This document shows, piece after piece, positions 1 to 37,193 of a stretch of 37,193 nt of DNA. The stretch spans positions 1-37,193 of the forward strand of contig NZ_JAIMAV010000020.1 of NCBI RefSeq assembly GCF_023511815.1, read 5' to 3'. The DNA is from Alicyclobacillus sp. (GTDB taxonomy: Bacteria > Bacillota > Bacilli > Alicyclobacillales > Alicyclobacillaceae). Within the stretch, counting starts at the first letter, position 1; every line of letters starts with the position of its first letter. The position numbers were made by a program, and so were the translations under genes. The notes below the pieces were generated by a model. That model had not been told where the DNA came from. It worked only from the letters and a program-made list of their open reading frames with translations, and searched no databases.

Positions 1-110
1 GGGGGGGTTGGAGGTGCTGTTTGCGGGCCGGGGCCGTTACCGTAAATTGGGCCCCCCCCGGGGGGGGGTTTTGTGGGGGGGGGGGGGGGCGGTTGAATTC
101 GGCGTTGGGT
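1..110. other. Low-complexity G-rich contig end
   Basis: Long runs of G and C, including about 17 consecutive G near 75-90, alternate with short T runs. Nothing else in the window looks like this. It has no coding signature and resembles unreliable base calls at the end of a contig rather than a functional element. Treat the exact sequence as untrustworthy. Confidence 0.7.
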
Positions 111-404
111 CCCCGCCCCAAGGCCGCTCACACGGCGGATCGAGGGAATCTTCATTTTGTTTCAAAGTGAAACGCGCGAAGCCCAATTCGCGACAACCGC
201 CGGCCGGGCGGGCCGCCGTTCAGGCCCGGTTCCGTATGCCGACAGGGACTCGCGACGGCCCGTCCGGTACCGGACACGCGCGGTTGTGAACTGGCACGCG
301 ATTTGCATGTGGTATGGAGTGCAGCCGGCGCACCCGTCGACCGCGGGCGGTCGGGTGGCCCCCCATTCCAATTGGCCTCACGACGCGGAGGCGGACCCTG
401 TCGA
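111..404. other. Non-coding upstream region, nothing recognised
   Basis: About 300 bases upstream of the ABC importer operon with no convincing gene. Open frames exist on both strands, but they are arginine/proline-rich, overlap one another and lack ribosome sites, as expected by chance in GC-rich DNA. No RNA gene or riboswitch was recognised. Confidence 0.5.
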
Positions 405-416
405 GAAAACGTTTTC
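405..416. promoter_or_regulatory. Perfect 12-bp palindrome, LacI/CcpA-type operator candidate
   Basis: GAAAACGTTTTC is its own reverse complement with a central CG, the shape of LacI/CcpA-family operators. It matches the cre core (AA-N-CG) but lacks the flanking TG. It lies about 25 bases upstream of the proposed -35 box of the importer operon, so it could serve for activation or repression. The binding protein is not identifiable from sequence. Confidence 0.45.
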
Positions 417-440
417 GGTGTCGAAAAAAATAACTGACTC

Positions 441-469
441 TTGTCAACGTTGCGCGACGGGTGAAGATT
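441..469 (+). promoter_or_regulatory. Putative sigma-A promoter of the liv-type operon
   Basis: TTGTCA at 441-446 and AAGATT at 464-469 are separated by 17 bases. The -35 box is good and the -10 box is weak. A start near 475 would give a leader of about 125 bases before the SBP gene. Confidence 0.35.
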
Positions 470-599
470 GGTCGTTTTGGGAATGGGAGGCGCCCGCGCG
501 GGCGACGGGCGCGCGAAGACGGCGCAGCACGGACTTGGCGCGACCTGGACTCGGCCAAGCCCTTCCAAGGCCTATCCATTGAAAAGGGGGACGTGTGTG

Positions 600-1820
600 A
601 TGAGCAAATGGCGCAGGTGGAGTGCGGGTGTGGCGGCATTGGTGATGCTGGCGGGGGTGACCGCCTGCGGCAGCGGCGGCGCGGGCAGCGGGAGTGCCAG
701 CAACGGGGGCGGCAACACCGCATCCGGCGGCGGCGGCGGGACGAGCGGCGGGTCGTCGGGCGGCGAGATTGTCATCGGGATGTCGGCCGACCTCACGGGG
801 CCCGCGGCCCTCAGCGGCAAGCACAAGGAGCAGGGCGCGCAGCTGGCCGTGGACCAGATCAACGCCGCCGGCGGGATCAACGGAAAGAAGATCAAGCTGA
901 TTGTCGAGGACAACCAGGGCACGAACCAGGGCGGCGTGGCGGCGTTCCAGAAGCTGTCGTCGAACCCGGACGTGGTCGCCATCATCAACTCGGTGCGCAG
1001 CACCATCGTTCAGGCGACGCTCCCCTATGTGGCGCAGCAGAAGATCCCGACCATGATCGGCGGGACCAACCCGAAGCTGACGCAGGTCGGCAACCAGTGG
1101 GTGTTCCGCTTCCGGCCCAACGACACCTACGCGTCGGCGGCCATGGAGCAATTCGCGGTGCAGGACCTGCACGCCAAAAAGGTGGCTATCCTCTACGACA
1201 CCGATGCCTTCGGCTCCGGGGGCAACGACCTGCTGAAACAGGCCTTTGCGAAGGACAACATCCCGGTGGTGGCGGACGAAGGATACGCCACGGCGACCAA
1301 GGACTACACGTCCTACCTTGAAAAGATCAAGTCCTCCGGGGCGGACACCCTGATGACCTACATGACCAACGCGGAGGACGAGGCGCAGATGCTGCGCCAG
1401 TTCCGCCAGCTCGGGCTGAAGATGAACATCGTCGGTTCTCCGTCCATCGCGACGGACGTATGCATCAAATTGGCGGGGGACGCGGTCAACGGGACGTACG
1501 GCGTCTCCGACTTCGTGACGGACGCCAACGACGTGGCCAAACAGTTCACCAAGGACTACGAGGCCAAGTACAACGAGGCGCCGGACCTGTTCGGCGGCTG
1601 GGTGTACGACGCCATCTACATCCTCAAGGACGTGATTGCCAAGAACGGAACGGATCCCAACGCCATCCGCCAGGGGCTGCTGCAGGTCCAGAACCGGCCG
1701 GGCGTGGAGGGCACCTACAGCTTTGACCAGAACGGCGACGGGCTGCACGGGTACACCGTCGTGAAGATTGACAACCAGAAGGTTCAGACCATCAAGTACG
1801 TGGATTTCAGCAAGCACTGA
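600..1820 (+). CDS. ABC transporter substrate-binding lipoprotein, LivK/HAAT type
   Basis: Captures the solute outside the membrane for the importer encoded downstream. The 406-residue protein begins with a short basic segment and hydrophobic stretch ending in a lipobox (VTAC, Cys23). A Gly/Ser-rich linker of about 30 residues follows, and then a type-I periplasmic-binding fold (Peripla_BP_6) starting IVIGMSADLTGPAA. The motif QLAVDQINAAGG and a conserved VDFSKH-like C-terminus fit the LivK family. The ATG at 600 is chosen because GAAAAGGGGG lies 9-19 bases upstream and the signal peptide begins there; longer frames start in non-coding sequence. It is the first gene of the operon. The family binds branched-chain or other amino acids, amides, urea or aromatic acids, so the substrate cannot be fixed. 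Confidence 0.93.
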   Translation: MSKWRRWSAGVAALVMLAGVTACGSGGAGSGSASNGGGNTASGGGGGTSGGSSGGEIVIGMSADLTGPAALSGKHKEQGAQLAVDQINAAGGINGKKIKLIVEDNQGTNQGGVAAFQKLSSNPDVVAIINSVRSTIVQATLPYVAQQKIPTMIGGTNPKLTQVGNQWVFRFRPNDTYASAAMEQFAVQDLHAKKVAILYDTDAFGSGGNDLLKQAFAKDNIPVVADEGYATATKDYTSYLEKIKSSGADTLMTYMTNAEDEAQMLRQFRQLGLKMNIVGSPSIATDVCIKLAGDAVNGTYGVSDFVTDANDVAKQFTKDYEAKYNEAPDLFGGWVYDAIYILKDVIAKNGTDPNAIRQGLLQVQNRPGVEGTYSFDQNGDGLHGYTVVKIDNQKVQTIKYVDFSKH

Positions 1821-1845
1821 TCCGAACGCACGGATGACACCGCGT

Positions 1846-1870
1846 CCCGGGCGGGTGCCGCCCGCCCGGG
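1846..1870 (+). terminator. Intra-operon GC stem-loop between SBP and permease genes
   Basis: A perfect 10-bp stem, CCCGGGCGGG paired with CCCGCCCGGG around a TGCCG loop, lies 26 bases after the SBP stop. There is no T tract, so it is more likely a partial attenuator or 3'-end stabiliser that lets the SBP message outnumber the permease message than a full terminator. Confidence 0.6.
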
Positions 1871-1936
1871 GGTGGATTCAGAGAGGGCCGGATTCCGGCG
1901 GGATGGCCGGTCCTGAATGTGAGGAGGGAATGGCGC

Positions 1937-2815
1937 TTGCAGGTCATCCAGTTGCTCGTCACCGGCCTTGCGGTCGGCAGCATCTACGCCCTGGTGGCGC
2001 TCGGCTTCGTGCTCGTGTACACGGCGGTCAACGTGGTCAACTTCGCGCAGGGCGACTTCTCCATGGTGGCGGCGTTCTTCATGGTCAGCCTCGTGGTGAC
2101 CGCCCACCTGCCTTACGCGCTCGGCTTTGTGATCAGCGTCATCCTGGCCGGAATCGCCGGGTACCTGTTCCAACTCGGCATCTATCAACCGGTCAAAAAC
2201 CGGCCGCGCAACTTCCTGCCCGTGATGATCGCGACGGTGGGCGGGTCCATCTTCCTGCAGCACCTGTTTCTCATCCTGTACGGCCCGGTTCCCCTGCAGT
2301 TGCCGAGCGTCTTCAAGCAGCAGACGGTCGATCTCGGCGGCGTCCACGTCTACCCGCAATATCTCCTGATCATCGTCGTCACGGCCGTCATGGTGGCGCT
2401 GCTCAACTGGTTCTTTGAACGCACCAAGCTCGGCAAGCAGATGCAGGCCACCGCGCAGGACCCGACGACGGCCCGCCTGATGGGCATCAACACCGCGCGG
2501 ATGAACGCGTTGACCTTCGCCATGAGCACCGCGCTGGGCGGCCTCGCCGGCATCCTGGTGGCGCCGGTGTACATGGTGACGACGACCATGGGATCGCTCA
2601 TCGGCCTCAAGGCGTTCGCCGCATCCATCGTCGGCGGGTTCAGCAGTGTCAAGGGCGCCATCATCGGCGGGCTGGCGATAGGGATCATCGAGACGTTCGG
2701 CGGCACGTACATCTCCGGCGCGTACCGAGACGCGTTCGCGTTCATCGTGCTCGTCCTGTTCCTCATCTTCCGCCCGTACGGTCTGTTCGGCGAAAAGGTC
2801 TCGCAGAAGGTGTGA
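1937..2815 (+). CDS. livH: ABC transporter inner-membrane permease, LivH family
   Basis: One of the two membrane subunits of the HAAT importer. The protein has about 292 residues, with roughly eight hydrophobic segments and the LivH hallmarks VNFAQGDF near the N-terminus and GxKAFAASIVGG in the cytoplasmic coupling region. TTG at 1937 is preferred because AGGAGGG (1921-1927) sits 9 bases upstream and the product then begins MQVIQLLVTGLAVGSIYAL, the usual LivH start. A GTG start at 1919 is the alternative, but it overlaps the ribosome site. The gene lies between the SBP gene and the LivM-LivG fusion and ends 35 bases before the latter. Family membership is secure; the substrate is not. Confidence 0.92.
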   Translation: MQVIQLLVTGLAVGSIYALVALGFVLVYTAVNVVNFAQGDFSMVAAFFMVSLVVTAHLPYALGFVISVILAGIAGYLFQLGIYQPVKNRPRNFLPVMIATVGGSIFLQHLFLILYGPVPLQLPSVFKQQTVDLGGVHVYPQYLLIIVVTAVMVALLNWFFERTKLGKQMQATAQDPTTARLMGINTARMNALTFAMSTALGGLAGILVAPVYMVTTTMGSLIGLKAFAASIVGGFSSVKGAIIGGLAIGIIETFGGTYISGAYRDAFAFIVLVLFLIFRPYGLFGEKVSQKV

Positions 2816-2850
2816 TCCAGGGTGGAATCCAATCAGGAGGGAGGACGCGC

Positions 2851-4662
2851 ATGGCGAAGCAGATCCTGAAGTTCATCCCGGTGGTCGTCCTGTTGGCCAT
2901 CATTCCGTTTCTCCTGCCGGGGGGACGGTTGGGGACGTATTATCTGACCCTGACGATTCTCTCCGTCTCGTATGCCATCGCCTGTCTCGGTCTGACCGTG
3001 GTTCTCGGGTACTCCGGCCAGGTCTCGTTGGCCCAGGCGGCGTTCTACGGACTCGGGTCGTACACGCTGGCGATTCTCACGGTCAAACACCACTGGCCGT
3101 TCTGGCCGTCCGCGCTCCTCGGCATCATCATCCCGACGCTGTTCGGACTGTTCCTCGGGGCCATCTCGCTGCGGTTGACGACACACTACCTCGCGCTGGT
3201 GACCATCGGCTTTCAGGTGATCATCTCCCTGGTGCTCAACAACTGGGGCACGGTGACGGGAGGCGCGGACGGGATCTCCAACATCCCGAGACCGTCCATC
3301 GGCCCGCTGGCGTTCACGAATGACCGGGCGTACTACTGGCTGATGCTGGTGTTTTTGTGCCTGGCGGTCTACGTGGTGCATCGGCTCCGCCACTCCCGGC
3401 TCGGCAACGCGCTGTTGGCCCTGCGCGAGGACGAGATCGCCGCCTCGGCCGCGGGCATCAACCTGTTCTGGGCGAAGGTGTTGGCGTTTTCGGTCAGCGC
3501 CGCGCTGGGTGGACTGGGCGGCGTCCTGTACGCGGCGGGCGCGATGTACATCAGCCCGAACATCTACATCTTTGACCAGTCGGTCCTGTTCTTCTCCATG
3601 ACGCTGGTCGGCGGCCAGGAGTCCATCATCGGAACGATGCTCGGCGCCGGCCTGTTGACCTTCCTGCCGGAGTGGCTGCGATTCCTGAAGGATTACTACA
3701 TCGCGGTGTACGGACTGCTCGTCATCATCGTCGTGCTGTTCCTCCCCGAGGGTCTGTGGGGACTGGTGCAGCGCGGGGTGCGCGCCGCGCTGCGCCTGAT
3801 GAAAAAACCAAGGCCCACCCAGACGGCGGCGGTGGTCGAGACCCTGATGTCGCGGCCCGCCTCGGTCAAGCGCCCGGTGGCCACCGATCAGGTGCTGCTC
3901 GAGGTGAAGGATCTGCACAAGCACTTCGGCGGCATCAAGGCGGTCAACGGCGTCAGTTTCACGGTCCGCAAGGGCGACGTGGCGGTCCTCATCGGGCCGA
4001 ACGGTTCCGGCAAGACGACCGTGCTCAACGTGCTGAGCGGCATCTACGAGCCGACCGCCGGCGAGGTGTGGTTCAACGGACAGAACATCTCCGGGCTCAA
4101 GCCGCACGTGATCAACCGGCTCGGGATTGCCCGCACGTTCCAGAACATCCGGCTGTTCCCGGAATTGACGGCGTTGGAGAACGTGATTGTCGGCCACTAT
4201 CCGAAAGGCCGGGTCGGCCTGGCGGGGACGCTGTTGTCCAGCCCGCGCGGCTATCTGGAGGAGCGGATTGCCCGCGAGCGGGCCGAGGAGACCCTGCATC
4301 TGCTCGGGTTCACGCGCATCCACGAGAAGGCCAAAAACCTGCCGTACGGGCAGCAGAGAATCGTGGAGATTGCGCGCGCCATGGTGTGCCAGCCGCAGCT
4401 GCTGCTGCTCGACGAGCCGGCCGCCGGCATGAACACCGAGGAGACGAAGGAGCTGTCGCACCTGGTGTACCGCCTGCATGAACTCGGGTTCACCATCCTG
4501 CTCATCGAACACGACATGTCGTTCGTATCGCAGGTGGCCACGCAGGCGTACGTGATGGACTTCGGATCGAAGATCGCCGAGGGGTCCGTGGAAGAGGTGC
4601 TGCACAACCCGGCGGTGATCAAAGCCTACCTGGGAGATGATGCCGAGTATGACTATGCTTAA
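2851..4662 (+). CDS. Fused LivM permease-LivG ATPase of a HAAT importer
   Basis: A single 603-residue protein combining the second permease and first ATPase of the importer. Residues 1-310 are a multi-pass LivM domain (LGLTVVLGYSGQVSLAQAAF, then LREDEIAASAAGIN and GGQESIIGTMLGA). A linker of about 35 residues leads to an ABC ATPase from about residue 347. The ATPase has Walker A GPNGSGKTT at 382-390, signature LPYGQQR, Walker B LLLLDEP with Asp521-Glu522, and H-loop LLIEHD. ATG 2851 follows AGGAGGGAGG at a suitable distance. LivM-LivG fusions are known in several phyla but separate genes are commoner. The downstream LivF gene overlaps its last codons, implying translational coupling. Confidence 0.93.
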   Translation: MAKQILKFIPVVVLLAIIPFLLPGGRLGTYYLTLTILSVSYAIACLGLTVVLGYSGQVSLAQAAFYGLGSYTLAILTVKHHWPFWPSALLGIIIPTLFGLFLGAISLRLTTHYLALVTIGFQVIISLVLNNWGTVTGGADGISNIPRPSIGPLAFTNDRAYYWLMLVFLCLAVYVVHRLRHSRLGNALLALREDEIAASAAGINLFWAKVLAFSVSAALGGLGGVLYAAGAMYISPNIYIFDQSVLFFSMTLVGGQESIIGTMLGAGLLTFLPEWLRFLKDYYIAVYGLLVIIVVLFLPEGLWGLVQRGVRAALRLMKKPRPTQTAAVVETLMSRPASVKRPVATDQVLLEVKDLHKHFGGIKAVNGVSFTVRKGDVAVLIGPNGSGKTTVLNVLSGIYEPTAGEVWFNGQNISGLKPHVINRLGIARTFQNIRLFPELTALENVIVGHYPKGRVGLAGTLLSSPRGYLEERIARERAEETLHLLGFTRIHEKAKNLPYGQQRIVEIARAMVCQPQLLLLDEPAAGMNTEETKELSHLVYRLHELGFTILLIEHDMSFVSQVATQAYVMDFGSKIAEGSVEEVLHNPAVIKAYLGDDAEYDYA

Positions 4663-5374
4663 GGTCGATCACATCGAATCCCGGTACGGCGAGGTGGTGG
4701 GCCTGCACGACATTTCCCTGGAAGTGAACGAGGGCGAGATTGTCGCGCTGCTCGGCGTCAACGGCGCCGGCAAGTCGACCACGCTCAAGACCATCTCGGG
4801 ACTGTTGCATCCCACCAAGGGGACCATCGAGTACCTGGGAGAGCGGATTGACCGGCTTGCGCCGGAGGCCATCGTGCGCAAGGGGATTGTTCACGTCCCG
4901 GAGGGCCGGCGGATCTTTCCCGGACTGACCGTCCGGGAGAACCTGTTGATGGGCACCTCCAACCGCAAGACCACCCGCGCCGAGGTGGAACGGGGCATCG
5001 AACGGGTGCTCGAGATCTTCCCGGACCTCAAGCGCCTGATCAATCAACTGGGTTGGTCGCTCAGCGGCGGCCAACAGCAGATGCTGGCCATCGGGCGGGG
5101 CCTGATGGCCAATCCCAAGATCCTGATGCTCGACGAACCGTCGCTTGGGCTGGCGCCCGTCATCGTCAAGCAGGTCTTTCAGACCATCCGCGAGATCAAC
5201 GAGCAGGGCGTGACCGTCCTGTTGGTGGAGCAGAACGCCAGCATGAGTCTGCGCATCGCGCACCGGGCGTACCTGCTCGAGACCGGGCGGGTGGTCCGGT
5301 CGGACACGGCGGCCAACCTGCTGGCGGATGACGCGGTGCGCACGACGCTGTTGACGGCGCACGGCCGCGGGTGA
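4637..5374 (+). CDS. livF: ABC transporter ATPase, LivF family
   Basis: The second nucleotide-binding subunit of the importer, about 240 residues. It carries Walker A GVNGAGKST, signature LSGGQQQ, Walker B ILMLDEPSLGLAP and H-loop LLVEQN, the combination typical of LivF; the Gln-Asn after Glu separates it from LivG, which has His-Asp. In-frame ATGs at 4637, 4640, 4649 and 4655 all lie within the end of the preceding gene. Homology begins at MLKVDHIESRYG (4655), so the true start may be up to six codons later than given. It is the last importer gene and ends 86 bases before the MFS gene. Confidence 0.92.
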   Translation: MMPSMTMLKVDHIESRYGEVVGLHDISLEVNEGEIVALLGVNGAGKSTTLKTISGLLHPTKGTIEYLGERIDRLAPEAIVRKGIVHVPEGRRIFPGLTVRENLLMGTSNRKTTRAEVERGIERVLEIFPDLKRLINQLGWSLSGGQQQMLAIGRGLMANPKILMLDEPSLGLAPVIVKQVFQTIREINEQGVTVLLVEQNASMSLRIAHRAYLLETGRVVRSDTAANLLADDAVRTTLLTAHGRG

Positions 5375-5460
5375 CCCCATTCCCCCGCGGGGCGATCGGA
5401 TGGCGCGCCTGTGCCGCCGCGACGGCAATCGCGGGGGGATCCATTCCAGGGAGGGATACG

Positions 5461-6771
5461 ATGCGATCGGAATTGCAGACACCGCTTCAACCCGGGATGC
5501 GCTCGCCGGGGAGCGTGCGCTGGACGGTCATCATCTGGTTGCTCATCGGCGGCATCATCAACTATTTGGACCGCACGAACCTCAGCATCGCCGCCAAACC
5601 GATGATGGATGAACTGCATCTGTCCAACACGGACATCGGCCTGATGGGCACGGTGTTCTCGTGGACGTACGCCCTGATGCAATTGCCCGCCGGATGGCTG
5701 GTGGACCGGTTCGGCGCCAAGCGGATGTACTCCATCGCGGTGTTGTGGTGGAGCGTCGCGACGCTGCTGATGGGGGCGTGCAGCAAGATGAGCCAGTTCA
5801 TCGCGGCGCGCTTCCTGCTCGGGGTGGGCGAGGCGCCCTGCTTCCCGACGTCGGCCAAGGTGACCGCGGCCTGGTTCCCGCGCAAGGAGCGGGGCCTGGC
5901 GACCGGCATCTGGGACTCCTCGTCCAAGTGGGGCCCGGCGCTGGCGCCTCCCATCCTGGTCGCCATTCTGATGGCGACCAACTGGCGGACCCTGTTTTAC
6001 GTGACGGGCATCATCGGAATTGTGTTCATTGTGTTCTGGATGCTGTTCTACCGCAGCCCGGAACACAGCCGGCGGCTGTCCCCGGAAGAACGGGCGTACA
6101 TCCAGTCGGACGGGGCGGGGGCCGAACAGCAGATTGGCCAGGCGCGCATCCCCTGGGGGAAGCTGTTCACGTACCGGACGATGTGGGGGATGATCCTCGG
6201 CTTCTTTTGCACCATCTGGATCTGGAACATCTTCTTGAACTTCCTGCCGCTGTACCTGCAGAAGACCTATCACGTCAGCCTTTCGAAGCTCGGGGTGTAC
6301 GCGAGCATCCCGTGGATCGGGGGCATCATCGGCGACATCCTCGGCGGATACATCACCAAGCGCATCGCGGATGCCGGGATGGCCTCGCCGATGAACGCGA
6401 AGCGGATGATGATCACCGTGTGCGCGGTGTTGGCGGCGGTCTCTGTCATTCTGGTGCCGTTCGTGCATTCGCTGGCTTTCACCATCACGCTGCTGACCCT
6501 GGCGCTGGCCTTCATCTCCGCCATCACCGGCAGCGCCTGGGCGCTGGCGGGCGATGTCGCCCCTGGGCCTATGGTCGCCTCGGTGGGCGCGATCCAGAAC
6601 TTCGGCGGGTATTTCGGCGGCGCGTTCTCGCCGGTGATCACCGGGATGATCGCCGACGCGACGGGATCGTACTCGCTGGCGTTCATCAGCGGCGGCATCA
6701 TCGCCGGGTGCGCGGCGCTGTGCTACTGGTTCATCGTGAAAAATCCGATCTCGGATGAGGTGTCTGCATGA
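5461..6771 (+). CDS. MFS transporter, anion:cation symporter (ACS) family
   Basis: A 436-residue, probably 12-helix carrier. Helix 1 contains NYLDRTNLSIA and the 2-3 loop DRFGAKRM. Helices 4-5 contain GVGEAPCFPTSAKVTAAWFP followed by RGLATGIWDSSS. These are hallmarks of the ACS subfamily (hexuronate, glucarate, tartrate or phthalate carriers), which move organic anions with protons. ATG 5461 follows AGGGAGGG by six bases. The stop overlaps the next gene's start (ATGA at 6768), so the carrier and the dehydrogenase are co-translated. The likely substrate is a hydroxy- or sugar-acid, or an aromatic acid, oxidised by the neighbouring SDR; this is inference from pairing only. Confidence 0.88.
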   Translation: MRSELQTPLQPGMRSPGSVRWTVIIWLLIGGIINYLDRTNLSIAAKPMMDELHLSNTDIGLMGTVFSWTYALMQLPAGWLVDRFGAKRMYSIAVLWWSVATLLMGACSKMSQFIAARFLLGVGEAPCFPTSAKVTAAWFPRKERGLATGIWDSSSKWGPALAPPILVAILMATNWRTLFYVTGIIGIVFIVFWMLFYRSPEHSRRLSPEERAYIQSDGAGAEQQIGQARIPWGKLFTYRTMWGMILGFFCTIWIWNIFLNFLPLYLQKTYHVSLSKLGVYASIPWIGGIIGDILGGYITKRIADAGMASPMNAKRMMITVCAVLAAVSVILVPFVHSLAFTITLLTLALAFISAITGSAWALAGDVAPGPMVASVGAIQNFGGYFGGAFSPVITGMIADATGSYSLAFISGGIIAGCAALCYWFIVKNPISDEVSA

Positions 6772-7544
6772 GAGGGCTCAACGGACAGGTCGTGCTGGTG
6801 GCGGGCGGCGGCCGGGGCATCGGCCGGGCGGTCGCCGACAAGTTCGCGGAATACGGGGCGCGTGTGGTCATCGGGAGCCGGACGGCGGCGGAGGTGGAGG
6901 CGGCCGCGGCCGCCATCCGGGCCCGCGGCGGGGATGCGGTCGGAGAAGTCCTCGATGTCACCGACGCGGCGAGCGTCCATCGGTTCGTTGAGCGGGCGGT
7001 CGAGACCCACGGGCGTTTGGACAGCCTGGTGTACTGCGCCGGGATCAACGCGCGGCATCCGGCGGAGGATTACCCGGAGGAAGCCTGGGTGCGCGTGTTG
7101 AACACCAATCTGACGGGTGCCTACCGGGTGTGCCAGGCGGTCGGCCGGCGCATGATCCAGCAGGGCGGCGGCAGCATCGTCACCATCACGTCGATGATGT
7201 CGCACGTGACGACCCCGAATCAGAGCGCGTACGCGGCGGCCAAGGGTGGACTGCTGCAGTACACCCGGGTGCTCGCGGTGGAGTGGGCGAAGCACAACAT
7301 CCGGGTGAACGCGGTCAGCCCCGGGTATATCCGGACGGAGATGACGGCCCGTGCGCTCGAGGAGTCGTCGTTCCGCGACAACATCCTGCGGAAGACCCCG
7401 CAGGGGCGGCTGGGGCTGCCCGAGGAGATCGCGGAGGCGGTGTGCTTCCTGGCGTCGCCCGCCGCGTCGTTCATCACCGGGATCGCCCTGCCGGTGGACG
7501 GGGGATTTTTGGCCGGACACCCGCAGATTGTGCCGCGAGGGTAG
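6768..7544 (+). CDS. Short-chain dehydrogenase/reductase (SDR)
   Basis: A classical SDR of 258 residues that oxidises or reduces a hydroxyl/keto substrate with NAD(P). The nucleotide-binding glycine motif is AGGGRGIG (residues 12-19). The catalytic triad reads Ser142 (in SIVTITSMMS), Tyr155 and Lys159 (YAAAK). The C-terminal GIALPVDGGFL is typical. The NNAG motif is altered to YCAGIN. It starts inside the MFS stop codon (4-base overlap). Candidate roles are gluconate- or 3-ketoacyl-type oxidoreductase for the compound imported by its neighbour; the sequence does not decide between them. Confidence 0.88.
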   Translation: MRGLNGQVVLVAGGGRGIGRAVADKFAEYGARVVIGSRTAAEVEAAAAAIRARGGDAVGEVLDVTDAASVHRFVERAVETHGRLDSLVYCAGINARHPAEDYPEEAWVRVLNTNLTGAYRVCQAVGRRMIQQGGGSIVTITSMMSHVTTPNQSAYAAAKGGLLQYTRVLAVEWAKHNIRVNAVSPGYIRTEMTARALEESSFRDNILRKTPQGRLGLPEEIAEAVCFLASPAASFITGIALPVDGGFLAGHPQIVPRG

Positions 7545-7659
7545 GCCTGCCTCGAGGACCGCGGCGCCCTCGGACGACGGACGGTCCGGCGCTGGCGGAC
7601 GGCGGACGGCGGCCGGCGGACGGTCCCACCCGGGCGCCCGGAGGAGAGGAGGACGTTTG

Positions 7660-8658
7660 ATGACGCTGGATCCACGTGTGGAAAGGCTGTTGGCGGCCAT
7701 CGATCCGTCGGCGCCCTCCCCGGGCCCGGGACAGGACCCGGTGGCGCTGCGCGCGTTTCGGCGGCAGTCGCTTGAGGCGCTTCAATTGCCCGTGCGGCCG
7801 GTGGGGGCGGTGGAGGACCGGAGCCTCCCGGGCCCGGGCGGCCCCCTCCCGGTGCGCGTGTACCGGCCCGCCGCGCACACGCGCGGGGCCATGCCGACGG
7901 GCGGGGCGACGCCGGTTGGAAAGGACGGGGAATCGGATCTCGCGCCCTCCCTGCTGGTGTACTTTCACGGGGGCGGCTGGGTGCTGGGCGATCTCGACAC
8001 CGTCGACGACACCTGCCGGGCGTTGTGCGAGGCGTGCCGGCGAGTGGTGGTCTCCGTCGATTACCGATTGGCTCCCGAACACCGGTTTCCGGCGGCCGTG
8101 GACGACGCCCTGCGGGCGGTGCGGTGGGTTGCGGATCACGCCGAGGCGCTCGGGGCAAGCCCGGAGGGACTGGTGGTCGCGGGGGACAGCGCGGGCGGCA
8201 ATCTGGCGACCGTCGTCGCCCTGCGCGCAAGGGATGAGGGCGGCCCGGCCATCGCCGGGCAGGTCTTGGTCTATCCCATCACGGATCACAATTTCGACAC
8301 GCCGTCGTACCGGGAGCACGCCACCGGCTATTCGCTGACGCGCGCCGGGATGATGTGGTTCTTTGCGCAGTATCTGCCTCGAGCGGAGGACGCGGATCAC
8401 CCGTGGGTCTCCCCGCTTCGCGCCCGCGACCTGTCGGGCCTGCCGCCGGCGTTGGTGATCACGGCGGAGCACGATCCGCTGCGCGACGAGGGCGAACGAT
8501 ACGCACAGCGCCTGGAGGCGGCCGGAGTGCCGGTGCGGTTGGTGCGGTTTGACGGAATGGTGCACGGATTTTTCGGCAACGCCGCCTGGGATCTGCCGCA
8601 GCGGATGAAGGCCATCCGGCTCGTGGCGGAGTTTTTGGATGACCTTCGTTGGGCTTGA
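7660..8658 (+). CDS. Alpha/beta hydrolase, hormone-sensitive-lipase (HSL) family esterase
   Basis: A carboxylesterase-like enzyme of 332 residues. It has the HSL oxyanion motif HGGGW (103-107), nucleophile elbow GDSAGG with Ser177, acid Asp272 in EHDPLRDEG and catalytic His302 in MVHGFFG. An N-terminal cap helix (residues 1-60) and the motif DYRLAPEHRFPAAVDD are typical of bacterial family IV esterases, many of which are thermostable. ATG 7660 follows GGAGAGGAGGAC. It lies 115 bases downstream of the SDR, possibly in the same transcript. No signal peptide is seen, so it is cytoplasmic. A stretch around residues 73-93 looks like a small Gly/Ala-rich insertion. Confidence 0.9.
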   Translation: MTLDPRVERLLAAIDPSAPSPGPGQDPVALRAFRRQSLEALQLPVRPVGAVEDRSLPGPGGPLPVRVYRPAAHTRGAMPTGGATPVGKDGESDLAPSLLVYFHGGGWVLGDLDTVDDTCRALCEACRRVVVSVDYRLAPEHRFPAAVDDALRAVRWVADHAEALGASPEGLVVAGDSAGGNLATVVALRARDEGGPAIAGQVLVYPITDHNFDTPSYREHATGYSLTRAGMMWFFAQYLPRAEDADHPWVSPLRARDLSGLPPALVITAEHDPLRDEGERYAQRLEAAGVPVRLVRFDGMVHGFFGNAAWDLPQRMKAIRLVAEFLDDLRWA

Positions 8659-8716
8659 GCGACCCTTTGCGATGGCCGCCACGACATCTGGGCGTTGAAG
8701 GAAAGTCAATGGCGGG

Positions 8717-8753
8717 TGCGGCGGCCTCGGGGCAATCCCCAGGGGCCGCCGCA
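8717..8753. terminator. Bidirectional hairpin between convergent genes
   Basis: TGCGGCGGCC pairs perfectly with GGCCGCCGCA; an inner GGGG-CAAT-CCCC continues the stem after a small internal loop. It sits between the esterase (+) and the symporter (-), which converge here. There is no clear T run on either strand, so termination efficiency is uncertain. Confidence 0.6.
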
Positions 8754-8797
8754 CGCGGAACGTGTGCGGAGAACCGCTGTTCCTCGGCGCCGATGGA

Positions 8798-10303
8798 TCA
8801 TTCGGCGCCGATGCCGGTTTGAGAGCGGACGAACAGTTCGTCGAAACGGCGGATGGCTTCCCGTTCCTCGCGTTGCAGGTATGTGCCGAGCCACGCCGCG
8901 AGAAAACCCAACGGGATGCTGAGGATGCCCGGATTTTGCAGTGGGAACCACGCGGTCTTGGCGTTCATGACCGCCGGGCTGACGAACACCAGCACGAGCG
9001 ACGAGACGAGGCCAACCGCCATACCGAGCACGGCGCCGGTCGTGTTGAAGCGCCTCCAGAAAAGGGAGAGCACGAGGACCGGCACGTTGGCACTCGCCGC
9101 CACGGCAAACGCCAGGGCGACCATGTAGGCGACGTTCCAGTTGCGCGCAAGAATGCCCAGCAGGATGGAAGCCAGCCCGACGCCCAGCGCCGTCCATCGT
9201 GCCACCTTCACCTGTTCCTGTTCCGTGGCCTGACCGCGGCGGATGACGTGAGCGTAGAAGTCGTGGGCGAATGCGGACGATGCGGCAATGGTCAGGCCGG
9301 CGACCACGGCCAGGATGGTGGCAAAGGCGACGGCGGCGATGAACGCCATCAGGAAGTCGCCCCCCAGGTGCTTGGCCAGCAGAGGTGCCGCCATGTTGCC
9401 GCCCTTGTCATACTTGAGAATCTCCTCCTTGCCGACGAGCGCTGCGGCACCAAATCCGAGAAACGTCGTCAGGATATAGAACGCACCGATGATCACCGTG
9501 GCCCAGACGACGGACGCGCGGGCCTGTTTGGCGGTGGGCACCGTGTAGAAACGGATCAGAATGTGGGGCAGACCCGCCGTGCCGAGAACGAGCGCCAAAC
9601 CCAGGGAGATCTGGTCGATTGGGTTTTTGAAGCGCAGGCCGGGTTGGAGGAAGGTGTCGCCATAGCGATCGATGACCGCCTGAAACATACCGCCGACGCT
9701 GAAATGGAACTTCGTCAATACGAGGATGCTGACGACGATGGTGCCTGCCATGAGCAGCACCGCTTTGATGATCTGCACCCACGTGGTACCCAGCATGCCG
9801 CCGAAGACCACGTAAAGCACCATGAGCACCCCAACGACCAGAATCGCCGTGGTGTAATTCAGGCCAATCAGCAGGTGGATGAGGCCTCCGGCGCCAACCA
9901 TCTGCGCAATCATGTAGAACGTGCTGATGACCAGGGTGCTGAGCGCGGCCATGGAACGCACCGGCGCGGGACTGAGTCGAAAGGAGACCACGTCGGCCAT
10001 CGTGTACTTGCCGGAGTTGCGCAGCGGCTCCGCGATGACCAGCAACACGGTGAGATACGCGACGAGAAAACCCACGGAATATAGGAATCCGTCGTAGCCG
10101 CTCAGCGCGATCATTCCGCAGATCCCCAGGAACGAGGCGGCACTCATGTAGTCACCGGCAATGGCAACCCCGTTTTGCCACCCGGACAGCGACCGGCCGG
10201 CCGCGTAAAAATCCGAGGTTGTCCGGGTGCGGCGAGCTGCCCAGTACGTGATGATCAGGGTGACGATGACGATGAGACCGAACAACACGAATGCCTGATT
10301 CAC
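8798..10303 (-). CDS. Sodium:solute symporter, ActP-like (carboxylate uptake)
   Basis: A 501-residue membrane protein of the SSS family, probably 13 helices. It contains [20 protein letters not shown] and [17 protein letters not shown] near the N-terminus, then [16 protein letters not shown] and [17 protein letters not shown], all characteristic of the acetate/pyruvate-type ActP branch. The N-terminus is trimmed to GTG 10303, which follows AAGGAGG; longer frames run into the upstream gene. Its start overlaps the DUF485 stop (4 bases), the usual DUF485-actP arrangement. The LytS/LytTR pair upstream is the likely regulator. The substrate is probably a short monocarboxylate; the sequence cannot separate acetate, pyruvate or lactate. 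Confidence 0.92.
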
Positions 10304-10617
10304 CGCTCCCTCGCCTCCTTCTTGATCTCCTCGGCCAGGCGGTCGAATTCGTTCGCGCGCCGGACGTACAGCCAGCAGATGACCCACACCATCACGAACT
10401 GGGACAGAGCGAACAGATAGCCGAAGTTGACCGAGCCCAGGATGTGCCTTCCCATTAAAGATTTGGCCCAACCTGCGAAAACGCACAACAACAGGTAATA
10501 CGCGAGAAAGAATATGATGGTCGGCACCAGAAACCTCTTCTTACGATGCACCAGTTGACGGAACGCCGTCGCAGAGGCGATGTTCGCCCATGGATCGGAG
10601 AGATTTGGCTGAGTCAT
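10300..10617 (-). CDS. DUF485 small membrane protein, partner of the symporter
   Basis: A 105-residue protein with two predicted membrane helices (about residues 28-50 and 65-87) and a charged C-terminus ([17 protein letters not shown]). This size and layout match DUF485, found next to ActP in many bacteria (YjcH in E. coli). ATG 10617 starts a conserved [10 protein letters not shown] segment; the longer open frame upstream is a shadow of the preceding gene. It overlaps the ActP-like gene by 4 bases. It probably acts as an accessory subunit or in assembly; its molecular role is not established. Confidence 0.85.
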
Positions 10618-10627
10618 GGACAACCCC

Positions 10628-10915
10628 CTATTCATTGGAGCTCTTGTCGGACCCCTTTGATTGCCCGCACCACAGGGCACAGACGACGCCGATGGGGAAG
10701 AGGGCGGCGAATGCCCACCAGAACACGAGTCTGTGGGACATGAGTCCTGTGGGTTGGCGCATTCCCTCGAAAATTCCAATGAGCACCACATACGCAGTCG
10801 CGAGTGTGATCGGCACCGCGTACCTGGGCCGCCACGGCCGCTCGCCACCCCAGACTGTGCTGAAATCGCTTTCCTGAATGGGTGAGCCTGCCTGCCGTTT
10901 CTCCGCCTGGCGCAT
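10628..10915 (-). CDS. Small two-helix membrane protein of unknown function
   Basis: A 95-residue protein starting at ATG 10915 with an excellent ribosome site (AAAGGAGGAGGGG, 3 bases before the start). A soluble 30-residue N-terminus (MRQAEKRQAGSPIQESDF) is followed by two hydrophobic segments at about 34-55 and 66-84 and a short polar tail. I do not recognise the family. It ends 10 bases before the DUF485 gene and is clearly co-transcribed with it and the ActP-like symporter, so it may be an extra small subunit of that carrier. Codon use and ribosome site make it a real gene. Confidence 0.7.
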   Translation of the reverse strand: MRQAEKRQAGSPIQESDFSTVWGGERPWRPRYAVPITLATAYVVLIGIFEGMRQPTGLMSHRLVFWWAFAALFPIGVVCALWCGQSKGSDKSSNE

Positions 10916-10942
10916 GCTTCCCCTCCTCCTTTCTTCGTGCAG

Positions 10943-10957
10943 CGTGTGACGCACACG
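10943..10957. promoter_or_regulatory. CGTGTG-ACG-CACACG inverted repeat, operator candidate
   Basis: A perfect 6-bp inverted repeat with a 3-base centre lies 27 bases upstream of the small membrane protein's start, in the 122-base gap separating the symporter genes from the LytTR gene. It may be an operator or a short RNA hairpin. A promoter is also possible in this gap, but no strong boxes are visible. Confidence 0.35.
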
Positions 10958-11037
10958 ACGCACAGGCGATCCCCACCATCCACACCATACAAGTATCGCT
11001 TGATGGTGCGGACCACCTCGTGCATGAACGGTCGGTC

Positions 11038-11886
11038 TCAGCGCGTGAATTGCCGCATTCGTTCGAATAGAGCGCGTGCGGCGTGACGGCTGACCGGGAG
11101 CTCCGTGTGTGCCGGGTCGTCCATCACCACGGTGTAGGCTCCGTTCACCCACGGTCGGATGGAAGCGATGTGGTGCAGGTGGATAAGGCAACTTTTGTGA
11201 CAGCGGAAGAATGGCAGTCCGTGCAGTCTGTCTTCCAAATCCTGCAGGGTCGTACGAACCGTGATCACGCTGTTGAGCGTGTGAACCTCCACCACGCGAT
11301 CCGCACGGAGTGCGAACCGGATCTGGTCAGGCAAAACGACGACGAAACCGTCACGCCGAGCCAACAGGAGGCGTATCCCGGTTGTCTGAAGATGGGTTCG
11401 ACCGGTCGGTGGTCCAGCGTCGTGGCCGGCACTTCCGGGGGTCGGGCGAACGGCCATGGCTGCATCGAGAAGATTTGCGGATGATGAATCGCGATTTGCC
11501 ATGGAAGTCAATCGGTTGGCAATCCGTTGGCGAATCCGCGAGACCGTTGCGAATACACGCTGTGGATCGTACGGCTTGAGCAGGTAATCGACCGCCTCCA
11601 CGTTGAATGCCTCCACCGCGTACCGATCGTAGGCCGTTGTGAAGACGACAAACGGGACGCCGTCCACCTCCCGCGTCATGGCCGCGTGTCGAGCAACCTG
11701 CACGCCAGATCCGCCCGGGAGATGGATATCGAGAAAGATCACATCTGGATGATGCGCCGCCATCCGTTCGAGAGCCTCCCGCGCGGTGGAGGCTGGCGGA
11801 CACAACGTCACATCCTCATAGGTCGACAACAGCGCCGTCAGCTCGTCTCGGGCTGCCCATTCGTCTTCCACAATCAACGCGATCAT
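11038..11886 (-). CDS. LytTR-family response regulator
   Basis: The transcription factor of the adjacent two-component system, 282 residues. An N-terminal receiver domain has the acidic pair in IVEDEW (Glu7-Asp8), phospho-acceptor Asp53 (FLDIHLPGG), Thr in FTTAYD and Lys in YLLKPYD. An alanine- and proline-rich linker (about 125-170) leads to a LytTR DNA-binding domain, including VEVHTLNSVITVRTTLQDLE and FFRCHKSCLIHL. The start is set at ATG 11886, which overlaps the kinase stop (ATGA). In other bacteria LytTR regulators paired with LytS kinases control carboxylate transporters, which fits the symporters on both sides. Confidence 0.92.
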   Translation of the reverse strand: MIALIVEDEWAARDELTALLSTYEDVTLCPPASTAREALERMAAHHPDVIFLDIHLPGGSGVQVARHAAMTREVDGVPFVVFTTAYDRYAVEAFNVEAVDYLLKPYDPQRVFATVSRIRQRIANRLTSMANRDSSSANLLDAAMAVRPTPGSAGHDAGPPTGRTHLQTTGIRLLLARRDGFVVVLPDQIRFALRADRVVEVHTLNSVITVRTTLQDLEDRLHGLPFFRCHKSCLIHLHHIASIRPWVNGAYTVVMDDPAHTELPVSRHAARALFERMRQFTR

Positions 11887-13640
11887 GCGCCTGGCCACAC
11901 CTCCGGTGAAATTTGTCTGCCAGCGGGAATGGTGAACCACACGCGGGCTCCGCAAGGCTTCGTATTTTCCAGATGCAGGGTGTTCTCGGGCCCGAACAGG
12001 GCCTCAAGCCGTTCTCCGACTATGGAAAGTCCGATTCCGGTTCCGCTCGTACTCCGCTGGTTCGTGCCCTTCAGCAGCTCGTCCGGAAATCCTGGGCCGT
12101 CGTCCAGCACCTCCACTCGAACGAAGGACTCGTGCTGTTCAATTCGTACGACAATGCGGCCGGACAGACCGTTGGCGCCGAGGCCGTGTTTCACGGCATT
12201 TTCAATCAGCGGTTGGAGGGTGCAGGGCGGGAGGAGCGCATTGGCCTCGGGATGGACCGTCCAAGTCACCTGAATGCGTCCGGGATACCGGGCTTCGACA
12301 ATTTCTGTGTAGGCACGCGCGTGGCGCACCTCGTCGGCGAGTGGAACCAATAGGTGTCGGGTGCTTTCAACGCTGTGGCGTAAAAATTCTGCCAGGCGCA
12401 ACACCATGTGGCGCGCGCGGGGCGGGTCTTGACGAATCAGGCCGGTGATCAGCTGAAGCGTGTTGAACAGGAAGTGCGGATGGATCTGGGTCTGCAGTGC
12501 GCGCAGACGAGACTCCTGAGCGATACGGCGCAGTTCCTCCACCGCGCTGAGATCGAGTTCACGTGAAATAATCCGACCGAGGCCGCGTGCGACCTCTTCG
12601 TCGACCGCCCGGAGAGGCCTGTGATGTTGGGTGTACAGCACGATGGCCCCCACGATCCTCCCCAGCTGACGAAACGGCACCACCATGGCTCCGCGCAGAG
12701 GGCATCCTCGTCGCGTGCAGACGGTCTCGTCCGCCTCCCCAACCACGATGATGTCACCCGTCCTGAGCGCTTGAAGGACCCACGGTGGAAGGCGGTCGTC
12801 GTAGAGAGCGTGGTGATCGACACCCAACCCGACGTGCGCCAGAACCCGGGCCGTGTCGGTCACCGCGACGGCAGGCGTCGGCAGTGTATGCCACAACTGC
12901 TCGGCCAGGTCGCGGGCCGCCGGCACGGTGAGTTGCCAGCGCAGCGAACTGAGGGTCTTCTCGACCACGTGCAGCGCGCGTTGCATCTGTACCGCCGCTG
13001 CCTGATCCGCCTCCTGGACGGCCACGCGGACGATGGCGCTGAACAGTCCGATGGCGAGGCTGTCGGAAATCACCATGGGTAAACCGATGGTGTCCACGAA
13101 TCGAATGATGGCGTCGTCGTGGATGCGACCGGGCAGGATGAGCAACATGGCACAAAACAGAATCGGTGCGAACAGTCCGACAAACACCGCTTTCTCGGGC
13201 GAGAGGACGCCTTCGTCGCGAAAAGCCCGTGCCACACTGCCGGCGAGAACCCCCGCGAGGGGCTGCGCGAACAGGGTGGCCCAAGGTGTTGCTCCGCCGG
13301 TGACAGCCCCAATGACGCCCGCCAATGCGCCCACACCCAATCCTGTCCACGGACCATCGACCAATCCGGCAATGACCACGGCCGTCAGCTCCGGCCCGAT
13401 GCGGACCGCATCGGCGGGTGCGTGCCAGGACCAGGGCAGCTGCGTGATGGGGTCCGGTTGAAAATCGACACCCAACACGATGCCGGCCAGCGATACCACC
13501 GAGAATATGCTGACGTTCCACAGCCGGGTCGCGCTTTGGCTCCCGAACCGGCGGCGAGGCCCGGGTAGACGGGTGAACGCAAAGACTCCGACCAATAGAA
13601 CGGCGCTGCGTTCAAGAAAGAGAAAGGTGTAACCTCCCAC
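11883..13640 (-). CDS. LytS-type sensor histidine kinase
   Basis: A 585-residue membrane kinase. Residues 1-200 form a multi-helix sensor of the 5TM-5TMR_LYT type, with NxxR-like AVRIGPELTAVVIAGLVDGPWTG and GLGVGALAGVIGAVTGG. A GAF-like domain follows (about 215-370, with CPLRGAMVVPFRQLG). The His_kinase domain has QIHPHFLFNTLQ, the phosphorylated His being His389, and the HATPase has LIENAVKHG, DDGPGF and GTGIGLSIV. It starts with GTG 13640, three bases after the upstream symporter stop, and overlaps the regulator gene by 4 bases. Known LytS-family members sense pyruvate or related carboxylates or membrane potential. The ligand here is inferred to be the substrate of one of the symporters. 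Confidence 0.93.
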   Translation of the reverse strand: MGGYTFLFLERSAVLLVGVFAFTRLPGPRRRFGSQSATRLWNVSIFSVVSLAGIVLGVDFQPDPITQLPWSWHAPADAVRIGPELTAVVIAGLVDGPWTGLGVGALAGVIGAVTGGATPWATLFAQPLAGVLAGSVARAFRDEGVLSPEKAVFVGLFAPILFCAMLLILPGRIHDDAIIRFVDTIGLPMVISDSLAIGLFSAIVRVAVQEADQAAAVQMQRALHVVEKTLSSLRWQLTVPAARDLAEQLWHTLPTPAVAVTDTARVLAHVGLGVDHHALYDDRLPPWVLQALRTGDIIVVGEADETVCTRRGCPLRGAMVVPFRQLGRIVGAIVLYTQHHRPLRAVDEEVARGLGRIISRELDLSAVEELRRIAQESRLRALQTQIHPHFLFNTLQLITGLIRQDPPRARHMVLRLAEFLRHSVESTRHLLVPLADEVRHARAYTEIVEARYPGRIQVTWTVHPEANALLPPCTLQPLIENAVKHGLGANGLSGRIVVRIEQHESFVRVEVLDDGPGFPDELLKGTNQRSTSGTGIGLSIVGERLEALFGPENTLHLENTKPCGARVWFTIPAGRQISPEVWPGA

Positions 13641-13643
13641 CGC

Positions 13644-15101
13644 TCAGCCCTCCCCGGCGACACCGCGGTGGTGTCCGCCGTCCGAGTTCATCCGGCGCAC
13701 CTCCCGGTGTTTCCACCAACTGCCGAGCAGGCAGCCGGCAAACCCTGCCGCGATGGCCACAATGCCTGTCGGTATGGGTGCCTTGGTGGGTGCTTCGGGT
13801 GGCCAGGCGATGGTCATCATCAGGGCGCCGATCCCACCGGCGGCGAGTCCGAACAATGCCCCCCGGGTGTTGAAGGCGCGCCAGTAAAACGCGCACAGCA
13901 ACACCGGGGCGTTGGTCGCCGCGGTCCAGGTGAACACCAGCGACACCAGCGATGTGATGCTGCCCACGTGCGCCACAGCGGCGGCCAGTGTGGCGGCGGC
14001 GCCGATGGCGGCCGCGCACAGGCGCGCGCTGCGCAGGGACGCGGCCGGTGACCGGGGTGCCCCGCGGTGCAGCAGATCATGTGCCAGGGCCCCGGTGGCG
14101 GACAACAGCAGTCCCGTGACGACCGCGAGGATGGTCGTCAGGGCGACGGCCGCGACGAACGCGCTGAAGAAGTGCCCCCCAATGGTGCGGGTGAGGGCGA
14201 GGAGCGCCAGATTGCCGTGGGGATCGGCCGGACTGGGATGGATGCCGAGCGCCAGCACGCCCCAGCCGAGGACGAGCATCAAAAGATAGAAGAGACCCAA
14301 TGCGGCGGTGGCGGTGGAAAGAGAGCGGCGGGCAACCGCGGGAGAAGGAACGGTCAAAAAGCGGACGACAATGTGCGGCATTCCCAGGGTGCCGATGACA
14401 ATCGGCACGTGCACGGACAGCATATCCATCGAACCGTGGTAGAGCAACCCCGGGGCCGCATAAAGCGCGGGCATCGCTTCGGGCAGCGCGGCCAGGTCCC
14501 AGTGAAAACGGGCCATCAGCATCAACGACAAAAACAGCGCTGTGGCGAGCATCAGCACACTTTTGACCATCTGTACCCAGGAAGTCGACACCATGCCGCC
14601 GACCGTGACATACAGCGTCATCAATCCGCCCATCAGCCAGACCGCCCCCGGATGAGGCAGACCGAAGACTTCCTGTGCCAACTGGCCGGCTGCCACCAAC
14701 TGCGGGATCAGATAGGCCACGGAGATGATCAGTGTGTTGACGGCGATGGCCGTGCGGACGACCCCTGTCCCCAACAGTTGCTCCAGTGCGTCTGCAAGGG
14801 TATATCTTCCGAGTCTATGGATGGGTTCGGCAACCGTCCACAGCAGAAGATAGGACACGAAGAACGAGGTGGCGTACAGGAACCCGTCGAATCCGTACGC
14901 CGCCATCGCGCCGCACACTCCGAGCAGGGAGGCGGCGCTGACGAAATCTCCCGCGATGGCCAGCCCGTTTTGCACACCGGTCAGTCCGTGCGATGCGGCG
15001 TAAAACCGATCGGGGTCGTGGTGGGTCCGGGCGGACCAATAACTGATGAGCAGAGCGCTCGCCACGACGGCCAGGAGAAAAAACGAGTCGTCCGGGGGCA
15101 C
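13644..15101 (-). CDS. Second, divergent ActP-like sodium:solute symporter
   Basis: A 485-residue SSS-family carrier with motifs parallel to those of the 8798-10303 gene: FYAASHGLTGVQNGLAIAGD, SAASLLGVCGAMAAYGFDG, IGTLGMPHIVVRFLTVP and LTTILAVVTGLLLSA. The two differ at many positions and in loop lengths, so this is an old paralogue rather than a recent copy. GTG 15101 has a very strong ribosome site (GGAGGTGATC). It heads the kinase-regulator operon, with 3 bases to the kinase start. Because it is co-transcribed with the kinase it may act as a co-sensor or as a second carrier. It has no DUF485 partner of its own. Confidence 0.9.
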   Translation of the reverse strand: MPPDDSFFLLAVVASALLISYWSARTHHDPDRFYAASHGLTGVQNGLAIAGDFVSAASLLGVCGAMAAYGFDGFLYATSFFVSYLLLWTVAEPIHRLGRYTLADALEQLLGTGVVRTAIAVNTLIISVAYLIPQLVAAGQLAQEVFGLPHPGAVWLMGGLMTLYVTVGGMVSTSWVQMVKSVLMLATALFLSLMLMARFHWDLAALPEAMPALYAAPGLLYHGSMDMLSVHVPIVIGTLGMPHIVVRFLTVPSPAVARRSLSTATAALGLFYLLMLVLGWGVLALGIHPSPADPHGNLALLALTRTIGGHFFSAFVAAVALTTILAVVTGLLLSATGALAHDLLHRGAPRSPAASLRSARLCAAAIGAAATLAAAVAHVGSITSLVSLVFTWTAATNAPVLLCAFYWRAFNTRGALFGLAAGGIGALMMTIAWPPEAPTKAPIPTGIVAIAAGFAGCLLGSWWKHREVRRMNSDGGHHRGVAGEG

Positions 15102-15209
15102 TGGCGATCACCTCCGACACGAATATAAAATCCGAAAGAGGGGATCAATCTATAAATTCTACGGATTTTCTGCCGCTCCCTGCAGGGGACTGTGCGGAAA
15201 GAATTCCGG

Positions 15210-15239
15210 TTGACAGACCGCTTCTGCAATGACCATGAT
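15210..15239 (+). promoter_or_regulatory. Putative sigma-A promoter for the antiterminator gene
   Basis: A perfect TTGACA at 15210-15215 and CATGAT at 15234-15239 are separated by 18 bases, giving a transcript start about 35 bases before GTG 15281. The AT-rich stretch at 15120-15165 in the same divergent gap probably carries the opposing promoter of the symporter operon, but its boxes are unclear. Confidence 0.5.
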
Positions 15240-15280
15240 GCCCTTGACGCGAGCGTGATGCGTGAGGAGGCTCAGGTGGT

Positions 15281-16120
15281 GTGGCGTACCAAGTGAAGCG
15301 CGCACTGAACAATAACGTGGTTGTCGTCCGACCCGAGGCGGGAGAACGCGAAGAGATCTGGGTCGGCCGCGGCATCGGCTTCGGCGTTCGCCCCGGGTTG
15401 CCGCTGATGGCCGACGACCCGCGGGTGGAGCAACGTTTCGTGCTCGCGAATGAAGAACACCGAACGCGCTTTCGCCAACTGTTCACCGTGGTCGATCCCG
15501 TCGTGATTGGACTTGCCGAAGAGATCATCGCGCGAGCGGAGCGGGCGCTCGGACAGGCCCTGCACGAGCACATTCACGTGGCGCTGGCGGATCACATCGG
15601 TTTTGCCCTGGAGCGGCTGCGCGGCGGGTTGGAGGTGGACAACCCGTTCGTGGAGGAGTTGGAAGCGCTGTATCCGAGGCACTGGGCGGTGGCGGAAGAT
15701 GCCGCCGCGCTGATTGAGGATCGGTTCGGGATCCCCATCCCGCGCTCCGAGATCGGGTTTCTGACGCTGCACCTGCACGCCGCGTCCCAGGAGGGGGGAC
15801 TTCGCACCTCCGTTCGGGTGGCGGACGGGGTGAAGGCGGCGTTGGACGCCACCGAGGCCAACCTGGGGCATGCGCTGGAGCGGTCCAGCCTGGATCACCA
15901 GCGCCTGGTGACCCATCTGCGCTTCGCGATTCAGCGCGGGTTGCGCCGGGAGCAGGCGGACAATCCGCTCAAGGAAGCCATCCGGGAGCGCCTTCCGGAA
16001 AGCCACCGGGCGGCCGTCGCGGCGGCGAAGGCGGTGGCAGAGCGGATTCAGGTCGAGCTGCCGGAGGACGAGGTGGCGTACCTCGCCCTGCACATTGAGC
16101 GAATCCGCCGTCGCGGTTGA
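15281..16120 (+). CDS. PRD-containing transcriptional antiterminator, GlcT-like
   Basis: An RNA-binding antiterminator of the BglG/GlcT family, 279 residues. Residues 1-58 are the co-antiterminator domain (VKRALNNNVVVV, GRGIGFG). PRD1 and PRD2 follow, with the four expected regulatory histidines: His105 (DHIGFA), His164 (LTLHLH), His212 (THLRFA) and His271 (LALHIE). The family is phosphorylated by PTS proteins, so sugar flux controls binding to a leader RNA. GTG 15281 follows GAGGAGG. The RNA target (16159-16189) lies immediately downstream, before the IICB gene, and matches the GlcT/ptsG type of target. So the likely job is induction of this PTS operon when its sugar is present. Confidence 0.93.
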   Translation: MAYQVKRALNNNVVVVRPEAGEREEIWVGRGIGFGVRPGLPLMADDPRVEQRFVLANEEHRTRFRQLFTVVDPVVIGLAEEIIARAERALGQALHEHIHVALADHIGFALERLRGGLEVDNPFVEELEALYPRHWAVAEDAAALIEDRFGIPIPRSEIGFLTLHLHAASQEGGLRTSVRVADGVKAALDATEANLGHALERSSLDHQRLVTHLRFAIQRGLRREQADNPLKEAIRERLPESHRAAVAAAKAVAERIQVELPEDEVAYLALHIERIRRRG

Positions 16121-16158
16121 CGCCGCGCGGCGGGGCGTGCTATTCTCCCGGATGTAAG

Positions 16159-16189
16159 CGTGTTACTGTCGATGAGGGACAGGCATGAG
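16159..16189 (+). promoter_or_regulatory. Ribonucleic antiterminator (RAT), GlcT type
   Basis: The segment reads GCGTGTTACTG, a short spacer, then ACAGGCATGAG. From memory, this GTGTTACTG...CAGGCATGAG pattern is the conserved sequence of the GlcT target in ptsG leaders of Bacillus and Staphylococcus. Its 3' half overlaps the 5' arm of the terminator at 16177-16216, so the two structures exclude each other. Confidence 0.85.
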
Positions 16190-16216
16190 CTGACAAGGCT
16201 CGGCCTGTCCTTTTTT
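16177..16216 (+). terminator. Regulated Rho-independent leader terminator
   Basis: GGACAGGC (16177-16184) pairs with GCCTGTCC (16203-16210), with GAGC/GCTC extending the stem, and TTTTTT follows directly. It stops transcription between the antiterminator gene and the PTS genes unless the bound RAT prevents it. It probably also ends the antiterminator transcript. Confidence 0.92.
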
Positions 16217-16267
16217 CGTTGGCCGCCCCCATGAAGCGGATGCGACGGGCGGTGAGCGGATCGAACG

Positions 16268-16279
16268 GTAAGCGTTTAC
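16268..16279. promoter_or_regulatory. Candidate cre (CcpA) site in the PTS leader
   Basis: GTAAGCGTTTAC is a near-palindrome matching the central cre core (AA-G-CG-T) but lacking the full flanking TG. It lies between the terminator and the IICB start, where CcpA could act as a roadblock. Confidence 0.4.
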
Positions 16280-16329
16280 GGCGTCGCGGTTATCCAAATT
16301 CTACAGGTATGTGCAAAGGAGGGTCACGA

Positions 16330-17781
16330 ATGCTGGGACAACTGCAGCGGATTGGCAAGGCCCTGATGCTGCCCGTGGCGGTCCTGCCGGCGGCGGCCCT
16401 GCTGCTTCGGTTCGGACAGCCGGATTTGCTGAACATCCCGTTCATCGCCCAGGCGGGCAACGCCATCTTCGCCAATCTGGCGGTGATCTTCGCCATCGGC
16501 GTCGCCATCGGGCTCGCCAAGGGCAACCATGGGGCGGCGGGATTGGCCGGATTCATCGGATACGAGGTGTTGACGCAGGGCGCGCAGGCCATCAACAAGG
16601 ACATCAACATGGGCGTGCTCGGCGGCATCATCGCCGGGATTCTGGCGGGGTGGCTGTACAACCGCTTCCATCAGACGCGCCTGCCCGATTGGCTGGGTTT
16701 CTTCGGCGGGCGCCGGTTTGTGCCCATCGTCACCGCCGGAGCCGCCGTGGTGCTGGCTGCGGTGTTCGGGTACGTGTGGCCGTACGTGCAGGACGGGCTG
16801 GACGCGTTCGGCCACACCCTGACCACCATGGGCGCCTTCGGGGCGGCCATCTACGGGTTCCTCAACCGGTTGCTGATTCCGTTCGGATTGCATCACGTGC
16901 TCAACGCCTACATCTGGTTTGTGTACGGGACGTTCCACGGCAAGACGGGCGACCTGAACCGCTTCTTCGCGGGCGATCCGACCGCGGGCGGCTATATGGC
17001 CGGGTTCTACCCGATCTTCATGTTCGGGCTTCCGGCGGCTTGCCTGGCGATGATCCTGGCGGCGAAGAAGGAGCGGCGAGCGGCGGTGGCCGGTGTGCTG
17101 CTCAGCGCGGCGTTCGCGTCGTTCCTGACCGGGATCACGGAGCCCATCGAGTTCTCCTTCATGTTCCTGGCGCCGGCCCTGTACGCCCTGCACGCCGTGC
17201 TGACCGGGGTCAGCATGGGCGTGGCGTACGCCCTCGGCATCAAGCACGGGTTCGGGTTTTCCGCCGGTGCGATTGACTACTTCCTGAACATGCACCTTTC
17301 GACGCACGGGTGGTGGCTGTTGCCGCTCGGACTGGTGTTCGGCGTCGTGTACTTCGTCCTCTTCTACGTGTGCATCCGGGCCTTCGACATCAAGACACCG
17401 GGCCGGGAAGAGGAAGGGGAAGAAAAGGCGGGCGGCTTCACCCTGTTCGACGAAAACCAGCTGCGCCCGGCGGCCGCCACGGCGGGGGCCGTCGCCGCAG
17501 CGGGGGGCGCGGCCGGCGCCGCCCGCGCGGGGGACGCGTCCCTCGGGGAGAAGGCCGAGCGGTATCTGGCCGCGCTCGGCGGGCCGGAGAACATCCGCGA
17601 CATCGAGGGGTGTGTGACGCGGTTGCGGTTGACCGTGGTCCGGGCGGATCGACTGGATGAAACGGGATTGCGGCGGCTCGGCGCCACCGGCGTGATGAAG
17701 CTCGACGACGAGCACGTCCAGGTGGTGGTCGGGACCATCGCCGACATGCTGGCGGAGGAAATCCAAAAGCGATTGCGGTAA
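16330..17781 (+). CDS. nagE: PTS N-acetylglucosamine-type EIICB component
   Basis: The membrane permease/phosphotransferase (483 residues) that imports and phosphorylates the sugar. The EIIC domain (1-360) opens with MLGQLQRIGKALMLPVAVLP and contains IPFGLHHVLNAYIWF and GITEPIEFSFMF, typical of the glucose/GlcNAc family. An Ala/Gly-rich linker (about 385-405) precedes an EIIB domain with phosphocysteine Cys428 (IEGCVTRLRL). It lacks a fused IIA, which is supplied by the separate gene at 20832. ATG 16330 follows AAAGGAGGG at 6 bases; the longer open frame begins in the leader. GlcNAc specificity is inferred from the NagE-like IIC and from nagA in the same operon; glucose or glucosamine is possible. 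Confidence 0.88.
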   Translation: MLGQLQRIGKALMLPVAVLPAAALLLRFGQPDLLNIPFIAQAGNAIFANLAVIFAIGVAIGLAKGNHGAAGLAGFIGYEVLTQGAQAINKDINMGVLGGIIAGILAGWLYNRFHQTRLPDWLGFFGGRRFVPIVTAGAAVVLAAVFGYVWPYVQDGLDAFGHTLTTMGAFGAAIYGFLNRLLIPFGLHHVLNAYIWFVYGTFHGKTGDLNRFFAGDPTAGGYMAGFYPIFMFGLPAACLAMILAAKKERRAAVAGVLLSAAFASFLTGITEPIEFSFMFLAPALYALHAVLTGVSMGVAYALGIKHGFGFSAGAIDYFLNMHLSTHGWWLLPLGLVFGVVYFVLFYVCIRAFDIKTPGREEEGEEKAGGFTLFDENQLRPAAATAGAVAAAGGAAGAARAGDASLGEKAERYLAALGGPENIRDIEGCVTRLRLTVVRADRLDETGLRRLGATGVMKLDDEHVQVVVGTIADMLAEEIQKRLR

Positions 17782-17788
17782 ACTTTTG

Positions 17789-17819
17789 GGCGAGGCGGCG
17801 GCGGGGGATCCCGCTCGCC
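17789..17819 (+). repeat. Intergenic stem-loop after the EIICB gene
   Basis: GGCGA pairs with TCGCC, and GCGGG-GGAT-CCCGC forms the inner stem, with a bulge on the 5' side. There is no T tract. It may stabilise or process the message between the EIICB gene and the next gene. Confidence 0.35.
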
Positions 17820-17841
17820 GCGTTCGCATTGGAGGATGGCG

Positions 17842-18756
17842 ATGAAACGAATCCTGGACTGTCAGGCGAGCGATTTGTCGGCGCTGCGCGGGGACGCGCT
17901 GAAGCAGGCCATCCGGGCGGGCGAGGGTCGGACGCTCGTCGCCGAGGTGATTGGCAGCGTGCCGCCGCTGTTGGGGGATGTCTCGAACGCGGAGCTGGCG
18001 CGGGCGTGCGGCGCCGACCTCATCCTCCTCAACTGGTTCGACGTAGACCATCCGCGCGTGGAGGGCCTGCCGCAGCCGGAGGGCGACGAGGTGGTGGCGC
18101 ACCTGCGCAGGATGGTGGGACGGCCCGTCGGCATCAACCTGGAACCGGTCGATCCCGCCGCCCCCATGGCCGAAGACCGCACGGCCATTGCCCCCGGCCG
18201 GCGGCTGACGGCATCCTCGGCGGCGCGGGCGCGCGAGCTCGGGTTTGATTTCGTCTGTCTGACCGGAAACCCGAAAACGGGGGTGAGTCAGGACGCCATC
18301 GCGCACGGTATCGCCACGGTGCGGTCTGTCTGCGGCCAGGACCTGTTGGTCATCGCCGGCAAGATGCACGGGGCGGGGACGGCGGAGCGGTTCGATGCGG
18401 AGGGCTTGCGACATCTCGCCGCCCGCTTTGTCGATGCGGGCGCGGACGTGGTCCTGTTCCCGGCGCCGGGCACGGTTCCGGGCGTGACGAGGGAGGGCCT
18501 CCAGCCGGCCATCGAAGAGGTCCACCGCATGGGCGGGCTGGTGATGCTCACCGTCGGCACCTCGCAGGAGGGGGCCGATGAGGACACGGTGCGGCGGATT
18601 GCTCTCGAGAGCAAGATGGCGGGGGCGGACCTCTTCCACTTGGGCGACGCGGGGTACCCCGGAGTGGCCCTCCCGGAGAACCTGCTCGCGGCGTCCATCG
18701 CGCTGCGCGGCCGTCGTCACGCCTATCGGCGCATGGCGGCATCGGTCCTGCGCTGA
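17842..18756 (+). CDS. Conserved TIM-barrel-like protein of unknown function in the PTS operon
   Basis: I do not recognise a characterised family for this 304-residue soluble protein. Alternating strand-helix segments with polar strand ends (GADLILLNWFDVDHP, GFDFVCLTGNPKTG, DLLVIAGKMHG, GADVVLFPAPGT, GGLVMLTVGTSQ, GADLFHLGDAGYPG) suggest a beta/alpha barrel with a phosphate-binding or metal site near the LGDAG-type C-terminal loop. ATG 17842 is chosen because GGAGG lies 6 bases before it; ATG 17836 overlaps that site. Its place between the EIICB gene and ptsH suggests a cytoplasmic step on the imported sugar phosphate. From memory, relatives occur beside PTS genes in other Firmicutes, sometimes mislabelled as HAD hydrolases; it has no HAD motifs. 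Confidence 0.8.
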   Translation: MKRILDCQASDLSALRGDALKQAIRAGEGRTLVAEVIGSVPPLLGDVSNAELARACGADLILLNWFDVDHPRVEGLPQPEGDEVVAHLRRMVGRPVGINLEPVDPAAPMAEDRTAIAPGRRLTASSAARARELGFDFVCLTGNPKTGVSQDAIAHGIATVRSVCGQDLLVIAGKMHGAGTAERFDAEGLRHLAARFVDAGADVVLFPAPGTVPGVTREGLQPAIEEVHRMGGLVMLTVGTSQEGADEDTVRRIALESKMAGADLFHLGDAGYPGVALPENLLAASIALRGRRHAYRRMAASVLR

Positions 18757-18840
18757 CGGACGGTCCCGCCGACGCAACACCCTTCACCAGAGCGACATTC
18801 GTGCTTCATCAGACACGAGCGGGAAAAGGAGAGAACATCC

Positions 18841-19107
18841 ATGGTGGAACAGACGGTGACGTTGAAAAATCGCAGCGGCCTGCACGCACGTCCGGCGGCG
18901 CTGTTGGTGCAGGAGGCGGGCAAGCATCCGTGCAACCTGTGGATCCGCAAAGGGGACAAGGAGGTCGATGCCAAGAGCATCCTCGGGGTGATGTCGCTGG
19001 CGGTGGGCAGCGGCGAGACCATCACCGTCCGGGCCGACGGCCAGGGGGAGGAAGCGGCGCTCAAGGCCGTGGTGGACCTGATTGAGAGCGGGCTCGGTGA
19101 GGCGTGA
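18841..19107 (+). CDS. ptsH: Phosphocarrier protein HPr
   Basis: The general PTS phosphocarrier, 88 residues. It has phosphorylatable His15 in SGLHARPAA and the regulatory Ser46 in KSILGVMSL, both at canonical positions. Ser46 is the HPr kinase target used for CcpA-dependent catabolite control in Firmicutes. ATG 18841 follows AAAGGAGAGAAC. Its stop overlaps the ptsI start by one base (TGATG). Embedding ptsHI inside a sugar-specific operon may mean this is the cell's only HPr/EI set or a dedicated one; the window cannot tell. Confidence 0.97.
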   Translation: MVEQTVTLKNRSGLHARPAALLVQEAGKHPCNLWIRKGDKEVDAKSILGVMSLAVGSGETITVRADGQGEEAALKAVVDLIESGLGEA

Positions 19108-20816
19108 TGGCGGGCCGGACGCTTCAGGGGATCGGTGTCGCGCCGGGGGTCGCGGCCGGCCGGGCGGTGTGGCTGCGGCGGGAGGCCGGGGAGGTGCCGG
19201 TGCGCCGGCTCGGTGACAGCGAGGTGCAGGCGGAGCAGGAGCGCTTTCGCGCCGCCATCGACGCGGCGCGCCTGGAGATCACCGCCCTGCGCAAGCGGGT
19301 CGCCGCGGACGTGGGCCAAGCGGAGGCGCAGGTGTTCGACGCGCATCTCGCGTTTTTGGGCGATCCCGCTTACGCCGGCGAGATTGAGCGGAAAATCGCG
19401 GCGGACCGGGTGAACGCGGAGGCGGCCTGCCGGGAGGTGACGGAGGCGACGCGGGCGATGCTCGCGAGTCTGCCGGATGAGTATCTGGCGGCGCGCGCCG
19501 ACGACATCCGGGACGTGGGCGGGCGACTGATGCGGATCCTGCAGGGAGTGGCCGGGGTGGACCTGGCGCACCTGACGGAACCCACGGTGCTGGTCGCGGA
19601 CGAGCTGGTGCCCTCGGATCTGTCGGGGCTCCCGGCGCACGTGGTCGGGTTTGTGACGGCGCGGGGAAGCAAGACGGCGCACACCGCCATCCTGGCGCGG
19701 ACGATGCGTCTGCCCGCCGTGTACGGGCTCGGCGAGGCGGTGGAGGCCATCGCGGACGGGCGAATGCTGGTGGTGGATGGCGACGCCGGGCGCGTCGTGC
19801 TGGACCCGAGTGAGGATGAGGTGGAAGGGGTCCGGCGGGATCAACGTGCGCAGGCGGAACTGCGCGCACAGGCGGAGGCCCGGGCCAACGAACCGGCCGC
19901 CACACAGGACGGCAGGCGGATCGAGGTGTTCGCCAACATCGGCAAGCCACAGGACGCGGAGGCGGCGGTGGCGGCGGGGGCGGACGGCGTGGGGCTGTTC
20001 CGAACGGAGTTTCTGTACCTCGAGAACGACCACTGGCCGACCGAGGAGGAGCAGTACGACGCCTATCGGCGGGTGCTCGAAGCGTTCGGAGACAAACCGG
20101 TGATCATCCGCACGCTCGACATCGGCGGGGATAAGCGGTTGCCCTACGCCGAACTCCCGGTGGAGGAAAACCCGTTCCTCGGGCTTCGAGCGATCCGCTA
20201 TTGCCTCGCGAAGCCGGAGGTGTTTCGCACGCAGATCCGCGCGCTGCTGCGGGCGAGTGTGCACGGGAATCTGTGGATCATGTTCCCGATGGTCGAGAGC
20301 GTCAGCGAATTCCGCGCAGCCAGGGCGTTCGTGGCAGACTGCCGGGAGGAGCTGACGCAGGAGGGCGTCCGGATGGCGGCGGATGTGAAACTCGGGGTGA
20401 TGGTGGAGACGCCGGCGGCGGCGCTGACAGCCGATCTCCTCGCGCGCGAGGTCGACTTTTTCAGCATCGGGACCAACGACCTGACGCAGTACACGCTGGC
20501 GGCCGACCGCGGCAACGCGGACGTGGCGCATCTGTACGATCCCCTGCACCCCGCCGTCCTGCGTCTCATCCGCATGACCTGCGATGCGGCGGAGAACGCC
20601 GGCATCCCGGTCGGGATGTGCGGCGAGATGGCGGGCGATGCGGCGTTGACGGAGTTGCTCATCGGCCTCGGCCTGCAGGAGCTGTCGATGTCCTCGGCGT
20701 TCGTCGCGCTGGTGAAAGAGCGCGTTCGCGGCGTGGACGCGGGGCGGGCGCGGGAGCGGGCGGACAAGGCCGCGGCGGCGGAGACGCCGGATGCGGTACG
20801 CGAAGTCATTCGTTGA
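19107..20816 (+). CDS. ptsI: PEP-protein phosphotransferase (Enzyme I)
   Basis: Transfers phosphate from phosphoenolpyruvate to HPr. The 569-residue length is normal for EI. Active His192 lies in GSKTAHTAILART. The PEP-binding C-terminal barrel has RTEFLYL, ENPFLGLRAIRYCL, MFPMVESVSEFR and SIGTNDLTQYTLAADR, and the catalytic-cysteine motif MCGEMAGD. ATG 19107 overlaps the ptsH stop; GTG 19104 is an alternative start. The gene ends 15 bases before the IIA gene. Confidence 0.97.
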   Translation: MAGRTLQGIGVAPGVAAGRAVWLRREAGEVPVRRLGDSEVQAEQERFRAAIDAARLEITALRKRVAADVGQAEAQVFDAHLAFLGDPAYAGEIERKIAADRVNAEAACREVTEATRAMLASLPDEYLAARADDIRDVGGRLMRILQGVAGVDLAHLTEPTVLVADELVPSDLSGLPAHVVGFVTARGSKTAHTAILARTMRLPAVYGLGEAVEAIADGRMLVVDGDAGRVVLDPSEDEVEGVRRDQRAQAELRAQAEARANEPAATQDGRRIEVFANIGKPQDAEAAVAAGADGVGLFRTEFLYLENDHWPTEEEQYDAYRRVLEAFGDKPVIIRTLDIGGDKRLPYAELPVEENPFLGLRAIRYCLAKPEVFRTQIRALLRASVHGNLWIMFPMVESVSEFRAARAFVADCREELTQEGVRMAADVKLGVMVETPAAALTADLLAREVDFFSIGTNDLTQYTLAADRGNADVAHLYDPLHPAVLRLIRMTCDAAENAGIPVGMCGEMAGDAALTELLIGLGLQELSMSSAFVALVKERVRGVDAGRARERADKAAAAETPDAVREVIR

Positions 20817-20831
20817 GAGGGGGATGCGAGG

Positions 20832-21362
20832 GTGTTTTGGAACCGGCGAAAGACTCAGGTGAACGAGCGCGCGGCAGAGCCGGTTTGGCTGGAGGTTTTG
20901 GCGCCCTTCTCCGGCCGGCCGCTGCCGTTGGCGGAGGTGCCGGATCCCGTGTTCGCGCAGAAGATGGTGGGCGACGGTGCCGCGGTGGATCCGGATTCGG
21001 ACACGCTCGTCGCTCCGGTGGCGGGGACGCTGACGAACCTGTTTCCGACGGGCCACGCGGCGGGGATCACCACGGACGACGGACTGGAGATCCTCATTCA
21101 CATCGGCATGGACACGGTGGCGTTGAAGGGCGAAGGGTTCACGCCCATCGCGAGGCAGGGTGAGCGCGTGGAGGCGGGCCAGCCGCTGATCCGCATCGAC
21201 CTGGCGCATCTGCGGGGCGTGGCGAAGTCCCTGGTGACGCCGGTGGTGGTGACGAACCAGGGGCGGATCGCGGCGCTGGAGCTCGTGGCGAAGGGCCCGG
21301 TGACCTCCGGGCGAGATGTGCTCTTCCGCGTCCAGGTGCGACCGGAGGAAAACGGGGTGTGA
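20832..21362 (+). CDS. crr: PTS glucose-family EIIA component
   Basis: A soluble IIA of the glucose superfamily, 176 residues, delivering phosphate from HPr to the EIICB domain. It shows VLAPFSGRPLPL, then VVAPVAGT-like LVAPVAGTL, His75 (TGHAAGI) and the phosphorylated His90 in ILIHIGMDTV, with GEGF following. GTG 20832 is preceded by GAGGGGGATGCGAG. The last four bases (GTGA) overlap the nagA start. It supplies the IIA domain missing from the NagE-type EIICB. Confidence 0.95.
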   Translation: MFWNRRKTQVNERAAEPVWLEVLAPFSGRPLPLAEVPDPVFAQKMVGDGAAVDPDSDTLVAPVAGTLTNLFPTGHAAGITTDDGLEILIHIGMDTVALKGEGFTPIARQGERVEAGQPLIRIDLAHLRGVAKSLVTPVVVTNQGRIAALELVAKGPVTSGRDVLFRVQVRPEENGV

Positions 21363-22534
21363 GCGGCGCGGTGTGGTTTCACGGCGGACGCGTCGTGCGC
21401 CCGGAGGGCGTGATGGACCCCGGATGGGTCAGGGTTGAAGGCGGCCGGGTGTGCGAGACGGGCGGCGGGCCGCTGCCCGCGGAGGCCTCCGGGGCGGAGG
21501 TGGTGGACCTGGAAGGCGGATGGCTGGTGCCGGGGTTCATCGACCTGCACGTGCACGGCGGCGACGGCGCGGATGTGATGGACGGGCGCGCCCGCTCCAT
21601 CCACACCATCGCGCGTTTTCACGCCAGCCACGGCACGACCGCCTGGCTCCCGACGACGCTGACCGCGCCGTACGAGCGGCTGGAGGCCGCGGTGCGGGCG
21701 GTGGCCGAGGCGATGTCCGACGAACGCGAGGCGGCGGCGGGCGCGCGGGTGCTCGGCGTGCACCTGGAGGGCCCGTACCTGTCGCGGGAGCGGGTCGGGG
21801 CGCAGAATCCACAGTTCGTCCGTCCGCCCGATCCGTCCGAGTACGAGCGGCTCCTCGACCTGGTCCCGGGGCTGGTGAAGAAGATGACGATGGCGCCGGA
21901 GCTGCCGGGCGCCAGGCGGCTGATGGCGTGCCTGTGGGCGCGTGGGGCCATCCCATCCCTCGGGCACACGGACGCCTCGTTTGACCAGATGGCACAGGCG
22001 CTGGATGCGGGCCACTGCCACGGGACGCACCTGTTCAACGGCATGCGCGGGTTTCATCACCGGGACCCGGGCGCGGCCGGGGCGCTTTTGCTCAGTGCGG
22101 ATTCGGTGTGCGAGCTCATCGCGGACGGGGTGCATGTGCACGACGCGGCGATGCGCCTCGCGGTGCGCCTGCTCGGGCCGGACCGGGTGTGCCTCATCAC
22201 CGACGCCATGGCGGCGGCCGGCCGCCCGGATGGCCGGTACCAGCTCGGCGGTCTCGAGGTGACGGTGGAGGACGGTGTGGCGTATTTGACCCACGGGCAC
22301 AACCTGGCGGGCAGCACCCTGACCATGGACCGGGCGTTCGCCAACACCATGCGCCGGATCGGCGTCACCGCGCCGGAGGCGGTGCGGATGACGAGCACGA
22401 CGCCGGCGCGGGAGCTGGGGTTGGCGGGGCAAAAGGGCGACATCGCGCCGGGGTTCGACGCGGATCTGGTGTGGCTCGACGAGGCGCTCTCGGTGCGGGG
22501 GACATGGGTCGGCGGCAGACGGGTGCACGGATAA
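21359..22534 (+). CDS. nagA: N-acetylglucosamine-6-phosphate deacetylase
   Basis: Converts GlcNAc-6-phosphate to glucosamine-6-phosphate and acetate. The 391-residue amidohydrolase has the HVHGG motif after PGFIDL, HLEGPYL with its metal-binding Glu, SLGHTDAS, GTHLFNGM and catalytic Asp in ITDAMAAAG, all expected for NagA. GTG 21359 overlaps the IIA stop. It is the last PTS-linked gene and is followed 22 bases later by the PhzF-like gene. Glucosamine-6-phosphate deaminase (nagB) is not in the window, so the next step must be encoded elsewhere or by an unrecognised enzyme. The acetate released could also relate to the ActP-like carriers nearby (speculative). Confidence 0.95.
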   Translation: MSGAVWFHGGRVVRPEGVMDPGWVRVEGGRVCETGGGPLPAEASGAEVVDLEGGWLVPGFIDLHVHGGDGADVMDGRARSIHTIARFHASHGTTAWLPTTLTAPYERLEAAVRAVAEAMSDEREAAAGARVLGVHLEGPYLSRERVGAQNPQFVRPPDPSEYERLLDLVPGLVKKMTMAPELPGARRLMACLWARGAIPSLGHTDASFDQMAQALDAGHCHGTHLFNGMRGFHHRDPGAAGALLLSADSVCELIADGVHVHDAAMRLAVRLLGPDRVCLITDAMAAAGRPDGRYQLGGLEVTVEDGVAYLTHGHNLAGSTLTMDRAFANTMRRIGVTAPEAVRMTSTTPARELGLAGQKGDIAPGFDADLVWLDEALSVRGTWVGGRRVHG

Positions 22535-22556
22535 AAGGGACGGAGGGACGCCTCAG

Positions 22557-23483
22557 ATGGCATGGGAGATCTTTCACGTCGACGCTTTCACCGATCGGCC
22601 GTTCGGGGGGAATCCGGCCGGGGTGGTCCCCGACGCAGGGGGGCTGTCCGAGGACGAGATGCAGGCCATCGCCCGCGAGATGAATCTGTCGGAGACCGCC
22701 TTCCTCATCCCGCGGCGGGAAGCGGGAGAATTCACGATCCGCTACTTCACCCCGGCCGCGGAGGTGGCGTTCTGCGGGCACGCCACTCTCGGATCGGCGT
22801 GGCTGTTGGCGACCGAGGCCGGGTGGGCGGCGCGAACGGACCGGGTGGTGTTCCACACGAAGGCGGGAGTGGTCCCGGTGCGTTGGGAGACGGGGGCGGA
22901 CGGACGCGTGGCATCCGTGTTCATGGAGCAGGTCCGCCCCCAGGTGAAGCCCACCGGCGTCCACGGGGAGGCCATCGCCCGGCTGCTCGGGCTGACGGAA
23001 GCGGATGTCGATCCGCGCCACCCCCTCCGCCTGGCGTACACGGGCAACTGGGATCTTTTGGTCCCCGTTCGAACGCGCGCCGCAATCGACCGGGCGAGGC
23101 CGGATTTCAACGCGCTGGCGGAGGTCAACCGGGCGGAGGGGGTCATCTCGACCCATCTGTTCACCTTCGATGAAACGGGCGCCCGATTGCCCGATGGTTC
23201 CAAGGATTACGACGTGTACACGCGGGATTTCTCCCCGGCGGTGGGCGTGCCGGAGGACCCGGTGACCGGGTCGGCCAGCGGCGCGCTGGGCGGGTATCTG
23301 GTGTTGGAGGGGATCCTGCCGGCCAACCGGACACACCAGGTGGTCATGGCTCAGGGGGACGCCATCGGGCGCCCGGGGCGGGTGGTGGTGCGCATTCATC
23401 CGGATGCGCAGGGACCGCGCATTGAGGTGGGGGGCAGGGCGGTTGTCACCATCGCGGGCCGGCTCCGGAGCCGTCTTTCGTGA
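22557..23483 (+). CDS. PhzF-family isomerase/epimerase-like protein
   Basis: A 308-residue protein of the PhzF/YddE superfamily (diaminopimelate-epimerase fold). Hallmarks are HVDAFTDRPFGGNPAGVV at the N-terminus, catalytic-position Glu46 (NLSETAFL), RYFTPAAEVAFCGHATLG and DPVTGSASGAL near the C-terminus. PhzF itself isomerises a phenazine precursor, but most members have no known substrate, and no phenazine genes are present. ATG 22557 follows GGAGGG by 9 bases. It closely follows nagA and may be co-transcribed. The following 168-base gap contains a new promoter. Confidence 0.9.
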   Translation: MAWEIFHVDAFTDRPFGGNPAGVVPDAGGLSEDEMQAIAREMNLSETAFLIPRREAGEFTIRYFTPAAEVAFCGHATLGSAWLLATEAGWAARTDRVVFHTKAGVVPVRWETGADGRVASVFMEQVRPQVKPTGVHGEAIARLLGLTEADVDPRHPLRLAYTGNWDLLVPVRTRAAIDRARPDFNALAEVNRAEGVISTHLFTFDETGARLPDGSKDYDVYTRDFSPAVGVPEDPVTGSASGALGGYLVLEGILPANRTHQVVMAQGDAIGRPGRVVVRIHPDAQGPRIEVGGRAVVTIAGRLRSRLS

Positions 23484-23519
23484 TGGGCGTGGACCTGTGA
23501 CCGCTCCCCCGAATTTTGG

Positions 23520-23567
23520 TTCTCGTTAAGAGAAATGGGACAAATCCGCTCGCTCTTCGTGTAATAT
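23520..23567 (+). promoter_or_regulatory. Promoter region with TTCTC-N5-GAGAA inverted repeat
   Basis: TTCTC GTTAA GAGAA (23520-23534) is an inverted repeat, followed by a good -10 box TAATAT at 23562-23567; no strong -35 is visible. It precedes the acyl-CoA synthetase operon and could be the site of a TetR- or GntR-type fatty-acid regulator. No regulator gene lies nearby. Confidence 0.4.
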
Positions 23568-23660
23568 GTACGGTAGAGAGAAGAGAGAGCGGCCCGGCGC
23601 CGCGGTGGAGAGAGTCGTTTCACGCACCCACGACCCCTCGCAAAGGAGTGCGTGAAGGGC

Positions 23661-25280
23661 ATGATGGATTTTCCGCTGTTGCTCAAAACGGTCCTGTACC
23701 GGGCGGTGACCGTGTTCCCCGAGCAGGAGATCGTCTCGCGCGATTTCTCGGGGATGCACCGGTACACCTACCGGGACCTGGACCAGCGCGTGCGCCGTCT
23801 GGCGAACGCCCTGGAGAGCCTCGGGGTTGGCCCGGGGGAACGGGTGGCGTCGTTCGCGTGGAACAATCACCGCCACCTGGAGCTGTACTTCGCGGTCCCG
23901 TGTTCCCAGCGTGTGTTGCACACGGTGAACATCCGCCTGTTCCGGGAGCAGATCATCTACACCGTCAACCACGCCGAGGACCGGGTGATGTTTGTCGACG
24001 AGGACCTGGTTCCGCGCATCGCCTCCATCGCGCCGGAACTGAAGACGGTCGAGAAGTACGTGGTCATGACCGACAAGCCCAACCTGGAGGTGCCGTTGCC
24101 GGGCGCCGTCCTCTACGAGGATCTCCTGTCCGAGCACAGTCCGGAGTACACGTTTCCCGAATTTGATGAGCGCAGCCCGGCCATCATGGCGTACACGTCG
24201 GCGACGACGGGTGATCCGAAAGGCGTTGTGTACACCCATCGGGGCCTGTTCCTGCACTGCCTGACCGCGATGTCGGGCGAGTTCGGCGTGGACGACGCCG
24301 ACGTCACGATGCCGATTGTGCCGATGTTCCACGTCAACGCGTGGGGGCGGCCGTACATCGACACGTGGGCGGGATGCAAGCAGGTGTACCCGGGCCACCG
24401 GCCGACCGCAGAGGTGCTGTGCGACCTCATCCAGGAAGAGAAGGTGACGTTCAGCGCCGGGGTGCCGACCATCTGGATGGGTGTGCTGCAGCACGTGCTC
24501 GCCAATCCCGGCAAGTACGATTTCCGCCACGTGCGGTATTTCATGTCGGGCGGTGCGGCCCTGCCGGCGGCCCTGACCCAGCAGTTCCAGGAGAAACTCG
24601 GCGTCCGCCTGCACCAGGGATACGGGCAGACGGAGACGACCCCCATCACCTTCGTCAATCCGCTCAAGGCCAGGCACCGGAATCTCACCGGACCGGAGCT
24701 GTACCGCATGCGGACCAAGACCGGGTTGCTCCTCCCGTGTCTGGAGATGCGCGTCGTCGACGCGGAGGGCAGGGAGGTTCCGCACGACGGCCGGACGATG
24801 GGAGAACTGTTGCTGCGCGGACCGTGGATCATCGACGAGTATTACAAGGCGCCGGAAAAGTCCAAAGAGGCGTTCGTCGACGGGTGGTTCCGGACGGGCG
24901 ATGTGGTCACGGTCGATCCCGACGGTTACCTCCAGGTGGTGGACCGGACGAAGGACCTGATCAAGAGCGGCGGCGAGTGGATCTCCTCGGTCGACCTCGA
25001 AAACGCCATCATGGCGCATCCGGACGTCGCGGAGGCGGCGGTCATCGCCATCGCCAGCGAGAAGTGGCAGGAGCGGCCGTTGGCGTGCGTGGTGCTGAAG
25101 CCCTCGGCGCGCGGGAAGGTGACCAAGGACGACCTGCGGCGGTTCCTCGAGGACAAGGTCGCCAAGTGGTGGATTCCGGACGACTTCGTGTTCATCGACG
25201 AGATTCCGAAGACGAGCGTCGGCAAGTTCTACAAGCGGGAGTTGCGGGCGCAGTATGAAGAGGGTCGGTTGACGTCGTGA
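23661..25280 (+). CDS. AMP-dependent acyl-CoA synthetase (fatty-acid CoA ligase-like)
   Basis: Activates a carboxylic acid to its CoA thioester using ATP, 539 residues. The adenylation motif is YTSATTGDPKGVVYTH. Then come GYGQTETTP, GWFRTGDVVTVDPDGYLQVVDR, DLIKSGGEWISSVDLEN and the catalytic lysine in PKTSVGKFYKRELR. The WxxHVN-like MFHVNAWG and overall length place it with medium/long-chain fatty-acid CoA ligases (FadD/LcfA branch). Start choice is uncertain: ATG 23661 lies 12 bases after AAAGGAG, ATG 23664 follows GAAGGG, and GTG 23652 lies too close. It heads an operon with two MaoC proteins and two SDRs. An aromatic or branched acid is also possible. Confidence 0.9.
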   Translation: MMDFPLLLKTVLYRAVTVFPEQEIVSRDFSGMHRYTYRDLDQRVRRLANALESLGVGPGERVASFAWNNHRHLELYFAVPCSQRVLHTVNIRLFREQIIYTVNHAEDRVMFVDEDLVPRIASIAPELKTVEKYVVMTDKPNLEVPLPGAVLYEDLLSEHSPEYTFPEFDERSPAIMAYTSATTGDPKGVVYTHRGLFLHCLTAMSGEFGVDDADVTMPIVPMFHVNAWGRPYIDTWAGCKQVYPGHRPTAEVLCDLIQEEKVTFSAGVPTIWMGVLQHVLANPGKYDFRHVRYFMSGGAALPAALTQQFQEKLGVRLHQGYGQTETTPITFVNPLKARHRNLTGPELYRMRTKTGLLLPCLEMRVVDAEGREVPHDGRTMGELLLRGPWIIDEYYKAPEKSKEAFVDGWFRTGDVVTVDPDGYLQVVDRTKDLIKSGGEWISSVDLENAIMAHPDVAEAAVIAIASEKWQERPLACVVLKPSARGKVTKDDLRRFLEDKVAKWWIPDDFVFIDEIPKTSVGKFYKRELRAQYEEGRLTS

Positions 25281-25313
25281 TCGACCAACCGGCCGGTCAA
25301 GGAGGGGACGGCC

Positions 25314-25748
25314 ATGTCCTTGGAGGCGTATCGGGCGTGCATCGGGCGCGCGTCGGAGCCGGTGAAAAACGAGGTGGAAAAGGGAGCCATACGAAAGTTC
25401 GCCGCGGCCATCGGGGATCCGGATCCGCGGTATCGGGACGAGGAGGCCGCGGGCGGCCGGTTGCTGGCGCCACCGACCTTCTCGCGGACGTTCGACTACG
25501 GCCGCGTGCCCGGGTTGGAGCTGCCGAGGGCGGGGCTCATCCACGCCAGCCAGGAGTTCGAGTACTTCCGGCCGATTCACTCGGGAGATGTGCTGTACTG
25601 CCAAACGCGGCTGGCGGACGTGTTTGAGAAGCAGGGGCGGCTCGGGCGGATGATCTTTTTGGTGTTCGAGATGGAGGCGCGGGACACAGACGGGAATCCG
25701 GTCGTACGCCAGACGTCGACCGTGATCTGCCGGGAGGCGGAAGCGTGA
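25314..25748 (+). CDS. MaoC-like hydratase subunit, FAS1-dehydratase (N-terminal) type
   Basis: A hot-dog-fold protein of 144 residues related to the N-terminal MaoC dehydratase domain (RKFAAAIGDPDPRYRD, LAPPTFSRTFDYG, ASQEFEYFRPIHSGD). This subtype generally lacks the complete hydratase active site and pairs with a second MaoC protein. ATG 25314 follows AAGGAGGGGACGGCC. It overlaps the next MaoC gene by one base (TGATG), strongly suggesting a heteromeric complex. Confidence 0.85.
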   Translation: MSLEAYRACIGRASEPVKNEVEKGAIRKFAAAIGDPDPRYRDEEAAGGRLLAPPTFSRTFDYGRVPGLELPRAGLIHASQEFEYFRPIHSGDVLYCQTRLADVFEKQGRLGRMIFLVFEMEARDTDGNPVVRQTSTVICREAEA

Positions 25749-26176
25749 TGGCGGACATTCGGCGGTTTGAGGTGGGCGATGCGCTGGGGCCGCTGGTGAA
25801 ACCTCCGGTCACCAAGACCCAGTTGGTGATGTACTCGGGCGCGTCGGGGGACTTCAACCCGATTCACACCGTGGACGAGTTCGCGAAGGAGGCCGGATTG
25901 GGCGGCGTCATCGCGCACGGGATGTTGACGATGGCCTTCGTCGGGCAGCTGCTCAAGGACACCGCGGGCCCGAACGGGACTTTGAAGAAGTTCGGCGTGC
26001 GGTTCGTCGAGATGGTCCGGCCGGGGGATGTCATCGTCTGCGAGGGCCGGGTGACCGGTGTGGAGATTCAGGACGACCAACAGGTGGTCACCTGCGAGGT
26101 GTGGGCGGCCATCGACGGAAAGGGCAAAAACGCGGTGACCGGGCAGGCGGTGTTCACGGCGCCGCTGCCGGCCTGA
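25748..26176 (+). CDS. MaoC-like (R)-specific enoyl-CoA hydratase subunit
   Basis: A hot-dog-fold protein of 142 residues carrying the hydratase-2 catalytic signature: Asp in DFNPIH with the His five residues later, followed by GVIAHGMLTMAFVGQLL. It probably hydrates a trans-2-enoyl-CoA to a 3-hydroxyacyl-CoA with its upstream partner. ATG 25748 overlaps the previous stop. With the ligase before it and two SDRs after it, the gene set could run activation, hydration and 3-hydroxyacyl oxidation/3-ketoacyl reduction, although no acyl-CoA dehydrogenase or thiolase is in the window. Confidence 0.88.
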   Translation: MADIRRFEVGDALGPLVKPPVTKTQLVMYSGASGDFNPIHTVDEFAKEAGLGGVIAHGMLTMAFVGQLLKDTAGPNGTLKKFGVRFVEMVRPGDVIVCEGRVTGVEIQDDQQVVTCEVWAAIDGKGKNAVTGQAVFTAPLPA

Positions 26177-26178
26177 TT

Positions 26179-26257
26179 GCGCGCCGGGCGGCATCGGGGA
26201 CCGGGATTTCCGCGTCCGGCCATCATCGCGCGCCGGGCGCCATTGGGGGCCGGGATT
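26179..26257. repeat. Imperfect 30-bp direct repeat, two copies
   Basis: Two copies, 26179-26208 and 26228-26257, share 27 of 30 bases with a 49-base period. Each begins GCGCGCCGGGC and ends CCGGGATT. They fill most of the gap between the second MaoC gene and the SDR. A partial third echo (CCCCGGATT) follows at about 26265. No known element was recognised. Confidence 0.7.
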
Positions 26258-26321
26258 CAGGAGGCCCCGGATTCAGGCGGCCGTGCGCGCACAGACGGGA
26301 CGGTCGCACAGGAGGAGGACC

Positions 26322-27095
26322 ATGACGGTTTTCGATCTGTTTCGATTGGATGGAAAGATCGCCATCGTGACCGGCGGTGGACGGGGGCTGGGGCAGCAGA
26401 TCGCCGAGGCGTTCGCGGAGGCGGGCGCGACCCTGGTGCTGTGCTCGCGCCGGGTGGAGAACTGCGAGCAGGTGCGGGCGGAGCTCTCGTCCAAGGGGGC
26501 GACGGCGATCGCGCTGCCGCTCGATCTGACCGATCCGGCATCCGTGCAATCGGTGGTGGACGAGACGATCCGGCGCTTCGGGCGGATCGACATTCTGGTC
26601 AACAACGGCGGTGCGAGCTGGGGCGCGCCCGCCTTGGAGATGCCGTATGAGGCCTGGATGAAGGTGATCCAGACCAACCTGACCGGGACGTTTCTCATGT
26701 CGCAGGCGGCGGCCCGCCACATGAAGGAGCAGGGGGGCGGCAAGATCATCAACATCGCGTCGGTGGCGGGCCTCGGTGGAACACCGCCCGAGGTGCTGGA
26801 CGCGGTCGGGTACAACGCCAGCAAGGGCGGCGTGATCACCCTGACCAAGGACCTCGCGGTCAAGTGGGCGCGTTACGGCATCTACGTCAACGCCATCGCG
26901 CCCGGGTTCTTCCCGACCAAGATGACGAAGGTGGTTCTGGAGCAGGCGGGGGATCGCATCCGGCAGGTCACACCGCTCGGCCGGGTCGGCGGGCCGCGGG
27001 ATCTCCAGGGTGCGGCGCTGTACTTCGCGTCGGCGGCGTCCGACTACACCACCGGCCAGGTGCTGGCGGTGGACGGCGGGCAGAGCGCCGGCTGA
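26322..27095 (+). CDS. Short-chain dehydrogenase/reductase (SDR), FabG-like
   Basis: A classical SDR of 257 residues with cofactor motif TGGGRGLG, NNGGA in place of NNAG, active Ser in NIASVAG, YNASKGG (Tyr and Lys) and the terminal LAVDGGQSAG. A short insertion (GGTPPEVLDAVG) between the catalytic Ser and Tyr resembles gluconate 5-dehydrogenase-like SDRs. ATG 26322 follows GGAGGAGG. Given its neighbours, the likely role is 3-hydroxyacyl-CoA or related oxidoreduction, but the family does not fix the substrate. Confidence 0.88.
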   Translation: MTVFDLFRLDGKIAIVTGGGRGLGQQIAEAFAEAGATLVLCSRRVENCEQVRAELSSKGATAIALPLDLTDPASVQSVVDETIRRFGRIDILVNNGGASWGAPALEMPYEAWMKVIQTNLTGTFLMSQAAARHMKEQGGGKIINIASVAGLGGTPPEVLDAVGYNASKGGVITLTKDLAVKWARYGIYVNAIAPGFFPTKMTKVVLEQAGDRIRQVTPLGRVGGPRDLQGAALYFASAASDYTTGQVLAVDGGQSAG

Positions 27096-27264
27096 GGCGC
27101 GGTGCCGGCGGACGTTCGGCGCAAGCGGTGAGCGGATGAGCGGCTGGCGCAGGCGGTGCATACCGGAAGCTCCTGCGCCGGAGCGACGGATAGGATTTCG
27201 GCGAGTCTGGGCACAGGCCAGGACATCAATCGGCCGCTTTTGGCCGGGCGAAGGAGGAAACCTC

Positions 27265-28023
27265 ATGGGCAAGTTGGACGGACGCGTGGCGATGGTGACG
27301 GGTGCGGCGCGGGGCATCGGAGCGGCGACCGCGATTCGGTTGGCGGAGGAGGGGGCGAAGGTCGGCGTGATCGATCTCGATGGCGCCTCCTGCGAAAACA
27401 CGGTGGCGGCCATCCGCGACCTGGGCGGAGAGGCCATCGCCATCGGGTGCAACGTCGCGGACAGCCAGCAGGTGGAGGCGGCGGTCGAGCAGGTGGTGTC
27501 CACATTTGGGCGGCTCGACATCCTCGTCAACAACGCCGGCGTCATCCGAGACAACCTGCTTTTCAAGATGACGGAAGAGGATTGGGACACGGTGATGAAC
27601 GTCCACCTCAAGGGGCACTTTTTGTGCAGCCGGGCGGCCCAGAAGCACATGGTGCAACAGCGGTACGGCAAAATCGTCAATGTCAGCAGCACGTCGGCGC
27701 TCGGCAACCGCGGCCAGGCCAACTATTCCGCGGCGAAGGCGGGCATTCAGGGGTTCACGAAGACCTTGGCGATTGAGCTGGGGCCCTTCAACATCAACGT
27801 CAACGCGGTGGCGCCGGGCTTCATCGACACCGACATGACGCGGGCGACGGCGCAGCGCGTCGGGGTGGATCCCGAGCAGTTCAAGCAGGCCGCGATTGAG
27901 CGCATTCCGCTGCGGCGCGTCGGGCAGCCGCGGGATGTGGCCAACGTGATTGCGTTCCTGGCGAGCGATGACGCGTCGTACGTCTCCGGCCAGGTGATCT
28001 ACGTCCACGGCGGGCGGCCGTAG
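27265..28023 (+). CDS. 3-oxoacyl-ACP/CoA reductase-like SDR (FabG family)
   Basis: A 252-residue SDR very close to the FabG pattern: TGAARGIG, NNAGVIRDNLLFKM, NVSSTSALGNRGQ, catalytic YSAAKAG and C-terminal YVSGQVIYVHGG. FabG-type enzymes reduce 3-oxoacyl thioesters with NADPH. ATG 27265 follows AAGGAGG. A 169-base gap separates it from the previous SDR, which is not a recent duplicate of it. A strong terminator (28076-28100) ends the operon. Confidence 0.9.
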   Translation: MGKLDGRVAMVTGAARGIGAATAIRLAEEGAKVGVIDLDGASCENTVAAIRDLGGEAIAIGCNVADSQQVEAAVEQVVSTFGRLDILVNNAGVIRDNLLFKMTEEDWDTVMNVHLKGHFLCSRAAQKHMVQQRYGKIVNVSSTSALGNRGQANYSAAKAGIQGFTKTLAIELGPFNINVNAVAPGFIDTDMTRATAQRVGVDPEQFKQAAIERIPLRRVGQPRDVANVIAFLASDDASYVSGQVIYVHGGRP

Positions 28024-28075
28024 TCCACCCGCACGTTTGACTGCACGTACAGCCGAGACCCAGGTCATTTCAAAG

Positions 28076-28100
28076 GCGGGCCAGACGGCCCGTCTTTTTT
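28076..28100 (+). terminator. Rho-independent terminator of the acyl-CoA operon
   Basis: GCGGGCC-AGAC-GGCCCGT forms a compact stem (one G-T pair), followed by CTTTTTT. It lies 53 bases after the FabG-like stop. Confidence 0.88.
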
Positions 28101-28142
28101 GCTGTGAAAATCGACAAAAACAAAGTAACCCTAATTATTTGA

Positions 28143-28154
28143 TGATTCGAATCA
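28143..28154. promoter_or_regulatory. Perfect palindrome TGATTCGAATCA, operator candidate
   Basis: A perfect 12-bp palindrome in an AT-rich patch (about 28100-28165), 78 bases upstream of the ABC ATPase start. It may be the binding site for the local regulator or part of the promoter region. No clear -35/-10 pair was found. Confidence 0.4.
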
Positions 28155-28193
28155 ATGGTGGTTTGTCCCCGGCTGCCCCGATAGCATCCGAAT

Positions 28194-28208
28194 TGTAAGC
28201 GTTTCAAA
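28194..28208. promoter_or_regulatory. Candidate cre (CcpA) site before the ABC importer
   Basis: TGTAAGCGTTTCAAA contains the TGTAAGCG half of the consensus cre and deviates only in the distal half. It lies about 25 bases before the GTG start, suggesting catabolite repression of the importer. Confidence 0.5.
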
Positions 28209-28231
28209 TTCAACGAAGAGGGGGGCATCCG

Positions 28232-29083
28232 GTGAAGTCCATTCGGTACGAGGCACCGATGGTGCACAACACGCCGGTCATCGAACTGCGAGGGGTGGCC
28301 AAGCAGTTCCTGAAGCCGTCGGGAGAACTGCACACGGTGCTGCAAAACATCAACCTGCGGGTTGAGAAAGGACAGTTCGTGTCATTGGTCGGGCCGACCG
28401 GATGCGGCAAATCGACCACGCTGAATCTGGTGGCCGGATTCGAGCAGCCGACCGCCGGCAGCGTCTTCATCAAGGGCAGTCCATTGACGGGAATCAACCC
28501 TGTGGCGGCTTGTGTGTTTCAGACCGACAACACGTTTCCTTGGAAAACCGTGATCGATAACGTGTCTTTGGGCTTGCGGCTGCACGGAGTAAAGAAGTCC
28601 GAAGCCTACGCGAGGGCTGCGGAATGGGTCGAGAAGGTGGGGTTGAAGGGATTCGAGCACCACTATCCCAGCCAGTTGTCTGGTGGCATGCGCAAGCGTG
28701 TGGCCCTGGCCCAGTGCCTGATCATGCAGCCGGAGATCCTCCTGATGGACGAGTCGTTTTCGGCTCTCGATGTCCACACCCGGTCGGTGATGGAGAACGA
28801 GTTGCTCAACATCTGGGCCGAGACGGAGTCGTCGGTGTTGTTCATCACGCACGACCTGGAGGAGGCGATCTCGCTGAGCGACCGGGTCATCGTCCTCACG
28901 GCGGGTCCCGGGGCCACCATCAAGGGCGATTACTGGATTGATTTGCCGCGGCCGCGCAATGTGTCGGAGATTCGCTTCGATCGACGGTTTATGGAATTTC
29001 ACGAACAGATCTGGAACGACCTTCGAGACGAGGTGTTGGCGAGCTATGCACAGTTCCACGCAGGCACAACCCACGCACATTGA
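28232..29083 (+). CDS. ABC importer ATPase, SsuB/TauB/ThiZ-like
   Basis: The ATP-hydrolysing subunit of a nitrate/sulfonate/taurine-superfamily importer, 283 residues. It has Walker A GPTGCGKST, Q-loop CVFQTDNTFPWKTV, signature LSGGMRKRVALAQCL, Walker B ILLMDESFSALD and H-loop FITHDLEEA. The usual Walker B DEP reads DES here. GTG 28232 follows GAGGGGGG. The gene overlaps the permease gene start by 38 bases. A cre-like site lies directly upstream. Confidence 0.9.
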   Translation: MKSIRYEAPMVHNTPVIELRGVAKQFLKPSGELHTVLQNINLRVEKGQFVSLVGPTGCGKSTTLNLVAGFEQPTAGSVFIKGSPLTGINPVAACVFQTDNTFPWKTVIDNVSLGLRLHGVKKSEAYARAAEWVEKVGLKGFEHHYPSQLSGGMRKRVALAQCLIMQPEILLMDESFSALDVHTRSVMENELLNIWAETESSVLFITHDLEEAISLSDRVIVLTAGPGATIKGDYWIDLPRPRNVSEIRFDRRFMEFHEQIWNDLRDEVLASYAQFHAGTTHAH

Positions 29084-29897
29084 GATCGCGAAGCGCCGCA
29101 GTGAGATGCGTGCCAAGGCTTTGCGCAAGCGTATTCGCAATCTGGCGCTGCAGATCGCGGTATTTGTTGTGGTGGTCGGGACCTGGGAAGCGTTGGCGGC
29201 GACCAAGACCATCGATCCGTTCTTCTTCTCTCAACCGTCCGCCATCCTGCGGCACATTCGCGATTGGGTGGTGGATGGGACGAGTCAAGGTCCGCTCTAC
29301 ATCCACTTTGTCGTGACTTTTGAGGAGACCATCATCTCGTTCATCCTCGGTGTGGTCCTTGGGGTGGTCGCCGGATACGCGCTCGGTATGAGCGAGATTT
29401 TGTCCGTGATCTTCGCGCCGTACATCCAGATGCTCAACGCCTTGCCGCGCGTCGTCCTGGCGCCCATCTTCATCCTGTGGTTTGGGCTGGGCATGCCCTC
29501 GAAGATCGCGCTCGGCGTGACCTTGACGTTTTTCATCGTATTTTTCAACGCCTTCCAGGGCGTGAGGGAGGTCGACCGGAATCTCGTGAACAACGCCCTG
29601 TTGCTCGGTGCGAACAAACGGCAGCTCGCACGGCACGTGATCATCCCTTCCGCGTTGAGCTGGATCCTATCCAGTTTGCACACCAGCTTTGGATTTGCAC
29701 TGGTCGCCGCCGTGGTGGGTGAGTTTGTCGGCGCGACCGAGGGCCTGGGATTCCTCATCTCTGAAGCGCAGGGGGCATTCGATACCACGGGCGTCTTCGC
29801 CGGCATGGTGATCCTCTCGCTGACGGCTCTGGTGGCGGATTGGTTGGTCACACGGCTGGAGCGGCGGTTCATCCACTGGCGGGTCTCGGCCCGATGA
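29046..29897 (+). CDS. ABC importer permease, SsuC/TauC/ThiX-like
   Basis: The membrane subunit, 283 residues. After a basic cytoplasmic N-terminus it has about six hydrophobic segments and the coupling motif with NNALLLGANKRQLARHVIIPSA, the EAA loop typical of BPD_transp_1 permeases in this superfamily. ATG 29046 lies within the end of the ATPase gene; ATG 29106 (MRAKALRKR) is an alternative. It is followed by a 142-base gap with a stem-loop before the SBP gene. Confidence 0.9.
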   Translation: MHSSTQAQPTHIEIAKRRSEMRAKALRKRIRNLALQIAVFVVVVGTWEALAATKTIDPFFFSQPSAILRHIRDWVVDGTSQGPLYIHFVVTFEETIISFILGVVLGVVAGYALGMSEILSVIFAPYIQMLNALPRVVLAPIFILWFGLGMPSKIALGVTLTFFIVFFNAFQGVREVDRNLVNNALLLGANKRQLARHVIIPSALSWILSSLHTSFGFALVAAVVGEFVGATEGLGFLISEAQGAFDTTGVFAGMVILSLTALVADWLVTRLERRFIHWRVSAR

Positions 29898-29965
29898 GGA
29901 CGGGGGCTCGGATCCGTTCCGAATGAGAGGATTTTAACCGGTCCAGGACTTGAATCCACGCTGGC

Positions 29966-29999
29966 GGGGAGTGTGCTGGTGACGCTCCCACCACTCCCC
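29966..29999 (+). repeat. Stem-loop upstream of the SBP gene
   Basis: GGGGAGTG (29966-29973) pairs perfectly with CACTCCCC (29992-29999) around an 18-base loop that can pair further (TGG/CCA). There is no T tract. It may protect the 5' end of a processed SBP message, making the binding protein more abundant than the membrane subunits. Confidence 0.5.
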
Positions 30000-30039
30000 T
30001 GCAGCTGGAGATAGACATGCAAGGAAGGGAGAGGGGCAT

Positions 30040-31149
30040 ATGGGATGGAAGACATGGGTGACGGGCGCCGCGATGAGCGCCACCCTGGCCATGCTCGCCA
30101 CCGGATGCGGGGCGAGCAGCAACGGGGGAGGGAGTTCCGGTGGAGGCGGGGGGGCGACCGCGAACGGAGGCGGGAATACCGCAACGGCGCCTGCGGCCGG
30201 TTCCACATCGACACCGGCACACGTGAAGATCATGGTCGGCGGGATGTCGAAGATCATCTATCTGCCGGCCGAGTTGACGGAAAAACTTGGCTACTTCAAG
30301 GACCAGGGACTGGATGTCCAGCTGATGGATGAAAGCGCTGGGCAGAGCGCGGAAGAGGCGCTTTTGGCGGGCCAGGTGGACGGCGTGGTCGGTTTTTACG
30401 ACCACACCATTGACCTGCAGGCGAAGGGAAAGTCGTTGGAGTCGGTCGTTCAGTTCGGGGCGACGCCCGGAGAATACCTGGTGGTCTCCGATAAGGAAAA
30501 GGATCAGATCAAGTCTCTCGCCGATCTGAAAGGAAAAAAGATCGGGATCACGGGCCTCGGGTCGTCCACCAACTTCTTGGCCAGCTACCTCGTCGTCAAA
30601 GGCGGGAACAAGACTTCGGATTACACACCGGTCCCGGTGGGCGCCGGACAAACGTTGATTGCCGCGATCCAGCAGGGCAAAATCGACGCCGCGGTCACCA
30701 CCGAACCCACCGTGACTCAACTGAAGCAACGCAATCTCGCCAGCGTCATGCTCGACATGTCGACCACCGACGGCGCCAAGCAGTCGTTGGGTGGCACGTA
30801 CCCCGCCGCCTGTCTGTATATGCAGACCGAGTATGTTCAGCAGCATCCGGACGTGGTGCAGAAATTGGTCAACGCATTTGTGAAGACCATGCAGTATATT
30901 CACACACACTCGGCGGCGGAGATCGCGGATCAGTTGCCGGCGTCCTATTACGCCGGTGACAAGCAGGCGTACATCGACGCTTTGCAGAAGAGCCTGCCGA
31001 TGTTTACGCCGGACGGAAAAATGCCGGAGGATGGCCCGCCGACGGTGTTAAAGGTACTCACCACATTCAATCCGAAGATCAATGACGCGCACATCGATCT
31101 GAACAAGACGTACACCACCGAGTTTGTTGACAAGGCTCTGCAGGGATAG
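30040..31149 (+). CDS. NMT1/THI5-like ABC substrate-binding lipoprotein
   Basis: Extracellular binding protein of 369 residues for the importer encoded just upstream. A signal peptide ends at a lipobox-like LATGC (Cys23; position -3 is Ala instead of the usual Leu). A Gly/Ser/Asn/Thr linker runs to about residue 60. The NMT1-type fold (PF09084-like) follows: YLPAELTEKLGYFKDQGLDV, AEEALLAGQVDGVVG, SLADLKGKKIGITGLGSST and AIQQGKIDAAVTTEP. The family binds sulfonates, nitrate, aromatic acids or the thiamine precursor formyl-aminopyrimidine (ThiY). TenA 3.3 kb away makes a ThiY role conceivable, but no TPP riboswitch is present. Its 3' end converges with the CitB-like regulator gene. Confidence 0.9.
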   Translation: MGWKTWVTGAAMSATLAMLATGCGASSNGGGSSGGGGGATANGGGNTATAPAAGSTSTPAHVKIMVGGMSKIIYLPAELTEKLGYFKDQGLDVQLMDESAGQSAEEALLAGQVDGVVGFYDHTIDLQAKGKSLESVVQFGATPGEYLVVSDKEKDQIKSLADLKGKKIGITGLGSSTNFLASYLVVKGGNKTSDYTPVPVGAGQTLIAAIQQGKIDAAVTTEPTVTQLKQRNLASVMLDMSTTDGAKQSLGGTYPAACLYMQTEYVQQHPDVVQKLVNAFVKTMQYIHTHSAAEIADQLPASYYAGDKQAYIDALQKSLPMFTPDGKMPEDGPPTVLKVLTTFNPKINDAHIDLNKTYTTEFVDKALQG

Positions 31150-31188
31150 GTTTTCCGGTTCCTTTGGAAGGCCCTGGTGTGGGCTGCG

Positions 31189-31219
31189 GCGGGCGGCATA
31201 TCCTCACGTGTCCGCCCGC
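31189..31219. terminator. Bidirectional hairpin between convergent operons
   Basis: GCGGGCGG (31189-31196) and CCGCCCGC (31212-31219) form a perfect 8-bp stem in the 69-base gap between the SBP gene and the convergent regulator gene. No T run flanks it, so it could be a weak bidirectional terminator. Confidence 0.5.
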
Positions 31220-31896
31220 TATGCCTTTCGAAACAGCCGCCGCGGACGGCCGACGGCCCCGTACTGCAGGTCCTCCACGACGTCTCCCCGCTCCACCAGG
31301 AAATCGAGATACGTCTTCGCGGTTGATCGGCTGACCCCGACCTTCGCGGCGATGTCCGCGATGGTCTGGGGCTCGGCGGCGGCCTCGACGCACTGGGCGA
31401 TCCGTTCAAGCGTCCGCGGATCGATCCCCGATTCGGCTGCTGCCTTCAGCCCTGCTGCTGGCCAGCGCAGCTTTTGCAAGTCGTCGATGCGACGCTGATC
31501 CAATTCGGAGGCCCCCGTGAGTCGGCGGCGGTACTCGCTGTACTTGCGCAGAGAGACGCTCAGGCGATCGAGATCGAACGGTTTGACCAGGTAGTCAAAC
31601 ACCCCGAGGCGAAAACTCTGCTCCACGATGTCGGTCTCTTTCGCGGCTGTGATCAGGATGACGTCACCACCCGCTCCACCGCCGCGCAGTTGGGCCAATA
31701 CCTCAAGTCCGGGCATGTCCGGCAGATATATGTCGAGCACAATCAGATCCGGCCTCGTGTCCCTCGCCATGCGCAGCGCCTCCCCGCCCGAATGCGCCTC
31801 TCCGACGACGAGGTATCCGGCCTGCCGCGAGATGAACTTCGCGTGCACTCGCGCAATCATGAAATCGTCATCCACAATGAGCGTTCGGATGGGCAT
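31219..31896 (-). CDS. CitB/DcuR-family response regulator
   Basis: The partner of the kinase encoded just upstream, 225 residues. The receiver domain has the acidic triplet in LIVDDDF (Asp9-Asp11), phospho-acceptor Asp55 (LIVLDIYLPD), Thr in LITAAKETD and Lys in YLVKPFD. The C-terminal half has a helix-turn-helix (TIADIAAKVGVSRSTAKTYLDFL) and ends GRPRRLFRKA, typical of CitB/DcuR/MalR regulators. ATG 31896 follows AAGGTGAGAG and lies inside the kinase gene (29-base overlap). These regulators usually activate carboxylate transport or metabolism. Candidate targets are the convergent ABC importer or its own operon. Confidence 0.92.
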   Translation of the reverse strand: MPIRTLIVDDDFMIARVHAKFISRQAGYLVVGEAHSGGEALRMARDTRPDLIVLDIYLPDMPGLEVLAQLRGGGAGGDVILITAAKETDIVEQSFRLGVFDYLVKPFDLDRLSVSLRKYSEYRRRLTGASELDQRRIDDLQKLRWPAAGLKAAAESGIDPRTLERIAQCVEAAAEPQTIADIAAKVGVSRSTAKTYLDFLVERGDVVEDLQYGAVGRPRRLFRKA

Positions 31897-33502
31897 CTGG
31901 GCTCTCACCTTCCGTCGGCAGACTCATCTCCAGCGTCGCGCCCTCCGGTGACGAGACGATGGCCAGCTTTCCATTGGCGCGCGCGACCAACTGAGCGCAC
32001 AGCGATAACCCGAATCCCCGCCCGGGCCCTTTCGTCGTCACCCCGTCTTCAAACACCCGCTGCCCCAGTTGCGGTGGGATGCCGGGGCCCGTGTCGCGCA
32101 CCGTCATCCACAGGCGTCCCGGTTCTTCGCGGATCAGCACTTCGATCCGCTTGGGGCGGCCTTCTGCCTTCTGCCCCGTCAGCGCTTCCATCGCGTTCTC
32201 AACGGCGTTGCCCAGGACGGTCACCACCGTCTCCCGATAGGGGCATGGCGTACCCAGGCGCGAATCCGGTAGGACCACCAGGTCAATGCCAAGTTCTTTG
32301 GCCCGATGCATCTTACCGACCAGGATCCCGACCACCGCGGAATCCCGGATGCGCGTGGCGAAGAAGGACAGGGCTTCATTCTGCTCATGTTGCAACTCGT
32401 CAATCAGTTCGCGTACGAGATCGTACTCCTGCAGCCGGATCAGGCCGGCGATGGTGTGCAAACGGTTCATGAACTCGTGCCGCTGACTGCGCAACGCCTC
32501 CGCGTGTCGGTCGAGGTCTTTCAGGCGGCGCTCCATCTCGTCCAATGCCTGTTGCGGCCGAAGCGTGGTGACGGAGCCAATCACGCTGCCGTTGAGCAAT
32601 ACCGGCGTCCGCTTCGCCAGCACCAATTGTTCTCTGAGGATCATGGGTTGTGGCGCGTGATCCGGTCCCTCGGTCAAGAGGTGCCGCAAGCCCGAGTGGT
32701 GTACGCACTCCGACAGATGTTTCCCCGCAACTTGGCGCCCTTCGATACCGAGCAGTTGTGACGCCTGGCGGTTGATCGCCTTGATGACACCCGCCTCGTC
32801 GACAGCGAGGATTCCGTCTTCGATGGCCTGCAGGATGGCCGCTTGTTCTTGCGTCAAAAAAGCGATTTCATTCGGCTCCATATCGTAGATCTGCCGTTTC
32901 ACATGTTGTGAGAGCAGATGCGCGCCAACGAAGCTGAGGGCCAGCGCGCCTGCCCCGAGGCCGCCGATCTCGAGCAGGGAGACGAGCAGGTGCTTCCAGA
33001 TGGAGCTGACCAGGTACCCGACGGAGACGACCCCAATCTGCCGGCCGTGATCGAAGATTGGCGCTTTTCCGCGTACAGATAGACCGAGCGTCCCCATGGC
33101 CTGTGTGATGGAGCTCTTTCCCTGTAACACCAAAGCGTCGTCGTCGCCGACCATGTGTTTTCCGATTTGGCCGGGATTTGGGTGACTGTACCGGATCAAC
33201 TGCATGTTGCCGACGACGACGAACTCCGCGCCCGTCTCTTTTCGCACCGACTCCGCGATCGGCTGGATGATGGCGGCCGGGTCGGCGGTATGGAAAGCCG
33301 CGATCACCTGCGGCATGGTCGCCACCGACTCGGCCACGACAAGCGCCTGTTGGCCCGCGTTGTTGAACTCACTCTGGACGGTGAGGTACATGTAACCCGA
33401 CGTCACCAATGCCAACCCGACAAACGCGTTCAGGACCACAAACGCGTTCAGTTTGGCGCGGAGGGTCATTGGAAACCGTTTATGAACGATGCTGAAATTC
33501 AC
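31868..33502 (-). CDS. CitA/DcuS-like sensor histidine kinase
   Basis: A membrane sensor kinase of 544 residues. There is a TM helix at about 20-40 and an extracytoplasmic Cache/PASC-type sensor (about 45-175, with ETGAEFVVVGN and HPNPGQIGKHMVGDD, the CitA/DcuS pattern). A second TM follows at about 175-200, then a cytoplasmic PAS domain (AILQAIEDGILAVDE) and a SpoB-type helix with His342 (RHEFMNRLHTIAGLI). The HATPase has LGNAVENAMEA, DTGPGIP and GRGFGLSLC. GTG 33502 is chosen for its ribosome site; ATG 33469 is possible. The family senses citrate, C4-dicarboxylates or related acids. Codons for LNAFVVLNAFVG form a short in-gene direct repeat. Confidence 0.92.
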   Translation of the reverse strand: MNFSIVHKRFPMTLRAKLNAFVVLNAFVGLALVTSGYMYLTVQSEFNNAGQQALVVAESVATMPQVIAAFHTADPAAIIQPIAESVRKETGAEFVVVGNMQLIRYSHPNPGQIGKHMVGDDDALVLQGKSSITQAMGTLGLSVRGKAPIFDHGRQIGVVSVGYLVSSIWKHLLVSLLEIGGLGAGALALSFVGAHLLSQHVKRQIYDMEPNEIAFLTQEQAAILQAIEDGILAVDEAGVIKAINRQASQLLGIEGRQVAGKHLSECVHHSGLRHLLTEGPDHAPQPMILREQLVLAKRTPVLLNGSVIGSVTTLRPQQALDEMERRLKDLDRHAEALRSQRHEFMNRLHTIAGLIRLQEYDLVRELIDELQHEQNEALSFFATRIRDSAVVGILVGKMHRAKELGIDLVVLPDSRLGTPCPYRETVVTVLGNAVENAMEALTGQKAEGRPKRIEVLIREEPGRLWMTVRDTGPGIPPQLGQRVFEDGVTTKGPGRGFGLSLCAQLVARANGKLAIVSSPEGATLEMSLPTEGESPDAHPNAHCG

Positions 33503-33507
33503 CTGTC

Positions 33508-34485
33508 CTACCCCCGTCCCGGGCTCCGGTGCCCCGGCCACGACAGCACAATGACCGTCCCGACGATGCACAGTCCGCCCAGCAGTTCGCCGAGGCCGAG
33601 GTGTGTGTGCAACCACACGACGGCGGCGACGGCGGCGGACAGGGGCTCCGCACAGGCGAGCAGACTGGTCTCCGCCGCGGAGAGGTGGCGCTGGCTGGCG
33701 AGATACAGGTAGAAGGGGATGAGCGTTCCGCCGATGACCACGAAGACCACCAGCAGGCCCGCCCCCACGGACCAGTGCTGGCCCGCGACGTCCCAGGGGG
33801 CGCGAAGGGTGGCGCAGGCGAGGCCGCCGAGGGTCATCCCCCAGCCGACCACGGGGCCCGATCCCCAGCGGGCCATCAGCGGTCCCGGGTACACGGTGTA
33901 AAAGGCGAGCGCGACGGCGGACAACAGCCCCCACACGATGGCGGCGGGGGATACGGACAGCCGCCCGGCGGAGCCGCCGGTGACGAGCAAAAAGGTGCCG
34001 AGGACCGCCAGCAGCGTGGCCAGATTCGCCCGGCGGTCGGGCCAACGCCGGCGGCGGAGCGCCTCGTACAGCACCACCAGGACCGGGCCGAGATACTGCA
34101 GAAAGGTGGCGGTGGCCGCGTTGCCGGTCTGAATGGCGGCGAAGTACGTGTACTGCACCGCCGCGAGGCCGGCCAGCGCGAAGACCACAATCTGCACCCG
34201 GCCGGCCCCATCCCGCCAGATGCGGAACACGTCCGTGGAGCGTCCGAACGCCAGGGTCCCCAAAAGCAGCAGGACGCCGGAGATGGTCATGCGCACCGTC
34301 ACCAGCCACGCCGGGGTGAACCCCTGCGACTGAAACAGTTGCTGGGCCGCCGTCCCGGAGACCCCCCACAGGGTCGCCGCGACGAGGACCATGGCGATCC
34401 CGCTCGCCCGCCCGCGTCTCGGCGCCGCCCCGGGCACCGCGGGCAGCGTTGCGGCAGCGTTCCCCGCTCCCCGCATCGTCGTCAC
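33508..34485 (-). CDS. EamA/DMT-family permease
   Basis: A 325-residue drug/metabolite-superfamily transporter with about ten membrane helices in two EamA repeats (repeat 1 starting ASGIAMVLVAATLWGVSG, repeat 2 starting SPAAIVWGLLSAVALAFYTVYP). It ends with the characteristic GELLGGLCIVGTVIVLSW. GTG 34485 overlaps the tenA stop by 4 bases (GTGA); ATG 34476 is the alternative. It ends 5 bases before the kinase start. Coupling to tenA suggests export or import of a thiamine-related pyrimidine or a similar metabolite, but EamA proteins are functionally diverse. Confidence 0.88.
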   Translation of the reverse strand: MTTMRGAGNAAATLPAVPGAAPRRGRASGIAMVLVAATLWGVSGTAAQQLFQSQGFTPAWLVTVRMTISGVLLLLGTLAFGRSTDVFRIWRDGAGRVQIVVFALAGLAAVQYTYFAAIQTGNAATATFLQYLGPVLVVLYEALRRRRWPDRRANLATLLAVLGTFLLVTGGSAGRLSVSPAAIVWGLLSAVALAFYTVYPGPLMARWGSGPVVGWGMTLGGLACATLRAPWDVAGQHWSVGAGLLVVFVVIGGTLIPFYLYLASQRHLSAAETSLLACAEPLSAAVAAVVWLHTHLGLGELLGGLCIVGTVIVLSWPGHRSPGRG

Positions 34486-35147
34486 CGCGACTCGAACGGC
34501 CAGCGCTCGAGGGTGTAGGCCATCTGCCAGAACTCCAGTTCGTAGGTGCTGGAGATGAGGAAATGGCGCCGCATGCGCGCGCGTTCCGCCTCCGGTGCGG
34601 CCTTGGCCAGCTCATCCAACCGCTGAATCTGCTCCTGCACCAGGTTGCCGAACCACTCATCGCCGTACGTCTGGATCCATTTGTCGTAAATCGGGTGGTT
34701 CGGGCGGCTGTCCTTGTACCGCTGGCCGATTTCCCAATAGAGCCAGTAGCAGGGCAGGATGGCGGCGATGATCTCGCCCAGGGTGCCGCGGTGCGCGACG
34801 GTCAGGATGTGGGTCGTATAGCGGTGGTTGGTCGGCGCCGGGAGAAAGTCGGGATCTCGCTCGATGCCGAGCATCCCGAAGAAGGTCTGATGCAGGGCCA
34901 GTTCCGCCTCCACCGTGGCCTGGGCGTGTGCGGCGAGCCGGCCGAGGGTGGCGAGATCGTCCGATTTGGCGGCGGCCATCGACTGCACCTGGGCGAACAC
35001 GTGCAGGTAATGGGCGTCGTTTTGGACGTAATGGGCGAATTTCTCCACGGGCAGGGTGCCGTTGGCCAGTTCTTTGACGAACGGGTGATCGAAACTCGCT
35101 TGCCAGATGGCGTCCGCCTCCTCACGGAGCGTTTCCGAGAAGCGCAT
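34482..35147 (-). CDS. tenA: TenA-family aminopyrimidine aminohydrolase/thiaminase II
   Basis: A 221-residue all-helical TenA/THI-4 protein, matching the usual 220-236. Expected active-site residues are present: Asp44 (VQNDAHYL), Cys133 in ILPCYWLYWEIG, the YGDEWF segment, and a Glu in the C-terminal ELEFWQMA. TenA hydrolyses 4-amino-5-aminomethyl-2-methylpyrimidine to hydroxymethylpyrimidine, salvaging degraded thiamine. ATG 35147 follows AAAGGAG with 8 bases. It is the first gene of the operon tenA-eamA-kinase-regulator. No TPP riboswitch was recognised in its short leader, which is unusual for a thiamine salvage gene and leaves room for another pyrimidine-like substrate. Confidence 0.93.
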   Translation of the reverse strand: MRFSETLREEADAIWQASFDHPFVKELANGTLPVEKFAHYVQNDAHYLHVFAQVQSMAAAKSDDLATLGRLAAHAQATVEAELALHQTFFGMLGIERDPDFLPAPTNHRYTTHILTVAHRGTLGEIIAAILPCYWLYWEIGQRYKDSRPNHPIYDKWIQTYGDEWFGNLVQEQIQRLDELAKAAPEAERARMRRHFLISSTYELEFWQMAYTLERWPFESR

Positions 35148-35181
35148 GCGGATGACTCCTTTCTCGTCGTGTGCTCTCCTT

Positions 35182-35187
35182 ATTATA
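35182..35187 (-). promoter_or_regulatory. Putative -10 box (TATAAT) of the tenA operon
   Basis: A consensus TATAAT on the minus strand lies 35 bases upstream of ATG 35147. The expected -35 area is GC-rich and poor, so an activator may be needed. A leader of about 28 bases is too short for a riboswitch. Confidence 0.45.
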
Positions 35188-35248
35188 GGGGGCCGGCCCG
35201 TCGTGGGGGTAGATTCCGAAAGTTGTGTCTGATGCGGTGGCGGTCTGG

Positions 35249-35254
35249 TACAAT
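35249..35254 (+). promoter_or_regulatory. Putative extended -10 (TGGTACAAT) before 35296 gene
   Basis: TGG-TACAAT forms an extended -10 element 42 bases before ATG 35296. It diverges from the tenA promoter within the same 148-base gap. No clear -35 is seen at 17 bases. Confidence 0.45.
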
Positions 35255-35295
35255 GGCGGTAAGACCAACCGTTTGTTTGAAAGGAGCGGGTCGGC

Positions 35296-36291
35296 ATGGC
35301 CCTGCGGGAGTCGGAGGTTCGGTTGGACCCTTCGGACGGGAACAGCGGCGGGGAGGTGCGGGAACACCCGTACGATGAACGGCATCTCGGCCAGACGTTT
35401 CTGCACGGCAACTACCGGGCGGACCTGCGGGCGCCCCGTCCGCAGGAGTGGGGGCGTTTCATCGAGACGGGGCAGGTGCGGGACTGGTCGGTCCTGAGCT
35501 GGAAGGATGTCGGTCGGCCCTTCCGCGTCGAGAACTACGCGAGCGGCAAGCGGTTGTGGGAGGAGCAGAACGGGGACCGGATGCCGGTTCGCACCTCGTG
35601 GGAGATGTTCAACCGCTCCTTCCACCGGTTGTTCATGCAGAACGTCCCGGAGGAGCGATCCAGGCTCCGCCAGCAAATCGTCGAGCGGGCGATTCGGTTC
35701 CAATGGCGAGGGGTCGGTGAACTCTTGGAGTCGTATGAGCAGCTGGCCCTGTGGAACCTGACGCATCGCGTGCAGGACGCCATCTGGGATCCTCGCGGCA
35801 AGCGCGGACTGTTCGAGGGATTGGGATTGGAGCGGCCGCGCATCCTGTTCCTCGGCGCGGCGACGATCACCGCGCGCACGGCGATCTCGCTCGTGTCCGG
35901 CAGCACGTTCGTCTACTTCCTGCAGCCGTCGCTCGGCACCGCGCTCGTCGCCTCCGCGTTCCTGCTCTCCGTCCCGCTCGGCAACCCGCTCGCGGGCAGG
36001 CTCGCCTCCGACTTCTGCCCGTTGCCGGACGAGGTCGTCCGCAACGAGCACGTCCGGCTGTTCTTCCGGCGCATCTCGCTGCTGTGGGCCTTCGCCTACG
36101 CGGCGAACGCCGCGCTCACCATCTGGCTGCTCCTCACCCAGTCGATCGCCACGTTCGTCGTGGCGCGCGTCGCGCTCTCGTGGACCCTCACGATCACGGC
36201 CGTCGTCGTGTCGGCCCTGTGGTTCCGTCGGACCATGGCCCGTCACGGCATCCACGTCCGCTTGCCGTCGCTGCGCCCGGGGCCGGCATGA
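35296..36291 (+). CDS. Chimeric ORF: Firmicute N-terminus joined to VC0807-like membrane C-terminus
   Basis: This 331-residue open frame joins two unrelated pieces. Residues 1-180 (ribosome site AAAGGAG, host-like codons) are a soluble protein I do not recognise. Its last part (KRGLFEGLGLERPRILFLGAA) looks like the first strand of a Rossmann fold, possibly a SAM methyltransferase. From about residue 183 it switches to a membrane protein with four helices and motifs GSTFVYFLQPSLGTALVASA, PLADRLASDFCPLP-like, and VRLFFRRISLLWAF. These resemble the C-terminal two-thirds of actinobacterial VC0807-family proteins. The switch coincides with a shift to C/G-ending codons with few TTG or GGA. Such a protein is unlikely to exist; it is better read as two truncated genes at an assembly join. 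Confidence 0.75.
   Translation: MALRESEVRLDPSDGNSGGEVREHPYDERHLGQTFLHGNYRADLRAPRPQEWGRFIETGQVRDWSVLSWKDVGRPFRVENYASGKRLWEEQNGDRMPVRTSWEMFNRSFHRLFMQNVPEERSRLRQQIVERAIRFQWRGVGELLESYEQLALWNLTHRVQDAIWDPRGKRGLFEGLGLERPRILFLGAATITARTAISLVSGSTFVYFLQPSLGTALVASAFLLSVPLGNPLAGRLASDFCPLPDEVVRNEHVRLFFRRISLLWAFAYAANAALTIWLLLTQSIATFVVARVALSWTLTITAVVVSALWFRRTMARHGIHVRLPSLRPGPA
35838..35862. other. Probable chimeric assembly junction
   Basis: Host-like sequence (ttgggattggag) changes within about 20 bases to sequence of another style (atcaccgcgcgcacg). Both parents could plausibly encode an ILFLGA-like strand here, giving local microhomology for a misjoin. The exact breakpoint cannot be set without read data. 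Confidence 0.7.
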
Positions 36292-37034
36292 CGCAGCGGT
36301 TCGCGACGACGCTCGTCACGGGCGACGGGCTGCGCCTGTCGGTGCGGGGGCTCCTCGCCGCCGACCCGGTCGCCACCGTCGTCGTCGTGCACGGCTTCAC
36401 GGCGTCGGCGAGCTGTCCACACGTCGGCGAGCTGGCCGGGACGCTCCACGCCCTCGGGTACGACGTCCTCACCTACGACGCGCGCGGTCACGGCTCCTCG
36501 GACGGTGAATCGACGCTTGGCGACCACGAACGACACGACGTCGAGGCGGCGGTGGCGTACGCACGCGAGCGGACCCCGCGGGTCGTGATCGTCGGCGCGT
36601 CGATGGGCGCGATCGCCGCGCTCCGCTACGCCGTCACCGACAGCGGGCTCGCGGGGCTCGTCGCGGTGTCGTGCCCGGCCCGGTGGCGCGTCCCGCGCAA
36701 CCCGCGCGGCGTGCCCGCCGCGGCGATGACCCGCACCCCGGTCGGCCGCCGCCTCGTCGAGCACCTCGCCGGGGTGCGCGTCGCGGCCCGCTGGACCAAC
36801 CCGCCGCCGCCGCTGGCGCTCGCGCCACGGCTCGCGGTCCCGACCGTCTTCGTGCACGGCGCACAGGACCGCTTCGTGCCGGTGCACGACTCGGCGCTGC
36901 TGCACGACGCGGCGCCCGGGCCGAAGCGGCTCGCCGTCGTCGCCGACCTCGGGCACGCCTTCGGTCCGAGCGCGCTCGGCACGATCGCAGAGTCCGTGGA
37001 GTGGGTGCTGGCCGCGCGTGCGGTCAGCCGCTGA
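36288..37034 (+). CDS. Alpha/beta hydrolase fold protein
   Basis: A 248-residue soluble hydrolase. It has the oxyanion HGFTAS (residues 35-40), DARGHGSSDG, nucleophile elbow GASMG with Ser105, Asp in HGAQDRFVP and His in DLGHAFG, completing a catalytic triad. The sequence suggests a serine esterase/lysophospholipase-like enzyme without a defined substrate. ATG 36288 overlaps the stop of the preceding VC0807-like frame (ATGA), with no Shine-Dalgarno site. It converges with the DegV-like gene 3 bases later. It belongs to the foreign-style tail. Confidence 0.85.
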   Translation: MTQRFATTLVTGDGLRLSVRGLLAADPVATVVVVHGFTASASCPHVGELAGTLHALGYDVLTYDARGHGSSDGESTLGDHERHDVEAAVAYARERTPRVVIVGASMGAIAALRYAVTDSGLAGLVAVSCPARWRVPRNPRGVPAAAMTRTPVGRRLVEHLAGVRVAARWTNPPPPLALAPRLAVPTVFVHGAQDRFVPVHDSALLHDAAPGPKRLAVVADLGHAFGPSALGTIAESVEWVLAARAVSR

Positions 37035-37037
37035 GGG

Positions 37038-37193
37038 TCACGCCGCCCGCCCGTCCCCAGCGGCCGGCACCCACCGCCAGGCGAGCCCGACCAGTCCCGG
37101 ACCGGTGTGCACGATCATCACGAGCCCGAACGACGCGACGAACGCGACGTCGGGCTCGGTGATCTCCCGGATTCGCGCGACGAGCTCCTCGGC
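37038..37193 (-). CDS. DegV family protein, C-terminal fragment
   Basis: The last 51 codons of a gene that runs off the window end. The translation ends with an ASFGLVMIVHTGPGLVGLAW-like stretch and WVPAAGDGRAA. The HTGPG motif, followed by a short hydrophobic strand, is the C-terminal signature of DegV fatty-acid-binding proteins, which supply fatty acids to fatty-acid kinase in many Gram-positives. It has the same high-GC codon style as the rest of the tail. The N-terminal 230 or so residues are missing. Confidence 0.75.
   Translation of the reverse strand, partial: AEELVARIREITEPDVAFVASFGLVMIVHTGPGLVGLAWRWVPAAGDGRAA

Follow-up and report, generated by a model that had tools for sequence, protein, structure and literature searches.

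The window, the whole stretch of 37,193 nucleotides analysed here (contig NZ_JAIMAV010000020.1 of an Alicyclobacillus genome of 3.0 Mb, 165 contigs and 99.3% completeness), carries a PTS operon of N-acetylglucosamine type in which a gene of the family DUF7916 stands between the permease gene and ptsH. Genes were scored against Pfam and NCBIfam models. The features are as follows.

15281..16120, forward strand: GlcT/LicT-like PRD antiterminator gene (PF00874, two PRD, and PF03123 CAT_RBD, over cut-off)
16160..16216, forward strand: leader with a possible RAT-like target overlapping a terminator hairpin (16175-16212, with T run)
16331..17781, forward strand: nagE-type PTS IICB for N-acetylglucosamine (TIGR01998, 587 bits, cut-off 553.2)
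17842..18756, forward strand: DUF7916 protein of 304 residues, TIM barrel in the AlphaFold2 model (PF25509, 410.8 bits; GGAGG at 17831-17835)
18841..19107, forward strand: ptsH, HPr (TIGR01003, 100 bits, cut-off 47.9)
19104..20816, forward strand: ptsI, EI (TIGR01417, 611 bits, cut-off 341.7)
20832..21362, forward strand: PTS IIA, glucose type (PF00358, 163.2 bits, cut-off 27.2)
21359..22534, forward strand: nagA (TIGR00221, 309.3 bits, cut-off 225.65)

Scores over the NCBIfam and Pfam cut-offs bear out the operon of IICB, HPr, EI, IIA and NagA described in the initial annotation, from which the antiterminator gene and the leader terminator at the operon head were absent. The IICB start at ATG 16331 was chosen from the upstream AAGGAGGG. 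The antiterminator gene scored 254.2 bits with the NCBIfam GlcT model, under its cut-off of 320. The leader hairpin (-31.6 kcal/mol, z -3.93, none of 200 shuffles as stable) is kept in Alicyclobacillus macrosporangiidus. The overlapping segment may be a RAT-like antiterminator target; Rfam gave no match within 15200-23600. Because hairpin and possible target follow a GlcT-like gene, the arrangement points to antitermination of the operon under PTS control. A second element at 16267-16281, GGTAAGCGTTTACGG, is likewise kept in A. macrosporangiidus, and we take it to resemble a catabolite response element. After nagA, a PhzF-family gene (22557-23483) lies on the same strand and is present in A. 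macrosporangiidus too.

Predicted fold and conserved residues

The DUF7916 gene is an open frame of 304 codons. GGAGG at 17831-17835 stands six bases before ATG 17842, which was therefore favoured over ATG 17836. PF25509 matched the protein with E 3.5e-123 (cut-off 27 bits), residues 5-304 lying on model positions 1-296 of 296, and was its sole Pfam match at E <= 0.01. A. macrosporangiidus shares the gene order and has a protein of 81% identity; together with the full-length PF25509 match, this places the gene above chance as a real one. At E <= 0.01 the protein had no match to the NagB models PF01182 and TIGR00502 (Pfam, NCBIfam), to NanE (PF04131), to the PEP mutase / isocitrate lyase superfamily (PF13714) or to BtpA (PF03437), and no HAD superfamily hydrolase model matched in Pfam. 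A match to MslH in NCBIfam (E 2.6e-5, 22.8 bits against a cut-off of 700) was taken as chance. Family members bear the public names 'haloacid dehalogenase-like hydrolase', 'PEP phosphonomutase', 'DUF7916 family protein' and 'hypothetical protein'. The label 'uncharacterised' in the initial annotation holds for the family name, as a literature search found no paper containing DUF7916 or PF25509; it does not hold for a distant member, identified by gene order, which is in print as lmo0737.

AlphaFold2, run with a 23-sequence alignment, predicted an eight-stranded TIM barrel (pLDDT 90.0, pTM 0.91). Frame, neighbour profiles and this model thus agree with the barrel-like 304-residue protein that had been proposed between the EIICB gene and ptsH. 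A fold search of the model gave many nearly tied barrel matches (homocysteine methyltransferases Z 18.8, MJ1099/MfnB 17.4, methylisocitrate lyases about 16-17), so the fold is fixed and the function is not. By sequence the family is isolated. With the single protein as query, the best match among solved structures had E 0.42; with the DUF7916 profile it was NanE at E 0.0095, and no ligand-bound relative with clear sequence similarity was found among them. Profile comparison with hhalign gave 78% for NanE, 48% for BtpA, 48% for PEP mutase and 19% for homocysteine methyltransferase; a control pairing of two other barrel families gave 16%.

NanE is a TIM barrel acting on N-acetylhexosamine 6-phosphate. 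On this profile similarity, DUF7916 might be a NanE-like 2-epimerase interconverting ManNAc-6-P and GlcNAc-6-P, which would let the same PTS operon use ManNAc. NanE ranked first both among solved structures and among the four families compared, and the genome of the window has no NanE over cut-off. The profile alignment, however, is local only and shifted by two strands, and family members serve a D-allose operon (see below). NanE is also no rarer where DUF7916 is present (12/39 genomes, against 7 of the 41 compared out of 57 NagE-positive genomes without DUF7916; p 0.19). Replacement of NanE by DUF7916, with no such avoidance in the phylogenetic profile, was kept only as a weak rival, and we consider the 2-epimerase reading improbable.

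In an HMM alignment of 123 distinct full-length sequences, N64, E101, N143, S241 and D269 (at or just after strand ends) were invariant, and so were E28, R30, E51, D59, K258 and D263. Position 174 is K in 118 sequences and R in five, which makes a Schiff-base aldolase acting through K174 less likely; K258, although invariant, is part of the helix preceding strand 8.

Permease partners, spread and nagB

For the genome panel, 398 Bacillota were searched; DUF7916 matched in 43 and passed the cut-off in 39, three of which (G176, G244, G359) hold split or decayed copies only. These sites are G359:C38 (L141), G176:C35 and C37, and G244:C35. A NagE-type match (TIGR01998, E <= 0.001) was present in 39/39 DUF7916 genomes and 57/359 others (p 7e-28), and one over cut-off in 27/39 and 15/359 (p 4e-22), both p-values overstating the significance because the genomes are related; matches under cut-off may be related glucose permeases. 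In several of the 12 DUF7916 genomes without an over-cut-off match, IIC and IIB are separate genes, and the matches of G176 and G250 are weak or partial.

Around the best 80 of at least 474 confirmed relatives, picked by query similarity and leaning to Bacilli, a NagE-type gene lay within 10 kb at 37 loci and within 1 kb on the same strand at 30. Among 123 full-length genes, the partner within 3 kb was NagE-type for 62, a Lac-family IIC for nine and an allose operon for two; 50 had none of the tested partners, which is an upper bound (several loci have a flank of 1.5 kb only). Examples of gene order are glcT-IIC-IIB-IIA-DUF7916, followed by HPr-EI or nagB-HPr, and, in Anoxybacillus, nagA, nagB, GntR, nagE, DUF7916.

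NagE-linked members were scattered over the DUF7916 tree (21 changes, at least nine forced by starred branches), with the label still more clustered than in shuffles (mean 41.3). In a tree of 70 NagE sequences, linked and unlinked permeases were mixed (13 changes, at least nine forced by starred branches), again more clustered than in shuffles (mean 18.8; 0/500 as low); here 'linked' means within 3.5 kb, and L141 (a remnant), L180 and L213 (DUF7916 further off) were counted as unlinked. The mixed NagE tree speaks against DUF7916 as the mark of one odd transporter type. The link thus arose or disappeared repeatedly, and with more than one GlcNAc-type permease, which points to a common substrate and not to one hitch-hiking pair.

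Some loci depart from the common layout. Four loci of one genus (L134, L135, L136, L137) have DUF7916 frames of 374-477 codons with a match span of 1053-1191 bases, that is with inserted or extra sequence. In Citrobacter freundii (L088) and two Atlantibacter (L097, L102), DUF7916 stands alone between purB-like and phoP-phoQ-like genes (named by eye). At L177 (G381:C8), a Lac-family PTS cluster with DUF7916 is accompanied by a sugar isomerase-domain protein, a GH4-like gene, a second nagB and a glycyl radical enzyme.

DUF7916 was also found beyond Bacillota, in Gammaproteobacteria, one Synergistota genome and one Treponema MAG. Plasmid records with a match numbered 221 (187 Enterococcus, 28 Escherichia), and a Vagococcus plasmid carries the gene as well. 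In E. coli the match occurred in 30/5,426 genomes, every time on a plasmid; five matches span the greater part of the gene, and the short matches, among those listed, cover 19% of it. The five near-full records also carry an IIBC annotated nagE, which in the one record examined is marked incomplete and preceded by a GntR regulator; a nagE is normally present on the E. coli chromosome itself (shown for K-12). E. faecium plasmids have the order GntR - SIS protein - lacD - DUF7916 - Lac-family IIC, the SIS protein reaching 417 bits with the AgaS family model, short of the 529 cut-off. In E. durans the genes are GntR and DUF7916 - IIC. On a second E. faecium plasmid type, DUF7916 follows genes annotated beta-N-acetylhexosaminidase, GH2 and O-GlcNAcase; going by these annotations, the hexosaminidase and O-GlcNAcase neighbours would count as an independent link of DUF7916 to GlcNAc.

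The Lac-family cassettes bear on a further alternative. MupG is a phospho-glycosidase, and by analogy DUF7916 might split a phosphorylated N-acetylglucosaminide imported by the permease; on the Enterococcus plasmids it adjoins Lac-family permeases with no other glycosidase among the annotated neighbours. Against this, DUF7916 is present even where the operon has a GH1 or GH4-like gene, and GlcNAc IICB permeases make up most of the partners. With the growth data from Listeria given below, this alternative appears quite improbable.

The initial annotation had suggested that DUF7916 replaces a missing nagB and so deaminates glucosamine 6-phosphate. The absence stands for the contig of the window, where Glucosamine_iso (PF01182) had no match, and fails for the organism: the genome-wide search it had proposed found a normal nagB at C96:2138-2815 (TIGR00502, 252.3 bits, cut-off 236.9). 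A second NagB-like domain (112 bits, below cut-off) lies on contig C85 in a 737-codon frame at about 19971-22184, NagB-like in its first part and NagA-like in its second (185.8 bits), both below cut-offs. The frame preceding it resembles neutral ceramidase (named by eye).

In the phylogenetic profile, nagB (TIGR00502, E <= 0.001) was matched in 37/39 DUF7916 genomes and 155/359 others, and nagA (TIGR00221) in 39/39 DUF7916 genomes. The two DUF7916 genomes without a nagB match are the assemblies G362 (270 contigs, 92% complete) and G366 (320 contigs, 91% complete). Among NagE-positive genomes nagB was commoner with DUF7916 than without (37/39 vs 43/57; p 0.013, too small since the genomes are related), so no avoidance was seen. 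Of the 80 loci described above, 19 had nagB and 21 had nagA within 10 kb. Family members in genomes lacking amino-sugar genes had also been named as evidence that would speak against a substitute; in Bacillota this pattern was not found (nagA in 39/39). The small allose-type clade does lie in operons that are not of amino-sugar type. With one family member serving a D-allose operon besides, the substitute role is nearly excluded, and DUF7916 is not a deaminase.

With the pathway complete in DUF7916 genomes, DUF7916 is an extra gene on top of it. In G359 (C38, L141) a DUF7916 remnant is flanked by an intact nagE on one side and nagA-nagB on the other, so that loss of the gene need not take the pathway with it. 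An accessory gene of this kind could also serve house-cleaning, removing or repairing a sugar-phosphate side product formed while the PTS runs, outside the main flux. The members away from PTS genes, at the three enterobacterial loci and among the 50/123, fit this, as does the mild effect of losing lmo0737 described below. The tight pairing with permeases in mobile cassettes suggests instead a role on the imported sugar itself, and we know of no candidate side product. Side-product repair is the strongest rival, though an unlikely one; the NanE-like, phospho-glycosidase and non-catalytic readings are less likely.

The allose-type clade

The most divergent DUF7916 clade (branch length 1.72) lies in operons of a different kind. 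The order is LacI, rpe, rpiB, DUF7916, PTS, GH1 in Listeria monocytogenes and LacI, rpe, rpiB, PTS, DUF7916 on the Vagococcus plasmid. Two further genomes combine DUF7916 with Lac-family PTS, rpe, rpiB and GH1 genes, partly named by eye (in G414 a LevR-like gene, PTS, rpe, rpiB and GH1). OR846795.1 (L193), deposited as a Listeria phage, holds the D-allose operon together with ABC transporter genes; the record appears to be host chromosome. The Listeria member (326.1 bits with DUF7916 in Pfam) would, by gene order only, be lmo0737 of the D-allose cassette lmo0734-0739.

lmo0737 is a serogroup PCR marker. According to PMC5893763, lmo0734-0736 are essential for growth on D-allose. The growth rate reported there was 0.1504 OD/h with all six genes, 0.1082 OD/h with the cassette lacking lmo0737, 0.1055 OD/h without the PTS gene lmo0738 and 0.1486 OD/h without lmo0739. 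Its authors assign lmo0737 to the TIM phosphate-binding superfamily and suppose that it acts much like a kinase. In PMC11323731, deletion of lmo0737 left the in vivo phenotype of an alsR mutant unchanged. By these rates lmo0737 is helpful and non-essential on D-allose; the Listeria constructs may have had a polar effect on the gene that follows.

Three alternatives are touched by these rates. Slower growth in place of lost growth (PMC5893763) agrees with house-cleaning. A phospho-glycosidase fits poorly, since in the same paper the Listeria member matters on free D-allose and the GH1 gene does not. The similar rates on loss of lmo0737 and of the PTS gene would also suit a non-catalytic partner, a sensor of the sugar phosphate that regulates or aids the permease. 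That similarity may, however, be a polar effect; the barrel mouth, with its many invariant polar residues, has the look of an active site, and for up to 50/123 members none of the tested PTS genes lies within 3 kb. A non-catalytic role is hardly probable.

For the pocket comparison, 121 amino-sugar-type and four allose-type sequences were aligned with MAFFT. From the first to the second type the conserved letters change as E35Q, N99Y, P102C, T141G, V148T, M175W, H176E, F196L, T211S, Q242V and H266A; N64, N143, S241, E243, D269, E279 and N280 are unchanged. K174 is kept in the allose type and is R in 5/121 of the amino-sugar type. E101 is E in all 121 amino-sugar-type sequences and in 123/123 of the HMM alignment, but was left out of the shared core because MAFFT places G there in two of the four allose-type sequences. 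Strand-end zones, set from the secondary structure of the predicted model, hold 10/11 switched conserved sites against 17/41 shared ones (Fisher p 0.005), a result that is suggestive only because the two clades form one contrast (one event). On the predicted model, a pocket switch around the shared core N64, N143, K174, S241, E243 and D269 suggests one chemistry on two sugars. All 121 amino-sugar-type sequences, the Lac-family-linked ones included, keep E35, H176, Q242 and H266, so that the Lac-family permeases beside DUF7916 may also carry N-acetylhexosamine sugars.

Possible function and known systems

Predicted fold, strand-end residues and the linkage to GlcNAc-type PTS support the earlier proposal of a TIM-barrel sugar-phosphate enzyme, probably acting on an amino-sugar derivative. 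The reading that we favour, tentatively and on the predicted model, is that DUF7916 is a TIM-barrel partner enzyme of PTS permeases that acts on the delivered hexose 6-phosphate and aids its entry to the NagA/NagB route. The NagE-type permease would deliver N-acetylglucosamine 6-phosphate, which DUF7916 may bind at the C-terminal mouth of the barrel; candidates for acid/base, phosphate or ring contacts are D269, E243 and K174. The reaction would help GlcNAc-6-P to enter NagA and then NagB, encoded here at another locus. The substrate is probably the hexose 6-phosphate of the partner permease, in this operon GlcNAc-6-P. For the reaction, isomerisation or epimerisation of the sugar-phosphate ring is put forward with some reserve. 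Its special case, anomer exchange at C1 as by a mutarotase, is the simplest ring isomerisation and is favoured as the case best fitting the contexts; taken by itself it is rather unlikely.

From the permease product to fructose or tagatose phosphate, the GlcNAc, AgaS/LacD-like and D-allose routes seem complete without DUF7916, the AgaS/LacD-like one on the assumption of host genes. The permease product in all three settings is an aldohexose 6-phosphate. An enzyme that conditions the product fits these settings, since it would act on such an aldohexose 6-phosphate beside a route that seems complete. Such an enzyme should bind hexose 6-phosphates, depend on the sugar substituents, and speed growth without being essential. 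Counted against the favoured reading are the up to 50/123 relatives without a tested partner gene within 3 kb, and the rate reported in PMC5893763 on loss of lmo0738, the same as for lmo0737, which also fits a role in PTS function in place of catalysis.

A more specific statement, that the family consists of TIM-barrel anomerases or other ring isomerases of hexose 6-phosphates working with PTS permeases, with one pocket type for N-acetylhexosamine and the other allose-type, is doubtful. If it were true, PTS operons would commonly hold a dedicated product-conditioning step that is missing from textbook schemes. PTS-dependent use of GlcNAc is usually drawn as permease, NagA and NagB, and a conserved further enzyme accompanying the permease would add a step to this three-part scheme. 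The residue switch offers a direct test of the substrate. The family would further include, by gene order, the Listeria serogroup marker lmo0737, the function of which is only guessed in PMC5893763.

Known systems resemble the protein to different degrees. Homocysteine methyltransferases and MJ1099 (MfnB) were the top fold matches (Z 18.8 and 17.4). Homocysteine S-methyltransferases have conserved zinc-binding cysteines; with PF02574 the profile similarity (19%) is near the control level (16%), and no cysteine occurs in the invariant or nearly invariant alignment columns. MfnB works with catalytic lysines, and its likeness is one of fold. 'PEP phosphonomutase' and 'haloacid dehalogenase-like hydrolase' are names borne by plasmid relatives, and both functional names look wrong because there is no HAD or PEP_mutase Pfam match and the predicted fold is a TIM barrel. 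NanE, the ManNAc-6-P 2-epimerase (PF04131), shows the best, weak, profile similarity, but its Pfam model does not match the protein at E <= 0.01; it aligns locally with the two-strand shift, and is found together with DUF7916 in 12/39 genomes. With Pfam DUF7916, a family without assigned function, the protein shares the full-length match and the same conserved residues as the 121 amino-sugar-type relatives, with no differences. The putative lmo0737 belongs to the same Pfam family, likewise adjoins a PTS permease and is placed in the TIM superfamily by its authors also (PMC5893763); it differs in its 33% identity to the window protein, in its allose operon with rpe and rpiB, and in the pocket letters Q35, Y99, E176, V242 and A266.
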